Shown: positions 1-64,000 of the stretch, one piece after another
Layout: each line of letters begins with the position of its first letter
How positions within the stretch are numbered: the first letter of the stretch is position 1
Assembly: GCA_017512095.1 (NCBI GenBank)
Contig: JAFWHC010000007.1
Span: 1-64,000, forward strand
DNA from: Candidatus Saccharimonadota bacterium
Lineage (GTDB): Bacteria > Patescibacteriota > Saccharimonadia > Saccharimonadales > Saccharimonadaceae
Direction of reading: 5' to 3'
DNA: 64,000 nucleotides
Made by a program: the position numbers and the translations under genes
Notes under the pieces: generated by a model
What the model was told of the DNA's origin: nothing
What the model saw: only the letters and a program-made list of their open reading frames with translations
Databases searched by the model: none

Positions 1-533
1 ACAGGGTTTCTCGTGCCCCGTTCTACTTGAAAAAAGATATCATAAGCCTATGACCCTTTCGCGTACGCGGCTTTCACGCTGTTTCGCGGATCATTCCAGG
101 TCGTTCTGCTAGGATCAAAAGGATTGTATCTTATGCCACTCAGTTAACGCTGTTGGTTTTTAGACTGAACGTTCGACGAATCAAACACTCAGTCCAAAAA
201 TTATCTAATTTCGCAACCCCTTCATAACTCAGGTCGTTAAACCGTTAGGTTATGTAAGGTTTGGGCTATTCCAATTTCGCTCGCCACTACTTTCAGAATC
301 GTTGTTTACTCTCTTTTCCTCAACCTACTAAGATGATTCAGTTCGGCTGGTTCCCGCTCCTTATCCTATGTGTTCAGATAAGTGCAATGCGGTATAACCC
401 GCATTAGGTTTCCCCATTCGGCAATCCCCGGATCAAATCTCGTACTCAGATCCCCGAGGCTTATCGCAGAGTCCTACGGCCTTCATCGGTATTGATTGTC
501 AAGGCATCCACTATTAGTGCCCTTGTTTACCTT
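1..533 (-). rRNA. rrl: 23S ribosomal RNA, 5' portion (runs off the left edge)
   Basis: Read on the minus strand, this matches the start of bacterial 23S rRNA. Near the 5' end is GTGGATGCCTTG, followed by GATGAAGGCCGTAGGACT, then GGGGATTGCCGAATGGGGAA, then the domain I blocks AGTAGTGGCGAGCGAAATTGG and CCGCGTACGCGAAAGGG. Position 1 corresponds to roughly E. coli nucleotide 385, so most of the gene lies outside the window. The 5' end is placed near 533 by comparison with the family and could be off by a few bases. The next gene upstream is an aminopeptidase, not 16S rRNA. No intron or insertion is visible in this part. Confidence 0.95.
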
Positions 534-631
534 TTTATGCATTGACTTAATCTAACAATCGAAGTTCGACTGTTGATGACCGTCAATTAAAATCTTTATC
601 GTTGTCCAAATTGTTAAACGGAATTTTCAGA

Positions 632-672
632 GCGAGAGAAATATATTCTCGGACGAATCCGAGGCTTCTCGC
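632..672 (-). promoter_or_regulatory. Long hairpin in the pre-23S leader
   Basis: The transcribed spacer between the 23S promoter and the mature 5' end contains a long stem. On the minus strand GCGAGAA at one end pairs with the TCTCTCGC at the other. The tip is CTCGGA-TTCG-TCCGAG, a stable hairpin with a UUCG loop. A sequence resembling boxA (GCTCTGAAAA, minus strand) follows immediately and could serve antitermination. The leader structure is seen directly. Roles in processing or antitermination are inferred. Confidence 0.6.
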
Positions 673-727
673 AGTTCCTTACTTTCTATACAGAGGTCAA
701 TCTCTTTGACTTGTTCAACTGCAAATG

Positions 728-756
728 AGTATATCGCACTTTTAGCCTAAAGTCAA
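728..756 (-). promoter_or_regulatory. Promoter of the 23S rRNA gene
   Basis: On the minus strand the -35 TTGACT (751-756) and the -10 TATACT (728-733) are separated by exactly 17 nt. This is close to the sigma-70 consensus, and the start would lie about 190 nt upstream of mature 23S. It lies after the stop of the upstream aminopeptidase gene, so the 23S gene need not be read from any 16S promoter. Confidence 0.85.
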
Positions 757-775
757 CACTTTTTTCTGAGATTTT

Positions 776-3187
776 TTATGAAAGTTTGTTAATTGCGGCA
801 AGGACTGACTTTTTGTCGGTTTCGATAAGGTTTAAGGTCGATTCAATGCTGTTTTTAGCAACGACAAGAGTGCGGGCGAGAACAGGGTCGCTAGACAGCG
901 GAGTGAAGAAATCAAAGTATTTAGTGGCTTCGGCGCGAGTGAGAATGGTCGAGGCAAAATAACGCGGATAATCTTCGATTGATTTTTCGCCGTTGATTTT
1001 ATAGACAAATTTCCAGTTTTCAAAGAGCCAGTCTAGGGCGCGGTCGCGAGTGAAGCGCCATCGACGGAGCCCGAGCAGGAAGGAGAGATGGTCTTGCGGC
1101 TTTAGGACCTCGGTGTTGGTGAGGAGGGAGAAGGCGAGGTTGATATTTTCGTCTAGGCGTGGTTTTGTGAGGGCGCTCCTGAGGCAGGACTTTAGTTCGG
1201 GGTCGGCGGCGGTTTTGTAGGCGATGAGAACTTCGGGATAAAATTCGGTTTCGTCACGCCACATCTTGGCGGCAAAAACGAAGGGGCGGACGTCTGGATT
1301 GATTGCGGTAAAATCAGAAGTGTAGAGATTGCAGAGCTGGTCGATGAATTCGGGATTTTTAGAGTAGAGAGCGACTGATAACAGAATCTGGCGAAGTTCG
1401 GTTGCATTGAGGTCTTCGCCGTTTTTTGGCTCGACGCCTAGGGTTTTGAGTTGGTCTTTGACGAGGTTATAAAGATAAGATTTGAATTTCTGCTCTTCTT
1501 TGGAATCGAAATCGTAAAAGATGGTGAGTTTACTGATGATTGTCTCGATAATCTCCCAGACGGGGGCAGAGGTTTCCGATTTAAATTTTTCGAGAAGCGG
1601 AATTAGCGAAGCGGACGAGACGATTGGCGTATCGGCGAGGAGCATGCGGTCGATGAGAAGGCGGAGTTTTTGCTCGTGGGAGAGACTACCGAAATTGTTG
1701 AGAGCATCTTCGAACTCTGGCCCAGAAAGATTTATGAGATAGTGGCCCGACATGTCGTCTTTGATTTCGGGGATGGGGTATTTTAAGTCGGAGGAAGAGC
1801 CGTCGAGCAGGAAGCGTTGCTGAGCCTCGTCGGTGATGACTGGATAACCTGGTTGGGTGAGCCAAGCGTGCATGAGGTCACGAACTGAGAATCCTTTGGC
1901 GAAGGGTTCTAATGCAGCCCAGAGATCGTCGGCGTCGGCGTTTTTGTACTTTTTCTTTTCAAAATAAGCTTTTATGCCACGGAAAAAGTATTTTTCGCCC
2001 ATCGTGCGAATTAGCATGAGCATTAAATGGGCGCCCTTGGCATAGACGATACAGGGGTCAAAGAGGGTGGCGATTTCGGCAGGGTCTTTAACGTCTTCCC
2101 TGACGGCCTGGACGCCCGAGAGGGCGTCGCGATAGAGTGCGGCAAGACAGTCGGAAGTGAAGAAATCGTCCCAGGCGTGCCATTTTGGGAAAATAAAGTC
2201 GGTGCAATAATATTCCATGATAGTGGCGAAAGATTCATTGAGCCAGAGATCGTTCCACCATTTCATGGTGACGAGGTTGCCGAACCATTGGTGAGAGAGC
2301 TCGTGGGTGATGGTGAGGGCGGCAGATTTTTTAACCGCGACCGATGAGGATTCTTGACAGAGGAATTGCGACTCCCGATAGGTGACGAGCCCCCAGTTTT
2401 CCATAGCACCAGCTTCGAAGTCAGGAATGGCAACTTGGTCGCATTTTTCTAGTGGGTAGGGAGTTTGGAACGTTTCGTCGTAGTAATCGAGAGCTTTGGT
2501 GGCAATTTCGGTGGGGAGTTTTAGAAGGCTTTTATCGTGGTTTAGGGGCGCGAAAGTGCGAACTTTGACGCCGGTTTTTGAGAGGCCTTCAAAAACATTA
2601 AAGCGGCCGACTACGAAAGCGAGGAGGTAGGTGGACATTTTTGGGGTGGTTTTGAAGGCGACGGTTTTAGAAACGGGAACCCCATTTTTGCGGGTGATGA
2701 CGGGATGTTCGGCCTCGGCAGTGTTAGCAAGGACGGTATCTTCTATGCCGTCTTTGATGGGGGTGGTGATTGAGAGGTCGAAAGTGGCCTTAGCGGCGGG
2801 TTCGTCTATGCAGGGGAAACATTCGCGAGCGTAGTGAGACTCAAATTGAGTGGAGATGATTCGTTCCTCTTTTCCTTCGTATTTGTAGGTCGAAAGATAA
2901 GCGCCCTGCATGTTTTGTTTGAGGCGCGTATGGAAGCCTACTTCGATAGTAACGTGTGTCTTGGGGCTTGCTGGGAGGCTGAGGATGGATTTTGAGAGAG
3001 TATAATCAAGATTTTCGCCGTCTAATTTGACATAATCGACGGATACGGCGCAGTGGAGCTTAATGAGGTCGGCAGACTTGGTTTTGCCGCTGATTCTGAC
3101 AGTGCCGGTTAAGGTCTTTTTGTATTTGTCGAGGTTTAGAGAAAGTTGGTATGTCTTGGGTGTAAAAAAGTCAGTAAGATGTTCCAT
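776..3187 (-). CDS. pepN: M1 family aminopeptidase (aminopeptidase N-like)
   Basis: This 803-residue zinc metallopeptidase would remove N-terminal residues from peptides. The exopeptidase motif GAMENWG lies near residue 262. The zinc site HELSH (about 296-300) is followed by the distal Glu in NESFA about 18 residues later, the HExxHx18E pattern of gluzincins. The N-terminal beta-sandwich and the helical C-terminal region fit M1 enzymes in length. There is no signal peptide, so it is probably cytoplasmic and supplies amino acids, which suits an organism with few biosynthetic genes. The ATG lies 6 nt after a TGC-TAAAAT -10 box (3194-3199), implying a leaderless mRNA. The gene is transcribed toward the 23S gene, which has its own promoter. 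Confidence 0.93.
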   Translation of the reverse strand: MEHLTDFFTPKTYQLSLNLDKYKKTLTGTVRISGKTKSADLIKLHCAVSVDYVKLDGENLDYTLSKSILSLPASPKTHVTIEVGFHTRLKQNMQGAYLSTYKYEGKEERIISTQFESHYARECFPCIDEPAAKATFDLSITTPIKDGIEDTVLANTAEAEHPVITRKNGVPVSKTVAFKTTPKMSTYLLAFVVGRFNVFEGLSKTGVKVRTFAPLNHDKSLLKLPTEIATKALDYYDETFQTPYPLEKCDQVAIPDFEAGAMENWGLVTYRESQFLCQESSSVAVKKSAALTITHELSHQWFGNLVTMKWWNDLWLNESFATIMEYYCTDFIFPKWHAWDDFFTSDCLAALYRDALSGVQAVREDVKDPAEIATLFDPCIVYAKGAHLMLMLIRTMGEKYFFRGIKAYFEKKKYKNADADDLWAALEPFAKGFSVRDLMHAWLTQPGYPVITDEAQQRFLLDGSSSDLKYPIPEIKDDMSGHYLINLSGPEFEDALNNFGSLSHEQKLRLLIDRMLLADTPIVSSASLIPLLEKFKSETSAPVWEIIETIISKLTIFYDFDSKEEQKFKSYLYNLVKDQLKTLGVEPKNGEDLNATELRQILLSVALYSKNPEFIDQLCNLYTSDFTAINPDVRPFVFAAKMWRDETEFYPEVLIAYKTAADPELKSCLRSALTKPRLDENINLAFSLLTNTEVLKPQDHLSFLLGLRRWRFTRDRALDWLFENWKFVYKINGEKSIEDYPRYFASTILTRAEATKYFDFFTPLSSDPVLARTLVVAKNSIESTLNLIETDKKSVLAAINKLS

Positions 3188-3245
3188 GCCTATATTTTAG
3201 CATAAAAATGTCCCGCTGAGGAGCGGAGAGTGAAGGGTGGTCATA

Positions 3246-3274
3246 TTGACAAAATAAGGCGGTTATGCTATAAT
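3246..3274 (+). promoter_or_regulatory. Consensus promoter of the 3337 gene
   Basis: TTGACA (3246-3251) and TATAAT (3269-3274) are separated by 17 nt, a perfect sigma-70 consensus with TGC just before the -10. A Shine-Dalgarno GGGAGGG at about 3322-3328 precedes the ATG at 3337. Confidence 0.9.
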
Positions 3275-3336
3275 GTAGGTATAGTTTGATTTGCGCGAAA
3301 GCGTAAAAATCTAGTCAAACTGGGAGGGACTTAACA

Positions 3337-3912
3337 ATGAGAGAATTTACAGAAGATGCCGAAGTCAAGGTAAGCGAAGGCCACGGTACGCTGGTGATCG
3401 AGTCGGCGAAAATTGGCGAGATTATCGGTACTTGGTCTGAGGATGACCCGAAGTGCCAGAAGGCAAATTTGGTTCCGGTGATGTCTGCCTCTGGAAGAAC
3501 GTTCCTGCGTATGGCGCGGGAAAATGCGGAGGCGCCCAATCGGTATTATCTGATACCGGCTGGGATTGCTATTGCTACTGTGGTGAAGGGCTATGAGCTG
3601 ATACCTACAGACAGCCTTGATTGGCTGATTGTGGATATGCGGCAGGTCCGGCACAAGCAGGTTGCTTTCCGGTTTGAGTCCATCGATGAGTATTGCGGTG
3701 TTTGTGTCGTGGATTTGTCTCTGGACAAGGTGTATGACTTCAAGACGATTGGCGACTATGACCTCTGGTTGGTCGACCATGACCATGATGACGGCACACC
3801 GATTCCGAAGTGGCAGAGCGATGGGTATTCGTTCCCGGATGTCTGGAAAGAGCTGAGAATTCCCGAGGCGGAAAAACCTACCGACAAATCCACTTGCCTG
3901 ATATCTCTCTGA
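3337..3912 (+). CDS. Hypothetical protein, 191 aa, strongly expressed
   Basis: I do not recognise a family. The product is soluble-looking, with no signal peptide or membrane segment. It is rich in Asp, Glu, Val and Trp and has an acidic stretch DHDHDDG near residue 150. The middle part (about residues 65-140) looks like beta strands, for example YYLIPAGIAIATVV. Support for a real gene is strong: a perfect consensus promoter, a GGGAGGG ribosome-binding site 8 nt before the ATG, and a dedicated terminator right after the stop. It is monocistronic and convergent with yebC. It may be a lineage-specific protein. Confidence 0.85.
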   Translation: MREFTEDAEVKVSEGHGTLVIESAKIGEIIGTWSEDDPKCQKANLVPVMSASGRTFLRMARENAEAPNRYYLIPAGIAIATVVKGYELIPTDSLDWLIVDMRQVRHKQVAFRFESIDEYCGVCVVDLSLDKVYDFKTIGDYDLWLVDHDHDDGTPIPKWQSDGYSFPDVWKELRIPEAEKPTDKSTCLISL

Positions 3913-3929
3913 ACCTTATAACCAAAATG

Positions 3930-3959
3930 CCCCGCGAGTTTTGTACTCGCGGGGTTTTA
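3930..3959. terminator. Bidirectional terminator between the 3337 gene and yebC
   Basis: CCCCGCGAGT (3930-3939) pairs with ACTCGCGGGG (3945-3954) and is followed by TTTTAAAT on the plus strand. The minus strand also ends in U-rich sequence after the stem, so the hairpin can serve both convergent genes. Confidence 0.85.
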
Positions 3960-3969
3960 AATGGATTTT

Positions 3970-4671
3970 TTATTCGGCGTTGGTGTGAACAGCGACAACA
4001 TCGTCGAGGTCATCAATAGCATCGAGGAGTTTTTCGAGTTTTTCAGCATTTTCGCCGTCAACTGGGACAGTGCTGGTTGGGAGGTATTTGAGCTCGGCGG
4101 AAGTGACGGTGAGGCCGGCATCGAGGAGGTTTTGGCGAACCTTCATCAAATCTTTGTCACTGGTGATGATTTCGGTGCCGTCTTCGACTTCTTCGGCATC
4201 TTCGGCGCCAGCTTCTAGGGCCTGCATGAGGGCATCTTCGCCTTTCTCACTAATCACGATTTCGCCCTTTCTTGCGAACTGGAACATAACAGAGCCAGAA
4301 TCGGCAAAGCGACCACCGTTTTTCTCGACGGTGTGGCGGACTTCAGGGAGGGTGCGGTTTTTGTTGTCGGTTGCAACTTCGATAATAATGCCGGTGCCGC
4401 CGGGGCCATAGGCTTCGTAAACTTCTTCGATGAGGGCAGCGGCGGATTTGTCGGCGACGCGAGCAATGGCGCGTTCGATGTTAGCTTTTGGCATGTTGGC
4501 GAGACGGGCCTTTTCGAGAACCATGGCAAGAGAAGGGTTCATGGCCGGATCGGTGCCTTGACGCGCAGCGATAGCGATTTGGTTACCGATTTTTGTGAAG
4601 AGAGCGCCACGCTTGGCGTCGACGACTGCTTTTTGACGCTTGGTGGTGGCCCATTTGGAATGTCCAGACAT
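3970..4671 (-). CDS. yebC: YebC/TACO1 family translation/transcription factor
   Basis: This is a 233-residue protein. It opens with MSGHSKWATTKRQKAVVDAK, the family signature (GHSKW followed by a basic block), and continues with ALAMVLEKARLANMPKANI-like and YGPGGTGIIIEV blocks typical of YebC. Members have been described as DNA-binding regulators and, more recently, as factors that relieve ribosome stalling. Several very proline-rich proteins are encoded nearby, which may be relevant but is only inference. The open frame extends upstream, but MSGHSKW is the conserved start and follows GGGAACTATC. It is transcribed from a promoter that shares its -35 box with the divergent 4825 gene. Confidence 0.93.
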   Translation of the reverse strand: MSGHSKWATTKRQKAVVDAKRGALFTKIGNQIAIAARQGTDPAMNPSLAMVLEKARLANMPKANIERAIARVADKSAAALIEEVYEAYGPGGTGIIIEVATDNKNRTLPEVRHTVEKNGGRFADSGSVMFQFARKGEIVISEKGEDALMQALEAGAEDAEEVEDGTEIITSDKDLMKVRQNLLDAGLTVTSAELKYLPTSTVPVDGENAEKLEKLLDAIDDLDDVVAVHTNAE

Positions 4672-4705
4672 GATAGTTCCCTGTTTAATATTTAATCTTA
4701 AGATG

Positions 4706-4757
4706 ATTATACCACAGACGCGGTTGATTTGCAAAAAAATTAGATTCGTGGTATAAT
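4706..4757. promoter_or_regulatory. Symmetric divergent promoter pair sharing one palindromic -35 box
   Basis: TTGCAA at 4729-4734 is its own reverse complement. Exactly 17 nt to the right is TATAAT (4752-4757), which drives the 4825 gene. Exactly 17 nt to the left is ATTATA (4706-4711), the -10 TATAAT of yebC on the minus strand. Both -10 boxes are preceded by GTGG. RNA polymerase could use the same -35 box in either direction but not both at once. Confidence 0.85.
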
Positions 4758-4824
4758 AGAGGGATAGATTTGTTTGCGGGGGATTTTTTGTCCCCTAGTA
4801 CATTAGAGAAAAGAGGTGAGCAGA

Positions 4825-5073
4825 ATGCCGACAGTAGCGATTCACGAGGAAGCCTTTGGTCGAGTGTCCGACAACATCTACTTAGCGAGGTTGGCCATGG
4901 AGTGCGCCGATGAGCGCAAGAATCCTGACATGCTTTGCGGAATTATTCGCGTTCTGGTTGGACACGAGGCGGTTAGCTTGGTGGACATTAAGAAGCTGAG
5001 TCGTCCTGGTCTGAATTTCTTCCGCGAACAGTTTGTCAGAGCGACAACAATTAGTCTTCCGGTAGCAACTTAA
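4825..5073 (+). CDS. Small hypothetical protein, 82 aa
   Basis: No family is recognised. The product is predicted to be mostly helical and soluble, with MECADERKNPDMLCGIIRVLV in the first half and a KKLSRPGLNFFREQF segment in the second. The frame can be read from a GTG at 4816. However, the AGAGGTGA Shine-Dalgarno overlaps that codon and is properly spaced for the ATG at 4825, so I chose the ATG. It has its own promoter (TTGCAA-N17-TATAAT) and ends in a strong terminator, so it is a monocistronic real gene despite its size. Confidence 0.75.
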   Translation: MPTVAIHEEAFGRVSDNIYLARLAMECADERKNPDMLCGIIRVLVGHEAVSLVDIKKLSRPGLNFFREQFVRATTISLPVAT

Positions 5074-5100
5074 TTCCCTTCCAATTACCTCTTTAAAAAT

Positions 5101-5126
5101 CCCCCGCTTAGGCGGGGGCATTTTTT
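5101..5126. terminator. Terminator between the 4825 gene and rubrerythrin
   Basis: CCCCCGC (5101-5107) pairs with GCGGGGG (5112-5118) and is followed by CATTTTTT on the plus strand. On the minus strand the stem is followed by ATTTTTAAAG, so it can also end rubrerythrin transcripts. Confidence 0.85.
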
Positions 5127-5667
5127 AATAGTTGTTAGCTTTGATTTCGAAGAAACTTTGCGGATGTGCACAGACAGGACAAACTTCGGGTGCGTTTTCG
5201 CCGACGTAGATGTGACCGCAGTTGCGGCATTTCCAGATGGTAACTTTGTCGGACTTAAAGACGACGTCGTGTTCGATGTTGTCGTGGAGCTTGTTATAGC
5301 GAGCTTCGTGTTCCTTTTCGATAGCGGCGACACCTTCGAATTTTTCGGCAATTTCAATGTAGCCTTCTTCGCGAGCGGTGTCGGCGAAATCTTTATACAT
5401 ATCGGTCCATTCGTCGTGTTCGCCAGCGGCGGCCTTTACGAGGTTGGTCTTGGTGTCGGCGACAGCGCCACCGTTTAAGAGCTTATACCACATCTTGGCG
5501 TGTTCTTTTTCGTTGCCAGCGGTCTCGGCGAAGATGTCGGCGATTTGCTCGAAGCCGTCCTTCTTAGCGCGGGAGGCGAAGTAAAGATATTTCATGTGAG
5601 CCATTGACTCGCCAGCGAAGGCTTTTTCTAAGTTTTGCCAGGTTTTGCTATTCTTTTTTAATTCCAT
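5125..5667 (-). CDS. rbr: Rubrerythrin
   Basis: This 180-residue protein has a ferritin-like diiron domain (about residues 1-135, with ExxH-type ligands in AGNEKEHAKMW and IEKEHEARYN). It is followed by a rubredoxin-like iron site with CRNCGH and CPVC near the C-terminus. Rubrerythrins reduce hydrogen peroxide in anaerobes and microaerophiles. The start is set by AAAGGAG a few bases before ATG. The promoter is an extended TGC-TATACT embedded in the terminator of the upstream clpP-like gene. This is one of the few redox-protection genes in the window. Confidence 0.96.
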   Translation of the reverse strand: MELKKNSKTWQNLEKAFAGESMAHMKYLYFASRAKKDGFEQIADIFAETAGNEKEHAKMWYKLLNGGAVADTKTNLVKAAAGEHDEWTDMYKDFADTAREEGYIEIAEKFEGVAAIEKEHEARYNKLHDNIEHDVVFKSDKVTIWKCRNCGHIYVGENAPEVCPVCAHPQSFFEIKANNY

Positions 5668-5694
5668 AAAACTCCTTTTTTATAGTATAGCATA

Positions 5695-5719
5695 GAAAAC
5701 CCCGCCTAGAAAAGCGGGG
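5695..5719 (-). terminator. Terminator of the clpP-like gene, overlapping the rubrerythrin promoter
   Basis: CCCCGC (5700-5705) pairs with GCGGGG (5714-5719) and, on the minus strand, is followed by TTTTC. The next bases on the minus strand are TATGC-TATACT, the extended -10 of rubrerythrin, so termination and initiation signals overlap. Confidence 0.8.
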
Positions 5720-5725
5720 TGGGGG

Positions 5726-6418
5726 TTAGAGGAGGTCATCCATAGACGAGGCAATCTTGTCGGCAACGCCGAGGCGGATGGCGTCACTGGGCAGCATATA
5801 CCATTCGACGCGCAGGTGTTTGTCGTATTCTTCCTCGCTAATCTGGGTGCGACCGAGGACGTGAGCCTTGACGATTTCCTTTTCGTAGCGCTTGCTGAAC
5901 TCTGCAGTGTCGATGAACTTGCTGGAGCTGTTGATGCTACCGTTGAAGCCATCGTGAAGCAGGAACATGGCGCGCGGAAGGGTGAAGCGCTTGTGGCCGG
6001 CGATGTAAATCAGGAAGGCCATAGAGGCACAGGTGCCGACGTTGTAGGTGTAAATCGGGGTCTTAGAGAGCTGAATGGCATCGACCAGAGCGAAGCCTTC
6101 GTAGATGTCGCCTCCGGGGGAGTTGACGTAGAGCTTGATGGGCTTGCGGTTTTCGGTGGGGATGTTTTCGTCGTCGCGGTTATACTGGATGATGTGGTGG
6201 ACGATGTCGGTGACGAGCAAGGTCGTGGAATCGACCACGTCCACGTCGTCCATGCTGGCGACGCTGGTGTTGAACCAGAGCCGGCGCTCGGCGATGTCTT
6301 TATGGTGAAGATATTCGTCGATGGCAGTGTTGACTCGCGGTTCGGCGGCGGGCAAATCGAAATATCGAAGGTCGGGACGCTGGTGAACTACCTGGGCCGT
6401 AGGCTTCTTGGTTGCCAT
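5726..6418 (-). CDS. clpP: ClpP-like serine protease (S14 family)
   Basis: The product has 230 residues. The nucleophile elbow GTCASMAFL corresponds to the ClpP GxxASMG motif, and LLHDGFNG corresponds to the catalytic-His block. YVNSPGGDIYEGFALVDAI is the classical ClpP strand-helix segment. The third catalytic position (Asp in RDxF of typical ClpP) appears to be Glu in RVEWYML, and the motif is looser than in canonical ClpP. It may therefore be a divergent ClpP or ClpP-like paralogue. Two ATGs are possible. The one at 6418 has AGAGGAG at proper spacing, while the one at 6427 abuts the Shine-Dalgarno. The promoter contains a 10-bp C tract as part of its spacer. Confidence 0.85.
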   Translation of the reverse strand: MATKKPTAQVVHQRPDLRYFDLPAAEPRVNTAIDEYLHHKDIAERRLWFNTSVASMDDVDVVDSTTLLVTDIVHHIIQYNRDDENIPTENRKPIKLYVNSPGGDIYEGFALVDAIQLSKTPIYTYNVGTCASMAFLIYIAGHKRFTLPRAMFLLHDGFNGSINSSSKFIDTAEFSKRYEKEIVKAHVLGRTQISEEEYDKHLRVEWYMLPSDAIRLGVADKIASSMDDLL

Positions 6419-6476
6419 TTTTCTCATCTCCTCTCAATAGTGAAATGTGCAAGAATTGCCCCGAGGGGCACCTCTG

Positions 6477-6505
6477 ATTATACCCGGGGGGGGGGTAAAA
6501 TGCAA
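6477..6505 (-). promoter_or_regulatory. clpP-like promoter with a C10 homopolymer in its spacer
   Basis: On the minus strand the -35 TTGCAT (6500-6505) and -10 TATAAT (6477-6482) flank a spacer TTTA-C10-GGG of exactly 17 nt. The homopolymer (G10 on the plus strand, 6486-6495) makes up most of the spacer. Any gain or loss of a C would move the spacing away from the optimum. Polymeric C or G tracts in this position control Neisseria opc and porA by slippage. Confidence 0.75.
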
Positions 6506-6531
6506 GGTTAAGAGGTATGACGCTAGACAAG

Positions 6532-6556
6532 AAAAAGCCCCGCGATGAAGCGGGGC
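6532..6556 (-). terminator. Terminator of the 6571 gene
   Basis: GCCCCGC (6537-6543) pairs with GCGGGGC (6550-6556). On the minus strand the stem is followed by TTTTTC. It is one of several near-identical GCCCCGC stem terminators in this window. Confidence 0.8.
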
Positions 6557-6570
6557 GGGGTAGAAAGGGG

Positions 6571-7896
6571 TTAGAGGTCTCTGAAGATATACGTATAGTC
6601 AAGTTCGGGTGGGCGCGAGGAAAGGTTGACGAGATTGTGGTAAGACAAGTTGACTTCGTAGAGCTTTTTGAAAGCGTGGAATTTTTCGCGGTAGCGGTCA
6701 AAGAATTCTTCAGTATCCTTGACGTAGGCTTCGGCGATGCCGCCCTCGGAGGGTGTGTTGAAGTCGTGCAAGTCGACTGAGTGCTGGTGGATGATGTGAC
6801 CGGACTGGAGCGAGTTGTCGGCGGGGTAGACGGAAAGCATGACGACTTCTTCGCCGAGGTTGGCGAGGCGGATAACGCGATCGAGCCTCAACGCAACGTT
6901 GACGTTAAATTCGGCGCAGATGTCTGCCAAGCCGTTTTTGATGAGACTTTCGACGAAGTCGATGCGTTTTTCGAGGTTTTGATAGAATTCGTGGTCGTTC
7001 CTAATGATGGCTTCAAGTTGAACTATGTTGTCGTGGTTGTAAAAGTAGCTGTGACCTTTGTAATAGACGGAGATGGGGTCGTCAAAGGGGCTGGCGGTGA
7101 CGATGTGACGGATGCGACAGATTTCTCGGAATTTTTCCGAGAGAGTGTCGAGCCGGTCGGCGTAGTCGACACGGTGAGCCTTTGACTCCTCTTCGGCAGC
7201 GGTGAGCGGGCGGACGTAGTGGGTTTCAGAAGCGTTGAAGTCAACGGCGTGGTGGAGTTTTTCCTGAAATAATTGAGCGAAGAGCGCTCTATCCTCGTCT
7301 GCCGAAGTCGGGTGGGAGATGACAAGTTCGTGATTGAGGTCGAGCCGACTGCCGATGGGCAGGACGGCGTAGAGCTGGAAATGCTTGTCCTCATGGCGAA
7401 AGAATTTGACGTTGGGGTCATCTTTTAGCCATTCGCAAATGCCGCTAGGCTCGTTGACCGACAACAAAACGTCACTAGCGTCTTTGGGCTCGGTGAGGAA
7501 AAAGATGCGTCCGAGCTGGTTGTCGTGGTAGTTGCCAAAGTGGAGTGAACCGTGCAACAGATCGGGAAAAATGAAGCGCGAGTCGAAACGCGCATCTTCG
7601 AGGTCGAAAAAGTAGTCGACGCTACCTTGTGGATGGACGTAGAACATGTCTTTGCTTTGTGCAAAAGTGAGGTTAGAGCCTTCTTCGCCATAATCGGGAT
7701 GAAAAAGGTAGTTGGCGTTCTCGAACCAGGCGCGGTTGCGATAAGCGAGACCGCAGATATTGCCGTTTACCTCGAGAAACTCGGCGAGGTTGGCATGGCG
7801 TTTTTGAGGCACGATGGGTGCTTTGGGCGGTTCGATGGAAGGTTCGCCGGAGCGGACAAGGAATTTTTCTTTAGGAAAGCGCGAGAGTCTTTTCAA
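6571..7896 (-). CDS. Hypothetical protein, 441 aa
   Basis: I recognise no family. The protein is long, soluble-looking and rich in aromatic residues, His and Asp, with no signal peptide or membrane helix. Blocks such as HYVRPLTAAEEESKAHRVD and RIDFVESLIKNGL suggest helical segments in the second half. The frame opens at an ATG at 7926. However, AAAGAGGTGA lies 5 nt before a TTG at 7896 that begins LKRLSRFPKEK, so I prefer the TTG start. A promoter (TTTACT-N17-TATAAA) sits inside the rpoC terminator, and a strong terminator follows. It is a single-gene unit. Confidence 0.8.
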   Translation of the reverse strand: MKRLSRFPKEKFLVRSGEPSIEPPKAPIVPQKRHANLAEFLEVNGNICGLAYRNRAWFENANYLFHPDYGEEGSNLTFAQSKDMFYVHPQGSVDYFFDLEDARFDSRFIFPDLLHGSLHFGNYHDNQLGRIFFLTEPKDASDVLLSVNEPSGICEWLKDDPNVKFFRHEDKHFQLYAVLPIGSRLDLNHELVISHPTSADEDRALFAQLFQEKLHHAVDFNASETHYVRPLTAAEEESKAHRVDYADRLDTLSEKFREICRIRHIVTASPFDDPISVYYKGHSYFYNHDNIVQLEAIIRNDHEFYQNLEKRIDFVESLIKNGLADICAEFNVNVALRLDRVIRLANLGEEVVMLSVYPADNSLQSGHIIHQHSVDLHDFNTPSEGGIAEAYVKDTEEFFDRYREKFHAFKKLYEVNLSYHNLVNLSSRPPELDYTYIFRDL

Positions 7897-7957
7897 AATA
7901 ATCACCTCTTTCTGTAAAAAATACAAGCTGGATAGCTATAAGATATTTATACCATAA

Positions 7958-7989
7958 AAATAGGGAGAAGTAAATCTTTCTCCCTATTT
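7958..7989 (-). terminator. rpoC terminator whose loop carries the next gene's -35 box
   Basis: AAATAGGGAGAA (7958-7969) is perfectly complementary to TTCTCCCTATTT (7978-7989). The minus-strand transcript ends in a U-rich stretch. The loop reads AGATTTAC on the minus strand, and TTTACT there lies 17 nt upstream of TATAAA, the likely promoter of the 6571 gene. Confidence 0.8.
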
Positions 7990-8003
7990 CACTGGTTTTT
8001 GTT

Positions 8004-11000
8004 TTACATGCCTTCGATGTCGGCTTCGGTTGGGCCTTCCGGCTCGGTTTCGACAGCGAGCGGATGGACACCAGTACCAACAGGAATCTTGCGGCCGATG
8101 ATGACGTTCTCTTTGAGACCGTGGAGGTGATCGACGCGGCCGTTGATGGCGGCGTTGATAAGAACACGGGTCGTATCCTGGAAGGAAGCGGCAGAGAGGA
8201 ACGAATCAGACCAGATGGAAACCTTGGTGATACCGAGGAGGAGATGATCGAAGGAAGCAGGGGTTTTGCCTTCGGCTTCGAGTTCTTTGTTCTCGTTTTC
8301 GACAGCGGCGCGGCCGACAATATCGCCAGCGACAAAGCTGGAGTCGCCAGATTCGGTGATCATGACGCGGTTAAACATTTGGCGAATGATAACTTCGAAA
8401 TGTTTGCTGGAGATTTCGTGGCCCTGAGCAGCATAGACGGACATAACATCGTTCATGATGTAGCGTTCGGTTGCTTCGGTTCCCTTGTAGCGCAAGAGAT
8501 CTTGGAGATTGAGGGAGCCGGTTGTGAGACGATCACCAGCTTTGACAATGTCGTCGGTCTTAACAACAAGTTCGGCGCTGTTTGGAATCTCGAGGCGAGC
8601 GGGCGAACCAGCTTCACCAACGAGGATGATTGCACCGTCGACTAGCTGAGCGTTGGCATCGAATGGAGCAACAATTGGTTCGGCGTCGTTGTCTTTGGCG
8701 GCGATTACGTCACCGGTTTTAACCGTGGCACCATCTTTTACTTTAGCTTTGCGACCATCGAGCTCGATGCGGGTCGTTTCGCCGGTTTGCGGAGTGATGG
8801 TGACGATGTAGTGATTGCCATCTTCGTGGGCTTCGACAAGACCGTCGATTGGAGTAATCCAAGCCTGACCTTTCGGGTTTCTGGCTTCGAGAAGCTCTTC
8901 GACGCGCGGAAGACCGCGGGCGATAGCGCCAGAACCGGCGACGCCGGAGCCGTGCTTCGTATCGAGGGTGAGCTGGGTGCCCGGTTCACCGAGAGATTGC
9001 GCAGCGATAACACCGACAGGTTGGTTAGCTTCGACGAGTTCACGAGTGGACATGTCGACGCCATAGGCCTTTCTTGGAACGCCGCCAACTGCAGTGGTGG
9101 TGAGGACGGATTGAATCTTGACGGATTCAATGTTATCGTCGGTTTCGAGCTGCATGGCCATTTCTGGCGTGATGAGCTGGTCGGCTTCGAGGTAGCCTGG
9201 GATAGCTTCGGCGGTGTAACGGCCGGCGATGCGAATGTGGAAGTCGATACCGGTTTCTTCGGTCTCGTATTTGTAAACGGCAAAGCCGGGGTCGTAAGCT
9301 TCTTCGTCGGTTGTGAAGACGTCTTGAGCGACATCGACGAGACGACGAGTGAGGTAGCCAGAGTCGGCAGTACGGAGAGCCGTAGAAACCTGACCTTGGC
9401 GGGCGCCACGAGTCGCGATGAAGGATTCGAGGGTGTTCAAGCCTTCTTTGTAGGAAGATTTGACCGGGAGCTCGATTTCGTTGTTGTTAATGTCGACCAT
9501 GATGCCGATTTCGGCGGAGGCGAGCTTGATGTTTGAGACGGAGCCACGAGCGCCGGAGTTGACCATGACGGCGATGTCGGTGTCGAGGTCGGCAAGCTTA
9601 TTCTTCAAGAACGTCGAAATGCGGTCGTCGATATTGCGCCAAGTTTTAACCGTGAGGTTCTTGCGTTCTTCTTCGGTTAGGAGCCCTTCGGCGAATTGCT
9701 CTTGAATCTGAGCAGTGGTTGCATCACCTTCGGCGATGAAATCAGCGATTTCTGGATAAGTCGGGTAATCGTCCTTAGAAGTCGACACGCTGGCAATGGT
9801 TTCGTACTCGAAGGCGAGATTCTTGATGGCATCGGCAGTCTTGACGGTAGTCTCAGCGCCGTAGATATCGAAGATATCAGCCATGACTTTCTTGAGCTGC
9901 TTGGAAGTCTGGACGGAGTTATCGAACGGATAATCTTCCGGGAGCACCTCGTTAAAGATGACGCGACCGAGAGTAGTGTTTCTGATTTCTTTTTTAGCGA
10001 AGACGCGGATTGGCGTTTGGAGGGCGATGAGACCTTTATCATAGGCCATTTCGGCTTCGTAAATTGACGAGAAAGCGTGAACCTTGTTGGTGTCGGTGCC
10101 AGGTTTGTTGTAAGTTAAGTAGTAGATACCGAGAACAACGTCCTGGTAGATTGCGAGTACTGGAGCGCCGTCGGCAGGCTTCAAGAGGTTTTTGGTGGCG
10201 GACATAAGTTCGCGAGCCTCGGCCTGAGCAGCGTCGGAAAGTGGCAAATGGACAGCCATTTGGTCACCATCGTAGTCGGCGTTGAAACCGGAAGCGACGA
10301 GCGGGTGGAGCTGGATAGCTTTACCGTCGATGAGTTTAGGCTGGAAGGCTTGGACAGAAAGACGGTGAAGAGACGGAGCGCGGTTCAAAAGAACGTAGCG
10401 GCCTTGAATTACTTCGTCGAGCGCATCCCAGACAACGGCTTCGCCGGCTTCAATCATGCGAGAGGCGGCGCGAATGTTGGCGGCTTGCTCTTTGGAGATG
10501 AGCCAGCTAATGACGAACGGCTTAAAGAGTTCGAGCGCCATTTGCTTCGGAAGGCCACATTCGTTAAGCTTGAGTTCTGGACCAACGACGATGACGGAGC
10601 GGCCAGAGTAGTCGACGCGTTTGCCGAGAAGGTTTTGGCGGAAGCGACCTTGTTTGCCTTTGAGAAGGTCGGAAAGGGATTTGAGCTTTCGTTTGCCGTT
10701 TTGAGTGGCTGCGGTGCGGTTGCCGTGCGAAGCGGAGTTGTCGATAAGAGCATCGACGGCTTCTTGAAGCATGCGCATTTCGTTGCGGCAAATAACTTCC
10801 GGAGCGTTGAGATCGAGCAATTTCTTGAGACGGTTATTACGGTTGATGACGCGACGGTAAAGGTCGTTAAGATCGGATGTCGCGAAACGGCCGCCTGGGA
10901 GAGAAATCATCGGGCGAAGATCTGGAGGAATGACCGGGATGACCGTTAGGACGAGGTCGTTCGGTTTGATGCCGGCAGATTGCATGCCTTCGAGGATTTT

Positions 11001-11831
11001 AAGACGCTTGGCAATTTTCTTGGCTTTTTGACCTTTAGCTTCGGCTTCCTCTTCTTTAAGAGTATTAATGAGGAGATCGAGATCGATTTCGTCGAGCATC
11101 TTTTTAATGGCAGTAGCGCCCATGTCGACTTCGATTAGATCTTCATATTCTTCAGGAAGATTGCGGTAGTCGACCTCGGTGATGACGGAACCTTTATGGA
11201 AGCTTTCGAGGAGGGTTTTGCGTTTAACGAAATCGCTGTTTAGCTCTTCGAGTTCTTTGGAACGAGCTTCTGCAAGCGCATGAACATCAGCGCCTTCAAC
11301 GGCAGATTCTTTGTCGTATCTGGCGGCGATAGCTAAACGAGCAGCCTCGGTTTGAGCTTCAAGATCATCAAGGACTTTGTCAATTTCTTCATCCTTCGCG
11401 GAAGTGATGAGATAGGTCGCAAAGTAGATGACCTTTTCGATGTTCTTGACGGTCAAGTCAAGCAGAATCGAAAGTGCAGATGGCGTGCCGCGCATAAACC
11501 AGATGTGGGTAACCGGAGCCGCTAAGGTAATGTGACCCATGCGCTCGCGGCGCGTGATGCTCTTTGTAACGAGGTTGCCTTCTTTGTCGACGGCAGCTTC
11601 GCGAGAGCGAACGCCTTTGAGTTTGGCATCGTGCGGGTTAATATCTTTTACCGGGCCGAAAATCCGTTCGCAGAACAAACCGTCGCGTTCGGGTTTTTGG
11701 GTGCGGTAGTTGATGGTTTCTGGTTTGGTGACTTCGCCGTAACTCCAGTTTAAGATGTCGGCGGCGGAGGCAACGCTCAAGCGAATCGAATCGAAATCGC
11801 TGGCGCTAATATAATTATCTGCCCAAGCCAT
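8004..11831 (-). CDS. rpoC: DNA-directed RNA polymerase subunit beta'
   Basis: This 1275-residue beta' subunit has the invariant active-site motif NADYDGDQMAVHLPLS (about residue 505-520). It also has the RQNLLGKRVDYSGRSVI block and the bridge-helix/trigger-loop regions. The two zinc sites normal in bacteria look lost. After C54 in FCERIFGPVKD the expected CxCx(12)CxxC is replaced by INPHDAK...VDKEGNLVTK. At about residues 906-926 the second site reads SVLTTTAVGGVPRKAYG, where Cys are expected. The rpoB stop is 1 nt upstream, and GGAGAACTAAC within the rpoB end serves as ribosome-binding site. A strong terminator follows the gene. Confidence 0.98.
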   Translation of the reverse strand: MAWADNYISASDFDSIRLSVASAADILNWSYGEVTKPETINYRTQKPERDGLFCERIFGPVKDINPHDAKLKGVRSREAAVDKEGNLVTKSITRRERMGHITLAAPVTHIWFMRGTPSALSILLDLTVKNIEKVIYFATYLITSAKDEEIDKVLDDLEAQTEAARLAIAARYDKESAVEGADVHALAEARSKELEELNSDFVKRKTLLESFHKGSVITEVDYRNLPEEYEDLIEVDMGATAIKKMLDEIDLDLLINTLKEEEAEAKGQKAKKIAKRLKILEGMQSAGIKPNDLVLTVIPVIPPDLRPMISLPGGRFATSDLNDLYRRVINRNNRLKKLLDLNAPEVICRNEMRMLQEAVDALIDNSASHGNRTAATQNGKRKLKSLSDLLKGKQGRFRQNLLGKRVDYSGRSVIVVGPELKLNECGLPKQMALELFKPFVISWLISKEQAANIRAASRMIEAGEAVVWDALDEVIQGRYVLLNRAPSLHRLSVQAFQPKLIDGKAIQLHPLVASGFNADYDGDQMAVHLPLSDAAQAEARELMSATKNLLKPADGAPVLAIYQDVVLGIYYLTYNKPGTDTNKVHAFSSIYEAEMAYDKGLIALQTPIRVFAKKEIRNTTLGRVIFNEVLPEDYPFDNSVQTSKQLKKVMADIFDIYGAETTVKTADAIKNLAFEYETIASVSTSKDDYPTYPEIADFIAEGDATTAQIQEQFAEGLLTEEERKNLTVKTWRNIDDRISTFLKNKLADLDTDIAVMVNSGARGSVSNIKLASAEIGIMVDINNNEIELPVKSSYKEGLNTLESFIATRGARQGQVSTALRTADSGYLTRRLVDVAQDVFTTDEEAYDPGFAVYKYETEETGIDFHIRIAGRYTAEAIPGYLEADQLITPEMAMQLETDDNIESVKIQSVLTTTAVGGVPRKAYGVDMSTRELVEANQPVGVIAAQSLGEPGTQLTLDTKHGSGVAGSGAIARGLPRVEELLEARNPKGQAWITPIDGLVEAHEDGNHYIVTITPQTGETTRIELDGRKAKVKDGATVKTGDVIAAKDNDAEPIVAPFDANAQLVDGAIILVGEAGSPARLEIPNSAELVVKTDDIVKAGDRLTTGSLNLQDLLRYKGTEATERYIMNDVMSVYAAQGHEISSKHFEVIIRQMFNRVMITESGDSSFVAGDIVGRAAVENENKELEAEGKTPASFDHLLLGITKVSIWSDSFLSAASFQDTTRVLINAAINGRVDHLHGLKENVIIGRKIPVGTGVHPLAVETEPEGPTEADIEGM

Positions 11832-11832
11832 G

Positions 11833-14800
11833 TTAGTTCTCCTCTCCGAGGTCGTTTGTTTCGTCGCCCTCTGTTATTGACATGCCCTCTTCTTCTAGTG
11901 ATTCTCTGCCTTCTTCAGTGTCAAGGTCCGTGATTTCAGGGGCAGTTTCGGCCTTGTGTTGGTTGTAAATTTTTTGATCGTCGTTTTCTTTTTCGATAGC
12001 GCGAGAAGTTTCTTCGATAACATCGGAGGCATCGGTCATTTCGCCGTGGTCTAAGAGATCGACTTTGAGACCGAGACCTTGAAGTTCTTTGACGAGAACG
12101 TTAAAGCCTTCTGGGAGCTTCGGACCCTCGATTGGTTCGTGTTTGATGATGGACTCGTAAGCCTTAGCACGACCGTAAACGTCATCGGACTTAATCGTGA
12201 GCATCTCTTGGAGCGTAGTGGCGGCGCCGTAAGCTTCGAGCGCCCAAACTTCCATTTCTCCGAAGCGCTGGCCACCGTTTTGGGCCTTGCCGCCGAGTGG
12301 CTGTTGGGTAACCATGGTGTATGGACCAGTGGAGCGAGCGTGAATTTTGTCTTCGACCATGTGGTGAAGTTTAATCATGTGCATCACGCCGACAGAAGTT
12401 TTTTCGTTGAACGGCTCACCGGTGAGACCGTCGTAAAGCTGGACGCGTCCGTCGTGAGAGAAGCCGGCTTTTTCGAGCTCTTTAGAGATGGTCTCGTCGG
12501 ATACGCCATTGAAAGACGGCGTGGCGACTTTGTAACCGAGGGCGCGAGCAGCCATACCGAGGTGAGTTTCGAAAAGCTGACCAAGGTTCATACGGCTCGG
12601 CACGCCCATTGGGCTTAAGAGGATATCGACAGGGGTACCATCGGCCATAAATGGCATGTCTTCGACCGGAAGGATGCGGGAGACGACGCCTTTGTTACCG
12701 TGACGACCAGCAAGCTTATCGCCGACATCAATTTTGCGCATTTCGGCGACAAAGATTTTAATTTGCATGATGACGCCGGCTTTGAGGTCGTGACCTTGTT
12801 CGCGAGTGTAAACGCGGACGTCAATAACCTTGCCGCTACCGCCGTTCATGCGAACGGACGTGTCGCGAACGTCTTTGGCTTTTTCGCCGAAGATGGCGCG
12901 AAGAAGACGTTCCTCGGAGCTGAGTTCTTGCTCGCCCTTTGGCGTAATCTTACCGACGAGAATGTCGCCAGTTGAGACTTCGGAGCCAACGGTGACGATG
13001 CCATCTTCGCCAAGATGGCGGAGAGAATGCTCGCTGACGTTAGGGATGTCGCGAGTGATTTGTTCAGGACCGAGTTTGGTTTCGCGAACTTCGACGTCGT
13101 AATCTTTGATGTTGATCGAAGTGAGTTCGTCGTCTTCGACGAGGCGAGATGAAATGACGATGGCGTCATCCATGTTGTAACCGCGCCAAGGCATGAAGGC
13201 AACGAGAAGATCTTTACCGAGAGCGAGCTCGCCATCGGTGACGGAAGCGCCCTCAATAAGGACGTCGCCTTTTTTGACTTTCTGACCGCGGACGACTTTG
13301 GTGCGCATGTTGTAGCAGCGGTCGTCGTTGTTTTTCTCAAAGTGAACAAGTGGGTATTCTTTTTCGCTCTTGTCGGCGTATTTGACGATGACAGAGATGC
13401 CGTCGGCTTTTTTGACTTCACCATCGCCTTCGGCAAAGACGATTTGGGAGAGGTTTTTGGCGACTTCCCCTTCGATGCCGGTACCGACAACTGGTGCGTC
13501 GGTGTGAAGGAGAGGGACAGCTTGTTTCTGCATGGCGCAGGCCATGAGAGAGCGGTCAACGCGGTTCTTTTCGACGAACGGAATGAGCGAGGCGGAGACA
13601 CCGAGAATTTCCTTGTGGGCGGCGTCGACGTGAGTGACACGAGATGATTCAACTTGAGCTGGGCGACCGTGGACGCGGGCGGAGACGTAAGTGTCGATGA
13701 ACTTGCCATCTTTGTCGATTTTGACGGAGGCGTCGGCGATTACCATTTCGTCTTCGGCGCTGGCGTCGACGTAAACAACTTCGTTTGTAACTTTGCCGTT
13801 TTTAACGACGCGGTATGGTGCTTCGATGAAACCGTATTCGTTGATGCGAGCATAAGTTGCAAGGTTAAGCACGAGACCGACGTTGCCACCTTCTGGGGTT
13901 TCGACGGTGCAGATGCGGCCGTAATGAGTTGGGTGAGCATCGCGAACATCGAAGCCGGCGCGCTCACGCGTGAGGCCACCAGGCCCCATGGAGCTGAGAC
14001 GGCGCTTGTGAGAAAGTTCAGCGAAGGGGTTGGTTTCGTCCATGAGCTGTGAAAGCTGAGAAGATGCAAAGAATTCTTTAACGGCGGCGACAACTGGGCG
14101 AGAGTTGAGAAGCTGAGAAGGGGTAACTTCTTCAGGGTTCGCCATGGACATGCGGTCCAAAATGTTCCTTTGTAGACGGAGCATGCCGAGGCGGAATTGA
14201 CGCTGAACGAGCTCGCCAACGAGTTTGATGCGGCGGTTTGCAAGAGAGTCGATGTCATCCGCGGGGTCTTGAGTGACGTTGAGGCGGATGATTTCGCTGA
14301 TGATGGCGATCAAATCCTTCATCTGGAGCGTGCGGTGTTCGCTGTCGTTTGGCGTGTCGAAACCAAGTCTTTGGTTGATTTTGAAACGACCAACGCGAGA
14401 ATAATCGTAGCGCTTGTAATCAAAGAAAGTGCGTTCGATCATGTCTTTTGCGTTTTCGACGGTGGCAAGATCGCCTGGGCGGAGACGACGATAGACCTCA
14501 ATGAGGGCTTCCGACTGACCGCGAGTGGTGTCTTTTTCGAGCGTAGCGTCGATATAGGCCATGCTTTCTTCGTCAAGGTTGGCGAATTTGGCCTTAATGT
14601 CGCTGTTTTTAGCGATGCCGAGAGCGCGAAGAAGGGTTGTGACTGGAATCTTGCGACGGCGGTCGATTTTGACGTAGATGGCGTCGGTTTGGGCGGTTTC
14701 AAATTCGAGCCAAGCCCCACGGCCTGGGATGATTTTGGCGCCATAGTAGCGACGTTCGCCGATGCGATCGGCGGTGAAAAAGACGCCAGCAGAACGAATG

Positions 14801-15201
14801 AGCTGAGAAACGATAACACGCTCGGTGCCGTTGATGATGAAGGTGGCACGGTCGGTCATCCATGGGTAGTCACCGAAGAAAATGTCTTGTTCCTTCTTTT
14901 CGCCGGTGATTTTGTTCTCGAGCTCGACGATGACGTGGAGCGGAGCGTCGTAGGTGGTTAAGTTGTATTTTGCTTCGCGTTCAGATTCGGACGGCTCTTT
15001 AAAGTAATAATCTTTAAAGCGGAGCGAGAGTTTTTGCTTTGTGTAATCCTCGATAGGATTAAGCTCGGTAAAAACCTCGCGGAGTCCGGATTTGACGAAA
15101 TCTTCCCAGCTGTCCTTTTGATGAGCGATAAGGTCAGGGATGGGGAGAGCTTGGTCGCCTTCAGTGAAGAAAACGCGGCCAGAGGTGGTGGTAGATTTCA
15201 C
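11833..15201 (-). CDS. rpoB: DNA-directed RNA polymerase subunit beta
   Basis: This is an 1122-residue beta subunit. Landmarks are SQLSQLMDETNPFAELSHKRR (the rifampicin-binding region), GPGGLTRERAGFDVRD, and near the C-terminus GGKAQNGGQRFGEMEVWALEAYGA. The C-terminal tail beyond the conserved end is acidic (about 80 residues, rich in Glu and Asp). The start is a GTG (MKSTTTSGR) after AAAGGATTTTC. It is the first gene of an rpoB-rpoC operon driven by TTGCAA-N17-TATAGT. The 5' leader of about 120 nt holds two hairpins. No rplJ/rplL lies upstream, in contrast to many bacteria. Confidence 0.98.
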   Translation of the reverse strand: MKSTTTSGRVFFTEGDQALPIPDLIAHQKDSWEDFVKSGLREVFTELNPIEDYTKQKLSLRFKDYYFKEPSESEREAKYNLTTYDAPLHVIVELENKITGEKKEQDIFFGDYPWMTDRATFIINGTERVIVSQLIRSAGVFFTADRIGERRYYGAKIIPGRGAWLEFETAQTDAIYVKIDRRRKIPVTTLLRALGIAKNSDIKAKFANLDEESMAYIDATLEKDTTRGQSEALIEVYRRLRPGDLATVENAKDMIERTFFDYKRYDYSRVGRFKINQRLGFDTPNDSEHRTLQMKDLIAIISEIIRLNVTQDPADDIDSLANRRIKLVGELVQRQFRLGMLRLQRNILDRMSMANPEEVTPSQLLNSRPVVAAVKEFFASSQLSQLMDETNPFAELSHKRRLSSMGPGGLTRERAGFDVRDAHPTHYGRICTVETPEGGNVGLVLNLATYARINEYGFIEAPYRVVKNGKVTNEVVYVDASAEDEMVIADASVKIDKDGKFIDTYVSARVHGRPAQVESSRVTHVDAAHKEILGVSASLIPFVEKNRVDRSLMACAMQKQAVPLLHTDAPVVGTGIEGEVAKNLSQIVFAEGDGEVKKADGISVIVKYADKSEKEYPLVHFEKNNDDRCYNMRTKVVRGQKVKKGDVLIEGASVTDGELALGKDLLVAFMPWRGYNMDDAIVISSRLVEDDELTSINIKDYDVEVRETKLGPEQITRDIPNVSEHSLRHLGEDGIVTVGSEVSTGDILVGKITPKGEQELSSEERLLRAIFGEKAKDVRDTSVRMNGGSGKVIDVRVYTREQGHDLKAGVIMQIKIFVAEMRKIDVGDKLAGRHGNKGVVSRILPVEDMPFMADGTPVDILLSPMGVPSRMNLGQLFETHLGMAARALGYKVATPSFNGVSDETISKELEKAGFSHDGRVQLYDGLTGEPFNEKTSVGVMHMIKLHHMVEDKIHARSTGPYTMVTQQPLGGKAQNGGQRFGEMEVWALEAYGAATTLQEMLTIKSDDVYGRAKAYESIIKHEPIEGPKLPEGFNVLVKELQGLGLKVDLLDHGEMTDASDVIEETSRAIEKENDDQKIYNQHKAETAPEITDLDTEEGRESLEEEGMSITEGDETNDLGEEN

Positions 15202-15229
15202 GAAAATCCTTTATGGTGTTAGATTTGAT

Positions 15230-15292
15230 GTTATCTTTAGCGCCGAAGATAACTGCCAGATTTTTATGACGAAGGTCGCCGGCCTTTGTCAT
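15230..15292 (-). promoter_or_regulatory. Structured 5' leader of rpoBC
   Basis: Two consecutive stem-loops lie between the promoter and the rpoB start. ATGAC-AAAGG pairs with CCTTC-GTCAT (15266-15292), and GTTATCTT pairs with AAGATAAC (15230-15253). Neither has a U-tract, so they are not simple terminators. They could bind a protein or control translation of rpoB. That role is inference. Confidence 0.5.
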
Positions 15293-15326
15293 GTCAAAAA
15301 ATTGGCATACTGCTTCTTAATTATAA

Positions 15327-15364
15327 ACTATATCAAAAAATAGCCTGTTTTGCAAGGCTATTTT
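15327..15364 (-). promoter_or_regulatory. rpoB promoter embedded in the khpA terminator
   Basis: Minus strand: -35 TTGCAA (15350-15355), 17 nt, -10 TATAGT (15327-15332). The -35 lies in the loop of a hairpin formed by AAAATAGCCT (15337-15346) and AGGCTATTTT (15355-15364). On the minus strand that hairpin is followed by TTTTTTG and so is the likely terminator of khpA. Confidence 0.75.
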
Positions 15365-15370
15365 TAGTTT

Positions 15371-15739
15371 TTAGATATCGAGGTCATCGAGGTCGGCGAG
15401 TTCAGCGCGAGTTTTTTCGGCGAGATCGTCGTTTTCCTGAGGCTCATCGACATTTGGAGCGACGGTTTTAGCGGGCTCAGTGGCGGGTTCTTCGTCGCCG
15501 TTGACGATTTTAAGATTGTAGCGAGCGTCGTTTTTGGTGCCGAGGGCACGAAGGAGCGTGCGAATACTCTGGGCGGTGGCGCCGCGTTTGCCAATGACGC
15601 GACCAACATCTTCTGGGTCGACAGAGAGGGTTAAGAGGACGCCTTTTTCGTCGATTTTGCGTTCGACTGCGACTTTTTCGGGATTGTTCACGAGGGTTTT
15701 GACGATGTATTCGACAAATTGTTGGTCAATGGTAGCCAT
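15371..15739 (-). CDS. khpA: KH-domain RNA-binding protein KhpA (YlqC-like)
   Basis: This 122-residue protein has a single KH domain (about residues 1-75) with the GxxG loop in DVGRVIGKRGATAQSIRTLL. An acidic tail of about 45 residues follows. KhpA proteins bind RNA with KhpB and affect cell division and elongation genes in Gram-positive bacteria. The frame can begin 4 codons earlier, but GGAGAAAAC is placed correctly for the ATG of MATIDQQ. It lies downstream of rpsP with one membrane-protein gene in between, a variation on the common rpsP-khpA pair. Confidence 0.92.
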   Translation of the reverse strand: MATIDQQFVEYIVKTLVNNPEKVAVERKIDEKGVLLTLSVDPEDVGRVIGKRGATAQSIRTLLRALGTKNDARYNLKIVNGDEEPATEPAKTVAPNVDEPQENDDLAEKTRAELADLDDLDI

Positions 15740-15800
15740 TGTTTTCTCCATGTTAAGTTGTATATATAATATATTAACACAAAATGCATAAAAATGAAAA

Positions 15801-15820
15801 ATCCCGCCGTTTGGCGGGAA
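15801..15820 (-). terminator. Terminator after the 15826 gene
   Basis: TCCCGCC and GGCGGGA form a stem with a 4-nt loop at 15802-15819. On the minus strand it is followed by TTTTTC. Confidence 0.8.
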
Positions 15821-15825
15821 ATAGG

Positions 15826-16344
15826 TTATTCAAGAGGTTCTTCGTATTCTTCGATGAGGAGGTCGGGATCGGCTGATTCGACATAGATTGTTTTGCCGGC
15901 ATAATAGGGATCTAGTTCTTCGTGAAGCGCCTTGGCTAGAGCGTAGACGCGATTTTGGTGTTCGGCGAAGTCGACTTTGTTGTTGTCGAGTTCGGCGCGA
16001 GCGAGAGCTAGGTCGGTTTCTCTTTGCGTGAGAGCAGCCTTAGCGGTCTCGAGTTCGGTTTCGCGATTATTGAGCGCGCGTTCTCGGGCGTCAAGTTCAG
16101 CTTCGCGGGCAGTGACGGCTTCGGCTGCCGTTTCGAAGCGAGATTTTTCGGCCTTGGCTTCGTTAATGGCGGTTTGAAGAACTTGTTCGCGGTTGCTGTT
16201 GAAGGCAACGGCGAGTGCCGTGCCGATACCGACAATGACAACTACGAGGACGAATGCGACGACGATTTGTTTAAGCGTGAAATTTTCGCGCGGTTGTAGC
16301 GAGACGTCGGGCATTTTGGAGTTGCGGCTCAAGTAGTTTGACAT
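15826..16344 (-). CDS. Single-pass membrane protein with a coiled coil, 172 aa
   Basis: There is one membrane helix at about residues 26-48 (IVVAFVLVVVIVGIGTALAVAF), with a short cytoplasmic N-terminus. A long Ala/Glu/Arg-rich coiled coil follows at about 50-130 with heptads such as AREAELDARERAL and NRETELETAKAAL. The acidic tail ends EEYEEPLE. No family was recognised. The ATG follows AAGGGGGATTTTAAC. Its own promoter lies in the gap after rpsP (TTGCTA-N17-TATAAT). The topology resembles small divisome or envelope-spacing proteins, but no function can be assigned. Confidence 0.8.
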   Translation of the reverse strand: MSNYLSRNSKMPDVSLQPRENFTLKQIVVAFVLVVVIVGIGTALAVAFNSNREQVLQTAINEAKAEKSRFETAAEAVTAREAELDARERALNNRETELETAKAALTQRETDLALARAELDNNKVDFAEHQNRVYALAKALHEELDPYYAGKTIYVESADPDLLIEEYEEPLE

Positions 16345-16389
16345 GTTAAAATCCCCCTTGTTTTATTCTAGGAATAACCTATGAGGGGG

Positions 16390-16418
16390 ATTATACAATA
16401 TTTTGCCGTTTTTAGCAA
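16390..16418 (-). promoter_or_regulatory. Promoter of the 15826 coiled-coil gene
   Basis: Minus strand: TTGCTA (16413-16418), 17 nt, TATAAT (16390-16395). It lies between the rpsP stop and the gene. Confidence 0.75.
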
Positions 16419-16420
16419 GA

Positions 16421-16774
16421 TTAAGCTTCTGCTGGAGCTTCTTCAGTTGCCGGCTCTTCCTTTGGCTGGTTCTTGCGGAGCTTGTCGGCGTGCTTGGCTT
16501 TGGCGCTCTTTTTGGGAGCGGGTTTGTACCAAGATGGGAGCTTAACGCCGTTCTTTTCGAGAACGAAGGCGACGCGAGAAGAAGGTTGGGCGCCGTTCTT
16601 AAGATAGAACTCGAGTTTTTCCTTGTCAAGGACGGTCTTTTTGGTTTCTGGGTTATAGTTGCCGACCTCAGCCACAACGCGCCCAGATAGAGGGTGACGC
16701 TGGGATTCTTGGACGACTATCCGGTACACTGGGGTGTGTGCGCGGCCATTACGTTGCATGCGAATCGCGAGCAT
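16421..16774 (-). CDS. rpsP: 30S ribosomal protein bS16
   Basis: This 117-residue protein starts MLAIRMQRNGRAHTPVYRIVV, matching the bS16 start (hhxIRLxRxGxKxxPxYRIVV). It also has YNPETKK in the expected place. The core ends near residue 80. A tail of Lys, Ala, Pro and Glu extends it to 117, longer than E. coli bS16 (82). AAGGAG precedes the start. The promoter is TTGCCA-N17-TAAAAT (16807-16835), starting right beside the terminator of the preceding gene. Confidence 0.97.
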   Translation of the reverse strand: MLAIRMQRNGRAHTPVYRIVVQESQRHPLSGRVVAEVGNYNPETKKTVLDKEKLEFYLKNGAQPSSRVAFVLEKNGVKLPSWYKPAPKKSAKAKHADKLRKNQPKEEPATEEAPAEA

Positions 16775-16806
16775 TTGGATTTTCTCCTTAAATAATATTA
16801 ACGAGT

Positions 16807-16860
16807 ATTTTACACTATTTTTTGGAATTTGGCAAGAAAAATCCTGCGGTTAGCAGGATT
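16807..16860 (-). promoter_or_regulatory. rpsP promoter and terminator of the 16850 gene, packed together
   Basis: The minus-strand terminator AATCCTGC...GCAGGATT (16840-16860) includes the last codons and stop of the 16850 gene and is followed by TTTTTC. Only a few bases later comes -35 TTGCCA (16830-16835), 17 nt and -10 TAAAAT (16807-16812). Confidence 0.75.
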
Positions 16861-17389
16861 TGGAGGTTTTGCGGAAGTCTCGACGCGGTAAATCGTCAAG
16901 TTCGAAGGGCGGATGGCCCGATTCGATGTGACGTTTGATGTGGCGCCTAAACTTTTCGCGATTTTTTTCGTTTTCGAGGAGACCCATGAGTGTCATGGCG
17001 CTGACCTGGTCGAGGTCGTGATTGCGGGCGTACCAGTTGACTTCGTCGACGGATTTGAAAAAGTTTTTGATGGCATCTTCGCGAGCGAGTTTGAGCTGTT
17101 TAATGTCGCCGTTGTAGTATTTGTCGATAACGGGCTTAACGTTAAAAGCTTTACTCTTGTCGCGGAAGGTCATCAACATTTTATCCTTGCCGGCGAGGTC
17201 GCCAGCGGCGTCGACAACGGCGAGACAGAGTTGCCAGTAGGTTGGCCAAGTGTTCGCTGGGTATTCGTAGTCAGATTGTGAAATTCTCAAGAGAGCGGAG
17301 CGTTTCTTGTCTCCACCAAGAAGGTCGGCGACAGTGCGTTTTTCTGGGTTTTCCTGAAGTTCGATGGAAAGTTCGGACATTTTCGACAT
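16850..17389 (-). CDS. Hypothetical protein, 179 aa
   Basis: No family is recognised. It is a soluble, charged and mainly helical protein, with blocks WPTYWQLCLAVVDAAGDL and REDAIKNFFKSVDEVNWY, and a basic C-terminal end RRDFRKTSKSC. There is no signal peptide. GAGGAGGGG lies 7 nt before the ATG. The promoter TTGACT-N17-TATAAT (17435-17463) is of the strong extended -10 class. The stop codon lies within the terminator stem. It is a one-gene transcript. Confidence 0.8.
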   Translation of the reverse strand: MSKMSELSIELQENPEKRTVADLLGGDKKRSALLRISQSDYEYPANTWPTYWQLCLAVVDAAGDLAGKDKMLMTFRDKSKAFNVKPVIDKYYNGDIKQLKLAREDAIKNFFKSVDEVNWYARNHDLDQVSAMTLMGLLENEKNREKFRRHIKRHIESGHPPFELDDLPRRDFRKTSKSC

Positions 17390-17434
17390 TTAGATTTCCC
17401 CTCCTCTATTGTTTTGTCGAAATGTATAATTTAA

Positions 17435-17463
17435 TTATAGCATAAAAGCTTTTAAAAGTCAAT
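17435..17463 (-). promoter_or_regulatory. Strong extended -10 promoter of the 16850 gene
   Basis: Minus strand: TTGACT (17458-17463), 17 nt ending in TATGC, then TATAAT (17435-17440). It closely resembles the promoters at 30596, 35660 and 36036. Confidence 0.85.
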
Positions 17464-17473
17464 GATAGTAAGG

Positions 17474-17561
17474 GCGAGAACCAAAAAACCACCCGTTTAG
17501 CCGACGCGTGGATTTTTGGTCATATAAGCTCTCAACTGTTTATGTGAAAAGGATTTCTCGC
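17474..17561 (-). ncRNA. Candidate structured RNA, three-way junction, 88 nt
   Basis: This lies between rnc and the 16850 gene. GCGAGAA pairs with TTCTCGC at the ends (17474-17480 with 17555-17561, 7 bp). Inside are a hairpin in which ACCAAAAA-CCAC pairs with GTGG-TTTTTGGT (about 17480-17520) and a weaker second hairpin (about 17521-17545). A further hairpin CAGTT...AACTG sits just outside (17561-17584). It could be a riboregulator or simply the rnc 3' end. A tRNA is excluded because there is no T-loop sequence. Confidence 0.35.
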
Positions 17562-17598
17562 AGTTAACTTTTTCAAGTAAACTGTAATAAGTATAAGC

Positions 17599-18369
17599 CT
17601 AATGGGCGGGTTTGTCAAGGTTTTTAGCCGAGTTTTTTGTGGCAGATTCGGGTTTTTTGCTAGTGCGGGAGTATTTTTTCTTGTAAATTTTAATGCCTTG
17701 CTTGGCGGCGAGGGTTTGTGCCTCCTGTTTAGAGTGGCCAGAGGCAGAAGCGATGATGGAATTGCCAACATAGACAGCGACAGTGAAAATCTTGTTGTGG
17801 TCGGGGCCGTCTTCTTTGAGGGTGCGGTAAGTCGGAGTTTCTAAATCGTATTTTTGTGTGAGCTCCTGGAAATATGATTTTGGGTCGCGCCAGGCTTCTT
17901 CTTCGAGCATTTCGTCCATTTTGGAAAGAATATGTTTATAGATGAAGTCTTTAGCGGCGGGGTAGCCTTGGTCGAGATAGATAGCGCCGATGACGGCCTC
18001 GAAGCAGTCGGCGATAATGACGGCGTGGGCGCGGTCGATGCCGTGTTGCTCGCCGCGAGAAAGGCGGACGAGTGGCTCGTAGCCAAGTTTGTAACCAGCG
18101 TCAGAAATAGATTCGGTGCGCACGAGAGCAGAGCGCCAGGCGGTCATGATGCCTTCGGGTTCTTCGTAGTTGCGATAAAGAAAGTCGCTTGTGACGAGCT
18201 CGAGGACGGCGTCGCCGAGGTATTCAAGGCGCTCGTTGTGTTCGAGATGGGATTTTTTGTGCTCGTTAACGTAGCTGCGGTGAGTGAGAGCAACAACAAG
18301 AAGGTTGATGTCGTTAAATTTAAAGCCGAGTTTTTGTTCGGCGAAGTCTTGATAGGGTTTAGTGTCCAA
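17599..18369 (-). CDS. rnc: Ribonuclease III
   Basis: This 256-residue double-stranded RNA endonuclease matures rRNA and some mRNAs. The signature NERLEYLGDAVLELV lies near residue 45 with the catalytic Glu and Asp. The second acidic cluster lies in DCFEAVIGAIYLD. The dsRNA-binding domain occupies about 160-230 (DPKSYFQELTQKY ... SGHSKQEAQTLAAKQG). A Lys/Ser-rich tail follows. It lies immediately downstream of the NUDIX gene (1-nt gap), in an operon with nusB and the bL32-like gene. Confidence 0.97.
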   Translation of the reverse strand: MDTKPYQDFAEQKLGFKFNDINLLVVALTHRSYVNEHKKSHLEHNERLEYLGDAVLELVTSDFLYRNYEEPEGIMTAWRSALVRTESISDAGYKLGYEPLVRLSRGEQHGIDRAHAVIIADCFEAVIGAIYLDQGYPAAKDFIYKHILSKMDEMLEEEAWRDPKSYFQELTQKYDLETPTYRTLKEDGPDHNKIFTVAVYVGNSIIASASGHSKQEAQTLAAKQGIKIYKKKYSRTSKKPESATKNSAKNLDKPAH

Positions 18370-18370
18370 T

Positions 18371-18979
18371 TTAGTATTCTCCTGAACGGATTTTCTTTTT
18401 TGCTATTAACATGAGTTTTTCGATGTCGTCGTATTCGATGGCATCGAGCGCGTCGGCAAACTTAAACCATTTGATCCCGTTCATCCATTTTTCCTTGGTT
18501 GGGGTTTCGCGAGGGTCGAGGGAATGGACAAGGTAGATTTGGGTGGTCATAAGAACGAGTTTGTCGAGGCGACGATATTTGAAGTGGATTTTTCCAAGCC
18601 AGCACAAGGTGTTGATATGGAAAAGCCCCGCTTCTTCGCCGATTTCACGGATGGCGGTTTGTTTGGCGGTTTCGCCTGGCTCGATGTGGCCCTTAGGGAT
18701 GGTCCAGCGATTCTTGGAATCTTGAATCAGGAGGATTTCGATGTCCTTACGGTCTTTTGAAAGGCGAAAAACGATACCGCCGGCGGTTGGTTCGCGGACG
18801 ATTTCTTGGATAACCGGCTTCTTACGGAAGACGGTTTCCTTGAACTTGTCGATTGGGGAGGGGCGGTACTCTTTTGGCAGAGCTTCCGGAACTTTGAGGT
18901 TACTTCCCTTTCGGCTCAGAGGCGCTTTCTTCGGGGAGCTGGTCGCTCGACGAGGCGCCGGCTTTTGGTTTTGATTCAT
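18371..18979 (-). CDS. NUDIX hydrolase
   Basis: This 202-residue protein has a complete NUDIX box [22 protein letters not shown], matching GX5EX7REUXEEXGU, at about residues 105-127. The N-terminal 60 residues are basic (Lys, Arg, Pro, Ser) and may bind nucleic acid. The usual activity is hydrolysis of nucleoside-diphosphate-X compounds, and substrates cannot be predicted. The start chosen is the ATG at 18979 (MNQNQKP). It has no clear Shine-Dalgarno and overlaps the end of nusB by 80 nt, suggesting translational coupling. The longer frame start at 19084 lies deeper inside nusB and is less likely. Confidence 0.85.
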
Positions 18980-19433
18980 GATTTTGACTAGAGTCGGTGT
19001 CTTTAAAGCCGAGGTTTTTATATGCGGTTCCAAGGACGCCGTTAATGAACTTTGAAGAGTTTTCCGAGCCAAAGGCTTTGGCAAGCTCGACGGCTTCGTT
19101 GATGGCGACCTTTGGTGGAACGTTTTCGCTGCAGTGCTTTAGCTCGTAAAGGCCGATGCGAAGGATATTGCGGTCGATGGCAGCGATGGTGGAAATTGGC
19201 CATTCGGGCGCGAGGGGGGTAAGGTCGGCGTCGAGTTCTTCGGTTTTTTCGACCACACCACGAGAAAGGGCGTAGACGAATTCAGTATCGCCAAGAGCCT
19301 TTTCGTAGGGGAGGATGTTTTTTGCGACGATATGGTCAATGTCGGCTGTGGCGTCGCCCGCCTTGCTACGGAACTCATATTCGTATAAGCTCTGTAACGA
19401 TATAATTCTGCCTAGGTGCCGATTTGATGCCAT
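18900..19433 (-). CDS. nusB: Transcription antitermination protein NusB
   Basis: NusB binds boxA RNA with NusE (S10) during rRNA transcription. This 177-residue protein has the all-helical NusB fold, with conserved blocks [14 protein letters not shown] and [26 protein letters not shown] in the second half. The domain ends near residue 143. A hydrophilic tail of about 35 residues (Ser, Lys, Glu, Pro) extends over the NUDIX start. The gene begins right after the bL32-like stop in the same operon. Confidence 0.95.
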
Positions 19434-19435
19434 TG

Positions 19436-19678
19436 TTATTTCTTCTTTGCGTTAGATTTTTTGGCAAGTTTAGCCTTCGTTGCGGCCTTTTTGGTGGCTT
19501 TAACGGAAGTGGATTTTGCGGGCTTGACAGTTTTGACTTTTACGCGAGGAGTTTTTTTCTTCGTTTCAAAAGCTTTGACAGGGGAAAGTTTATTAACAGC
19601 ACGAGCGAGGTCGAGGCGGATGTGACTCCGGCGGAGACCGGTTTTACGCGGGCTGCTCTGTTTTTTAGGTTCAGGCAT
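19436..19678 (-). CDS. rpmF: Probable 50S ribosomal protein bL32 lacking zinc cysteines
   Basis: This 80-residue protein starts [19 protein letters not shown], which fits the bL32 start (PK+xxSxxRxxxRRSHxxL). No Cys is present anywhere, so the C-terminal zinc-finger half is absent and replaced by a Lys/Ala/Thr-rich tail. The place upstream of nusB and rnc is plausible for rpmF. The alternative is an unrelated basic nucleic-acid-binding protein. The gene has its own promoter (TTGCAC-N17-TATTAT) and starts an operon with nusB, the NUDIX gene and rnc. Confidence 0.6.
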
Positions 19679-19709
19679 AATGCTCCTTTAATGATAGATA
19701 CTTTGAACT

Positions 19710-19738
19710 ATAATAGCACGTTTTTAGAGATAGTGCAA
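19710..19738 (-). promoter_or_regulatory. Promoter of the bL32-nusB-NUDIX-rnc operon
   Basis: Minus strand: TTGCAC (19733-19738), 17 nt ending in TGC, then TATTAT (19710-19715). The -35 box directly abuts the large inverted repeat at 19739. Confidence 0.75.
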
Positions 19739-19908
19739 GGCGTCTCTTAGTTCTAGTTTTGTCCTGGTCCTCGTCTCGCAGTCGTCAAAAAATACAACAT
19801 TTAGTCCTGCGCTCGTCGACGACGTAACCTCGAACTCGCTTGGTAAATGTTGTATTTTTGACTGCTGGCGACTGCGGAATCGGACAAAGACCAGAACAAA
19901 GAGACGCC
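19739..19908. repeat. Large imperfect inverted repeat / rod-like RNA, 170 nt
   Basis: The ends GGCGTCTCTT (19739-19748) and AAGAGACGCC (19899-19908) are perfectly complementary. Further in, GTTCT/AGAAC, TTTGTCC/GGACAAA and CGCAGTC/GACTGCG pair across internal loops. A 19-20 bp inner stem follows (19784-19803 with 19844-19862), and then a loop of about 40 nt containing TCGTCGACGA. It begins only 4 nt after the leuS stop and ends at the next promoter. There is no terminal U-tract. A 6S-like RNA, a 3' UTR structure or a MITE-like element are all possible. Confidence 0.55.
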
Positions 19909-19912
19909 TAGT

Positions 19913-22294
19913 CTAAACCACCAAATTAATTAATTTAGCTTTCTTGATATAAATAGTCTTTTTTATGTGATTATTTGTGAATTTTTGGACATTTGAGTCG
20001 CTTGAAGCTAACTTAATTACTTCATTTTCATCGTCTAAAACTTCAGCGGGGACGGAGAGTTTGGCGCGGAGTTTGCCGTTGACTTGGACAACGAGCTCGA
20101 TGAGGTCTTCGACGAGGTATTTTTCATCGTAAGTCGGCCAGGCGTCGTCGGCTCCGAGTTGTTCGAGCATTTCGGAGGCGAGGTGCGGAGCGAAGGGCTT
20201 TAGGAGTTTTCCGAGCGTGATTAAATCTTCTTCTGTGCTGCCAGCTTTATAGAGTTCGTTGACGTATTCCATGAGGCTTGAAATGGCCGTGTTGAAGGCG
20301 GCGCGCTCGATGTCGTCCGTGACTTTTTTGATGACTCGATGCATTGCTCGCTTGCGGTCGATAGCTCGTTCCGTCGGACGCAGGTCGCGCCCGCCCGCCG
20401 TCGCGGGGGTCGCGCCTGCCGAACCTCGGCCGTAGCCTGCGGACGCCGACGGAGACGAGACTATCTCCCCGCTCACTCCCGCCACATCGCCAAAAACGAG
20501 AGTCCAGCAGCGGTTGAGGAAGCGGTAAACGCCGCCGACGCTTCTAGGGTTCCAGGCGGCGTCTTGATCGTAGGGGCCGATGAACATTTCGTAGGTGCGG
20601 AGAGTGTCGGCGCCGTAGCCGTCGTTGATGACGTCGAGTGGGTCGATGACGTTGCCTTTACTCTTTGACATTTTTTTGCCGTCGGGCGCGTTGATGTAGC
20701 CGTTGTAAAGAAGCTTCGTGATTGGTTCGCGGAAAGGAAGTTTGCCTTCGTCGGCGAAAAACTTGCACCAGAAGCGGACGTAGAGAAGGTGTGCCACGGC
20801 GTGGTCGCCGCCGCAGTAGATGTCGAGCGGTTCCCAATAGTTGATGGCTTTTTCATCCCAAGCGGCAGTTGCGCAGTGAGGCGAGGCGTAGCGCCAGAGA
20901 TACCAAGAAGAGCAGGCGTAGCCGTCGAGTGTGTCGGTTTCGCGGGTCATGGTTTCAATTTTGCCAGTTTTTTCGTTTAGAAGATCGACTTTTAGCCAGT
21001 CGGTAGCCTTTGCGAGGGCGGATCGGCCGGTGTTGTCGGGCTTAAAATCCTCAACTTCGGGGATTATGACGGGGAGTTGGTCTTCGGGAATAGGGTGCGG
21101 GTCGCCGTCGCTGTCGTAGGCGATGGGAATTGGGCAGCCCCAGTAGCGCTGGCGGGAGATAAGCCAGTCGCGCATGCGATAAGTGGTCTTTGGTGTGCCG
21201 AAAGGCGTTTCGGGAGTTTTTGTGATTTCTACGATTGGAAGATCGAATTTTTCGGCAAATTCGCGGTCGCGGTCGTCGCCGGCAGGGACCGCCATGATGG
21301 CGCCAGTGCCATAGCCCATGAGGACGTAGTCGGCAACCCAGATGGGGATTTTTTCTTTGGTGGCGGGGTTGATGGCGAAGGAGCCAGTGAAGACGCCGGT
21401 CTTTTCTTTGTTTTCTTGGCGTTCGATTTCGGATTTTTTGATGGCGTCTTTGCAATACTCCTCGACTTTTTCGCGGGTTTTGTCGGTGACGAGGTCTTTG
21501 ATGAGCGGGTGCTCAGGAGCGAGAACGAGGAAGGTGGCGCCGTAAATTGTGTCGGGGCGAGTCGTGAAGACAGTGATTTTTTCGCTCGTGGTTTCGAAGT
21601 CGATTTCGGCGCCGGTGCTCTTTCCGATCCAGTTTTTCTGCATGGTTTTGATTTTTTCGGGCCAGTCGAGCGAATCGACGTCTTCGAGAAGTTCGTCGGC
21701 ATAGGCGGTGATTTTGAAGAACCATTGTTTCATTTTTTTCTTTTCAACCTCACTACCACAGCGCCAACAATGACCGTTCTCGACCTGTTCGTTAGCGAGG
21801 ACGGTTTGGTCGACGGGGCACCACCATTGGTAGGATTCTTTTTGGTAGGCGAGGCCTTTTTTGTAAAGCTGGAGGAAGCACCACTGGGTCCATTTGTAAT
21901 ATTCGGGGGAGGAGGTGTTTATTTCTCGGTTCCAGTCGATTGCGTAGCCGAGTTTTTTAAGCTGGTTGCGGAAGTTTTTGACGTTGGTGTCGGTTGCGAT
22001 TTTTGGAGAGACGCCGGTTTTTATCGCGTAGTTTTCGGCGGGGAGGCCGAAAGTGTCATAGCCGAAGGGGCGGAGAACGTTAAAACCCTTTTGTGCATAG
22101 AATCTGGCGAGGACGTCAATGATGGTGAAATTTCTGACGTGGCCAACGTGGAGACCGGCGCCAGATGGATATGGGAACATTTCGGCAAGGAATTTTTTGG
22201 GTTTTTCGGAATTTTCTTCGGCTTTAAACGCGTCAGAATCTTCCCAGATTTGTTGCCATTTTTTCTCGATTGCTAAAGGATTGTAACGATTCAT
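19913..22294 (-). CDS. leuS: Leucyl-tRNA synthetase
   Basis: This 793-residue class I synthetase has the HIGH-type motif HVGHVRN near residue 48 and KKMSKSKGN near 543. The editing (CP1) domain carries TRPDTIYGATFL and the aspartate block AGDDRDREFA. A zinc-knuckle pair (WWCPVDQTV, HCWRCG) is present. Residues about 611-648 hold an unusual Gly/Ala/Ser/Pro/Arg-rich insertion encoded by very GC-rich palindromic DNA before the anticodon-binding helices. The ATG lies 7 nt after TATAAT, so a leaderless transcript is likely although tsaC is just upstream. Confidence 0.97.
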   Translation of the reverse strand: MNRYNPLAIEKKWQQIWEDSDAFKAEENSEKPKKFLAEMFPYPSGAGLHVGHVRNFTIIDVLARFYAQKGFNVLRPFGYDTFGLPAENYAIKTGVSPKIATDTNVKNFRNQLKKLGYAIDWNREINTSSPEYYKWTQWCFLQLYKKGLAYQKESYQWWCPVDQTVLANEQVENGHCWRCGSEVEKKKMKQWFFKITAYADELLEDVDSLDWPEKIKTMQKNWIGKSTGAEIDFETTSEKITVFTTRPDTIYGATFLVLAPEHPLIKDLVTDKTREKVEEYCKDAIKKSEIERQENKEKTGVFTGSFAINPATKEKIPIWVADYVLMGYGTGAIMAVPAGDDRDREFAEKFDLPIVEITKTPETPFGTPKTTYRMRDWLISRQRYWGCPIPIAYDSDGDPHPIPEDQLPVIIPEVEDFKPDNTGRSALAKATDWLKVDLLNEKTGKIETMTRETDTLDGYACSSWYLWRYASPHCATAAWDEKAINYWEPLDIYCGGDHAVAHLLYVRFWCKFFADEGKLPFREPITKLLYNGYINAPDGKKMSKSKGNVIDPLDVINDGYGADTLRTYEMFIGPYDQDAAWNPRSVGGVYRFLNRCWTLVFGDVAGVSGEIVSSPSASAGYGRGSAGATPATAGGRDLRPTERAIDRKRAMHRVIKKVTDDIERAAFNTAISSLMEYVNELYKAGSTEEDLITLGKLLKPFAPHLASEMLEQLGADDAWPTYDEKYLVEDLIELVVQVNGKLRAKLSVPAEVLDDENEVIKLASSDSNVQKFTNNHIKKTIYIKKAKLINLVV

Positions 22295-22302
22295 GCAGTA
22301 TA

Positions 22303-22887
22303 TTATAACACCTGCAAATCGCCTTGTCTAATGATGACGGGGGTCTTTTTGGTGAGATCGACGACTGTGGAGGGGAGCTTGCCTTCAATCGTGCGCCCTT
22401 CGACGATAACGTCGACCTTGGGGAGTGTGCGTGCGACTTCGTCGGAAGAGATGGCGGGTTGGTCGCCGCGAGGGTTGGCGGAAGTTAAGAGGAGAGGGCC
22501 GGTTTCTGGCAAAATGGTGGCGAAGAGAGGCGAGGCGGGAATGCGAATGCCGACGGTGGTGAAATGGTTGAAGTAAGGGTGGTTAAACTCGGGGTTTTTG
22601 TTGAGGATTAAGGTGAGCTCGCCGGGGATGTATTTTGTGATGTATTCGCGGGCGGGTTTGGTGAGGATAGCGAAATCTTTGATTTTTGCGGTTGAGTCGG
22701 GGACGAGCGTAAAAACCTTGCCGGAGTTTAAATCGCGACGCTTAAGAAAAATGAGCTTTTCGAGCGCTTTGGCGGAGTTGAGTGCGATAGCAAGGCCGAA
22801 GACCGTTTCAGTTGGAAGAGCAACGACTTGGCCGTTTTTAAGAGCCTTAATGATGTCGGAAGTATGTTCAGGGGAAATTTGAATCAT
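22303..22887 (-). CDS. tsaC: Threonylcarbamoyl-AMP synthase (TsaC/Sua5/YrdC family)
   Basis: This 194-residue protein makes threonylcarbamoyl-AMP for the t6A37 modification of tRNAs. The nucleotide-binding signature appears early (LKNGQVVALPTETVFGLA). KRRDLNSGKVF corresponds to the KxRxxxKP region, and LLLTSANPRGDQPA is the conserved SAN motif. There is no Sua5 C-terminal domain, so it is of the short TsaC type. The promoter is compact: TACAAT lies 10 nt before the ATG, and this region overlaps the divergent SpoU-methyltransferase promoter. leuS starts 8 nt downstream. Confidence 0.93.
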   Translation of the reverse strand: MIQISPEHTSDIIKALKNGQVVALPTETVFGLAIALNSAKALEKLIFLKRRDLNSGKVFTLVPDSTAKIKDFAILTKPAREYITKYIPGELTLILNKNPEFNHPYFNHFTTVGIRIPASPLFATILPETGPLLLTSANPRGDQPAISSDEVARTLPKVDVIVEGRTIEGKLPSTVVDLTKKTPVIIRQGDLQVL

Positions 22888-22907
22888 AACTAACTCTATT
22901 GTATCAT
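22879..22907 (+). promoter_or_regulatory. Leaderless promoter of the SpoU methyltransferase gene
   Basis: TTGAAT (22879-22884), 17 nt, TATCAT (22902-22907), then ATTTTT and the ATG at 22914. Transcription is expected to begin at or within a base of the ATG. The -35 lies inside the tsaC coding start on the other strand. Confidence 0.7.
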
Positions 22908-22913
22908 ATTTTT

Positions 22914-23435
22914 ATGGAAGTTATATTTGTTTTACATAATATTAGGTCAACGTTTAACGTGGGGTCGATTCTTCGAACGGCTGATGGGCTTGGGGTGGCT
23001 AAGGTAATCTTTTCTGGCTATACGCCGAGAGTTGACGATATGCGGGAATTGCCACATCTTCGTGAAAAAATTAATAAACAAATTGGCAAAACCGCACTCG
23101 GAGCGGAGCGGTTTGTGGATAGTTATGCGGTTGATGATATATTGTCCGAGCTTTTGCGGCTCAAAAATGAGGGGTTTGTGATAGCTGGACTTGAGAATAA
23201 TTTGAAGTCAAAAAAGCCGGTTTTACAGATGAAATTTGAAAATATTGCGGAGATTCGCTCCGCGCTTCAATCACGGGTAGTTTTAGTGCTGGGTGAAGAA
23301 GTTGAAGGGATTCCTGATTCGCTCCGTGAGATAATTGACGTGTTTTTAGAAATCCCAATGTTTGGGCGTAAAGAGTCGTTTAATGTGTCGGTGGCGACGG
23401 GGATAGCCGGGTTTTATTTGAGGAACATAAAGTAA
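22914..23435 (+). CDS. TrmH/SpoU family RNA 2'-O-methyltransferase
   Basis: This 173-residue protein has the SpoU knot-fold motifs HNIRSTFNVGSILRTADGLGV (motif 1, with the catalytic Asn/Arg), LVLGEEVEGIPD (motif 2) and EIPMFGRKESFNVSVATGIAGF (motif 3). It transfers a methyl group from SAM to ribose in rRNA or tRNA. The target cannot be fixed from sequence. It is short and lacks an extra RNA-binding domain, like TrmL or small TrmH proteins. A TTG 5 codons upstream is in frame, but the ATG 6 nt after the -10 box is the better start. Its 3' end overlaps the convergent 23414 gene by 22 nt. Confidence 0.9.
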   Translation: MEVIFVLHNIRSTFNVGSILRTADGLGVAKVIFSGYTPRVDDMRELPHLREKINKQIGKTALGAERFVDSYAVDDILSELLRLKNEGFVIAGLENNLKSKKPVLQMKFENIAEIRSALQSRVVLVLGEEVEGIPDSLREIIDVFLEIPMFGRKESFNVSVATGIAGFYLRNIK

Positions 23436-23785
23436 GCGGCGACGCCTCCACCGATGAGAACGAGGAGAGTGATGATGAGGATAAGGGTGGTTTTTGAGAG
23501 TGGTTTTTTCTTGGCGTTTTTGGCGGCAGCCTGAGCGAAAGCGCTTTTAGGCATTTCGACGGGGCGTTCGGTGGCGGCGACGGCGAGAATGTCGGGCGTT
23601 TCGTCGGGGATGCCGGCGGCGACGGGCGTAACAACGTTTGAGGCGGAATCGGCGGCCGGGGTTGGTTCGGGCGCGGGGGCGGGAGCAGCTGGTGCTGGTT
23701 CGGGGGCGGGAGCAGCTGGAGTCGGTGCGACAGGCGCGGGGGTCGGAGTCGGAACTGGCGTGGGTTGAGGTTGGTCGGGGTTCAT
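23414..23785 (-). CDS. Proline/alanine-rich tail-anchored membrane protein, 123 aa
   Basis: Residues 1-45 are almost only Pro, Ala, Thr, Val and Glu (PTPVPTPTPAP type repeats). A linker follows, then a basic patch KNAKKKPLSK and a C-terminal membrane helix LILIITLLVLIGGGVAAYFMF ending the protein, which is a tail-anchor topology. No family was recognised. A second gene at 53561 encodes a protein with the same plan. It starts 1 nt after the stop of the upstream 23787 gene, so the two are translated from one mRNA and may act together in the membrane. Confidence 0.8.
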   Translation of the reverse strand: MNPDQPQPTPVPTPTPAPVAPTPAAPAPEPAPAAPAPAPEPTPAADSASNVVTPVAAGIPDETPDILAVAATERPVEMPKSAFAQAAAKNAKKKPLSKTTLILIITLLVLIGGGVAAYFMFLK

Positions 23786-23786
23786 G

Positions 23787-24791
23787 TTACTTGTTTTCCG
23801 TGGTGTTTAATTTTTCGCTAACTTCTTGAACGGTTTTGGCGCTTTCAAGTGGGGCGCGGTCTTGGAACTCATAAACTTCAAAATCAGTGGCGACGAAGGT
23901 GTACCGGTAGGCAGGATATTTTTCGTAATCGTCGGCGGTGATTTTAGCAACAACGCAATCGGTGACGGCTTCAGCGCAGTCAACGGCGGGAGCTTCGGCG
24001 ACGTCGTAGTAGACGTAATCTTTTCCGCTTAGGGTTTGGGAGGTGCGGCTAAAAACGTAGTAGTTGTCGGTTTTGACATTTTTCTCGAAAATAGCGTCAA
24101 TAGCAGCGATGAGGGTGCTGTTAGTGAGCTCAACTGGTTCGGTGGTTGTCGGCGCGACTGGCTGTTCGGAAGGTTTGACCGGTTCCTGTTGAGACGATTC
24201 GGATTTTTTGCCGTTGATTAGGTTAAGCGGATTGTCGATAATGTTTTGCTCGACGAGAATGCAGAGAGTGGCGGCGGCGATGGCAAGAATGAGTAAGAAG
24301 GCGAGGAAGATTTGACCGCCGTGATGTTTCTTTTTTGGCTCGGTCGAAAGCGGTTCGGTGTTGTAGTCGATAGAGGATTCTTCAGAGTTGAGTCGGTTTA
24401 GAGCGGCTTCGACTTCGGGAGAATATTTTTTCATGCGAGTCGGAGATTCTTGAGGCTCGTCCTCGTCCATTGTGAGAATCTTAGCTGAAGAAGAATCCGA
24501 TGATCGCTCGCCTTCGTGGTCTTCTTCGAAAATTTGTGAATCTTCTTTTATAGCCTCGCGAGAGTCATCTGATTCGTCAGGCTTATCAGATTCGGATTGT
24601 TCTTCGGGCTCGGGAGTGTAGTCGGAGATTTCTTCCTCGTGGTGCTCTTCCTCGTGATGCTCCTCTTCGCGAGGTTCGTCGTGGTGCTCTTCCTCGTGAT
24701 GCTCCTCGGGAGGAGTTTCCTCAGGTTTATGGGCGTTTGCACCCGTGTTGTTTTCTATATTTTGAGATAAATTACGTAATTTTTCTTCCAT
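23787..24791 (-). CDS. Single-pass membrane protein with His/Glu-rich N-terminal repeats, 334 aa
   Basis: Residues about 20-55 carry repeats of EEHHEEEHH type encoded by tandem DNA repeats (about 24610-24720), which could bind metal ions. An acidic disordered region runs to about 150. A membrane helix follows a basic KKKHHGG at about 160-182 (IFLAFLLILAIAAATLCILV). The C-terminal part (about 200-334) is presumably outside and contains two Cys in AVDCAEAVTDC. No family was recognised. The gene diverges from dnaE with overlapping promoters, and TAAAAT lies 10 nt before its ATG. Confidence 0.8.
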   Translation of the reverse strand: MEEKLRNLSQNIENNTGANAHKPEETPPEEHHEEEHHDEPREEEHHEEEHHEEEISDYTPEPEEQSESDKPDESDDSREAIKEDSQIFEEDHEGERSSDSSSAKILTMDEDEPQESPTRMKKYSPEVEAALNRLNSEESSIDYNTEPLSTEPKKKHHGGQIFLAFLLILAIAAATLCILVEQNIIDNPLNLINGKKSESSQQEPVKPSEQPVAPTTTEPVELTNSTLIAAIDAIFEKNVKTDNYYVFSRTSQTLSGKDYVYYDVAEAPAVDCAEAVTDCVVAKITADDYEKYPAYRYTFVATDFEVYEFQDRAPLESAKTVQEVSEKLNTTENK

Positions 24792-24828
24792 GGTTGTTTT
24801 TATTTTAACATAAAAGGAATGGAAGTGG

Positions 24829-24834
24829 TATAAT
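24829..24834 (+). promoter_or_regulatory. dnaE -10 box with leaderless start
   Basis: TATAAT (24829-24834) is followed by ATTTTT and the ATG at 24841. A TTAACA lies 18 nt upstream as a likely -35. The 6-nt distance puts the first nucleotide of the message on the start codon. Confidence 0.75.
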
Positions 24835-24840
24835 ATTTTT

Positions 24841-27800
24841 ATGGAAAATGTGGAGGATAATGAAAATATTGTTTTAAAGCCGAGTGATTTTGTACATTTG
24901 CATAATCATACCCATTATTCCCTTCTCGATGGGCTGACGAAGATTCCGGAGTTGGTGCAGTTTGTGAAGGAGAAAGGTATGGAAGCGGTCGCCGTGACGG
25001 ATCACGGCACGATGTCGGGACTCGTTGAGCTTTATAAAACTTGTAAGGATGAGGGGATAAAGCCGATTCTTGGGCTTGAGGCGTATGTGGCGGCGCGGAA
25101 TTTGGAAGACCGCGACCCGGCGCATGATAAGCAGAGGTTTCATATTACGTTGCTCGCGATGAACGATAAGGGGTTTGAGAATTTGTGTCGGTTAATGAGT
25201 AATGCTGAGATTAATGGTAAATACTATAAGCCGCGGACCGACCATAAAGATATGGAGAAATATAGCGAGGGGATTATCTGTTTGTCGGGATGTGCGGGTT
25301 CGGAGATTAGCGAAGCGATTCGGGCGGACGATGATGAGAGGGCGCTTGAGCTGATTGGATGGTATAAGAAGGTTTATGGTGATAGATTCTATCTTGAGAT
25401 GCAGGACCATGGACATCCGGATTCACCGACGCATTGGAAGGAGCAGGAGAAAATCAATAACTGGCATATGGCGCACGCGAAGGAACTCGGCGTGCCGCTG
25501 GTAGTGACGTGTGATGCGCATTATTTGAAACATGAAGACCAAGATACGCATGAGGTGCTGCTTTGTGTTGGCACGGGGTCGAATTTGTCAGATACGAACA
25601 GAATGAGCCTCAAAGAATTTCAGCTTCATGTGATTCCGCCGGAAGAAATTATTGCGAGGTGGCAGAAGACTTGCCCCGAGGCGGTGCTGAACACGAAGCG
25701 AATTGCCGAAAGATGCAATGTTGAGCTGCAGTTGGGGCGGATTTTGATTCCAAAGTTCCCGGTGCCGGAAGGTGAGACTGATAAGACATATCTTGATAAA
25801 TTAGTGTTTAGGGGGTTGGTGTTTAGATATGGCGGGAAGACAGAAGCGGAGGCAGCGGAGCTTTCGGTTGAGCAGTGCCGGGAGATTCTGACGGAAGTTG
25901 ATAAAGATAGAGATGAGCTGCATAAGCTATTACCTAGGATTGATTATGAGTTGTCCGTTGTGGATAAGATGGGCTATAACGGGTATTTCTTGATTGTCTG
26001 GGACTTTATTAACTGGGGGAAGCGGAAAGGCATTATTTATGGGCCGGGGAGAGGGAGCGCGGCAGGGGCACTACTTGCCTATGCGATGCGTATTACGGAG
26101 CTTGACCCGATGAAATACGACCTGCTGTTTGAGCGGTTCCTAAATCCGGATCGTATTTCGATGCCGGATATCGATACGGACATTCAGGATACACGGCGCG
26201 ATGAAGTGATTGAGTATTGTACGCAGAAGTATGGCAAGGGGCGGGTGTCGAACATTGCGACGTTTGGTAAGATGATGGCAAAAAACGCCGTGCGCGACGT
26301 GGCGCGCGTGCTTGAAGTTCCGTATGCGGAGGCGGATAGACTGGCGAAGATGGTGCCAGACCCGGTGATGGGGCATCATGTGCATCTTCCGGATGCAATT
26401 CGAGACGTGCCGGACCTGAAAAATGAATACGAGACGAATCCGACTAGCAAAGAGGTGCTTGATTTTGCTTCGAAGCTTGAGGGGACAATTCGTGGGCACG
26501 GTGTGCACGCTTGTGGCGTGGTGATTGCGCCGGATGACCTCGTGAAGTTTGTGCCACTCGAAGTGTCGGCGAAAGGGCCGATTGCGGCACAGTTTCCGAT
26601 GGGAACGATTGAGGAGCTGGGGCTTCTTAAAATGGACTTTTTGGGGCTGTCGAACCTTTCGGTGATTAATAATGCGCTTAGGATGATTCGGAAAGTGTAT
26701 GGCGAAGACATTGACATGTATTCGGTGCCGCTTGATGACCCGTTGACGTATAAACTACTACAAAATGCCGAAACGACGGGAGTGTTCCAGCTTGAATCGG
26801 CGGGCATGAAACGTTATCTTAAGGACCTCAAGGCGGACCATTTCGAAGATATTATCGCTATGGTGGCTTTGTATCGCCCGGGGCCGATGCAGTTTATCGA
26901 TTCGTTTATTCGACGGAAACATGGCGAAGAACCGATTACCTACCTTCATCCGGGGCTCGAGAATTCGCTTAAAAGCACCTACGGAATCATGATTTATCAA
27001 GAGCAGTTCATGCAGATTTCTCGCGAGTGGTGCGGATTTACGGGCGGTCAGGCCGATACGCTCAGAAAGGCGGTCGGCAAGAAAAAAATCGATCTCATGA
27101 AGAAGGTGAAGCCGCAGTTTATCGAGGGGGCGATTAAAGTTGGCGGGGCGACGGAGGAGATTGCGGAGGAGTTTTGGCGCGAGCTACTAGATTTTGCGAA
27201 CTATTGCTTTAATAAAAGCCACGCGGCGTGTTATGGTCTGGTTTCCTATTGGACGGCGTATCTAAAGGCGCATTACCCTGATGCGTATATGGCGGCGCTG
27301 ATGACGGCGGATATGAGATGGACCGACAGGCTTGCGATTGAGATTGCGGAGTGTAAGAGAATGGGGCTCAAGGTCCTCGGGCCAGACATCAATGAAAGCT
27401 TTGGCGACTTTGGTATCGTGAAAGGCGAGAAGACGATTCGGTTTGGGCTGTCGGGGATTAAGGGGGTAGGAAAAGCGCTTGTTGAAGAGAAAGTGATTCC
27501 GGAGCGGAAGCTCAATGGACCGTTTAAGAGCGTGTGCGATTTTGCGAAGCGGGTGGATTCGACGAAGTTTAATAAGAAGGCTTGGGAATCGACAATCAAG
27601 ACCGGCGGATTTGACAGGTTTGGCACGCGGAGTGATTTGCTCTATAACCTTGAGAATATTCAGGCGTATGGCGCGAAGATGCAGAAAGATGCGGCGAGTG
27701 GGCAAACGGACCTCTTTGGTGCGTTCGGTGCGGCAGCGGCGATTCCGGAAGTAGAAATTAAGCCGGCACCGGCGCAGTTTTCTGAGAAGGAGCAGCTTTT

Positions 27801-28620
27801 ATGGGAGCGCGACCTGATGGGGCTATATATTTCTGCACATCCGCTCGATAAATATGATAAATTCTTTGAAGAGCAAACACATCCGTATTCTTCCGTGTCG
27901 CTCGAGAATGACGGACGAACGGTGGTGGTGGGCGGAATTATCACGGCCGTGAGGACGATTTTAACGAAATCAAACACGAAGATGGCGTTTGTGAAGATTG
28001 AAAATAAGACAAGCGAACAAGAAATTATTGTGTTCCCGAGCGTGTTTGAGGAATATGGCGGAAAGTTAGTGCAGGATAATGTTGTGAAGATTACGGGGAG
28101 AGTGAATGCGAGAGACAAAAACGGCAATGTGACGCCGGAAGTAAAAGTGTTGATGGATTCGTGCGAAGTGATTTCTGACGAGATGCTTGCAAATTACCAA
28201 GAGACGGGTACTAGGCTGGCGCCGCCAAAAGAAGCGCCGCAGTTTAGGCGACGTTCTAAAACATCGTCCGAGGGCGTGTCTGGGGGGCGAGGCGGTTACG
28301 CGGCCGGAGGAGCTAGGTTTGGGGGCTCGGGCGCTCCCAAGGCTTCTAGCGAGCCAGAGCGAGTAAGAGTGGTTTCCGCGCCGAAGGATACGCGGCATGA
28401 ACGGGTATATATTTTAGTGAAAAATCCGAACGACGTGGAGCTTTTGACGAATATTAAACGGATATGTGATAAGAATGGCGGGTTTAACGAGGTGGTTTTG
28501 GTTTTGCAGGAGAAGGATGAGAAGAAGGCGCTGAAGATGCCGTTTAGGGTGGAAGTAGGCGAAGAGTTCATGAAAGAGATGAAAGCTACGGTCGGAGAAG
28601 ATAGCGTTAAGGTTAAATAG
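24841..28620 (+). CDS. dnaE: DNA polymerase III subunit alpha
   Basis: This 1259-residue replicative polymerase has an N-terminal PHP domain with HLHNHTHYSLLDG (about residue 19-31) and VTDHGTMSG. The palm follows with GRGSAAGALLAYA (about 400) and the catalytic PDIDTD (about 441-446). The tandem helix-hairpin-helix region and an OB-fold with VVVGGIITAVRTI lie near 1020. Residues about 1133-1180 form a Gly/Ser/Arg-rich linker (GGRGGYAAGGARFGGSG) before a final domain. There is no PolC-type exonuclease. The leaderless start lies 6 nt after TATAAT. It is the only large gene on the plus strand of this window. Confidence 0.98.
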   Translation: MENVEDNENIVLKPSDFVHLHNHTHYSLLDGLTKIPELVQFVKEKGMEAVAVTDHGTMSGLVELYKTCKDEGIKPILGLEAYVAARNLEDRDPAHDKQRFHITLLAMNDKGFENLCRLMSNAEINGKYYKPRTDHKDMEKYSEGIICLSGCAGSEISEAIRADDDERALELIGWYKKVYGDRFYLEMQDHGHPDSPTHWKEQEKINNWHMAHAKELGVPLVVTCDAHYLKHEDQDTHEVLLCVGTGSNLSDTNRMSLKEFQLHVIPPEEIIARWQKTCPEAVLNTKRIAERCNVELQLGRILIPKFPVPEGETDKTYLDKLVFRGLVFRYGGKTEAEAAELSVEQCREILTEVDKDRDELHKLLPRIDYELSVVDKMGYNGYFLIVWDFINWGKRKGIIYGPGRGSAAGALLAYAMRITELDPMKYDLLFERFLNPDRISMPDIDTDIQDTRRDEVIEYCTQKYGKGRVSNIATFGKMMAKNAVRDVARVLEVPYAEADRLAKMVPDPVMGHHVHLPDAIRDVPDLKNEYETNPTSKEVLDFASKLEGTIRGHGVHACGVVIAPDDLVKFVPLEVSAKGPIAAQFPMGTIEELGLLKMDFLGLSNLSVINNALRMIRKVYGEDIDMYSVPLDDPLTYKLLQNAETTGVFQLESAGMKRYLKDLKADHFEDIIAMVALYRPGPMQFIDSFIRRKHGEEPITYLHPGLENSLKSTYGIMIYQEQFMQISREWCGFTGGQADTLRKAVGKKKIDLMKKVKPQFIEGAIKVGGATEEIAEEFWRELLDFANYCFNKSHAACYGLVSYWTAYLKAHYPDAYMAALMTADMRWTDRLAIEIAECKRMGLKVLGPDINESFGDFGIVKGEKTIRFGLSGIKGVGKALVEEKVIPERKLNGPFKSVCDFAKRVDSTKFNKKAWESTIKTGGFDRFGTRSDLLYNLENIQAYGAKMQKDAASGQTDLFGAFGAAAAIPEVEIKPAPAQFSEKEQLLWERDLMGLYISAHPLDKYDKFFEEQTHPYSSVSLENDGRTVVVGGIITAVRTILTKSNTKMAFVKIENKTSEQEIIVFPSVFEEYGGKLVQDNVVKITGRVNARDKNGNVTPEVKVLMDSCEVISDEMLANYQETGTRLAPPKEAPQFRRRSKTSSEGVSGGRGGYAAGGARFGGSGAPKASSEPERVRVVSAPKDTRHERVYILVKNPNDVELLTNIKRICDKNGGFNEVVLVLQEKDEKKALKMPFRVEVGEEFMKEMKATVGEDSVKVK

Positions 28621-28640
28621 ATTCGTTTTTTGAGATATGT

Positions 28641-28664
28641 AAAAACCACCCCTTTCGGGGTGGT
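28641..28664 (-). terminator. Terminator of the L,D-transpeptidase pair
   Basis: CCACCCC (28646-28652) pairs with GGGGTGG (28657-28663), and on the minus strand it is followed by TTTTTAC. On the plus strand the stem lacks a U-tract, so it serves the minus-strand genes best. Confidence 0.8.
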
Positions 28665-28677
28665 GATTGCTAAGGTG

Positions 28678-29589
28678 TTAGCCGAAGACTTCTTCGTCGT
28701 AATAATCGTACTCGTCTTCCCAGTCGGCATAGTCGGTGTATTCATCGTCCGTGAGGAGATGTTTGTAACCAACCGAGCTGGGTTGATAAGCGCGGTCATC
28801 GATGACGACGGTGACGCCTCTAGGCTCGTTTTTGTAGAGCCAGTAGGCGAATTCGACAGGAATACGAATGCTGCCGTCGCTCTGGTGGGCGCCAAGACAC
28901 TGGGTGTCTCGAGAGCTGTCGTTATAAATTAGCAATGAATGAATGTAAATCTTTTCATTCAAGTGGACTAACCAACGATAGGTTGAGTAGCGGCCAGAGG
29001 CGGACTCTTTACGACCAGTGATATGGCGGACGCCGACGGGGGTGAAATATCCCTTTGACTCGTTCCCTGTGATGCAGGGGGAATCGGCGATGAGTTCGCC
29101 ATTTCTGAACAGCCAGAGATGAGAACCGGTGTTCTCGGGGCTCTTCGGGTCGTAGCCGCGACCACCAAGATTAATATAGATTAAATCTTCGTAGTCGGAG
29201 CGTTCATAGATAGACTCGAGGTCGGCCATATAGTATAGCGTGTAGCCTTTATTATAGGGCCAGTTTTCGACCTGAAAACTGTAGGCGAAACTATCGTCGA
29301 CGACGCCAGTGGGTGTAAAGCCATAGCGCTTTTGGACGTTTTTGACAGCTTGGGCGGTTTTGGCGCCAAATTTGCCATCGATTTCAACGTTTTCGCCATA
29401 GGCGATCAGGGTTGCCTGGACGCTGCTGACGAGCTTGGCGTCATGTTCCCAGTAAGACGGGAAATCGTTTGCGGATTCCGCCTTGGCGGGGACGGTGATG
29501 CTGCCAATCAGGACGAAGAATAAGACAACGGCGGCGATGAGCGCGAGAGTACCGAGGATTTCCAGAGTGACCTTAAGACCCTTATTCAT
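28678..29589 (-). CDS. L,D-transpeptidase-like protein with Ser in place of the catalytic Cys
   Basis: This 303-residue protein has an N-terminal membrane anchor or signal (about residues 8-35). A peptidoglycan-binding_1-like region is seen at about 60-100 (LIAYGENVEIDGKFGAKTAQAVKNVQ), followed by a YkuD-like domain. The His-containing strand YIHSLLIYN is kept, but the signature S-x-G-C-I-R reads SDGSIRIP: Cys is Ser. The protein is therefore probably inactive as a transpeptidase and may bind peptidoglycan or regulate its partner. GGGAGGG precedes the ATG at 29589. It lies 18 nt downstream of an intact paralogue in the same operon. The tail is acidic and Tyr-rich. Confidence 0.85.
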   Translation of the reverse strand: MNKGLKVTLEILGTLALIAAVVLFFVLIGSITVPAKAESANDFPSYWEHDAKLVSSVQATLIAYGENVEIDGKFGAKTAQAVKNVQKRYGFTPTGVVDDSFAYSFQVENWPYNKGYTLYYMADLESIYERSDYEDLIYINLGGRGYDPKSPENTGSHLWLFRNGELIADSPCITGNESKGYFTPVGVRHITGRKESASGRYSTYRWLVHLNEKIYIHSLLIYNDSSRDTQCLGAHQSDGSIRIPVEFAYWLYKNEPRGVTVVIDDRAYQPSSVGYKHLLTDDEYTDYADWEDEYDYYDEEVFG

Positions 29590-29607
29590 AAAATTCCCTC
29601 CCAATTT

Positions 29608-30516
29608 TTATTGATGTTCGCGAAGGTCCCAGTCACGGTCGTCTACGACGATGACCGTGCCTTTAGTGCAGAATTCCTGATGCCATTTGGCGTCTTCTTT
29701 GGCGAGACGGACGCAACCGTGGGTAACGTCCTTGCCGAGTACTGAGGTTGAGTTGCTGCCATAGGTCCATTCGCCGCTGCTGTTTTTGTGCAACAGCACC
29801 GAATGGAAGTAGTCACCGTTGATGATTGGCACAGCATAATTGCCGCGCCAGGCGTTCTTGCCCTTGCCGCCGCCGATATTACCGCTCGGGTTGCGCTTTA
29901 AGACGATGTTGCAAAGGTCGGTGTAACAACCTTTTTTAACTTCGCCTGTGGCGCAGAGCATGACGCGGACGAGGTGCCAGCCATCTTCTCTCAGTTCGTA
30001 GTCCTCAACGAGGTGCGAACGAATGTTAAGATGGACGGCGTGACCGTTAGTGCTCTTTTCGAAGCAGGTGGCGAGGCAAGGATGCCAATAGGGATAGACG
30101 CCGATGTCTTCGATGCCGAGTGCTTTCAGGGTTTTGGGACCGACGATGCCGTCGATCTCGAGGCCTTTCTTGCGCTGGAACCGTTTGACGGCGTTGCCCA
30201 TGGCGGGTCCAAAGATGCCGTCGACGCTCAGCTTGTAGCCTTTGCGATTTAGTGCCCGCTGAATTGTTTTGATGAATTCAGGGTCGTAATCGTCGTGACT
30301 GTTTAGCAGAGCTTCGATTTCATCTACAGTGAAGGCGATTTCTTCTTCGGTGACAGAGATGATTCTGTCTTCGGCTTTTGCCGACGAGCCGAAAAAGAAG
30401 ATGCAAGTGATGGCTAGCACAAGAATCGTCGCGATGACGATTAATGCGCTCAGGGCTACCCCCAAGAACTTCGCAGCGAAGTCTTCGGGGTGATTCTCTC
30501 TGTTGAAATTGTACAT
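29608..30516 (-). CDS. L,D-transpeptidase with peptidoglycan-binding domain
   Basis: This 302-residue envelope enzyme has a membrane anchor at about residues 15-40, after which comes an SSAKAED-like region. The peptidoglycan-binding domain lies at about 80-130 (YKLSVDGIFGPAMGNAVKRFQRK ... GLEIDGIVGPKTLKAL). The YkuD catalytic domain has the His strand YFHSVLLHK and the intact nucleophile motif THGCVRL. Such enzymes form 3-3 cross-links or attach proteins to peptidoglycan. GGGAGGG precedes the ATG at 30516. A strong extended -10 promoter with a two-hairpin leader drives it and the downstream Cys-to-Ser paralogue. Confidence 0.92.
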   Translation of the reverse strand: MYNFNRENHPEDFAAKFLGVALSALIVIATILVLAITCIFFFGSSAKAEDRIISVTEEEIAFTVDEIEALLNSHDDYDPEFIKTIQRALNRKGYKLSVDGIFGPAMGNAVKRFQRKKGLEIDGIVGPKTLKALGIEDIGVYPYWHPCLATCFEKSTNGHAVHLNIRSHLVEDYELREDGWHLVRVMLCATGEVKKGCYTDLCNIVLKRNPSGNIGGGKGKNAWRGNYAVPIINGDYFHSVLLHKNSSGEWTYGSNSTSVLGKDVTHGCVRLAKEDAKWHQEFCTKGTVIVVDDRDWDLREHQ

Positions 30517-30542
30517 GGATTTCCCTCCCAAAATTCATGCTA

Positions 30543-30624
30543 CCTTAACAAGTTAAGGTGCGTAGCTCTGGACTTTTGTCCAGATTTATGACTTAATTAT
30601 AGCATAAACGCCTTAAAAAGTCAA
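30543..30624 (-). promoter_or_regulatory. Promoter and two-hairpin leader of the L,D-transpeptidase operon
   Basis: Minus strand: -35 TTGACT (30619-30624), 17 nt, -10 TATAAT (30596-30601). The untranslated leader contains TCTGGAC/GTCCAGA (30567-30584) and CCTTAAC/GTTAAGG (30543-30558), two perfect small stems without U-tracts. They may protect or regulate the mRNA. Confidence 0.75.
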
Positions 30625-30626
30625 TA

Positions 30627-30710
30627 TTATCTGGGGGCGCGGAAAATACCAGCAAAGAAGCCGCAGATAGTACCGAGGATTTTGCCGAGGTTAGTTTTTA
30701 GCTTTTTCAC
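30627..30710 (-). CDS. Candidate 27-aa small protein overlapping the 30691 gene
   Basis: A GTG-initiated frame encodes 27 residues, starting MKKLKTNLGKILG and ending IFRAPR. It is basic at both ends around a hydrophobic centre (TICGFFAGIF). It starts inside the last codons of the 30691 gene in another frame, which would allow translational coupling, and ends just before the next promoter. The composition looks more like a membrane-active peptide than noise, but evidence is only from one genome. Confidence 0.35.
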   Translation of the reverse strand: MKKLKTNLGKILGTICGFFAGIFRAPR

Positions 30711-31008
30711 CGAATTTCTTTTCTACTGCGGAGACGACGGCGTCTTTGATGGCGCCGGTTGTGGCAGTGACGTCTTTTTTGACGGTTTTGGTGGTTGAGG
30801 TGGCGGCGGACTTGACGCCGGCGACAGTGTCTTTGGCGTCATCCATGATGGTGTTGCCTTTGTTTGCGATGCGGTTGAGCTGTTTGATGAGATGTTTGGC
30901 GTCGCGCGAAAGGTCGAGAAATTTAGTGAGGAGGAGAATACCGAGAATTAGAAATACGAAAAGTGTTAGTGAAAGGATTGAGACGATAATCCATTCTGCG
31001 GTGTCCAT
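30691..31008 (-). CDS. Small membrane protein with amphipathic tail (DUF948/YtxH-like), 105 aa
   Basis: One membrane helix lies at about residues 6-28 (WIIVSILSLTLFVFLILGILLL). A long helical region with many Ala, Thr, Lys and Asp follows (DDAKDTVAGVKSAATSTTKTVKK), resembling apolipoprotein-like or DUF948/YtxH proteins. The function is unknown, though envelope-stress or septal roles are known for some relatives. AGGAGG lies 9 nt before the ATG. It follows galU by 24 nt, probably in one operon. Confidence 0.75.
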   Translation of the reverse strand: MDTAEWIIVSILSLTLFVFLILGILLLTKFLDLSRDAKHLIKQLNRIANKGNTIMDDAKDTVAGVKSAATSTTKTVKKDVTATTGAIKDAVVSAVEKKFGEKAKN

Positions 31009-31032
31009 GTGTTGTTACCTCCTGTGGTTGAT

Positions 31033-31908
31033 TTAATTGTTTTTGATGAATTCGCGAACGTCGGCGGCGTAAGGCTCGTTGTCGAGGGTGTATTTGAGCT
31101 GCGCGAGGGTGTAGTTGGCTGGGTCGCCAGTGGTCATCCAGAGACCGTTGGTTTGTTTGGCATAAACTTGGCCGGTTGGAATGAGTTTGGCGATAGCTTC
31201 GGCGAGCCAGAGCTCATCGTCTTTGCCGGTGTTTTCGGGGATAAGATGAGTGAAAATTTCTGGAGTCAAGAGATAACGGCCGTAGGAAGCGAGGTCGGAA
31301 GCGGCGTCTTCGGGAGCTGGCTTTTCGACGAGGCCGTGGAGAACTTCTGTATTGGAGTCATAATCGACGGCGGCGTATTTCTTGATTTCTTCGTGTGGGA
31401 CGAGCTGGCAACCAATGATAGCGCGAGCGTCAGAGTGTTTTTCGAAGGCATCCATGAGGTCTTTGACGGCGGACTGGCCATAAACCACGTCGTCGGAATA
31501 GATGGCGATGAAGGCTTCGTCGGGGTCGATTAAACCTTTGGCGCTGGCGATTGGGGAGCCGTTGCCGTAGGGGAGCGAAGGATCTTGAGTGATGATGGTG
31601 ATTTTAGGAAAATTTAAAACTCTTTCGACGGAGGCGAAGCGGTCTTGCTTGCCTTGTGAGTAAAGTTGTTTTTTGGCTTTTTCGGCGGGGTTGTTGAAGT
31701 AGTCTTCGTAGATGGTCTTCCCTTCTGGAGTGACGACGAGGATAATTTCTTCGATGCCAGCGGATAAGCATTCTTCGATGACGAGTTGAATGACGGGGCG
31801 GTTGCCAATTGGAAGCATGCCCTTTGGTATGGTTTTAGTGATGGGTAAGAAGCGGCTGGCAAAACCAGCATCGGTAATAACAGCTTTTTTAGGGGCTTTG
31901 TAATTCAT
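31033..31908 (-). CDS. galU: UTP-glucose-1-phosphate uridylyltransferase
   Basis: This 291-residue nucleotidyltransferase makes UDP-glucose from UTP and glucose-1-phosphate for cell-surface glycans. The nucleotide-binding loop is AGFASRFLPITKTIPKGMLPI near residue 14-35, a slight variant of the GxGTRxLPxTK motif. IYSDDVVYG holds the metal-binding Asp near 140, and LVEKPAPEDAASDLASYGRYLL is typical of GalU. AAGGAGA lies upstream of the ATG. It is the first gene of a small operon with the 30691 membrane protein. Confidence 0.94.
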   Translation of the reverse strand: MNYKAPKKAVITDAGFASRFLPITKTIPKGMLPIGNRPVIQLVIEECLSAGIEEIILVVTPEGKTIYEDYFNNPAEKAKKQLYSQGKQDRFASVERVLNFPKITIITQDPSLPYGNGSPIASAKGLIDPDEAFIAIYSDDVVYGQSAVKDLMDAFEKHSDARAIIGCQLVPHEEIKKYAAVDYDSNTEVLHGLVEKPAPEDAASDLASYGRYLLTPEIFTHLIPENTGKDDELWLAEAIAKLIPTGQVYAKQTNGLWMTTGDPANYTLAQLKYTLDNEPYAADVREFIKNN

Positions 31909-31961
31909 GAAATAAGTTCTCCTTGAGACTTCAATATACTATTTTTTCAGGGATTTTGCAA

Positions 31962-32597
31962 CTATTTCTTAGACTTTTTGACGGAGCGGCGGGATTTTGA
32001 GGCGTTCTTTCTGCGAGTTTTGGCGGCGAGAGCGGCGGTCTCTTGGCGGGCAATGCGGTCTTCTTGTTTTTGGGCGCGGTTGTGGACGCCGTAAAAGAGA
32101 GCGCAAATGCCGATGATGAGAAGGTAAACGCCGAAGAAACGGACGAAGTATTCGCGTGAGTTTAAGATGACGATGCCCATGATGGCGCCACAAATGCCGC
32201 TGAAGACCCAAGTGAAGCGGTCGGTTGGGTCAACGGTAGCGCGGAAGCCGGCAATGATTTCGGCGAAGCCGCGGATGAAAGTGTAGCCGGAGATGATATA
32301 AAGATGCCAGATGGTGCTTTGACTGATAGTGAAGAGAAGGGCAAGGGCGACGACGGCGTCGGCGACAGCGAGAGAGACAGAGACGCCCCAACCGGTTTTT
32401 GAACGAGCGCGATAGAGGGCGTTGATGAATTCGATAATGGAGAGGGAGAGGAGAAAAATGCCGGCGGTTGTGACAAGAGAAGCGAAGTCGCGTTTCATGT
32501 CGAAGATAGCAAAGGCGCCAAAGCCAATGGCGACGAGGCCTTTAATGACAAAGATGAGCCAATGTGAGTCGATATATTTGCGGTTGATGTGAGCCAT
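31962..32597 (-). CDS. DUF308/HdeD-like multi-pass membrane protein
   Basis: The 211-residue protein has about six membrane helices in three similar pairs, with blocks such as LIFVIKGLVAIGFGAFAIF and YFVRFFGVYLLIIGICALFYG. The alternation of short loops and helices fits the HdeD/DUF308 family, some members of which are linked to acid resistance. The basic tail of about 35 residues is rich in Arg, Lys and Ala. AAGGAGAAAC precedes the ATG. It lies 8 nt after the 32606 gene and is probably cotranscribed. Confidence 0.75.
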   Translation of the reverse strand: MAHINRKYIDSHWLIFVIKGLVAIGFGAFAIFDMKRDFASLVTTAGIFLLSLSIIEFINALYRARSKTGWGVSVSLAVADAVVALALLFTISQSTIWHLYIISGYTFIRGFAEIIAGFRATVDPTDRFTWVFSGICGAIMGIVILNSREYFVRFFGVYLLIIGICALFYGVHNRAQKQEDRIARQETAALAAKTRRKNASKSRRSVKKSKK

Positions 32598-32605
32598 GTT
32601 TCTCC

Positions 32606-33328
32606 TTATTGTTTAAAAGTAACGGTTTGTAAAATTTTGTCGAAATCGGAACGATAAAGTTCGGCATCGGTTTCCATGGTGACGACTTTATCGCGAATTT
32701 TGAAGATAACGACGGAGCCGACGAGTTGGTTGGGGAGGGAGCCGTCGTAGCGGTTGGCGTCGGTGTTGCCTACGGTAACGATGGAAGAGGAGAGTTTGCC
32801 GGAAGTGACGAGGCTTTTATAGCGGTTGTCGGCGGTTTCAAAGGATTCGCTTCTGATGACGATGCGGAGGGCGAAGATAGTGTTGGCCGCGACGGGGGGA
32901 ACTTCGGCGGGGTGGAGATAAGCTTCGAAGTCGCCACCTTTTGATGCGTCTTTCGCGACATAGACGCTCCAGGTTTTGGGATATTTGAAGGAGAGAGTGC
33001 CGTAATCGTCAGGACCGGTGAAGGTTTTATAGTCGAGTTTTTCGCGTTCGGCGAATTCGGCTTCGAGCTTGTCGGTGATTTCTTTTTCGCGGGCGATAAC
33101 GGCGGTTTCGACTTTGGAGTCGACATCGCTTGAAGCGACTTGATACTCATTGTAAAAATAGTAGGCAAGGAGCAGGCCACCAATCAACATGAGGGTGAGA
33201 AGGACGATAATGATGGTTTTGATGAGGGAGGAGTTGCTTTGTTTGGCGATTTTTGAGGCGCCAGAGGGGGCGACAGACGGGGCAGGCGTGGTTGAGATGG
33301 GTGGCATTGAAGGTGGTTGATTAAACAT
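32606..33328 (-). CDS. Membrane-anchored protein with PsbP-like C-terminal domain, 240 aa
   Basis: A short Pro/Ser-rich cytoplasmic N-terminus precedes one membrane helix (about residues 37-60). A charged coil follows (AREKEITDKLEAEFAEREKL) and then an outer domain starting YGTLSFKYPKTWSVYV. That beta-strand entry is typical of PsbP-like or lipoprotein-associated domains. No precise function can be given. TGG-TAATAT lies 6 nt before the ATG, indicating a leaderless mRNA. It heads a two-gene unit with the DUF308 gene. Confidence 0.75.
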   Translation of the reverse strand: MFNQPPSMPPISTTPAPSVAPSGASKIAKQSNSSLIKTIIIVLLTLMLIGGLLLAYYFYNEYQVASSDVDSKVETAVIAREKEITDKLEAEFAEREKLDYKTFTGPDDYGTLSFKYPKTWSVYVAKDASKGGDFEAYLHPAEVPPVAANTIFALRIVIRSESFETADNRYKSLVTSGKLSSSIVTVGNTDANRYDGSLPNQLVGSVVIFKIRDKVVTMETDAELYRSDFDKILQTVTFKQ

Positions 33329-33351
33329 ATTTTTATATTACCATAAGCTTA

Positions 33352-33555
33352 TTATTTTGTAAAATCCTGGGAGAGAATCTCGATTTTGTTTTTTAAGTTG
33401 TCTAAGTCTTCTTCGATTTCTTTGGCGAGGTTTGCGGCGTTTTTGTAATTTTCTTCGGCCCGATCGAGACTGAAGTCGTCGGAATAAAACCATTGGACTT
33501 GTTCGTTGAGTTTGGTGATTTTAGCGTTGATGGTGTTATTTTCTGGGTTGGACAT
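33352..33555 (-). CDS. xseB: Exodeoxyribonuclease VII small subunit
   Basis: This 67-residue helical protein reads INAKITKLNEQVQWFYSDD then FSLDRAEENYKNAANLAKEIEE. It corresponds to the XseB pattern of two helices around a (L/F)SL(E/D)xA turn. XseB subunits coat the XseA coiled coil. Its start overlaps the end of xseA by 20 nt, as is common, so the two are translationally coupled. Confidence 0.87.
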   Translation of the reverse strand: MSNPENNTINAKITKLNEQVQWFYSDDFSLDRAEENYKNAANLAKEIEEDLDNLKNKIEILSQDFTK

Positions 33556-34627
33556 TTTCTACCTTTGCTTCGATTATTTTTTGATATGTTGTAATTTTTA
33601 CAACGTTGCCGGGAGAGGCGTTGCCGGTCAGGATGGCGTAGCCTTGTTTCAAGACGGTTTCTGGGTTTAAGGAATTGAGAATTTTTTGGGTGTTTTCGAG
33701 GTCTTTTTGCGCAGATTCGATGCGCGCTCTAATAGCGCTATTAACAGAGGCGAGCGAGGCGGAATTGGTGGATTTTAAAGTGTCAAGATAATGGGATAAA
33801 TATTTGGCGACGCCTTGAAGGCTTTCTCGGATTCTTTTGTGTTCGGCAGTTTTGTCGCGAGTCAGGAGTTCGGCGGCGTTGGTGGGCGTGGCCGCGCGGA
33901 TGTCGGCGGCGAGGTCGGCGAGAGAGGTGTCGATTTCGTGACCGATGCCGGTGATAATGGGGATATGACTTGCGGCGATTTTGCGGGTCATCTCTTCGTC
34001 GTTGAAAATGGCGAGATCGTCCTTTGAACCGCCGCCGCGAACGATGGCGATAATGTCGACCGGTTCTTGTTCGTTGAAATATTCGATTGCTTTGATGATT
34101 TCGTTAGTGGCTGAAAGGCCTTGGACGCTGCAGCTCGCGACTTTGAGTGTCAGTCCACCCCAGCGGCTGTCCAGGATTTTACAGAAGTCGATGTAGCCGG
34201 CGGCAGTGGTTGAAGAGATGACGCCGATGGTTTTTAGATTTTCTGGAATGGGGCGTTTCCTGGCTGGGTCGAAGAGGCCTTCTTTTTCGAGTTTTTCTTT
34301 TAGAAGGTCGAAGGCCTTTTTGATATTGCCGCTACCAACTGGCATAATTTTTTGGACGGTGAAGGAGAAACGGCCGAAATCTGTGAGTTTGGGTCGGCCG
34401 AAGACAACAAGTTTCATGCCATCTTCGAGGGGGATGCGGAGGTTGAAAAGCGGAATGAAACAACTGATAGTTCCCTGTTCGTCTTTGAGGTCGAAGAAGC
34501 CCCATTTGCCTTTGCTGGTTTTGAAGCTTGCGACTTCGCCTTCGAGCTCAACGGCGGGAAAGGCGTAGTCGAGGGTTTGGTTTGTGATTTCGATAAATTC
34601 GGAGACTGTGAAATGAGGCGTTTGCAT
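33536..34627 (-). CDS. xseA: Exodeoxyribonuclease VII large subunit
   Basis: XseA (363 residues) degrades single-stranded DNA to oligonucleotides in repair. It begins MQTPHFTVSEF with an OB-fold (VELEGEVASFKTSKGKWGFFDLKD), then has IGVISSTTAAGYIDF and the GGGSKDDLAIFNDE catalytic block, and GIGHEIDTSLADLAADIRAATPTNAAEL. The coiled-coil region is shorter than in E. coli (456 residues). The frame opens 35 codons upstream, but TATAAT lies 6 nt before the ATG at 34627, so the start is this ATG on a leaderless mRNA. Confidence 0.95.
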   Translation of the reverse strand: MQTPHFTVSEFIEITNQTLDYAFPAVELEGEVASFKTSKGKWGFFDLKDEQGTISCFIPLFNLRIPLEDGMKLVVFGRPKLTDFGRFSFTVQKIMPVGSGNIKKAFDLLKEKLEKEGLFDPARKRPIPENLKTIGVISSTTAAGYIDFCKILDSRWGGLTLKVASCSVQGLSATNEIIKAIEYFNEQEPVDIIAIVRGGGSKDDLAIFNDEEMTRKIAASHIPIITGIGHEIDTSLADLAADIRAATPTNAAELLTRDKTAEHKRIRESLQGVAKYLSHYLDTLKSTNSASLASVNSAIRARIESAQKDLENTQKILNSLNPETVLKQGYAILTGNASPGNVVKITTYQKIIEAKVENVQPRK

Positions 34628-34668
34628 AGGTTTATTATAACATGTTATGACGCGAGTTTTCGCGTAAG

Positions 34669-34692
34669 AAAAAGCCCCGCTTGGGGCGGGGC
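34669..34692 (-). terminator. Terminator of the 34729 gene
   Basis: GCCCCGC (34674-34680) pairs with GCGGGGC (34686-34692). On the minus strand it is followed by TTTTTCTT. It is almost identical to the terminator at 35698. Confidence 0.8.
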
Positions 34693-34728
34693 GGGGTAAG
34701 GAAGCGGAAGAAGTGGAGCAAACGAAAG

Positions 34729-35583
34729 TCAATTTACCGAGGCGGGGTCGAAGCTGTTGTCGGCGGGCGGATCGTTCGCGATTGCGGGATCGGGAGCCGC
34801 TACATTGTGATGCGGGTCGGCTGTCGGTGCGGGAAGCAAATCTTCTCGTAGGACGTAGCCGGGGATTACCTCGAAGTTTTTGCCGTCGAATTTGAATCGG
34901 CTAACGAATCTACCGTCGGTTAGCAGAAGACCGTAAACGCCTTCGATTTCGTCGTATCGATAGTACTCGAGGAATTTGGCGACGATAGCGTTGACGTTTT
35001 TGATGGCATCTGAGTTGAGCTCTGGATCGTTCTTCGGATCAAGTTCTTTGAGCCATTCGTTCCATGAAATGTCGGAGATTTTCTCGCCATCTTCGCTGAT
35101 GCCATCGGCGGGCAGTTGCCCGATGCCGTAGGCAAGAAGCAATAATTCGGTTTTGTTGGCGGAGACTCTCATAGACAGACTGCGGACGTTTTTGTCGACA
35201 AAGTGATATACCGTTGCGTTTTTCATGGGGTCATCCTTTACTTGCGGGTCAGCTGAATTTTCCGGGTTCGTAGCGCCACCGCCAACGCTCGCTTGCGGGC
35301 GCTGCTCGGGGTCCTTGACTGGGCACTGCTCGGGTGCCCTAGTCGGTATGGCGGTCGGTGCAGGGGTCGCGTCGGTCGATGTGAAATCCATGTCGTGCAA
35401 TTGCTTATGCGTGTCGTCGTTCATGTAGGTTGCCTTTTGGTATTTGCTGCTTTGGTTGTTCGTGAAATCTTCAGGCTTGGAGAGCCAGATTACAGTGACA
35501 ACGGAGGCGGCAATGAAGCAAACAACGAGAGCGATGATTGCCCCGACGACAAAAAAGTCTTTCCGATTTTCCTTAGTTTTCAT
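34729..35583 (-). CDS. Membrane-anchored hypothetical protein, 284 aa
   Basis: There is one N-terminal membrane helix (about residues 11-34, VVGAIIALVVCFIAASVVTVIWL). A Pro/Thr/Gln-rich linker follows (TPAPTAIPTRAPEQ) and then a folded outer domain (about 120-260) with blocks LLLLAYGIGQLPADG and YYRYDEIEGVYGLLL. The end is Pro/Asp-rich. No family was recognised. GGGAGGGA lies 5 nt before the ATG at 35583. The promoter (35660-35688) is nearly identical in design to that of the L,D-transpeptidase operon, so it is likely part of the same envelope programme. Confidence 0.75.
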   Translation of the reverse strand: MKTKENRKDFFVVGAIIALVVCFIAASVVTVIWLSKPEDFTNNQSSKYQKATYMNDDTHKQLHDMDFTSTDATPAPTAIPTRAPEQCPVKDPEQRPQASVGGGATNPENSADPQVKDDPMKNATVYHFVDKNVRSLSMRVSANKTELLLLAYGIGQLPADGISEDGEKISDISWNEWLKELDPKNDPELNSDAIKNVNAIVAKFLEYYRYDEIEGVYGLLLTDGRFVSRFKFDGKNFEVIPGYVLREDLLPAPTADPHHNVAAPDPAIANDPPADNSFDPASVN

Positions 35584-35659
35584 TTTAGTCCCTCCCACTA
35601 AAATTTTCTTAATTTACTAGGCTTTAGCCTCTCGTAACCTCTTGATAGATCACACTTAC

Positions 35660-35688
35660 ATTATAGCATAAGCTTGATAAAAAGTCAA
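35660..35688 (-). promoter_or_regulatory. Strong extended -10 promoter of the 34729 gene
   Basis: Minus strand: TTGACT (35683-35688), 17 nt ending in TATGC, then TATAAT (35660-35665). Confidence 0.85.
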
Positions 35689-35697
35689 GATGGTGAT

Positions 35698-35722
35698 AAA
35701 AAAGCCCCGCTTGGGGCGGGGC
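35698..35722 (-). terminator. Terminator after the BRO-N remnant
   Basis: GCCCCGC (35704-35710) and GCGGGGC (35716-35722), followed on the minus strand by TTTTTTA. The preserved terminator marks the original 3' end of the decayed gene or of what replaced its end. Confidence 0.75.
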
Positions 35723-35918
35723 GGGGGGAGGTGATACGGCAGGCGTCTTTGGCCTTTGACCTTCGCGGCGTCAGTTTTATTGTCGCTCTCCGTCAACACT
35801 TCCACCACATCAACAACCGAGAAAAACCACCTTTTCTTCTCGCTATCCCACACTTTCCGAATCTTTTTGTGCTCAAAAAGCGCAATTGAGTTTTTGGCTT
35901 AACAGATTTACTAGACAT
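35723..35918 (-). pseudogene. Decayed BRO-N (phage antirepressor-like) gene, frameshifted and truncated
   Basis: After GAGGAAAATGACT, an ATG at 35918 starts MSSKSVKPKTQ. The reading then continues in another frame as IALFEHKKIRKVWDSEKK, followed by RWFFSVVDVVEVLTES. That is the beginning of the BRO-N domain (pattern K-I-R-x-V-W, then W-Y/F-F-S-V-V-D-V-V-x-V-L-T). The domain normally goes on for about 60 more residues, but here it ends in unrelated Lys/Arg/Pro-rich sequence that runs into the terminator. At least one frameshift (about 35885) and a 3' deletion are needed to explain it. Confidence 0.6.
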
Positions 35919-36035
35919 AGTCATTTTCCTCACTTAATTATAATTTTATCCTATCATACTAAGCTCTAAAAGTAACTCCTCTATAAGATAGTCCTCTTCA
36001 CCCCGCAAAACCCAACGTTCCAAAGGGGCGTTTTC

Positions 36036-36064
36036 TTGACTTTTTAAGATAATTATGCTATATT
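36036..36064 (+). promoter_or_regulatory. Promoter of the 36114-36364 small membrane protein operon
   Basis: TTGACT (36036-36041), 17 nt ending in TATGC, then TATATT (36059-36064). It has the same design as the minus-strand promoters at 30596 and 35660. Confidence 0.8.
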
Positions 36065-36113
36065 CAAAGGAATAGGGTGGGAATCCGAACATTAAAATAT
36101 TGGAGGGAAAATT

Positions 36114-36347
36114 ATGTTTTTCATCGTATTCTGCTGCACTTTTGGCCCATTATTCATCGGTATAGGATTAGGAGGCGTCATCTTTTCCAATTTGCCAGAT
36201 TGGCGCTGCTATGCCTCGTTCGCTTTTGGAACCATTATCACAATCACCGGCTGCATACTAAACAGACGAGTTTATAGGGCTTATTTGACAAAAGCTGACA
36301 AACAGTTCGCCGCTATCAGAGACGCTTTCGGAGGCAAAAAACTATGA
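36114..36347 (+). CDS. Small two-helix membrane protein, 77 aa
   Basis: Two membrane helices lie at about residues 2-24 (FFIVFCCTFGPLFIGIGLGGVIF) and 34-50 (FAFGTIITITGCIL). They are followed by a basic cytoplasmic tail ending FGGKKL. No family was recognised. GGAGGGAAAATT lies before the ATG and the promoter is strong. The 53-aa gene at 36364 follows 16 nt after the stop with its own GGAGGGG, so they form an operon. Confidence 0.75.
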   Translation: MFFIVFCCTFGPLFIGIGLGGVIFSNLPDWRCYASFAFGTIITITGCILNRRVYRAYLTKADKQFAAIRDAFGGKKL

Positions 36348-36363
36348 CCAAAGGAGGGGAATC

Positions 36364-36525
36364 ATGGATTTCTTTGACATCTTAACGGGTATCTGCTTAC
36401 TCATTATCTTCTGCATCTGCTACCTCATCATCATCCCGTTTTATCTCGCCGAAAGCCTTATAGACCACTTCCATAGACCCGACCCCGTTGCCGAAAAAGC
36501 CAAATATTACCAACGCTACTTTTAG
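36364..36525 (+). CDS. Small membrane protein, 53 aa, paralogue of the 41333 gene
   Basis: The ORF starts MDFFDILTGICLL and has one membrane helix (about residues 8-28). Its C-terminal part reads EKAKYYQRYF. AAAGGAGGGGAATC provides a perfect Shine-Dalgarno. A minus-strand gene at 41333 encodes a 55-residue protein with the same length, one helix and the end EHAEYYRRYL. The shared E-x-A-x-Y-Y-x-R-Y-(F/L) tail, matching context and strong expression signals make a real small-protein family likely. The function is unknown. Confidence 0.75.
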   Translation: MDFFDILTGICLLIIFCICYLIIIPFYLAESLIDHFHRPDPVAEKAKYYQRYF

Positions 36526-36540
36526 CACCTCCCGCCCTTC

Positions 36541-36565
36541 ACCCCGCTCCAAGCGGGGCTTTTTC
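36541..36565 (+). terminator. Terminator of the small membrane protein operon
   Basis: CCCCGCT pairs with AGCGGGG (36542-36558), followed by CTTTTTC. Confidence 0.8.
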
Positions 36566-36569
36566 ATAA

Positions 36570-36600
36570 CAAAAAACTGGCTAAAGGTTTAGCCAGTTTT
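36570..36600 (-). terminator. Terminator of rpmA
   Basis: AAACTGGCTAAA (36574-36585) is perfectly complementary to TTTAGCCAGTTT (36588-36599), with a 2-nt nominal loop. On the minus strand it is followed by TTTTTTG. Confidence 0.8.
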
Positions 36601-36603
36601 GAA

Positions 36604-36876
36604 TTATCTTACTTCAACGCGGACGCGAGGAACGTTTTTGCCGGAAAAGTGGGATTTTTTCGTTTTGACGAAGGTGACGATGCCGTCTTTGGCGGCGTGA
36701 ATGGTGAAGTTGCGGGACATGTAAGTTCCCTCGCCGGCGAGTTTAGTGGAGCCAGTTTGGCGAACGAGGACTTCGCCAGCTTTGACTTTTTGGCCGCCAA
36801 AGCGCTTGACACCAAGACGTTGGCCGGCATTGTTGTGGACGTTCTTAGCGGTACCACCCGCTTTGACATGTGACAT
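36604..36876 (-). CDS. rpmA: 50S ribosomal protein bL27
   Basis: This 90-residue protein starts MSHVKAGGTAKNVHNNAGQRLGVKRFGGQ, matching bL27 (KxGGSxxNGRDSxxxRLGVKxFGGQ) with a mature-type N-terminus. VLVRQTGSTKLAGEG and the end PRVRVEVR also fit. The very N-terminus lacks the cleavable extension seen in Firmicutes. The gene begins 1 nt after the Trm11-like gene stop and is cotranscribed with it, unlike the usual rplU-rpmA pair. Confidence 0.96.
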   Translation of the reverse strand: MSHVKAGGTAKNVHNNAGQRLGVKRFGGQKVKAGEVLVRQTGSTKLAGEGTYMSRNFTIHAAKDGIVTFVKTKKSHFSGKNVPRVRVEVR

Positions 36877-36877
36877 G

Positions 36878-37990
36878 TTATTTCTTCCTTAATACTATTA
36901 TATCGCGAGCGACGATTTGCCCCTCTCGATAATACAAGAGGTCGTCAGGGCCCACGTTAATAAACTTTTTCACATTATACCCCAGTTTCTCCACTTCGTC
37001 AAGGAGATTTAAGCGAGAATAGGTGCCGTTTTCGCGAAGCCAAGCCGGGACGGCGATGACAACGGGAGTTTTGCTGGCGGTCTGTGAGGCGAGGTTTTTG
37101 AGAAAGCCCAGGACGATTTCGCGGCAACGCATTTTTTCTTGTTTGAGCTTTATTTCGACGGGAGGCTGAGACATTGGGCTTCCGAGGAAGGCTTCGGCGG
37201 CGATGGCGTCGAAATGTTGCCAGGTGTGACTTGTGGCGTCGCCTGGTTCTAGGGTGTAATTGTCGCAGCCAAGCCAGTCGAGATTTTTTTTTGAATATTC
37301 AATCATGCGAGGCTCAAGGTCGGCGCCATAGGGTTTATAGCCCATGAGATGAGCTTCCTGGAGGACGACGCCGGTGCCGCAGAACGGGTCGAGAACAGTT
37401 GCGTTTTTAGGAAGGTCGCCGCAGAGATTAATGAGGATTTGAGCAAGTTTTGGCGGAAGCATGCCAACTTTAGCGTCACGAGCAGGGCGAGCTTGGTCAC
37501 GTTTGGCGTATTTGGTAATGTTTTGGACGCCTGTCAACTTGAAATTGCCAAAATCGGTCATGATAATTTCAACATGATTTGGTTTTTCTGCAAGTTGGTT
37601 GTGGTGGGATGTTGCGGTTGACAGAACAGCCGTTTTATTTTCTAAAACACGAACAGAGCGTCCGCGTCTCTGGAGAATTTTTTTGATTTTTAGGGCTTCG
37701 CCGCCGGCTTTGCGGGCGTTTGTGTGCGCGCGAAAGTCGGAAATGCCAAGCGTGATTTTACCGTCCGGCAGGTCGGCAAGAGAATCGATGAGATAGTTGA
37801 AGCCGTCGGGAAGTTCGACGGCGAGTTTTTGGGTGCCGCCGAGGCGGTTGATGTCGGGATTTTCGGGACTTACGAAAGTGGCGAGAGCTGGGAGTGTTTT
37901 TGTGAAACGAGGCTCGACTTCAGAAAAGAGCGATTCTAGTTCGGCGATTGAAAGTTTGGGCAAGCGACCTAGGACGGCGAGATATTTCAT
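36878..37990 (-). CDS. Trm11/THUMP-like RNA (guanine-N2) methyltransferase
   Basis: This 370-residue protein begins MKYLAVLGRLPKLSIAELESL, as archaeal/eukaryal tRNA guanosine-10 N2-methyltransferases (Trm11, TrmG10) do. It has a THUMP-like middle and PARDAKVGMLPPKLAQIL, then the SAM site LDPFCGTGVVLQEA near residue 202. The catalytic D/N-P-P-Y motif expected about 60 residues later reads AAEAFLGSPM, so activity or substrate may be altered. The ATG is 6 nt after TATGAT (leaderless). The assignment is by motif, and a bacterial 23S methyltransferase of the same fold remains possible. Confidence 0.7.
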   Translation of the reverse strand: MKYLAVLGRLPKLSIAELESLFSEVEPRFTKTLPALATFVSPENPDINRLGGTQKLAVELPDGFNYLIDSLADLPDGKITLGISDFRAHTNARKAGGEALKIKKILQRRGRSVRVLENKTAVLSTATSHHNQLAEKPNHVEIIMTDFGNFKLTGVQNITKYAKRDQARPARDAKVGMLPPKLAQILINLCGDLPKNATVLDPFCGTGVVLQEAHLMGYKPYGADLEPRMIEYSKKNLDWLGCDNYTLEPGDATSHTWQHFDAIAAEAFLGSPMSQPPVEIKLKQEKMRCREIVLGFLKNLASQTASKTPVVIAVPAWLRENGTYSRLNLLDEVEKLGYNVKKFINVGPDDLLYYREGQIVARDIIVLRKK

Positions 37991-38023
37991 GTCTAAATCA
38001 TAACATATTTTTTTGGTTTTTAA

Positions 38024-38052
38024 AAGGACCTCCTGTTTGTGCGGAGGTCCTT
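38024..38052 (-). terminator. Terminator of rplY
   Basis: AAGGACCTCC (38024-38033) pairs with GGAGGTCCTT (38043-38052). On the minus strand it is followed by TTTAAAAA. Confidence 0.8.
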
Positions 38053-38071
38053 GGTAATTTCTAGGTGAAAA

Positions 38072-38761
38072 TTAAGCAGATTTTTCTTCTGCGGCTCCCT
38101 CTTCGGGCTTGGCGCCGTTGTCGGACGGAACGTCGGCGGCGTTGACTTCACCGGCTTCGGCAGCGGCCTTGTCGGCGGCTTCGCGAGCTTCAGCTTCGGC
38201 GGCGGCGTCATAGACGTTGGCGACGACGGCTTCGAGATCGAGCTCTTTGTCGGCGAATTCGACACCAGAAGGAAGAACGATGTCCTTAATGAGGAGCTTA
38301 TCTTCGGTTGTGGCAAGCTTTGAAGCGTCGATGGTGATTTCTTTCGGGAGATCAGCGGGCTTGGCCTTGACGTCGATTTCTTCGAGGACTTGGTCGAGGG
38401 TTAGATGGGCTTTTGAAGCGTCGGAACCTTCGAAGCCAGTAACGACGATCGGCGTGGTTGCTTCGACGGCCTTTTTAGCGGAAACGGCTTGGAAAGAAAC
38501 GGCGACGATGCGGCGAGAGACCGGGTCGAGCTGGACGGATTTGACGATGGCCATGGTCTTTTTATCGTCGACGACAAGGTCGATTGGACTGTGATAGCCG
38601 GCGAGTTTTAGGACCTTCTCGGTTTCGTTGTAAGGAGATTTAGCGAGGATTTCGGACTTACCACCATAAATGACCGAAGGAACTAAACCTTCTTCGCGGA
38701 GAGCGAGGGCGCGCTTACCGGTTTCGGTGCGGACGCTCAAGCTTAGATTATATTCAGACAT
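38072..38761 (-). CDS. rplY: 50S ribosomal protein bL25 (CTC-type)
   Basis: This 229-residue protein starts MSEYNLSLSVRTETGKRALALREEG. That fits bL25/CTC (R-x-x-x-GKxxxxxLRxxGxVPAVIYG), continuing LVPSVIYGG. The second beta-rich domain (about 95-185) is characteristic of the long TL5/CTC form, which binds 5S rRNA. An Ala/Glu-rich tail of about 45 residues follows. AAGGAGGT precedes the ATG and a strong terminator follows. It is monocistronic. Confidence 0.93.
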   Translation of the reverse strand: MSEYNLSLSVRTETGKRALALREEGLVPSVIYGGKSEILAKSPYNETEKVLKLAGYHSPIDLVVDDKKTMAIVKSVQLDPVSRRIVAVSFQAVSAKKAVEATTPIVVTGFEGSDASKAHLTLDQVLEEIDVKAKPADLPKEITIDASKLATTEDKLLIKDIVLPSGVEFADKELDLEAVVANVYDAAAEAEAREAADKAAAEAGEVNAADVPSDNGAKPEEGAAEEKSA

Positions 38762-38826
38762 AAATTGTTATACCTCCTTTTTGTATAAGGATATTATAGA
38801 TGAGTATTTGAGAAAACGCAAGAGGT

Positions 38827-40668
38827 TTAAAGAGATTTTTGAAGGGCTTTGCAATTTGCTTCGAGGCGCTCTTTAAAGGCGGCTTTTGCGGCGGGGTAGT
38901 TTTCGTTATTGCCCTGCCAAGCTTCGAGGGCGGGGCCTTGAAGGGCGCGAGCGTACGAGAAGGTGACGGGCCATGGGAACGGGCCGTGATTGGTGACTTC
39001 TTGAAGGTTTTCGGTGGCTTGTTCTGGGGTTTGGCCGCCAGAAAGGAAGACGACACCGGCGAGATTTTCGGGTACGAACTTTTTAAGGACTTTGGCGGTC
39101 CAGTCGCCGACCTCTCTTGGGGTGGACTGGGTTTTGTATTGTTTGCCGGCGAGAATCATGTTGACTTTAAGAATGGTGGCGGCGAGGTCGACTTCTTGGC
39201 GTTCTAACTCGGCAAAGAGCTCTTTTAAAATGATGCCGGTAATCGCGGCGGAATGTTCGACGGGGTAGTCGCCATCAAAGACGACTTCTGGTTCGACGAT
39301 GGGGACGATGTTTGCTTCTTGGCATTTCTTGGCGTAGGAAGCCAGGATTTCAACGTTTTTATAGACGGTGTTTTTAGTTGGGGTGGTTGGAGTGATTTCG
39401 AAGGCGGCGCGCCACTTAGCGAAGCGGAGACCCATGTCGAAATATTCCTCAAGGCGTTCATCGAGGCCATTTAAGCCAAGTGTGTATTTTTCTTGGCTGC
39501 CGGGCATGTTGGCAAGACCTTTGTCGACTTTGATGCCGGGGATGATGCCTCTTCCGGTCAGATATTTAACGAAATCACGGCCGTCGTCGGCGGTTTGGCG
39601 GGCGGTTTCGTCAAAGAGGATAACGCCGTTGACGTATTTTTCTAGATCTGGCGTGGTGAAGAAAAGGTTGCGGTAATCACGGCGGTGCTGATAATCGTCT
39701 GGAATATGCATAGATTCAAACTTTTTATGGATTGAGCCGCCAGATTCGTCGGCAGCAAGAATGCCTTTGCCGTTGCCAACTAACTGTTTTGCCATTTGAT
39801 GAAGATCAATAGCGGAAGCTTGTTCTTCGGCGGCGAGGTTTTCTAAGTCTTTTTCGGGAAGAGTGCCGCTTAGCTTGCTGTTTTCAATGTTGATTTTAGC
39901 CATGAGGAGTTGTTCCTGTTTAGTTTTTTGATTCAGTCTGCTGCCGAGGATGGTAGCGGCGATGATAGAATAGGTGGTTAGATGAGTGTAGAGGTTGGTC
40001 TTGGTGAGTTTTTTGAACTTGATGGAATTTTTTTCGGATTTGATGCCGGTTTCTGATAATAGAAAGAGGTTGTCAGGCAGGAAATGTTTGACGGCGACGG
40101 CGTTCTGTTCAACTAGGAAAGGGTCATCGGAGAAAATAAGTTTTGCAACGCGAAGCAGTGGTTTGGCGTAGGCGGGAAGTCGCTTAGGGACATAAAAGGC
40201 GAGATGGACGTGGGTAGACTCGACCAGTTTAATGAGGTTTTGGACAAGTTCGATGCTTAAAATAGCGGAGCGGTCGAGAAAAATCCAGTCGTACTTTTTG
40301 GCGAGTTTTTTCGGGGAGAAAGGCGTGGGGATTTTTCTGGCGGGAGAAAGGTAAGAGATTTGGTTGCCAGCGACGAGAATATAGCGATAGCCTCGAGTTG
40401 GAACGGTGTTTGGCGTATTGGGCGTTTCTAGGCTGTGTGCTGGTTCGTCATAGATGTCGGCGACGTGGCCAAAGTTTTCGAGGACTTCTTTAGTGACGGC
40501 GGCGCCGGAAAGAAGATTTTCGCGGCCAAAAAATTCGTGTTTACTATCGTTGAAGCCGAGGTTTAGCCATTTAGTGCCGGTTTCGTCAGTTTCTAGGTTT
40601 TCGTGTTGTTCGTCGAGGCGGAGGTAGATGTCTTCTAGAACGTTGCCAACAATAAGGATTTTGCTCAT
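38827..40668 (-). CDS. Fusion: degenerate PfkB-type sugar kinase + class I fructose-bisphosphate aldolase
   Basis: Residues about 1-255 resemble a PfkB/ribokinase fold (ILIVGNVLEDIYLRLDE, then GRENLLSGAAVTKEVLENFG). The catalytic GAGD near its end is missing; the region reads TTYSIIAATILGSRLN. Residues about 256-613 are a complete class I aldolase, with GILAADESGGSIHKKFES, IPGIKVDKGL, FAKWRAAFEI, VPIVEPEV, ILKVNMI (Schiff-base Lys) and GVVFLSGGQT. The aldolase splits or forms fructose-1,6-bisphosphate. ATG MAKINIE at the junction could also start a separate aldolase. The mRNA is leaderless (TATAAT 6 nt before the ATG). Confidence 0.88.
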   Translation of the reverse strand: MSKILIVGNVLEDIYLRLDEQHENLETDETGTKWLNLGFNDSKHEFFGRENLLSGAAVTKEVLENFGHVADIYDEPAHSLETPNTPNTVPTRGYRYILVAGNQISYLSPARKIPTPFSPKKLAKKYDWIFLDRSAILSIELVQNLIKLVESTHVHLAFYVPKRLPAYAKPLLRVAKLIFSDDPFLVEQNAVAVKHFLPDNLFLLSETGIKSEKNSIKFKKLTKTNLYTHLTTYSIIAATILGSRLNQKTKQEQLLMAKINIENSKLSGTLPEKDLENLAAEEQASAIDLHQMAKQLVGNGKGILAADESGGSIHKKFESMHIPDDYQHRRDYRNLFFTTPDLEKYVNGVILFDETARQTADDGRDFVKYLTGRGIIPGIKVDKGLANMPGSQEKYTLGLNGLDERLEEYFDMGLRFAKWRAAFEITPTTPTKNTVYKNVEILASYAKKCQEANIVPIVEPEVVFDGDYPVEHSAAITGIILKELFAELERQEVDLAATILKVNMILAGKQYKTQSTPREVGDWTAKVLKKFVPENLAGVVFLSGGQTPEQATENLQEVTNHGPFPWPVTFSYARALQGPALEAWQGNNENYPAAKAAFKERLEANCKALQKSL

Positions 40669-40699
40669 GGTTATATTATAGCATAGTTTTTACGAATGA

Positions 40700-40722
40700 A
40701 AAAAGCCCCGCGGGGGCGGGGC
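40700..40722 (-). terminator. Terminator of the 40738 gene
   Basis: GCCCCGC (40705-40711) pairs with GCGGGGC (40716-40722). On the minus strand it is followed by TTTTTTC. It belongs to the recurring GCCCCGC terminator type. Confidence 0.8.
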
Positions 40723-40737
40723 GAAGGACTTGAAGTT

Positions 40738-41118
40738 TTAAGCGGTGGCGCGGATCATGTCGTTGAACTTGCCATAAGCAAGTTCGGCGTATTTATCGCC
40801 GAGGCGGAAGCCAACGGAGTAGTCGACGGTGCCAGCTTTTCTGACGCAGAGTTTGTCGGGAAACAGGTGGGTTTCCAGAGTGATGCTCTGGGCGGGAGTC
40901 TGGTGCGGCAGGTCGAGCGAGCCGTCGATGAGTTCGCTAGTGTTAAACAGGGTCGCGAGGACGGTCAGGAGACCGTTTTTGTCGTCCATTGTGACGCTAC
41001 ACTGGGTGCCAGGGACGGTCGCGAGCAAACCGTTTAGTCCGGAGAAGGAGCTGACGGTTTTGCCGTTGAGACTGGACACGATGTTTTGGCATTGCTTAAG
41101 AGACACGCTTTTAGCCAT
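40738..41118 (-). CDS. Hypothetical protein, 126 aa
   Basis: No family is recognised. The protein is soluble, starts MAKSVSLKQCQNIVSSLNG and has a strand-rich second half (SITLETHLFPDKLCVRKAGTVDYSVGFRLGDKYAELAYGK, seen as short blocks). The frame can be extended upstream by 101 codons, but that part has no coding character and crosses the promoter, so the ATG at 41118 is chosen. It has a strong promoter (41182-41210) and terminator. No good Shine-Dalgarno is seen upstream of the ATG. Confidence 0.7.
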   Translation of the reverse strand: MAKSVSLKQCQNIVSSLNGKTVSSFSGLNGLLATVPGTQCSVTMDDKNGLLTVLATLFNTSELIDGSLDLPHQTPAQSITLETHLFPDKLCVRKAGTVDYSVGFRLGDKYAELAYGKFNDMIRATA

Positions 41119-41181
41119 GATAAGGTACCGCGTTTTAGGTCCGCACGACCATGTATTTAACCTGGAAAAGGCTATGTCTTT

Positions 41182-41210
41182 ATTATAGCATAAAATGCTT
41201 ATTTTTGCAA
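41182..41210 (-). promoter_or_regulatory. Promoter of the 40738 gene
   Basis: Minus strand: TTGCAA (41205-41210), 17 nt ending in TATGC, then TATAAT (41182-41187). Its sequence is nearly identical to the promoter at 41559. Confidence 0.85.
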
Positions 41211-41294
41211 GAGAGCGATGGCGTTGACGGCTTAGATGAGGGTGCCGATGAGGGCGATAGACGATACTGTAACATATTCTTCTATATTTACAAG

Positions 41295-41325
41295 AAAAAG
41301 CCCCGCGGGGTTTGGTTTGCGGGGC
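41295..41325 (-). terminator. Terminator of the 41333 small protein gene
   Basis: GCCCCGC (41300-41306) pairs with GCGGGGC (41319-41325). On the minus strand it is followed by TTTTTC. The rest of the gap 41211-41294 shows nothing recognisable. Confidence 0.75.
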
Positions 41326-41332
41326 GAGATAA

Positions 41333-41500
41333 TCACAGATAACGGCGGTAGTATTCGGCGTGTTCGGACTCAGGGGTGTCAGGGGTAAAAACATTGATGA
41401 TGGTTTCGATGATGAAGCCAATAAAGTAGAGCGGAGCTAGGATAATGACGAGGACGAAAAGTGTGAATTTTAGGAAAAAGTTGGCGAATCGATCCGACAC
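41333..41500 (-). CDS. Small membrane protein, 55 aa, paralogue of the 36364 gene
   Basis: A GTG at 41500 lies 7 nt after AAGGAGGG and begins MSDRFANFFLKF. One membrane helix follows (about residues 11-34, TLFVLVIILAPLYFIGFII), and the tail ends EHAEYYRRYL. An ATG two bases upstream gives only a 10-codon frame. The resemblance to the 53-residue protein at 36364 in size, topology and the C-terminal E-x-A-x-Y-Y-x-R-Y motif supports both as real genes. It has its own promoter and terminator. The function is unknown. Confidence 0.75.
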   Translation of the reverse strand: MSDRFANFFLKFTLFVLVIILAPLYFIGFIIETIINVFTPDTPESEHAEYYRRYL

Positions 41501-41558
41501 ATTGGTTCCCTCCTTAAATGTGACTTCGGGGTAAGCTGCGACTAAGTAGTATAATGCT

Positions 41559-41587
41559 ATTATATCACAAAATGCTTATTTTGGCAA
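41559..41587 (-). promoter_or_regulatory. Promoter of the 41333 small protein gene
   Basis: Minus strand: TTGCCA (41582-41587), 17 nt, TATAAT (41559-41564). The spacer AAATAAGCATTTTGTGA differs from that at 41182 by only a few bases. Confidence 0.85.
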
Positions 41588-41663
41588 ATTAAATTATTAG
41601 GTCGCCTTGATTTTCTTTTGACATTTGCGTATAATTCTTATGTAAATAAATGGAAAACAAAAA

Positions 41664-42146
41664 ATGAAAACAAAAGCTAAAAAGAAAAACAAATATAACT
41701 GTTTTAAAGTGTCTACAATTTGTTTATCGGTGGTTTCTGTTGTATTGTTGACACTTACTATTTTCTTTGGACTCCAACGACCGACGCGCATCGAATCTAA
41801 AGAAATTGAAGCGTTTCAAACGTTGGCTGCTCGTTATGTAGAGCAGGGTTTTCGCGTCGATGGTGAAATTGCCTCGGCATATGACGGTTTGGGCATTTCT
41901 AAAGACGATGACTTATATATCAGTTTTACTTTAACTAAAATGGATGGGCATGTAGGCACCGCAAGACGAAACTATCGCCTTTATTTCCAATGTAAAGAAG
42001 AGAAGAAATACCACGACGCGGAACCATATTGCGCTATAGCTGGCGGTGCTGATGATTGGGAAGATATTCCAGAAGAGGAGCAAGCTGAGATGAGACGATT
42101 GATTGAAGAAATGGAAGAAAAAGCTAGAGAGAGCTCGTCTGACTAG
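41664..42146 (+). CDS. Membrane-anchored hypothetical protein, 160 aa
   Basis: The N-terminus is strongly basic (MKTKAKKKNKYNCFK), followed by a membrane helix (about 17-38, STICLSVVSVVLLTLTIFFGL). An outer domain with Asp/Tyr-rich strands follows, and then an acidic helical tail (EEEQAEMRRLIEEMEEKARE). No family was recognised. The third codon positions are richer in A and T than in neighbours, which suggests a different origin. The promoter TTGATT-N17-TATAAT lies about 35 nt upstream. The stop TAG shares the CTAG palindrome with the stop of the convergent uvrA. Confidence 0.75.
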   Translation: MKTKAKKKNKYNCFKVSTICLSVVSVVLLTLTIFFGLQRPTRIESKEIEAFQTLAARYVEQGFRVDGEIASAYDGLGISKDDDLYISFTLTKMDGHVGTARRNYRLYFQCKEEKKYHDAEPYCAIAGGADDWEDIPEEEQAEMRRLIEEMEEKARESSSD

Positions 42147-45016
42147 AGATATTTTTTGAGGTAGAGGCCGGTGGGGGTTTTCGCTTCGCGGGCGAGGTCT
42201 TCGGGGGTACCCTCGGCGACGACTTGTCCGCCATCTTGGCCGCCCTCGGGGCCCATATCGATAATCCAGTCGGCGGATTTAATGACGTGGAGGTTGTGTT
42301 CGATGATAATCATGCTATTGCCGCCGGAAACGAGTTTATTCAAGATGTCGAGGAGGCGTTTGACGTCGTCGGTGTGGAGGCCGGTGGTCGGCTCGTCGAG
42401 GATGTAGAGGGTCTTGCCGGTTGAGCGGCGGGAGAGTTCGGTGGCGAGTTTAATGCGCTGGGCTTCGCCGCCAGAGAAGGTCGTGGCGGGCTGACCGAGC
42501 TTGATATAGCCGAGGCCAACTTCTTTTAGGGTTTTTAGTTTATTAAAGATGGCGGGGATGTTCTTGAAAAAGTCGCAAGCTTCGTCGATAGTCATCTCTA
42601 AGACTTCGGAGATGTCTTTGCCTTTATATTTGATTTCTAGGGCTTCGCGGTTGTAACGACGGCCGTGGCAGGCGGGACAGGTGACGTAGACGTCGGGGAG
42701 GAAGTGCATTTCGATTTTGTTGACGCCGTCGCCTTGGCAGGCTTCGCAGCGGCCGCCCTTGACGTTGAAGGAGAAGCGGCCAGACTTATAGCCGCGGAGT
42801 TCGGCTTCGGGCTGAGCGGCGAAGAGGTCGCGGATGGCGGTGAAAACGCCGGTGTAGGTTGCAGGGTTAGAGCGCGGGGTGCGGCCGATGGGGCTTTGGT
42901 CGACGATAACGACTTTGTCAAGGTGGCCAATGCCTTCGATGCGGTCGTGAAGTCCGGGGACGGTCTGAGCATGGTTCAGCCTTGCTTGGAGTTCTTTAGC
43001 GAGGATTTCGTTGACGAGGGTGGACTTGCCGGAGCCGGAGACGCCAGAGACGACGGTCATGACGCCAAGTGGGAACTTGACCGTGAGGTTTTTGAGGTTG
43101 TTTTCGCGAGCACCGACGACAGTGAGGAACTTGTCTTTTTTGAGTTTTCTACGGGATTTGGGCGTGTCGATTTTAAGCTCGCCTTTTAAGTATTTCCCGG
43201 TGATGGAGTTGGGATTTTTCATGATTTCTTCGGGGGTACCGGCGGCGACGAGGCGGCCGCCTTGGCTCCCGGCTCTTGGGCCGATGTCGATGATGTAGTC
43301 GGACTGCAGCATGGTGTCTTCGTCGTGCTCGACAACGAGGACGGTGTTTTTGAGGTCTCTTAAATGTTTCAGCGTGGCGATGAGTTTGTCGTTGTCGCAT
43401 TGGTGAAGACCGATTGACGGTTCGTCGAGGACATAAAGGACGCCCTGGAGGCCAGAGCCAATTTGGGTGGCGAGGCGTATACGTTGAGCTTCGCCGCCGC
43501 TTAGGGTGTTTGCCGCGCGGCCGAGTTCAAGATAGCCGAGTCCGACATCCTGCATGAACTGGACGCGTTCGCGGATTTCTTTGAGGATGGGGTCGGCGAT
43601 GAGATGTTCTGACTCGGTGAAATCGAGGTCTTGGTTTAGGACTTTGAGGGTTTGGTCGACGTCGAGGGAGCACATGTCAACGATATTGAGGTCGTGAACG
43701 GTGACGGCGAGGACCGCGGGTTTGAGGCGGGCGCCGTGGCAAGTTTGACACTCGCGGACGCGCATGAAACGTTCAATGTCCTTTTTGACGAATTCGGAGA
43801 CGTCTGGGTTATTATAACGGCGTTCGAGATTGGGAATGACGCCCTCGTAGGTGGTTTCGTAAGTGGTGCCGGCGGCGAACTTGCCGGAGCCGGAGACCAT
43901 GACTTTGTATTTGTCGGCGCCGGTGCCATAGAGGATTTTGTCGATGTCTTCTGGTTTTAGGTCGCGGATAGGGGTATGGATGGAAAAACCATGTTTTTCG
44001 CCGACGGAGGCGAGGCGTTTGAGCCAGTAGGAGTCGTAGCTAATGCGATTGAAGGGGCGGATGCCGCCTTCGGCGATGGTGAGGTTGGGGTTTAAAACGA
44101 GCTTCGGGTCGATTTCCATGCGGATGCCGAGACCGGTGCAGGTTGGACAAGCGCCTTCGGGAGCGTTGAAGGAAAAGAGGCGCGGCTCAAGCTCGGGAAT
44201 GAGTTCGTCGGGGTGGAGCGGGCAAGCGTAACGTTGAGAAAAGGTGATAAGTTCGTTTTCTTTGATATTTTTGCCGTCGACACTGGTTGTGTTGTCGTTG
44301 ATTTTGAGGAGTTTAATGATTCCCTGTCCGAGTTCCAAGGCTTGTTCGATGGAGCCGGAGATGCGAGTTTGTAAATCTGGGCTCAAAATAAAGCGATCGA
44401 CGACGAGTTCGATGTCGTGGCGTTCTTGTTTTTCGAGTGCGGGGAATTCGTCGAGCGCATAAACGATGCCATCAACACGAACACGCGAGAAGCCTTTAGC
44501 TTCGTATTGTTCGGGGATGTGCTGAAATTCGCCTTTTTTACTTTGGACGATGGGGGCGAGGAGCATAAGCTTGGCGCCGAGCGGGAGTTTCATGACTTCG
44601 TTTACGATGTCCTCGACGGAGCGGCGAGAGACTTCGCGATGGCAAATTGGGCAGTGCGGAACGCCGACGCGAGCGAAAAGAAGACGAAGGTAATCATAGA
44701 CTTCCGTGACGGTGGCGACGGTTGAGCGAGGGTTTCTGGAGGTTGATTTTTGGTCGATGGAGATAGCGGGAGAGAGGCCGGTGATGGAGTCGACGTCGGG
44801 CTTGTCCATGACGCCGAGAAACATGCGGGCGTAGCTGGAGAGAGATTCGACGTAGCGGCGTTGCCCTTCGGCGTAGATAGTGTCGAAGGCGAGGCTGGAT
44901 TTGCCAGAGCCAGAGAGGCCAGTGATGACGACGAGTTTGTCGCGAGGAATGTCGACGTCGATGTTTTTTAAATTATGTTGCCGCGCGCCGCGGATTCTGA
45001 TGTAATTCTCTTCCAT
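42143..45016 (-). CDS. uvrA: Excinuclease ABC subunit A
   Basis: This 957-residue damage-recognition ATPase of nucleotide excision repair starts [21 protein letters not shown]. It has two ABC modules with Walker [15 protein letters not shown] and [13 protein letters not shown] and signatures [11 protein letters not shown] and [11 protein letters not shown]. Zinc modules are present ([24 protein letters not shown] with CPACHGRR), unlike the zinc-free RpoC. The length is normal for UvrA. The promoter is weak-looking, with an extended TGC-TATAAT at 45041-45046 about 24 nt upstream. It is convergent with the 41664 gene, with no terminator between them. Confidence 0.98.
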
Positions 45017-45079
45017 AAAATATCTCGCTTAAACTAAAGAATTATAGCACAAAAACACTAAATAATCCAGGGTGTAGGC

Positions 45080-46507
45080 TTAGTAGCCGAAGTCTTGTAG
45101 GCTTTGATACCACAAATAAAGCTCTTGAAGGAGAAACTGTTTGGCGTCGTCTTGTTGGACGGCAGGGTCTTTGGCAAGGCGGTTCATCTCGGCGAGGAAA
45201 GTGGTGGACTGGCGGGCAAGACGAGCGGAGCGGTAAGTTTGCCATTTTTCGGCTTCGTCTTCCGTGAGCGAGGTTGGGAAGTTCTTGGCTTTGTAGTGGA
45301 GGAGGAGTTCGGGAAGGCGATCATCGGAAAAGTTGGGATGAAAGTCGGCAAGTTTTTCTGCGGAATCGGCATTTCGGACGGTGGTAAGGCGGACGCGATC
45401 TTGCTCGGGCGTGAAGCCATCATAGAGGGCGGTTTCGGCGTCAAAAGGTTTGCGGTCGTACTTGTCGGCGGAATGCTCGTTTTTAAGCTTTTCTAAGAGG
45501 TCGGGGTGGGATTGGAGCGCGGAGAGGTTTTGCGCAATTTTTGACTTGTCTAAGGCGATTTTTGACCAGCCATCGTCCATATCAAGGACGCCTAAAGGCG
45601 CAACGGCGGGGCAGCGATTGTAGGCTAGCTCTTTGAACTTGGGGAAGAAAAGGTCGGCGAGGCTAACTTCGGGGTTGACGAGAAAATCCGGCGCGGTTTG
45701 TTTGGCTTCTTCGATCAGTTCGTTAAGATTGTAGCGGAGGTCGAAGACGACAAGGTTGCCGTTTTTGCCGGCGAAGACCGGGACGCAGACGGTTGTGAAA
45801 TTATGCGTAGAGCCGAAACGACCAGAAGAATAGACAAAAGGCTTAGGGTTTTCAAGGTTGACAAGCGCTTTAACCTCGCGTTTGTCGCGAAGTTTATAAA
45901 GGAAGTTCCAGAGTTTTGGTTGTTTGTCGCGAATGAGGCGGGTGACGTCGATAAGTGCACTGACGTCAGAGAGGGCGTCGTGGGCGGATTCGTGTGAGAT
46001 ACCATTTTCTTTAGTGAGCAGCTCAAGGCGATTGGTTGGTTTCCCCTCTGGCGTAGTGGGCCAATTGATGCCGTCGGGGCGAAGGGCGCGGGTCATGCGA
46101 ACGACGTCAAGCATATCCCAGCGACTGCGACCGTCTTTCCATTGCCATTCATAGGGGTCGTAAAAATTGCGCCAGAATAGATGTTGGATGAACTTATCGT
46201 CGAAGCGTACGGAATTATAGCCGAGGATGACTGTGTCGGGCGTGAAAATTTCTTCGGTGAGGATTTTGGCGAGTTCACGCTCTTCAATTCCGTCTTCGAC
46301 GGATTTTTGTGGCGTGATTTTGGTGGTCAAGATGGCGCCAGGTGACGGGAGAGTGTCGTCGCAGAGTTTAACGAGAAGGTTGACGGGTTCGCCGACCGGG
46401 TCAAGGTTGAGGTTTGTGCGCTGGCCAGCGAACTGCATGATGCGGTCGTCGCCGCTGGAGAGACCGGAAGTTTCGAGGTCGTAGAAGAAGAAAGTCGGCG
46501 TTGCCAC
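45080..46507 (-). CDS. sbcB: Exodeoxyribonuclease I
   Basis: This 475-residue DEDDh-type 3'-5' exonuclease acts on single-stranded DNA. The first acidic motif is FFFYDLETSG (Exo I), with VILGYNSVRFDDKF carrying the second. The third block is SHESAHDALSDVSALIDVTRLI with the His and Asp. The C-terminal SH3-like and helical regions of ExoI are recognisable (KKLRDKRE-like and LYLWYQSLQDFGY at the end). The start is GTG (MATPTFFFYD), 3 nt after the FKBP gene stop, so it is cotranscribed. Confidence 0.94.
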   Translation of the reverse strand: MATPTFFFYDLETSGLSSGDDRIMQFAGQRTNLNLDPVGEPVNLLVKLCDDTLPSPGAILTTKITPQKSVEDGIEERELAKILTEEIFTPDTVILGYNSVRFDDKFIQHLFWRNFYDPYEWQWKDGRSRWDMLDVVRMTRALRPDGINWPTTPEGKPTNRLELLTKENGISHESAHDALSDVSALIDVTRLIRDKQPKLWNFLYKLRDKREVKALVNLENPKPFVYSSGRFGSTHNFTTVCVPVFAGKNGNLVVFDLRYNLNELIEEAKQTAPDFLVNPEVSLADLFFPKFKELAYNRCPAVAPLGVLDMDDGWSKIALDKSKIAQNLSALQSHPDLLEKLKNEHSADKYDRKPFDAETALYDGFTPEQDRVRLTTVRNADSAEKLADFHPNFSDDRLPELLLHYKAKNFPTSLTEDEAEKWQTYRSARLARQSTTFLAEMNRLAKDPAVQQDDAKQFLLQELYLWYQSLQDFGY

Positions 46508-46510
46508 GGT

Positions 46511-47263
46511 TTATTCCCCGGTGGTTTCGGTCGGTTCGGAAGCTTCGACGTCTACGTCGGAAGAATCGTAGTTAGAATAAGCCTGTGAATAGGCGGCGTA
46601 GAGGGCGTTTTCGATATTTGAAAGTTCTTTGTTGAGTTTGGCTAGTTCTTCGTCGGGCTTGATGGCCATGACGATGAATTTAAGTGGAGAGTTGGTGCCA
46701 CCGCAGATTTCGGAGGTTTCTCCGTAAGCGAGCGAGCCAGGAATGGTCATTTCGCGAACGCCGCCAAATTTCATGCCTTCGGCGCCAAGATACCAGCCTT
46801 CGATAAGGGAGATGCCGGAAAGGCTGAGCGGGGATTTGAGAGAGGTCGGCTCATCGTAGTTGTCGAACGACGAATCAAAGACTTCTTCGTCAGAGCAGTA
46901 ACCGATATAATAGGCGTCATAGTTGTCTTTAGAAACGACTTCGCCGTCACCTTCTTTTAGGTCTTTGGTTTGGATGCCGTTGCTGTTGGCAGTGGTGGAG
47001 TTGTAAGCTTTGACGTTGGATTTGTATGACTTGAACTCTTCGAAGTATTGTTCGGAAAGGCGTTTTGCGACTGTGTCGACTTCGGCGAGCTTGTCGGAGT
47101 AGGCGGTTTGTAGCTGGTCCATGGTCATTTTGGAATAGTTGACGGTGCCGTTACCCATGACGATGAGGACATAGGCGGCGAGTGAAGAGCCGAGCAAAAC
47201 GGCCGCTACGAGTGCGAAAATTAGGCGCTGTTTTCTAGATGGTTTTAAGTCTTTTTCTTGCAT
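46511..47263 (-). CDS. Membrane-anchored FKBP-type peptidyl-prolyl isomerase
   Basis: In 250 residues, an N-terminal membrane helix (about 13-36) is followed by a helical stretch and an FKBP-like domain at about 95-205. The blocks are LKEGDGEVVSKDNYDAYYIGYCSDEEVFDSSF, GISLIEGWYLGAEGMKFGGVREMTIPGSLAYGE and SPLKFIVMAIKP, seen as short pieces that match FKBP order. Such proteins help fold exported proteins. A coiled segment and Asp/Glu-rich tail follow. AAGGAGG precedes the ATG. It heads a pair with sbcB. Confidence 0.88.
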   Translation of the reverse strand: MQEKDLKPSRKQRLIFALVAAVLLGSSLAAYVLIVMGNGTVNYSKMTMDQLQTAYSDKLAEVDTVAKRLSEQYFEEFKSYKSNVKAYNSTTANSNGIQTKDLKEGDGEVVSKDNYDAYYIGYCSDEEVFDSSFDNYDEPTSLKSPLSLSGISLIEGWYLGAEGMKFGGVREMTIPGSLAYGETSEICGGTNSPLKFIVMAIKPDEELAKLNKELSNIENALYAAYSQAYSNYDSSDVDVEASEPTETTGE

Positions 47264-47284
47264 TGATACCTCCTTAGGATTTTT

Positions 47285-49789
47285 CTAGACAACTTCCGCA
47301 CCGAGCGTCTTGAGTTCTTTAACGATTGTCTCTATTATATCAGAAACCTCTGAACTTTCTAGAGTTTTTTCTTCGCTCGCGACGTCGAGATGGAAGGAAA
47401 GATTTTTAGTAGATTCGTTTTCTTTATGATAAATAGAAACCACTTCTAGTTTATAAATTATTCCTGAAATTTTGCTTAAAATGGTGTTGATTTTGGTTTC
47501 AAAATCTGCATAGCTGGCGGTTTCTGGAACGCGGAAAGTAAGATCGCGCGAGACAAATGGGAACTTAGAGAGTTTGATGCCAAATTTTTTCTTGGTTTTA
47601 GCACCGAGACAAGCATCGAGGTTTAATTCGATTGCGGCGATAGTTTGATTGTCGAGTTTGAAACGTTTAAGGACAGAGCGTTTGATTTCGCCGAGTTCAC
47701 CTACCTTGGTGTCGTTAAGATATATGGCTACGGCGTGTAGGGGTTCGAGAAGCTCGGAGGTGTTGAGTGGTTTTAATTCGAAGTTGAGGCTGAGCGATTT
47801 TTCGAGTTCGCGCAGGACTTGCTTGGTGGCGTAATAATCGCCGAAGGTGGTGAGGCCGAGATGTGTTTGCATTTCGGGAACGTTTTCTTCGTTTAGACCC
47901 CAAGATTTTTTGGAGACCTGGTTCAGCTCATAGAGGGAGAAATCTTTGAAGCCGGCCTTTTCGTTTTCGCGAATTTTATCAAGGAGCGACGGCACAAGAG
48001 ACTGGCGGAAGCACTCAAGCGCGGGCGAAATGGAGTTGACAATTTGGTAAGAATCGGCGGGATTTTCGTTGACTTTTTCTTGTAGGCTTTTGGAGACGAA
48101 AGAGTAAGTGAGAAGTTCGTTCATACCGAGGCGATCGGAAAGGACGATGCGGAGTTTTGATTTGAAATCGAACATTGGATCGACGGTTGGGCAGACAAAC
48201 GGCCGTAGCGGGAAACTGAACGGAATGTTGTCGAAGCCGAGCAAGCGACCAACTTCCTCGATGATATCTTCTTTGATGTGGATGTCGGTGCGCCAAAGCG
48301 GGGCGGTAATTTCTAAAACGTTGTTCTTGGATTTTGTTTCGAAACCAGTGTTTTCAAGAGTTTTGATAATAAGTTCTTCGGGGTAAGAGGTGCCGAGAAG
48401 AGCGTTTATCTCGTCTGTTGTAATTTTTACAACATTTCGGATAAATTGGTTGTCTTGAATGAGGGCGGGGTCAGTGTCGATGACGGAGGCGATAGGTTCG
48501 CTGCCAGCAAAGTGTTCTAGCTCGTCAAAAAGCATGTGGCGAGCAGAATCGAGATCGGTGGCAGGGCGACCTTTAGTGAAACGAGTGATGGCTTCACTAA
48601 AAATGCCGTGAGACATTTGGGTCTTGCGTAAGTTGTAGAGTGAGAAGCTAGCGATTTCGAAAATGACGCGACGCGTTGAATTATCAATGGCGGTCGATTT
48701 ACCACCCATAGCGCCAGCTAAGGCGACTGGCGTGTCGCTGGAGCAGATGATGATGTCGTGTTCGTTTAATTCAATTTCTTTGTCGTCGAGGAGAACGAGT
48801 TTTTCGCCTTTGCGAGCGAGCCGAACGCGGATTTCGGGCGTGTCGGTGCCGCCTACGGCAACGAACTTATCGTAGTCGAAGGCGTGGAGCGGCTGACCAG
48901 TCATGAGCATGATTTTGTTCGTGACGTCGACGAGCGGAGAAATAGAACGCATGCCGGCTTTGGCGAAGAAGATGTCGTCAAGTTTAAGAAAATCGGTGAC
49001 GGGTTCGTCGAGACCGGTGCCACCAAGATCAATGACGTGAGCTTCGTAGCGGGGGCAAATTTTGTAGTCGGAGATTTGAACGGAGAGCGGAACGGGGTTA
49101 GTGATGCGCGGAATGGTAATGGAGTTTTTGTCGCTAAATTCGAATTTTTCACCAAGAATGCCGGCGACTTCGCGGGCGAAGCCAATGAGTCCGAAGCAGT
49201 CAGGGCGATGAGTGAGGGATTTATTCTCGACTTCGATGATTTTATCGTTTAAATCGAAAGCCCGTGCAAGAGTGTCGCCAGGACGGACGGCGCGAAGACG
49301 ATTGTCTTCGGTTAGAATGACGTGGTCGGGAGAGATAGAAACGATACCGCCGTGGTCATCGCTTAAGGCGAGTTCGTCAGCAGCGGCGAGCATGCCATAA
49401 CTCATAAAGCCGCGAAGTGGTCGAGCGGAAATTTCAAAGGGTTCCGCTGTGCCGAAAGTTGCGGGGACGATGGCTCCTGGGGCGACCCAGGCGGTGAGCA
49501 TGCCTTTCTTGACGTTTGGTGCGCCGCAAACAACTTGGATATAGCCGTCGTGCTCGGGGTCGATTGTGCTATTCAGTTCTTTGCCGGCGTCGATTTGGCA
49601 GAGATGGAGATGAGTACCCTCGATTGGCTCGGCGGATTTAACTTTGACGATATAGATTTTTTTGTATTTTGGAGCAAGGTCTTCGACGTGTTCAATTTCG
49701 ACGAGGCGGGAGCCGATGAGTTTAAAAAGCTCATCGTCAGGAATTTTGATGTCGACTAGCTGTTTAAGTTCGTTGAGTGAAATTAGCAT
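47285..49789 (-). CDS. pheT: Phenylalanyl-tRNA synthetase subunit beta
   Basis: PheT (834 residues) has the N-terminal tRNA-binding fold (about 45-150), the B3/B4 editing region with HAFDYDKF and VALAGAMGG, the B5 domain, a core catalytic-like domain with FSEAITRFTKGRP-type sequence, and the C-terminal anticodon-binding FDX-ACB domain (FPFVSRDLTFRVPE, about 735-834). It pairs with the catalytic alpha subunit. The start follows 3 nt after pheS in the same operon. Confidence 0.97.
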   Translation of the reverse strand: MLISLNELKQLVDIKIPDDELFKLIGSRLVEIEHVEDLAPKYKKIYIVKVKSAEPIEGTHLHLCQIDAGKELNSTIDPEHDGYIQVVCGAPNVKKGMLTAWVAPGAIVPATFGTAEPFEISARPLRGFMSYGMLAAADELALSDDHGGIVSISPDHVILTEDNRLRAVRPGDTLARAFDLNDKIIEVENKSLTHRPDCFGLIGFAREVAGILGEKFEFSDKNSITIPRITNPVPLSVQISDYKICPRYEAHVIDLGGTGLDEPVTDFLKLDDIFFAKAGMRSISPLVDVTNKIMLMTGQPLHAFDYDKFVAVGGTDTPEIRVRLARKGEKLVLLDDKEIELNEHDIIICSSDTPVALAGAMGGKSTAIDNSTRRVIFEIASFSLYNLRKTQMSHGIFSEAITRFTKGRPATDLDSARHMLFDELEHFAGSEPIASVIDTDPALIQDNQFIRNVVKITTDEINALLGTSYPEELIIKTLENTGFETKSKNNVLEITAPLWRTDIHIKEDIIEEVGRLLGFDNIPFSFPLRPFVCPTVDPMFDFKSKLRIVLSDRLGMNELLTYSFVSKSLQEKVNENPADSYQIVNSISPALECFRQSLVPSLLDKIRENEKAGFKDFSLYELNQVSKKSWGLNEENVPEMQTHLGLTTFGDYYATKQVLRELEKSLSLNFELKPLNTSELLEPLHAVAIYLNDTKVGELGEIKRSVLKRFKLDNQTIAAIELNLDACLGAKTKKKFGIKLSKFPFVSRDLTFRVPETASYADFETKINTILSKISGIIYKLEVVSIYHKENESTKNLSFHLDVASEEKTLESSEVSDIIETIVKELKTLGAEVV

Positions 49790-49792
49790 AGA

Positions 49793-50740
49793 TTAAAACT
49801 CCTTCAAGAAATTTAGTTTTCCTGATTCAAAGTAGCGAACGTCGTTGATCCCGTATTTCAGCATGACGAGACGGTCAATACCGCCACCCCATGCAAAGCC
49901 TTTGTATGTTTCCGGGTCGATGCCGGCGGTTCTTAAGACGTTCGGATGAATCATGCCACAGCCGCCCATCTCGAGCCAGCCATCACCTTTGCCGCCGAGG
50001 GCCTTTGGTTTTTCGATTTGGAATTCGAGAGAAGGTTCGGTGAATGGGAAGAAGCCGGGCTGGGTTTTGATGTTGAGTTTTTGACCGTAGTAAGTCTCGA
50101 AGAAATTTTTCCAAGTGGCAAGCATTTGTCCAAGCGTAGCGTCTTTAGAAACGAAGACGCCTTCGCATTGATAGAAGGTGTGCTCGTGAGTGGCGTCAAC
50201 ATCCTCATTGCGAAAGACGCGGCCAGGCACAACGACGGCGATTTGGCCGTATTTTTCGAGGTCGTTTTTAAAGCGGGTGAGGGCGCGATATTGCATGGTC
50301 GAGGTGTGCGCGGGAGGGATAAAGCCCTCTTCTGTGCGGAAGGTGTCGTAACCGTCGCGCGCCGGGTGTTCCTTTGGAAAGTTAAGTGAGTCGAACATAT
50401 GGAATTCGTCATCAAGCTGGCGCGCCTCAATAACGTTGAAGCCCATGAGGCGATAAATTTTGGCGACGCGCTCGAGTTCTTGTGTGAGGGGGTGTTTAGT
50501 ACCGGTTTTGAATTCGTGTTTTGCGGCATTCTCGGCGAAAGGCGCCGTAAGGTCGATCGGTGTGACGTCGGCGGATTCAGCGGCTTCTTCTTCGGCTTTG
50601 ATGGCGGCGAGAAGAGCGTTTTTCTTGGCGTTTAGTTGTTCGCCAAAAGCTTTACGCTCGCTTTCGGGCAAAGTTTTAATTTTAGCATACTCACGACCGA
50701 GAGTTTTGAGTTCGGCCTTCAATTCTTCTATTTTGGACAT
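49793..50740 (-). CDS. pheS: Phenylalanyl-tRNA synthetase subunit alpha
   Basis: This 315-residue class II catalytic subunit has a coiled N-terminal arm (residues 1-85), then TKHPLTQELERVAKIYRLMGF, the motif 2 block FRNEDVDATHEHTFYQCEG, GGCGMIHPNVL and the motif 3 FAWGGGIDRLVMLKYGI. The frame includes 4 extra residues upstream, but the preceding ATG overlaps the -10 box. The ATG at 50740 lies 10 nt after TATAAT (leader of about 3-4 nt). The promoter -35 sits in the loop of the aquaporin terminator. Confidence 0.97.
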   Translation of the reverse strand: MSKIEELKAELKTLGREYAKIKTLPESERKAFGEQLNAKKNALLAAIKAEEEAAESADVTPIDLTAPFAENAAKHEFKTGTKHPLTQELERVAKIYRLMGFNVIEARQLDDEFHMFDSLNFPKEHPARDGYDTFRTEEGFIPPAHTSTMQYRALTRFKNDLEKYGQIAVVVPGRVFRNEDVDATHEHTFYQCEGVFVSKDATLGQMLATWKNFFETYYGQKLNIKTQPGFFPFTEPSLEFQIEKPKALGGKGDGWLEMGGCGMIHPNVLRTAGIDPETYKGFAWGGGIDRLVMLKYGINDVRYFESGKLNFLKEF

Positions 50741-50750
50741 ATTAATATAC

Positions 50751-50792
50751 ATTATACAACAAAAGAGACGCTTTTGCGAGAGCGCCTCTTTT
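50751..50792 (-). promoter_or_regulatory. pheST promoter within the aquaporin terminator
   Basis: The hairpin AAAAGAGACGCT / AGCGCCTCTTTT (50761-50792) ends the aquaporin transcript (U-rich end on the minus strand). Its loop contains TCGCAA (50774-50779), 17 nt upstream of -10 TATAAT (50751-50756). Confidence 0.75.
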
Positions 50793-50808
50793 GAGTTTTG
50801 GAATTTTA

Positions 50809-51792
50809 CTACTCTTCGACGAGGGTTTCGGAAACATCGGAAAGGTAGAAGCCGATGACTCCGCCAGCCATTGGGAAGATGACGTAGGTGCAGAGCGCGA
50901 GGCCGATGCCGCCAAGTAATTCGCCGACGCCATTGGCGCTTTGAGGCAAAATCTGGTACATCAAAGCGACTGCTGGGTTGAGCATGAAGGTGCCTTCAAG
51001 CGAGAAATAGTTTGCGGTGATGATGTAAACGGTGATGAGGGCGATAACGGTGCCACCAGCGGCGAGGAGACCAAAAGCGGCGGGATTTTTCTTGATGGCT
51101 TGAGAACGGGCATAGAAATAACCAATGATAGCTGCGCCGGTGAACTCGAGCATGGAAATAATCCAGAATTTGCCGTCTGGTGTGGCAGTCATGCCAGGAA
51201 GTTCAGCTTCGGAGCCACTGACGTTAATGAAAACGGAGATGAGGGTGAGGCCGAGCCAAGCACCGACGACTTGTGCGAGGAGATAGAGGATTCCCCGAAT
51301 AACTGACATACGGCGGGTGGCCATCATGCCGACGGTGATAACTGGGTTAAGATTGGCACCGGAAAGCTTGCGGACAGCGATGTAGACAACGGTGAGAATC
51401 AAGAAAAGATAGAGCAGCTGGTAAAGACCTAAGGTTAGAATGATCATTGTGATGAACATTGTGCCAAAGATTTCTCCAAGTAAAGCACCGTAGACCTTTT
51501 TGTTCTTGAAGATGGTGAGGATATTTTCGTCCCCTTCATATTTTTTGGCGAAAAACTTTTTCCAGAAGCCGGGTTTTTTCTCGGAAGTGACGACCTTTTT
51601 CTCTTCGGTTTTTTCTTCCTTGGCTTCCTTAACTTCCTTAGTTTCCTTTGTTTCTTTCTCGGGCTTAGTGTCTTTTACTTCTTTGACGCTTTTAGTCTCG
51701 GCTTTAACTTTTTCTTTTTTGTCGGAAAGTTTTTCATCTTTCACGGGCGGGTTCGTCTTGGTTTTTTTACCAGACTTTTTCGATTTAGCCAT
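50809..51792 (-). CDS. Aquaporin-type channel with charged Lys/Glu N-terminus
   Basis: This 327-residue protein has a long Lys/Glu-rich cytoplasmic extension (about residues 1-80) before an MIP-fold channel of about six helices. The first half-helix motif is NPV (GANLNPVITVG) instead of NPA, and the second is the normal NPA (FMLNPAVALMY). The pore would pass water or small neutral solutes. The NPV variant and the extension are unusual. AAGGAGG precedes the ATG, and TGTGA-TATAAT lies upstream, divergent from the 51903 gene. Confidence 0.88.
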   Translation of the reverse strand: MAKSKKSGKKTKTNPPVKDEKLSDKKEKVKAETKSVKEVKDTKPEKETKETKEVKEAKEEKTEEKKVVTSEKKPGFWKKFFAKKYEGDENILTIFKNKKVYGALLGEIFGTMFITMIILTLGLYQLLYLFLILTVVYIAVRKLSGANLNPVITVGMMATRRMSVIRGILYLLAQVVGAWLGLTLISVFINVSGSEAELPGMTATPDGKFWIISMLEFTGAAIIGYFYARSQAIKKNPAAFGLLAAGGTVIALITVYIITANYFSLEGTFMLNPAVALMYQILPQSANGVGELLGGIGLALCTYVIFPMAGGVIGFYLSDVSETLVEE

Positions 51793-51902
51793 AAACCTCC
51801 TTAAATGATATTTGAGGGTATTATATCACACTTTTTCGCGATATGGTATAATAAGATAATCAAAATCGAAAATATTGAAGAAGAAAAGAAGGAGAAAAAT
51901 CT

Positions 51903-52136
51903 ATGGGCGTAATGGTCACCCGAGATGAAGATGATAACCGTGAGCTGACAAGAAAGATTAATGCGGATTTGCGGGAAAAAATGCAAAGAACGCAGACGGC
52001 GGATGGCGAGGACCCGGATTTTATTGAGGATTCGGAGTTTTTTGAACAATACGAAAAAACTGGACGGTTTGGGTGGATTTGGTTTGTTCTTGTTGCGCTG
52101 GCGCTAGCGTCTTTGGTGTTTATTATTTTGCTTTAG
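51903..52136 (+). CDS. Small tail-anchored membrane protein, 77 aa
   Basis: The N-terminal 53 residues are charged and likely helical (RDEDDNRELTRKINADLREKM). One C-terminal membrane helix follows (about 58-77, IWFVLVALALASLVFIILL), ending the protein. No family was recognised. GAAGGAG lies 8 nt before the ATG, and a -10 TATAAT is at about 51849-51854. The 3' end overlaps the convergent metG by 14 nt, so the two transcripts are antisense to each other at their ends. Confidence 0.75.
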   Translation: MGVMVTRDEDDNRELTRKINADLREKMQRTQTADGEDPDFIEDSEFFEQYEKTGRFGWIWFVLVALALASLVFIILL

Positions 52137-53538
52137 GAAAAAGGGGCTGAGGAATAGCGATTGACGAAGCGCTGAAGATTTCGGCGATTTTGTTGGCGGT
52201 TTCGGGAAGGAAGGGTTTGAGAAGCACAACTGCGTCAAGCAGTCTTAAGTCGAGATCGGTGAGGATGTCTTTGGCTTTTTCGGGATCGGTTTTGGCGACG
52301 GACCAAGGAGCGAGGTCGTTAATGTCTTTGTTGATTTGCTGGATTTTGTTCCAAATGTGGTCGAAAGCTTTGGTATATTCAAAGTTGTCCATCAGGCTAA
52401 TATATTCTTCGTCTTTTGTAGGGGTGAAATCTGGTAGATTGACGGAATTTTTGTTGCTAAGGACGGCGAGGCGCTGGACGAGGTTGCCAAGGTCGTTGGC
52501 GAGTTCGTTAGAATAGGCGGCGTCGAATTTTTCCCATGTAAAATCGGAATCGGCAAAAGTGTCAATGTGTCGAAGGAAAAAGTAGCGGAACGGGTCGAGA
52601 CCGTATTTGTTGAGGATTTCTAATGGGTCGATAATATTACCAAGGGATTTGGACATTTTTTGACCGTTCGAAAGGACATGTCCGTGAGAAAGAATGACTT
52701 TCGGGAGCGGAAGGTCGAGGGCGAGTAAGATTGCTGGCCAAATGATGGCGTGAAAACGCAAAATATCTTTTCCGACGAATTGAACGTCGGCAGGCCAGAA
52801 ATCAGAAATGTCTTTTTCGGGGAAACCGAGGACGGTCAGGTAATTAGCAAGGGCGTCAATCCAGACGTACATGACCTGGTCCTCGTCACCAGGCACAGGG
52901 ATGCCCCAGCTAAGATTCTTTTTGGGACGAGAAATTGAGACGTCGGGTGAAGTTTCGAGGAGCTTCAAGACTTCAAGCTTGCGAAATTCGGGCAGAATCT
53001 TTAGTTCATTGGACTCGATGGCAGATTTGATTTGGGTTTTAAAGTCGGAGATACGGAAGTAATAGTTTTTTTCGGAGAGGCGTTCGTAAGGAGTTTGATG
53101 ATCGGGGCAGATCCCGCCGGTTTCTTCATGTTCTTTGTCGGTGACGAAGCGTTCGCAGCCGGAACAATACCAGCCCTCGTACTCGGCAGGGTAGATATGG
53201 TCTTTGAGTTTTTCCCAGATAAGCTGAACGCGACGGGCGTGGTCGGGGCTGGATGTGCGGATAAAATCGGTTGGTTCGACACCAAGCTTTTTAATAAAAT
53301 CTTGGAATTTGGCAGAATTCTCAGCGACGTATTGTTCGACGGGAACACCGAGGCTTTGAGCTTTGCTCCAAATTTTGTTGCCATGTTCGTCGGTGCCGGT
53401 CTGGAAACGGACGGTGTTTCCCTGTTCCTTTTGATAGCGAGCATAGACGTCCGCCAAAAGATAATCTAGCGCATGTCCGACGTGCGGTGCGCCGTTAACA
53501 TAAGGAATAGCAGTGGTAATATAGGTAGATTTTGTCAT
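52123..53538 (-). CDS. metG: Methionyl-tRNA synthetase
   Basis: This 471-residue class I enzyme has the HIGH motif AIPYVNGAPHVGHALDYLLAD near residue 22 and QKMSKSLGN near 295. A zinc knuckle is kept (YCSGCERF, then CPDHQTPYE). The C-terminal anticodon-binding helices follow, without the dimerisation OB-domain found in E. coli. It is transcribed away from the 53561 gene and partly antisense to the 51903 gene. Confidence 0.97.
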   Translation of the reverse strand: MTKSTYITTAIPYVNGAPHVGHALDYLLADVYARYQKEQGNTVRFQTGTDEHGNKIWSKAQSLGVPVEQYVAENSAKFQDFIKKLGVEPTDFIRTSSPDHARRVQLIWEKLKDHIYPAEYEGWYCSGCERFVTDKEHEETGGICPDHQTPYERLSEKNYYFRISDFKTQIKSAIESNELKILPEFRKLEVLKLLETSPDVSISRPKKNLSWGIPVPGDEDQVMYVWIDALANYLTVLGFPEKDISDFWPADVQFVGKDILRFHAIIWPAILLALDLPLPKVILSHGHVLSNGQKMSKSLGNIIDPLEILNKYGLDPFRYFFLRHIDTFADSDFTWEKFDAAYSNELANDLGNLVQRLAVLSNKNSVNLPDFTPTKDEEYISLMDNFEYTKAFDHIWNKIQQINKDINDLAPWSVAKTDPEKAKDILTDLDLRLLDAVVLLKPFLPETANKIAEIFSASSIAIPQPLFPKAK

Positions 53539-53560
53539 TTTTATTCAGAATAAAGGGTTA

Positions 53561-54145
53561 TTAGATTGCAAAGGCGATAATGAGGACGAGACCAACGATA
53601 ATGAGGAGTGAACCGCCGACAATGAATGGAACGGGGTTTTTCTTGAACTTTTCGGTGATGCCGGACAGGTCGATGTCGCGAGATTTATGGGCGTCGGGTT
53701 GCGAAGCGGGGTCGTTAAATGCGACGGATGGAGTGGTTTTTTGTGTGTCGTCGGCGGGCATGGCGGTCGGGTCGGCTGGCGTGGCCGGAGTTTCGGGCGT
53801 GGTAAAGTCGGCGGCGGGGGCAGCAGTGGTCAGGGGGTTAACTTCTGGCGCTGGCGTCGCGTCGGCGCCGAGATTGTCGAGCGAGACGGCGGACGGAACA
53901 TCAGGTGTGGTGGCGGCGGCTTCTTCGGGGACGTCGGCGATGGCTTGCTGTAGGAGAGACGGATCGATTGATGGAACGTCGGGGGCGACAGAAGCTTCGG
54001 GCGCGGGCGTTTCTGGCATGACCGGAGCGGTTGGCATAGCTACGGTTGGAGCTGCCGCTGCGGCAGGGTTAGAAAAGTCAGGAGCCGCCGGCGCGGTTGG
54101 CGCAGCGGGGTTTGGTGCAATAGGATTAGTGGGGTCTTGATTCAT
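53561..54145 (-). CDS. Proline/alanine-rich tail-anchored membrane protein, 194 aa
   Basis: The first 150 residues are low-complexity, with Pro, Ala, Thr, Val and Asp (starting MNQDPTNPIAPNP, later TPETPATPADPTAMPAD). A short basic segment KFKKNPVPF and a C-terminal membrane helix (about 173-192, IVGGSLLIIVGLVLIIAFAI) follow. The plan is the same as that of the 123-residue protein at 23414, so both belong to a family of spacer-like tail-anchored proteins. GGAGAGATC lies before the ATG. Confidence 0.78.
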   Translation of the reverse strand: MNQDPTNPIAPNPAAPTAPAAPDFSNPAAAAAPTVAMPTAPVMPETPAPEASVAPDVPSIDPSLLQQAIADVPEEAAATTPDVPSAVSLDNLGADATPAPEVNPLTTAAPAADFTTPETPATPADPTAMPADDTQKTTPSVAFNDPASQPDAHKSRDIDLSGITEKFKKNPVPFIVGGSLLIIVGLVLIIAFAI

Positions 54146-54188
54146 TTGATCTCTCCGTTTGGTTATTTACATAGAACTTAGTTTTATT

Positions 54189-54980
54189 TTACCGTGTTTT
54201 GAGGGTTTTAGCAAGCATAGCATAATTCTCGAGACTCAAATCGGCGGGGCGGGCAGCAGGATTAATTCCCTGGTCTTTTAATATTGCTTCTAACTTGGGT
54301 TTGTCGTAGTCGGTGAAGCTGGCGAGGTTGGCAGAAAGTTTCTTTCGAGGATTTGTGAATGACTTATGAATAAAATCTAAAACGTCGGTTTCGACGAGCG
54401 GGGTTGGGCGAGGTTGAAGAATCAGGACCTGAGAATCGACTTTTGGTGGTGGCGTGAAAAAATCTCTTGTAACGACGGGACCAAGCTTTGGTTTGGCGAA
54501 GTTTTCAACGAACAGGCTGAGTGAGGAATTGTTCAGTTTGGCTTCTTTAGGGCAGATTTTTTCGGCAACTTCTTTTTGGATTAACAGAACGATGTTTTCG
54601 GGCTTGTTGTTCGCGAGCAGAAGTTTTTCTATGATGGGCGTTGTGATGTAATAGGGGATGTTGCCGGCGACGACATAAGGTTCCTCGATTTGATTTAAAT
54701 CAAATTTTAAAAAGTCCTGATGTTTGACCTCGAGGTTTTTACCGGGAAAAGATTTGGGGAGATTGGCCGCTAGACGTTCGTCGAACTCGATGGCGATAAC
54801 TTTGTCGAAGCGTCGCAAGAGGCTTGAGGTGAGCGTGCCGAGGCCGGGGCCAATTTCGAGACAAAGCTTGACGTCTTTTTCGAGCGACGTTTCTGGGAGG
54901 TCGAGAGCGAGGTCGGCGATAGTTTCGAGAGTGGGGCGGTCTTTGAGCCAGTTTTGGCCAAGAGATTTTTTGTTTTTCAT
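54189..54980 (-). CDS. ksgA: 16S rRNA dimethyladenosine transferase KsgA
   Basis: This 263-residue enzyme makes m6,2A at two adenines near the 3' end of 16S rRNA. KNKKSLGQNWLKDRPTLETI is the SAM-binding start, then CLEIGPGLGTLTSSLLRR, VAGNIPYYITTPIIEKLL (the NIPYxIT catalytic motif) and FFTPPPKVDSQVLIL. The open frame extends far upstream over another gene, but the conserved start MKNKKSLGQ at 54980 is correct. It begins 1 nt after the YabE-like gene stop. The yabE-ksgA pairing is also seen in Firmicutes and, as rpf-ksgA, in actinobacteria. Confidence 0.96.
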   Translation of the reverse strand: MKNKKSLGQNWLKDRPTLETIADLALDLPETSLEKDVKLCLEIGPGLGTLTSSLLRRFDKVIAIEFDERLAANLPKSFPGKNLEVKHQDFLKFDLNQIEEPYVVAGNIPYYITTPIIEKLLLANNKPENIVLLIQKEVAEKICPKEAKLNNSSLSLFVENFAKPKLGPVVTRDFFTPPPKVDSQVLILQPRPTPLVETDVLDFIHKSFTNPRKKLSANLASFTDYDKPKLEAILKDQGINPAARPADLSLENYAMLAKTLKTR

Positions 54981-54981
54981 T

Positions 54982-56058
54982 CTAAATTCCGTTGCGATTA
55001 GTCCAGTCGGTGGCAAGGTCGAATTGTTCTGGGTTGGTAGTGGCAAAGGTGCCAGTGTCGTAAACTTTGCCGAGGCCAAGAGAGGTTTCGACAATCGAAC
55101 AGCGTGGGTAACGGGAGAGATCGGCGGCGACGAGAATGTATCCTTCATCGTCAACTTTAGCGCCATCTTCGCGTACGGTGTAGCTAGACTTGCCGCAGAA
55201 AGCCATGACGCCAGACATAGGTAAATCATAATACGTTTCTTGGCGCTCAACATAATCGCCGTTTAAGTTTTTTGCCGTGTATCGATTGCGTCCCATGGAT
55301 GCAGTGAGTGGCGAAGCGTTTTTGATGGCGGTGCCAATGGCGACGATACGCGCTTTAGGCTCGCGAATGATTTCTTCAGAGATAAGTTCGCTGCTCGTTT
55401 CTTCGCCATTGATGCGTTTTATTCGATAGACTTTTTTGACTTTGCCAAGTTCGCCGAGCTCACGGACTTCTTCAGAACCAGATGGGATGTTGTAGTCACG
55501 AATAGTTTCGGTTGTAAAATCAATATCTTCCTCGATCGTAACGGTGTCGCCGTTGCCGCGATGGATTTGGTAGGTTGGGGTGGCGCCGGTTTCTAGAAAG
55601 CTGGTTGATGTGGCAATGGTGACGGTGTCGTCGTCGTAAACCGTGAAACCGGCGGAGCGAACGGCGGTGTAGGGTTCATAACTTGTGACGTGGGAGATTT
55701 GTGAGTGGATGCCATCGTAGATTAGGATGGGGTGTGAGCGATAAATGTTGATATAGAAGTTGTCGGCGTCAATGGCGGATTCGAGTGTAGGTGCGACGGC
55801 GTCAGTCGGGTCGAGCGAGATATTGAGTCGTTCGAGAACATCCGCTACGGTCGCGGCGTCGGTCTTGACGGTTTTTTTGATGTCGCCATCAAAGACGGTG
55901 ACGAAATGATTTTGGTCAGAGGAAGAATAAGTCGTTTCTTCGAGGGCGTCTTCGTTGTCGGCAAAGGAAGCTGGCGCTAGTTTCATGCCGAGCAGGAAAA
56001 AGACGGCCATCAAAACAAAGCCCGCAGTTATAGTAAGTTTTTCGGATTTAATCCGCAT
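54982..56058 (-). CDS. YabE-like cell-wall protein with DUF348, G5 and 3D domains
   Basis: This 358-residue envelope protein has a signal or anchor segment (residues about 8-30). It is followed by DUF348-like repeats (VTVFDGDIKKTVKTDAATVADVLERLNI and a second copy near 130), a G5-like domain (about 175-230, PSGSEEVRELGELGKVKKVYRI) and a C-terminal 3D-like domain (SLGLGKVYDTGTFATTNPEQFDLATDW) with conserved Asp and Gly. Relatives are resuscitation-promoting or lytic transglycosylase-like proteins. The leaderless start is 6 nt after TATAAT. It is upstream of ksgA, as in Bacillus. Confidence 0.88.
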   Translation of the reverse strand: MRIKSEKLTITAGFVLMAVFFLLGMKLAPASFADNEDALEETTYSSSDQNHFVTVFDGDIKKTVKTDAATVADVLERLNISLDPTDAVAPTLESAIDADNFYINIYRSHPILIYDGIHSQISHVTSYEPYTAVRSAGFTVYDDDTVTIATSTSFLETGATPTYQIHRGNGDTVTIEEDIDFTTETIRDYNIPSGSEEVRELGELGKVKKVYRIKRINGEETSSELISEEIIREPKARIVAIGTAIKNASPLTASMGRNRYTAKNLNGDYVERQETYYDLPMSGVMAFCGKSSYTVREDGAKVDDEGYILVAADLSRYPRCSIVETSLGLGKVYDTGTFATTNPEQFDLATDWTNRNGI

Positions 56059-56082
56059 GGGGATATTATATCAAATTTTGGG

Positions 56083-57270
56083 CTAAATTTCTAGCGCTTT
56101 GTCCATCTGCGGGTCGCGAGAGTGGTTGATGTCGTCGTATGTGTTGATGACTTCGTGGTCGGGTTCGATGCCGGTAAGGTTGATGGTGTTGCCGTTAGGA
56201 GTATACCAGTGAGCAGAAGTGACTTTGAGAGTGGTTCCGGAAGAGAGGTTAAGCATGGACTGGACAACGCCTTTGCCAAAAGTGGTTTCGCCGACAATAG
56301 TGGCTTTGTTGTAGTCTTTGAGAGCGCCAGCGACAATTTCCGAGGCCGAAGCCGTGTTGCCGTTGACGAGGACAATGGTCTTGAGATTGGCGAAGAGAGC
56401 TTTGTTTCTGAGCGCGTAGGTGATGTCGTCTACGGCGGAAAACTTGCTCTTTTGGATGAGAACTTTGTCGCCGTCGAGCCAAAGGGAGAGGAGATCGCGA
56501 GCGGCGCTGACGTAGCCGCCACCGTTGCCGCGGAGGTCGAGAATGAGTTTCTGGGTGCCCTTGTTTAAGATTTCGTTAGCGAAGCTTTGTACGAGCGTGC
56601 CAGTGTCATTGTCGAAACGCGTAATGGTAACAACGGCGGTGTTGTTTTTCTTGTAGTCGACATAGGCTGAGACGTTATTGATGGTTTCTCGGGTGAGGTT
56701 AAAAGTTTTTTCTTCGCCGTCGCGGGCGACAGTCAACTCGACTTCTGTGCCGGCGGCGCCACGAAGTTTGTTAGCTATATCTTCGGTGCTCCAAGTGTAG
56801 ACTTCTTCGTTGTCAACTTTGTAAATGACGTCGCCAGCGAGGACGCCAGCTTCGCGTGCGGGGTTGTCGGGAAGGGTGCGGAGAACACGGACGTAGCCGT
56901 CGCGAAGACCCATTTCGATGCCGACGCCGGCGCCCACGTCGCCATGGAGCAGGCTATTAAAGTCGGAAGTCTCCTCCTTGTCCATATAAACGGTATACTG
57001 GTCGCCAACAGCTTCGACGAGGCCGTGTTTGGCTCCGTCAATGATGGCGGACTTATCAATGTCGCCATCATAATTCGTGATAAGCGAGTTATAAACTTCG
57101 TTAAGTTCATTCCAGGAGACGTTTGAGTTAGCGGAGAGTTTGCCGCCGAGGTACGGGGCGTAGTTGTTCCAACTGACACCTAAAACGACGCCTATGATAA
57201 GTGCGACAAAAGCTCCGACGATAGAGCTTCCGAGCTTAACTTTCTTCGCTTTCCAATCTATCTTTGCCAT
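56083..57270 (-). CDS. ctpA: S41 family C-terminal processing protease
   Basis: This 395-residue envelope protease starts with a membrane anchor (about 15-35). A PDZ domain follows (GVGIEMGLRDGYVRVLRTLPDNPAREAGVLAGDVIYKVD, about 110-150). The tail-specific protease core has DLRGNGGGYVSAARDLLSLWL, the nucleophile block NGNTASASEIVAGAL and the Lys block VGETTFGKGVVQ. It trims C-termini of exported proteins and regulates cell-wall hydrolases in several bacteria. It is adjacent to a PcsB-like hydrolase and ftsEX. TGC-TACAAT lies 7 nt before the ATG, so it is probably leaderless. Confidence 0.96.
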   Translation of the reverse strand: MAKIDWKAKKVKLGSSIVGAFVALIIGVVLGVSWNNYAPYLGGKLSANSNVSWNELNEVYNSLITNYDGDIDKSAIIDGAKHGLVEAVGDQYTVYMDKEETSDFNSLLHGDVGAGVGIEMGLRDGYVRVLRTLPDNPAREAGVLAGDVIYKVDNEEVYTWSTEDIANKLRGAAGTEVELTVARDGEEKTFNLTRETINNVSAYVDYKKNNTAVVTITRFDNDTGTLVQSFANEILNKGTQKLILDLRGNGGGYVSAARDLLSLWLDGDKVLIQKSKFSAVDDITYALRNKALFANLKTIVLVNGNTASASEIVAGALKDYNKATIVGETTFGKGVVQSMLNLSSGTTLKVTSAHWYTPNGNTINLTGIEPDHEVINTYDDINHSRDPQMDKALEI

Positions 57271-57291
57271 GGTTAATATTGTAGCACATTT

Positions 57292-58425
57292 TTACCAAGC
57301 GCGCTGGTCAAAATGGATAAAAACGAGACCGGCGGCGGAAACACCGGAGCGGAAACCGTAGTCGCCTTCGGCACCGCTAGCGGAGCTGTATGGATTGTTA
57401 TATTCGGAAACGTTGATGGTGCCGTCACCATTGACGCCTTCTACCCACATGACGTGGCCCCAGGCGCCGGCGTTAGACACGGCGACGGTGAACGGGGCGG
57501 GATTGCGGTCGACAACGTAGCCGCGAGCGACGGCGGCTTCGTCCCATGAATAAGCGTTGCCCCAGTAGGAGATGTCGACGCCCCAAAATTCGTTGGCTTT
57601 GTATCCGGCATAATGAACGCACTGGCAGACGTAGCCCCAGCGATCACTCCACCAAAGGTTTTGGGCGGGGCAGACGGATTGCCATGGATAGGTATTAGTG
57701 CCGTAGCCGATGACACCAGAACTGTTGTTTTGGCGAGTCTCATTGGCAATGGCGATGATTTTTTCGCGACGAGCTTCTTCGGCTTCGGCGGTGTAGTTTT
57801 CGGCATTGTTCTGATATTCGGCGATGAGGCGATTTTGCTCGGCGCGTTTGTTTTTGATGACTTCTTTTTGGTTCTTTTGATCGACGACGAGGCGGTCAAC
57901 TTCGGCTTTGTCGGACTCGAGTTCTTCTTTGACGGCTTTGATGTTTTTGGCGCTGATGTTGATTTGTTGCTTGACGGTTTCGGCGCGAGTTTGTTTTTCG
58001 GTTAGGTCGGAAATGCTACTGCTGCCGGCGAGAATAAGAATTGTGTCAGGTTCGGACTCAAAATAATTATCAACCAGGAGAGAGGCGAGAGCATTTTTTT
58101 GAAGTTCAAGCTTCTCCTCGTTGGTTTTGATTTTAAGGGCGAGGTCAGCCGCGACGGCTTCGTTGGACTTTATTTTGGCTTCAAGAGCGTAGATTTCCAG
58201 TTCTAAGCCTTGAACGACCTCTTCGAGAGACTTAGCGGCGGCAGCGGCGTCGGCGGCTTTTTGACGAGCTTCAGCTTCACGGGCGGCAGCGGCTTTGCAC
58301 TCGTCGGATGTGCATAGGTCGACAGCACGGACGGGAGTTTGGTAATTTGCGAGGACGGCGACGGTTGAGAAAAGCATAACAGTAAGAGCCGCGAAAATGA
58401 TTTTAACTCTTCTAAGTATTACCAT
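57292..58425 (-). CDS. PcsB-like cell-wall hydrolase: coiled coil plus CHAP domain
   Basis: This 377-residue secreted protein has a signal sequence (about 1-29, FAALTVMLFSTVAVLA) and an Ala/Glu/Lys-rich coiled coil (about 45-230), then a CHAP domain with the catalytic Cys in WGYVCQCVHYAGYKA and His in GAWGHVMWVEGV. The long coiled coil followed by CHAP is the PcsB plan, in which FtsEX activates peptidoglycan cutting. Upstream neighbours ftsX and ftsE support this. The mRNA is leaderless (TTGCTA-N17-TATCAT, 6 nt, ATG). The frame opens earlier, but the ATG at 58425 is right. Confidence 0.92.
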   Translation of the reverse strand: MVILRRVKIIFAALTVMLFSTVAVLANYQTPVRAVDLCTSDECKAAAAREAEARQKAADAAAAAKSLEEVVQGLELEIYALEAKIKSNEAVAADLALKIKTNEEKLELQKNALASLLVDNYFESEPDTILILAGSSSISDLTEKQTRAETVKQQINISAKNIKAVKEELESDKAEVDRLVVDQKNQKEVIKNKRAEQNRLIAEYQNNAENYTAEAEEARREKIIAIANETRQNNSSGVIGYGTNTYPWQSVCPAQNLWWSDRWGYVCQCVHYAGYKANEFWGVDISYWGNAYSWDEAAVARGYVVDRNPAPFTVAVSNAGAWGHVMWVEGVNGDGTINVSEYNNPYSSASGAEGDYGFRSGVSAAGLVFIHFDQRAW

Positions 58426-58465
58426 AATTTTATGATAACACCTTATGGTTAAAATAGCAATAAAA

Positions 58466-59503
58466 TTATTTAGATGGGTTGCGGAGGTATTTATGAACGG
58501 CGAGGCGAGCGGAGATGGTGCCGATAATAGCGCCGGCGAGCACCATGGCGACGATGACGAGCACAATTTGGTTGGACTCGAGAATGTTTTTGACGGTGTC
58601 GATATTGATGCCGTATTTGGCGAGGCGTGGTTCTAAGAAATGGAAGCCGAGGTAGCCGAGACCTGAGGCGATGAGACCAGAAACGACGCCGGAAAGTTGT
58701 GCTTCGACGAGGAAGGGACCGCGGATAAAATAACCGTCGGCGCCAACAAGCTTCATCATGTAGATTTCTTCGCGACGAGAGAAAATTGCCATGCGGATGG
58801 TGTTAAAAATAACAAGAACGGAAATGACTACGAAAACAGCAGAGAGAGCGATGCCGCCGGTTGTAGCGATGTTGGCCCAACGAGTGATAGTGGCAATTTC
58901 GGCTTGGTTAACGTCGTAAGTTGGTTCGACGGTTTCGTCAAGGTTTTTGACGAAATTGATGTCGGAGGCGACGATGTTTTTGATGGAGTCGAGATTTTCA
59001 GTGTCATAGACTTTAAGGCGCATGGTTGATTGCATGGTGGAAATCATGGTTGAACGCATGTCCATGGTTGGGTCTTCGAGCGTTTCAATGAGAAGTTCGT
59101 TGTCTTTGTTTTCTTCGAGAAAATTGGCGTATTCTTCTTCGCTGGTTCTGGTCTCGATGCTTTTGACGTTGGGGTCGTTGCCCATGACCTGTTTGAGAAC
59201 TTCGAGGGTTTCCTTCCCTGTTCCCGGTTTGAAGAAGAGGGTAATATCAATTTTGTCGCGCATGGTGTTGGCGGTTTCGCTTAGTACGACACTGGCAACG
59301 AGTGTGACGGAGAGGGCAAGGAGGGTGATGGTCATGACGAGGGTGGCGGCAGTCGAGAGCCAAATATTGCGCCCAAAATTGATGGCGCCGTATTTAAAAA
59401 CACGACGAACCGAGCGGGCCTTTTTTGTGCGGCCGTTTTTCGTGAGTGTTCTTAGGTTTTTCTTAGTGAGCTGCTTTTCGAGCTTCTTTTTTGTAGTAGA
59501 CAT
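58466..59503 (-). CDS. ftsX: Cell-division ABC transporter permease FtsX
   Basis: The 345-residue protein has a basic N-terminus, a first membrane helix at about 48-70, a large outer domain (about 75-215, which probably contacts the CHAP hydrolase) and three more helices at the C-terminus (about 220-245, 270-300 and 313-335). RREEIYMMKLVGADGYFIRGPFLVEA is the conserved FtsX block between helices. Its ATG overlaps the ftsE stop by one base (TGATG), indicating translational coupling. The pcsB-like gene is next. Confidence 0.95.
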   Translation of the reverse strand: MSTTKKKLEKQLTKKNLRTLTKNGRTKKARSVRRVFKYGAINFGRNIWLSTAATLVMTITLLALSVTLVASVVLSETANTMRDKIDITLFFKPGTGKETLEVLKQVMGNDPNVKSIETRTSEEEYANFLEENKDNELLIETLEDPTMDMRSTMISTMQSTMRLKVYDTENLDSIKNIVASDINFVKNLDETVEPTYDVNQAEIATITRWANIATTGGIALSAVFVVISVLVIFNTIRMAIFSRREEIYMMKLVGADGYFIRGPFLVEAQLSGVVSGLIASGLGYLGFHFLEPRLAKYGINIDTVKNILESNQIVLVIVAMVLAGAIIGTISARLAVHKYLRNPSK

Positions 59504-60351
59504 CAGGCCACCTTCTTTCTTGGCGTGTGGGGCTTCTTTATGGTTGGCTTTTGGGTTGGTTTAGCTTTTGGTTTAGGCGCGGAAGTGATCGTGGTGCGCT
59601 GTTCGGACTTGAGAGCGAAGCCGGGGGCTTTTGGCGAATCGTCGATGAGGACTTCTGGCTCGCCGTCGAGACGGTAGATGCCGTGGGTTTTTTGGTCGGC
59701 AACGATGCGACCGTTTTTGAGGGTGATAACACGTTTGCCAAGGTTGTTAACGATGGTTTCGTCGTGGGTGGTGACGAGGACGGTGGTGCCAAAGTCGTTG
59801 ATCTTTTGAAGAAGGGTGATGATTTCGGTGCGGGTTAATTTGTCGAGGTTGCCGGTTGGCTCGTCGGCGATGAGAATTTTTGGTTGGCGAGCGACGGAAC
59901 GCGCGATAGAAACACGTTGCTGTTGACCGCCGGAAAGCTGGGCGGGAAATTTGTTGGCTTGTTCGGTGAGTCCAACGAGCTCGAGGACTTTCGGGACAGT
60001 ATGCTTAATCTCGCGTGTGGACATGCCAGCAATCTCGAGGGCAAAGGCAACGTTTTCATAGACGGTTCTTCGGGGCAAGAGCTTAAAATCCTGGAAGACG
60101 ACGCCGAGACGACGGCGATAATGAGGAATATGTCGGCGTTTGATATAATCAAGGTCGATGCCGCCGATGATGATTTTGCCCATGTCGGGGTCTTCTTCCT
60201 TAGTAATCATTTTCATTAAGGTTGACTTGCCGGCGCCAGACTTACCGACAAGAAAGACGAATTCATTAGGCTCGATATGTAAGGACACGTCGTCAAGAGC
60301 CGGCTTTTTGTCGCCCGGGTAGATTTTTGTGACATGGTCGAGCAATATCAT
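59503..60351 (-). CDS. ftsE: Cell-division ABC transporter ATPase FtsE
   Basis: The 282-residue ATPase starts MILLDHVTKIYPG and has Walker A GKSGAGKSTLMK, signature LSGGQQQRVSIARS, Walker B ILIADEPTGNLD and the H-loop VLVTTHDE. The usual FtsE length is about 220; the last 60 residues are a Lys/Pro-rich tail. The frame begins 23 codons upstream, but TGC-TATTAT lies 7 nt before this ATG, so the message is leaderless. FtsE with FtsX controls septal peptidoglycan hydrolases. Downstream in the same direction are ftsX and the PcsB-like gene. Confidence 0.96.
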   Translation of the reverse strand: MILLDHVTKIYPGDKKPALDDVSLHIEPNEFVFLVGKSGAGKSTLMKMITKEEDPDMGKIIIGGIDLDYIKRRHIPHYRRRLGVVFQDFKLLPRRTVYENVAFALEIAGMSTREIKHTVPKVLELVGLTEQANKFPAQLSGGQQQRVSIARSVARQPKILIADEPTGNLDKLTRTEIITLLQKINDFGTTVLVTTHDETIVNNLGKRVITLKNGRIVADQKTHGIYRLDGEPEVLIDDSPKAPGFALKSEQRTTITSAPKPKAKPTQKPTIKKPHTPRKKVA

Positions 60352-60376
60352 ATATATTATAATAGCATAATCGCTA

Positions 60377-61447
60377 TCATTGTTCAAGAAAACTATCAAT
60401 GAAGGGCATGATGTCGCCATCTAAAACTCGCGCGGCATCTTTTTCTTCGTGTTTAGTGCGAGTGTCTTTGACGAGTTGGTAGGGTTGGAGGACGTAATTG
60501 CGAATTTGTTGGCCCCACTTAGCGGATTCGCCGGCGCGGAGTTTGTCGATGCTTTCTGCTTGTTGCTCGAGTTTCATTTGGGCGAGTTTACCACGGAGAA
60601 TTTCCATGGCTTTTTCTTTGTTTTGGAGTTGGGAACGTTCGTTTTGAATGGCAACAACGGTGTTTGTGGGGAGATGCGTAATGCGGACGGCGGAATTTGT
60701 GGTGTTGACGGACTGTCCGCCGTGACCACCGGAATGATAGACGTCGATGCGAAGATCTTTTTCGTCAATTTTGACGTCAGTGTCGGATTTGATGATGGGG
60801 AGGATTTCGACGAGCGCAAAAGAAGTTTGTCTTAAGTTGTCAGCGTTGAAAGGCGAGAGGCGAACGAGGCGATGGACGCCGTGCTCGGATTTTAGGGTGC
60901 CATAAACGTCCCGACCTTCGACTTCGTAGACGGCGGTTTTAATGCCGGCTTCTTCGCCGGCGACGCGCTCGACGAGGCCGGCTTTAAAATTGTTTTTTTC
61001 AAAGAAACGGAGATACATGCGCTCTAGCATGCTTGCCCAGTCCATGGCTTCGGTGCCGCCGACGCCGGCGGTGATACGTAAGATGGCGCCAGCGTGGTCG
61101 AATTCGCCGGTGAATCTCAAGGCTTTTTTGAGCGTGTTGTATGATTTTTGCATGGCGGTAAGTTGGCCGGCGATTTCATCTTTTAAATCTTCTCCGCCGA
61201 GTTCGATCAGGCCCTCGAGGTCGTCGATCTGGGTTTTTAATAAAGTCCATGGCTCAACTTCGTCTTTTAAATGCGCGAATTCTTCGTTTTTGCTTTTTGC
61301 GCGTTCGGGGTTGTGCCAAAGTTCTGGCTCGGCAATTTCCTGTTCGAGAGATTTTAAGTTAGCTAGTTTTTGGGGCAGATTAAGTTTGGCCCAAGATTCG
61401 GCAACAAGGTTTGCGAGCTGCGCTAGTTGTTTTTTGATATCTTCCAT
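60377..61447 (-). CDS. prfB: Peptide chain release factor 2
   Basis: The 356-residue RF2 has the catalytic SGGHGGQSVNTTNSAVRI and the tripeptide anticodon SPF (RLVRLSPFNADNLRQTSF). It recognises UAA and UGA, confirming that UGA is a stop here. The gene is a single open frame and lacks the programmed +1 frameshift and its in-frame UGA near codon 25 that many RF2 genes have. It begins 2 nt after murD and is translated from the same mRNA. Confidence 0.97.
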   Translation of the reverse strand: MEDIKKQLAQLANLVAESWAKLNLPQKLANLKSLEQEIAEPELWHNPERAKSKNEEFAHLKDEVEPWTLLKTQIDDLEGLIELGGEDLKDEIAGQLTAMQKSYNTLKKALRFTGEFDHAGAILRITAGVGGTEAMDWASMLERMYLRFFEKNNFKAGLVERVAGEEAGIKTAVYEVEGRDVYGTLKSEHGVHRLVRLSPFNADNLRQTSFALVEILPIIKSDTDVKIDEKDLRIDVYHSGGHGGQSVNTTNSAVRITHLPTNTVVAIQNERSQLQNKEKAMEILRGKLAQMKLEQQAESIDKLRAGESAKWGQQIRNYVLQPYQLVKDTRTKHEEKDAARVLDGDIMPFIDSFLEQ

Positions 61448-61449
61448 AA

Positions 61450-62823
61450 TTAAAGACTGTTTACGATTTTCTTAAATTCGTCGCCACGGTGTTTGTAGGA
61501 TTTGAACATGTCGAATGAACTGGCACAAGGGCTGAGCAGAACGACGGGATTTTTGATTTCTGGCTTTTTGTCGACTAGACAAGTGTCGGAGTTCATTTCT
61601 TCTTCGTTTAGGTAGCTTTCGGCGAGGCCTTGAGCGGTTTTAACGGCGAGCTCAAAATCGGTGCCACAATCAACGAATTTTGCTGGGTCTTCGCCATCCT
61701 TCAGTTTGGTGGCGGTTTCACCGATTAGGACGGCTTTGATGAGATTGTGATTGTCAAAAATCATGCGCTTTACATCATAAAGGTCAAAGCCTTTGTCTTT
61801 GCCGCCGGCGATGAGAACGAATGGGGTATCCGGGAAGGCATTTAGACAGGCGCGGAGGGCGGGTGAGACGGTTGAGAAAGAGTCGTCATAGTATTTAATG
61901 TTGTTCAGCTCACGAACGAGTTCAATGTGGTGCGGGAGAGCCTTGAAGTTTTTGAAGGCGGCGGCAATGGCGGCTTCGTGTTCGCTGAGGAAATCTTGAA
62001 AGGTTAGGTTGTGATTTTTGCGTTTGAAAAAAGCAAAGGTGGCAAGAAGGGCGGCTTCGGCGTCTTCGCGGTTGTGAGCCCCAGGGACGGTTAAATTGTC
62101 TAACAAAGCGTCGATTTTGCCGCGAATTGATTCAGAATTTGCGGAGTTTTGCTCCGCGCTCCAATCAGCATCGGAACAGGGGTAGGCGAACTTTTTAGCC
62201 TGGGAATTCGTAGCGAGAGAAACGGTGTCTTTGTTATCTTTGAAGTAGATACAGAAGTCGTCTCCAGTTTGGAAGTTGACGATGTTTTGTTTGGCGGCGA
62301 GGTATTCGGCGTAGGATTCGTGGACGTCGAGATGATCGGGTTCGAGGCGCAAGACGACGGAGACGGCGGGGGAAATGTCCATGTCCCAGAGCTGGAAACT
62401 CGACATTTCGTAGACGACGACGTCGTTTTTGGTTAGTTCGGGCAGGACGTCGAGAGAGGCAGTGCCGATGTTGCCTACGAGATAGGCTTTTTCGTCTAAT
62501 GCACTGAGCAGGTCGCGAATCATTGTGCAAGTCGTGCCCTTCCCCTTCGTGCCGGTGACGCCGATGATGGGGCAGGGGCAGTGGTGGAAGAAGTATTTGG
62601 TGCAGCTCGTGATTTTTTCTTTCGGGGCGTCGATGAACTTGGGCGGGATGCTAGGAGTTCGAAAAATGAGGTCGTAATCGGAGTAGTCTTTAAAAAGCAG
62701 TTCTTCTTTGTCGAATTTGTCGAGGATTTTGATGGAGGTGTGTTCGAAAATGGCGGGGTCGTGTTTAAAGTAATTTTCTACGGATTTGCCTTCAACGCCG
62801 TAGCCTAAGATTAATATATTCAT
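61450..62823 (-). CDS. murD: UDP-N-acetylmuramoylalanine-D-glutamate ligase
   Basis: MurD (457 residues) adds D-Glu to UDP-MurNAc-L-Ala in peptidoglycan synthesis. Rossmann start MNILILGYGVEGKSV, ATP-binding loop VTGTKGKGTT near 100, and SSFQLWDMDISPAVSVVLRLEPDHLDVHESYAEY with the conserved His. Later come GAHNREDAEAALLA and YYDDSFSTVSPA, then the C-terminal block LSPCASSFDMFKSYKHRGDEF. TGC-TATACT lies 6 nt before the ATG (leaderless). It is the first gene of a murD-prfB unit. Confidence 0.95.
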   Translation of the reverse strand: MNILILGYGVEGKSVENYFKHDPAIFEHTSIKILDKFDKEELLFKDYSDYDLIFRTPSIPPKFIDAPKEKITSCTKYFFHHCPCPIIGVTGTKGKGTTCTMIRDLLSALDEKAYLVGNIGTASLDVLPELTKNDVVVYEMSSFQLWDMDISPAVSVVLRLEPDHLDVHESYAEYLAAKQNIVNFQTGDDFCIYFKDNKDTVSLATNSQAKKFAYPCSDADWSAEQNSANSESIRGKIDALLDNLTVPGAHNREDAEAALLATFAFFKRKNHNLTFQDFLSEHEAAIAAAFKNFKALPHHIELVRELNNIKYYDDSFSTVSPALRACLNAFPDTPFVLIAGGKDKGFDLYDVKRMIFDNHNLIKAVLIGETATKLKDGEDPAKFVDCGTDFELAVKTAQGLAESYLNEEEMNSDTCLVDKKPEIKNPVVLLSPCASSFDMFKSYKHRGDEFKKIVNSL

Positions 62824-62844
62824 ATATTAAGTATAGCACGAAAA

Positions 62845-63285
62845 TTAGGAATTCTTTTTTCTATTCTTCTTGTAGCGACGAGAAGCAAGGCTGATTTGAA
62901 TTTGGCGGACGGTATAGTAGATTAGAAAAATGATGAAGATGGCGGCGACGCCTTTTAAAATGTAGCTAATGATGGGGATGCGCCAGCCGTAAAGGCGCTC
63001 GGAAAAAGCCAGCATAACGATGCCGATGACAAAGAAAACGATACGACCGAAGAGGTTATCTTCCATTTGTACGGATTTAGCTTCGCGAACGTTTTGCTTG
63101 AAGGCTTCGTATTCGGGCGAGCCGTCGATATTGGCGGAGATGATTTTTTGTTCGTCGGGTTGAGGCGCGGAAGAAGTTTGGAGCCGGCCTTCGGTTGCTT
63201 CTGGGTATATGCTTGGTTTAACGGTGCGTTCTGGCTCGTTCGAGTTAGGATTGTCTTGGTTTTCGGTCGTATTTTGTGGTTGCAT
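62845..63285 (-). CDS. Hypothetical membrane protein, 146 aa
   Basis: A disordered Pro/Gln/Glu-rich N-terminus (about 1-75) precedes two membrane helices (about 82-100, FGRIVFFVIGIVMLAF, and 106-130, ISYILKGVAAIFIIFLIYY). The basic tail ends RRYKKNRKKNS. No family was recognised. TGC-TAAACT lies 6 nt before the ATG, so the mRNA is leaderless. It lies between the M16 peptidase and murD, all in the same direction. Confidence 0.75.
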   Translation of the reverse strand: MQPQNTTENQDNPNSNEPERTVKPSIYPEATEGRLQTSSAPQPDEQKIISANIDGSPEYEAFKQNVREAKSVQMEDNLFGRIVFFVIGIVMLAFSERLYGWRIPIISYILKGVAAIFIIFLIYYTVRQIQISLASRRYKKNRKKNS

Positions 63286-63317
63286 AAGACTAGTTTAGCA
63301 TAATAGTTTTGAGTAGG

Positions 63318-64000
63318 CTAGAGTTTAAGGCGAGAAGCGAGGTCTATGATGAGAGATTTTTCGCAGGAACCGACGGCGACAAGAGAGGAAATGCCGGAGG
63401 AAATAAGTTCGCGAGCGAGCTCGATGATTTCGGTTTTATCGACGGTACGGACGATATCGGGAACGAGTTGATAATTTTCAATTTCGTCGGCTTTAAAATA
63501 TTCTTCGGCGTAAAAATCAGCGAGCTGGCCAACAGTTTGCGCTGCCATTTGGAAGCGGCCGAGAGTGTAGCTTTTAGCAGCTTCAAGGTCAGCGTCATCG
63601 ATTTCGCCGTTTAGAACTCGGGCGAGTTCGCTACGAATAAGGTCAAAGAGCTCGATCGCATTTTCTTCGTCGACTTCGCCGTCAAAGTCCCAAGAAGATT
63701 TCGATTCGTCGAGATTGAGTGAGCTGCCCATGCCATAGACAAGCCCACGGCGGCGCGCTTCGCCGAAAATGCGGCTTGACATTGTGCCGGTCAAAATGTG
63801 ATTAAGACAAGACATGGCAATCGTACAGGCAGTGTCGAGGCGGCGAGGCGTTACGAAAGAAAAACCAAAGGTGATGTTTGAAGCATCTTTACGGCGAATC
63901 AGGACGGGGTCGGCGCAATGCAGATTGTCGAACGGAATGTCGAGTCGTTCGCCCTCTTTTAGATCCCAGGCGTTTAGCATTTTCAGAAGCTTATGGCGAC
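63318..64000 (-). CDS. M16 family metallopeptidase, C-terminal half (runs off the right edge)
   Basis: The visible 227 residues contain TFGFSFVTPRRLDTACTIAMSCLNHILTGTMSSRIFGEARRRGLVYGMGSSL. The R-x-x-x-x-L-V-Y block is typical of the C-terminal M16 domain. The helical end follows (ELARELISSG). The HxxEH zinc site belongs to the N-terminal half and lies outside the window. The first internal ATG is at 63980, but the frame stays open to 64000, so this is a truncated gene and not a short protein. Typical bacterial members have about 420 residues. Confidence 0.85.
   Translation of the reverse strand, partial: RHKLLKMLNAWDLKEGERLDIPFDNLHCADPVLIRRKDASNITFGFSFVTPRRLDTACTIAMSCLNHILTGTMSSRIFGEARRRGLVYGMGSSLNLDESKSSWDFDGEVDEENAIELFDLIRSELARVLNGEIDDADLEAAKSYTLGRFQMAAQTVGQLADFYAEEYFKADEIENYQLVPDIVRTVDKTEIIELARELISSGISSLVAVGSCEKSLIIDLASRLKL

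Follow-up and report, generated by a model that had tools for sequence, protein, structure and literature searches.

The promoter of a gene for a ClpP-like serine peptidase was found to carry a run of ten C's in its spacer. The gene lies in the window, a stretch of 64,000 nucleotides of contig JAFWHC010000007.1 from a Candidatus Saccharimonadota bacterium (assembly GCA_017512095.1). From sequence comparison, the run is best read as a transcriptional contingency locus of the poly-C type known from porA and opc of Neisseria. We give a probability of roughly 0.7 to the proposal that the C10 tract is a mutable spacer of a sigma-70-type promoter, in which slippage would switch the monocistronic peptidase gene up and down.

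As listed in Table 1, direct reading of the minus strand gave the order TTGCAT-TTTA-C10-GGG-TATAAT with a spacer of 17 nt, confirming the hexamers, spacing, tract and positions proposed in the initial annotation. The -35 is weak, because TTGCAT matches TTGACA at three of six positions, the TTG core alone, and for this reason a consensus promoter scan did not call the promoter. Near the inferred transcription start, the fold of the 5' end region was unexceptional (z -1.25) and no Rfam family accounted for the region, the two weak matches both falling below their gathering scores. The end of the upstream gene is at 6571. Since terminators bound the peptidase gene on both sides, the C10 promoter serves one gene. 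Elsewhere in the window, a small ORF at 4816-5073 has no Pfam match; a TATAAT-like sequence lies ahead of it and a hairpin terminator behind it.

Table 1. Features of the ClpP-like peptidase locus (window coordinates)
Feature	Position	Strand	Basis or remark
-35-like hexamer TTGCAT	6500..6505	-	TTG core only
Promoter spacer TTTACCCCCCCCCCGGG (TTTA-C10-GGG, 17 nt)	6483..6499	-	direct reading
C10 homopolymer, proposed slippage tract (G10 on plus strand)	6486..6495	-	direct reading and run counts
-10 hexamer TATAAT	6477..6482	-	direct reading
Short 5' hairpin TGCCCCTCGGGGCA	6457..6470	-	adjoins inferred transcription start
Terminator of upstream gene, between that gene and the C10 promoter	6537..6556	-	terminator prediction
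Shine-Dalgarno AGGAG	6428..6432	-	9 nt ahead of second ATG (direct reading)
ClpP-like serine peptidase gene, monocistronic	5726..6418	-	230 aa from second ATG
Terminator of ClpP-like gene	5699..5720	-	terminator prediction

The second ATG (6418) is the likely start of the peptidase gene; an earlier ATG at 6427, directly after the Shine-Dalgarno sequence, would yield a protein of 233 aa. The product belongs to the Pfam family CLP_protease (PF00574; 88.2 bits against a gathering score of 20.2) but falls outside canonical ClpP, scoring at best 75 bits against a cut-off of 249 among the NCBIfam ClpP equivalogs and 55.8 bits against 308.6 for TIGR00493. Alignment of 61 members of the ClpP-like family indicates that the Ser-His-acid triad of a ClpP-type serine peptidase is present. 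The Ser and His are invariant in all 61, as is the glycine of the SPGG motif, and the acid position is Glu in 56 and Asp in five. The housekeeping ClpP of the same genome (C6:74018-74422) is approximately 30% identical to the ClpP-like protein, and a search of a collection of genome contigs with the latter returned one distant ClpP only. The ClpP-like paralog was present in 66 of 174 same-genus genomes (E below 1e-25), whereas other families of the order gave matches only at the level of the housekeeping ClpP. By these comparisons the ClpP-like peptidase is divergent and restricted to the genus. It has no obvious signal peptide. A single-sequence structure prediction of the peptidase was discarded (pLDDT 42.7).

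The C10 run alone could be the product of chance, as a run of 10 occurred in 13 of 100 dinucleotide-shuffled windows; its context could not. Even so, the run is an outlier in the window, which contains 39 G/C runs of length 5 and four of length 6, none of lengths 7-9, and then this one of 10. Counted over the entire genome (624,889 bases), runs of at least 10 number two and runs of 9 likewise two, with three of 7 and none of 8. Because it over-predicts runs of medium length, a Markov estimate was set aside as proof of the run counts. Both runs of at least 10 sit inside promoter spacers of 17 nt. The second (C6:89695-89704; L094:2696-2705) is a G run that overlaps the -35 of the promoter TTGCGG-G8-TGCTTAGAT-TATAAT, and the gene behind it encodes a surface protein of 1,134 aa with Fib_succ_major (FISUMP) and Listeria-Bacteroides repeats. 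The two C9 runs lie in frame within one glycan cluster (L093:4013-4021 and 5930-5938), in genes for a rhamnosyl-transferase-like protein (Rhamno_transf) and an undecaprenyl-phosphate sugar transferase (Bac_transf). Slips of -1 and +1 would shorten the Bac_transf product from 244 aa to 73 and 68 aa, and the Rhamno_transf product from 292 aa to 174 and 142 aa. In Neisseria, Haemophilus and Campylobacter, contingency genes typically encode surface proteins and glycan transferases.

These counts bear on the alternative that survives best, although we consider it improbable, namely that the tract is neutral. In a genome without mismatch repair, G/C runs would grow and persist in intergenic DNA, so that the position of a run in a spacer would be incidental and any differences in expression unselected. 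The absence of MutS described below would allow this, but the genome's runs do not form a falling series, with four of 9-10 above none of 8, and the coding runs sit in glycan-transferase genes.

The upstream regions of the ClpP-like family speak on both sides of this question. When promoters were sought as TTGNNN to TANNNT with the spacer left free, 50 of 65 upstream regions had a spacer of 17 nt. It was on the promoters of this family that the remark in the initial annotation about a nearly universal 17-nt spacer in the window was checked. A run of at least 9 within 160 nt upstream was present in four family members, from the window and from genomes G159, G001 and G026. The promoter of the G159 ortholog reads TTGCAA-AATCCGC-G10-TATAAT and its spacer is also exactly 17 nt, while the G001 and G026 orthologs each have a G9 placed in the 5'UTR and not in the spacer. 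An effect of the 5'UTR tracts would differ from that of spacer tracts. No such tract was present in 59 of the 63 orthologs having usable upstream sequence, and the switch is therefore not a conserved property of the ClpP-like gene. That most orthologs do without a tract, and that two of the tracts lie outside the spacer, is what neutral runs might leave behind. Against this, tracts recur on the ClpP-like family: three cases were counted, the window being omitted because it was picked for its tract, where 0.012 would be expected with tracts anywhere and 0.12 if every tract were restricted to one tenth of the genome (P 2e-7 to 2e-4). The G9 of G026 is the sole run of 9 or more in that genome. 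The tree of the ClpP-like family requires at least three changes (gains or losses) of the tract. Since the window and G159 sequences cluster on this tree, on long branches, they may share an ancestral CC-GGG spacer of which different halves were expanded.

Runs of at least 9 numbered 353 and were spread over 96 of the 174 same-genus genomes. The pattern GGGGGGGTATAAT (G7-TATAAT; seven or more G's directly before TATAAT) had 32 matches in these 174 genomes and 0 in the reversed control, a contrast that argues against neutral growth of runs; among 295 sampled genomes of the order, six from outside the genus also had the pattern. The pattern C8-N(1-10)-TATAAT, with 15 matches against 10 in the reversed control, was weak by itself, and only the orthologous set among its matches was used. 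This set comprises seven of the 15 (L191, L193-L198), all representing one promoter before an ABC exporter ATPase, in which the C-tract is retained across seven species at lengths of 9, 9, 10, 11, 11, 11 and 15. Such retention likewise argues against neutrality. Two paralogous surface-protein promoters in G028 (L131 and L149) carry tracts of G15 and G10 and agree at 57 of 60 upstream bases. Further homologous promoter pairs have G8/G9, G11/G9 (two pairs) and G8/G7, all these lengths coming from draft assemblies in which they may be wrong by one base or more. For the L124/L126 pair, the likeness consists of the TTGACA box, the leader and the gene. Spacers of G-tract promoters with a good -35 ranged from 14 to 20 nt and were 17 nt in only 3 of 22, compared to 48 of 61 tract-free ClpP-like promoters (P 1e-7).

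Three single loci were also recorded. In G001 (L091:2013-2031), a G19 stands directly before TAGAAT, far beyond a workable spacer, and is possibly an OFF state. In G004 (L098:2079-2088), a G10 lies just past a start codon with a signal-peptide-like sequence in another frame, which resembles a translationally phase-variable gene in the OFF state. In G073 (L140:105-638), a G9-TATAAT promoter precedes a DUF1706 (DinB-like) gene, another target that is not a surface structure.

The retained poly-C of the ABC ATPase promoter, together with the spacers of exactly 17 nt in the window and in G159, could also belong to a fixed structural element, in which the G/C run sets the twist of the spacer or binds a regulator and there is no length switch. 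We regard this as distinctly less probable than a neutral tract, for the run is C in some promoters and G in others, its distance to the -10 is not constant, and its length is unequal between homologous promoters. Least probable of all is an artefact of assembly, with a true length other than 10 or a run that is the consensus of mixed reads: the length of C10 comes from one genome sequence of the species, a draft assembly of 8 contigs, and homopolymers are prone to error, but some run must be real, the pattern across the genus carries its own control at 0, and mixed reads would in fact favor a switch.

A slippage-driven switch, as we propose it, agrees with the repair genes of the genus. MutS was found in none of the 15 genus genomes searched and was detected in 11 of 14 control genomes. 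This absence is compatible with reversibility at high frequency; together with varying spacers and length differences between homologous promoters, it makes up the pattern that should be expected of slippage-prone tracts. The placement of the organism in Saccharibacteria is indicated through the same-genus genome G026 by phylum-specific 16S primer sites, using Saccharibacteria (TM7) primer sequences taken from PMC6073563. The G026 16S contains exact sites for TM7-910R, TM7-1177R and Sac1218R, with mismatches to TM7580F (1), TM7314F (2) and Sac1031F (4); the genome to which the window belongs yielded no TM7314F site.

The proposed mechanism is as follows. Replication slippage would alter the length of the C10 tract and would probably go uncorrected, because MutS is missing. 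A spacer of 16 or 18 nt, or further from 17, would lower transcription, and a return slip to ten C's would restore it. Cells of one population would thus show heritable and reversible differences in ClpP-like peptidase level, while the level of the housekeeping ClpP would stay constant, and OFF cells should be viable because the latter is unaffected. It is plausible that C10, with its 17-nt spacer, is the ON or high state, since tract-free relatives use 17 nt. We infer the length variation at this locus, its effect on transcription and any benefit, and the idea of slippage-driven promoter switching put forward in the initial annotation is well supported by the comparative evidence. The company that the proposed ClpP-like switch keeps with switches of surface structures suggests that the peptidase might help in contacting the host or in adapting the envelope.

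Host-adapted pathogens offer the classic examples of phase variation through G/C runs. A broader proposal, which we hold with slightly less than even confidence, is that this MutS-less genus uses G/C-run contingency loci, many of them promoter-spacer switches, with the genus-restricted ClpP-like peptidase as a repeated target, so that proteolysis and not only surface structures would vary between sister cells. If this is true, these ultrasmall episymbionts would bet-hedge at the promoter level, a point relevant to the way they deal with host bacteria that change or are resistant, and through a switchable ClpP-like peptidase contingency control would reach beyond surface parts to proteolysis. 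The proposed switch lends itself to direct testing, since cocultures with the host exist for several Saccharibacteria. A literature search, thin on subscription journals, turned up incidental co-mentions of phase variation and Saccharibacteria but no description of the former in the latter. A study of S. epidermidis couples ClpP and homopolymers loosely, its clpP changes being missense (PMC10620731).

In Neisseria, porA, fetA and opc have a homopolymer between the -10 and -35 and are subject to promoter-spacer phase variation (PMC2791445), a description that agrees with the tract position cited for porA and opc when the C10 promoter was first noticed. The C10 promoter shares with them the feature of the porA/opc class, a G or C homopolymer between the -35 and -10, with spacer length as the proposed control and slippage as the proposed cause. 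It differs in its organism, a member of the Saccharibacteria, and in its target, a ClpP-like peptidase and not an outer-membrane protein. The further suggestion, that it would be new for a protease to be switched in this way, was incorrect as worded, because the coding sequence of the Neisseria meningitidis protease NalP already contains a poly-C tract that makes it phase variable (PMC3723659). Both are proteases under a poly-C tract; however, a coding-sequence frameshift switches NalP, which is a surface autotransporter, whereas the C10 tract lies in a promoter and the product is a ClpP-fold peptidase lacking an obvious signal peptide. With the housekeeping ClpP (peptidase family S14, ATP-dependent Clp protease proteolytic subunit) the protein shares the CLP_protease domain, the Ser and His of the triad and the SPGG glycine, but it is set apart by its low identity, by the predominance of Glu at the acid position and by scores far under the NCBIfam ClpP cut-offs. 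Novelty may lie in the control of a cytoplasmic ClpP-like peptidase by a promoter-spacer switch, and in the occurrence of such switches in Saccharibacteria; the mechanism is a known one, and it is the phylum and the target that appear new.
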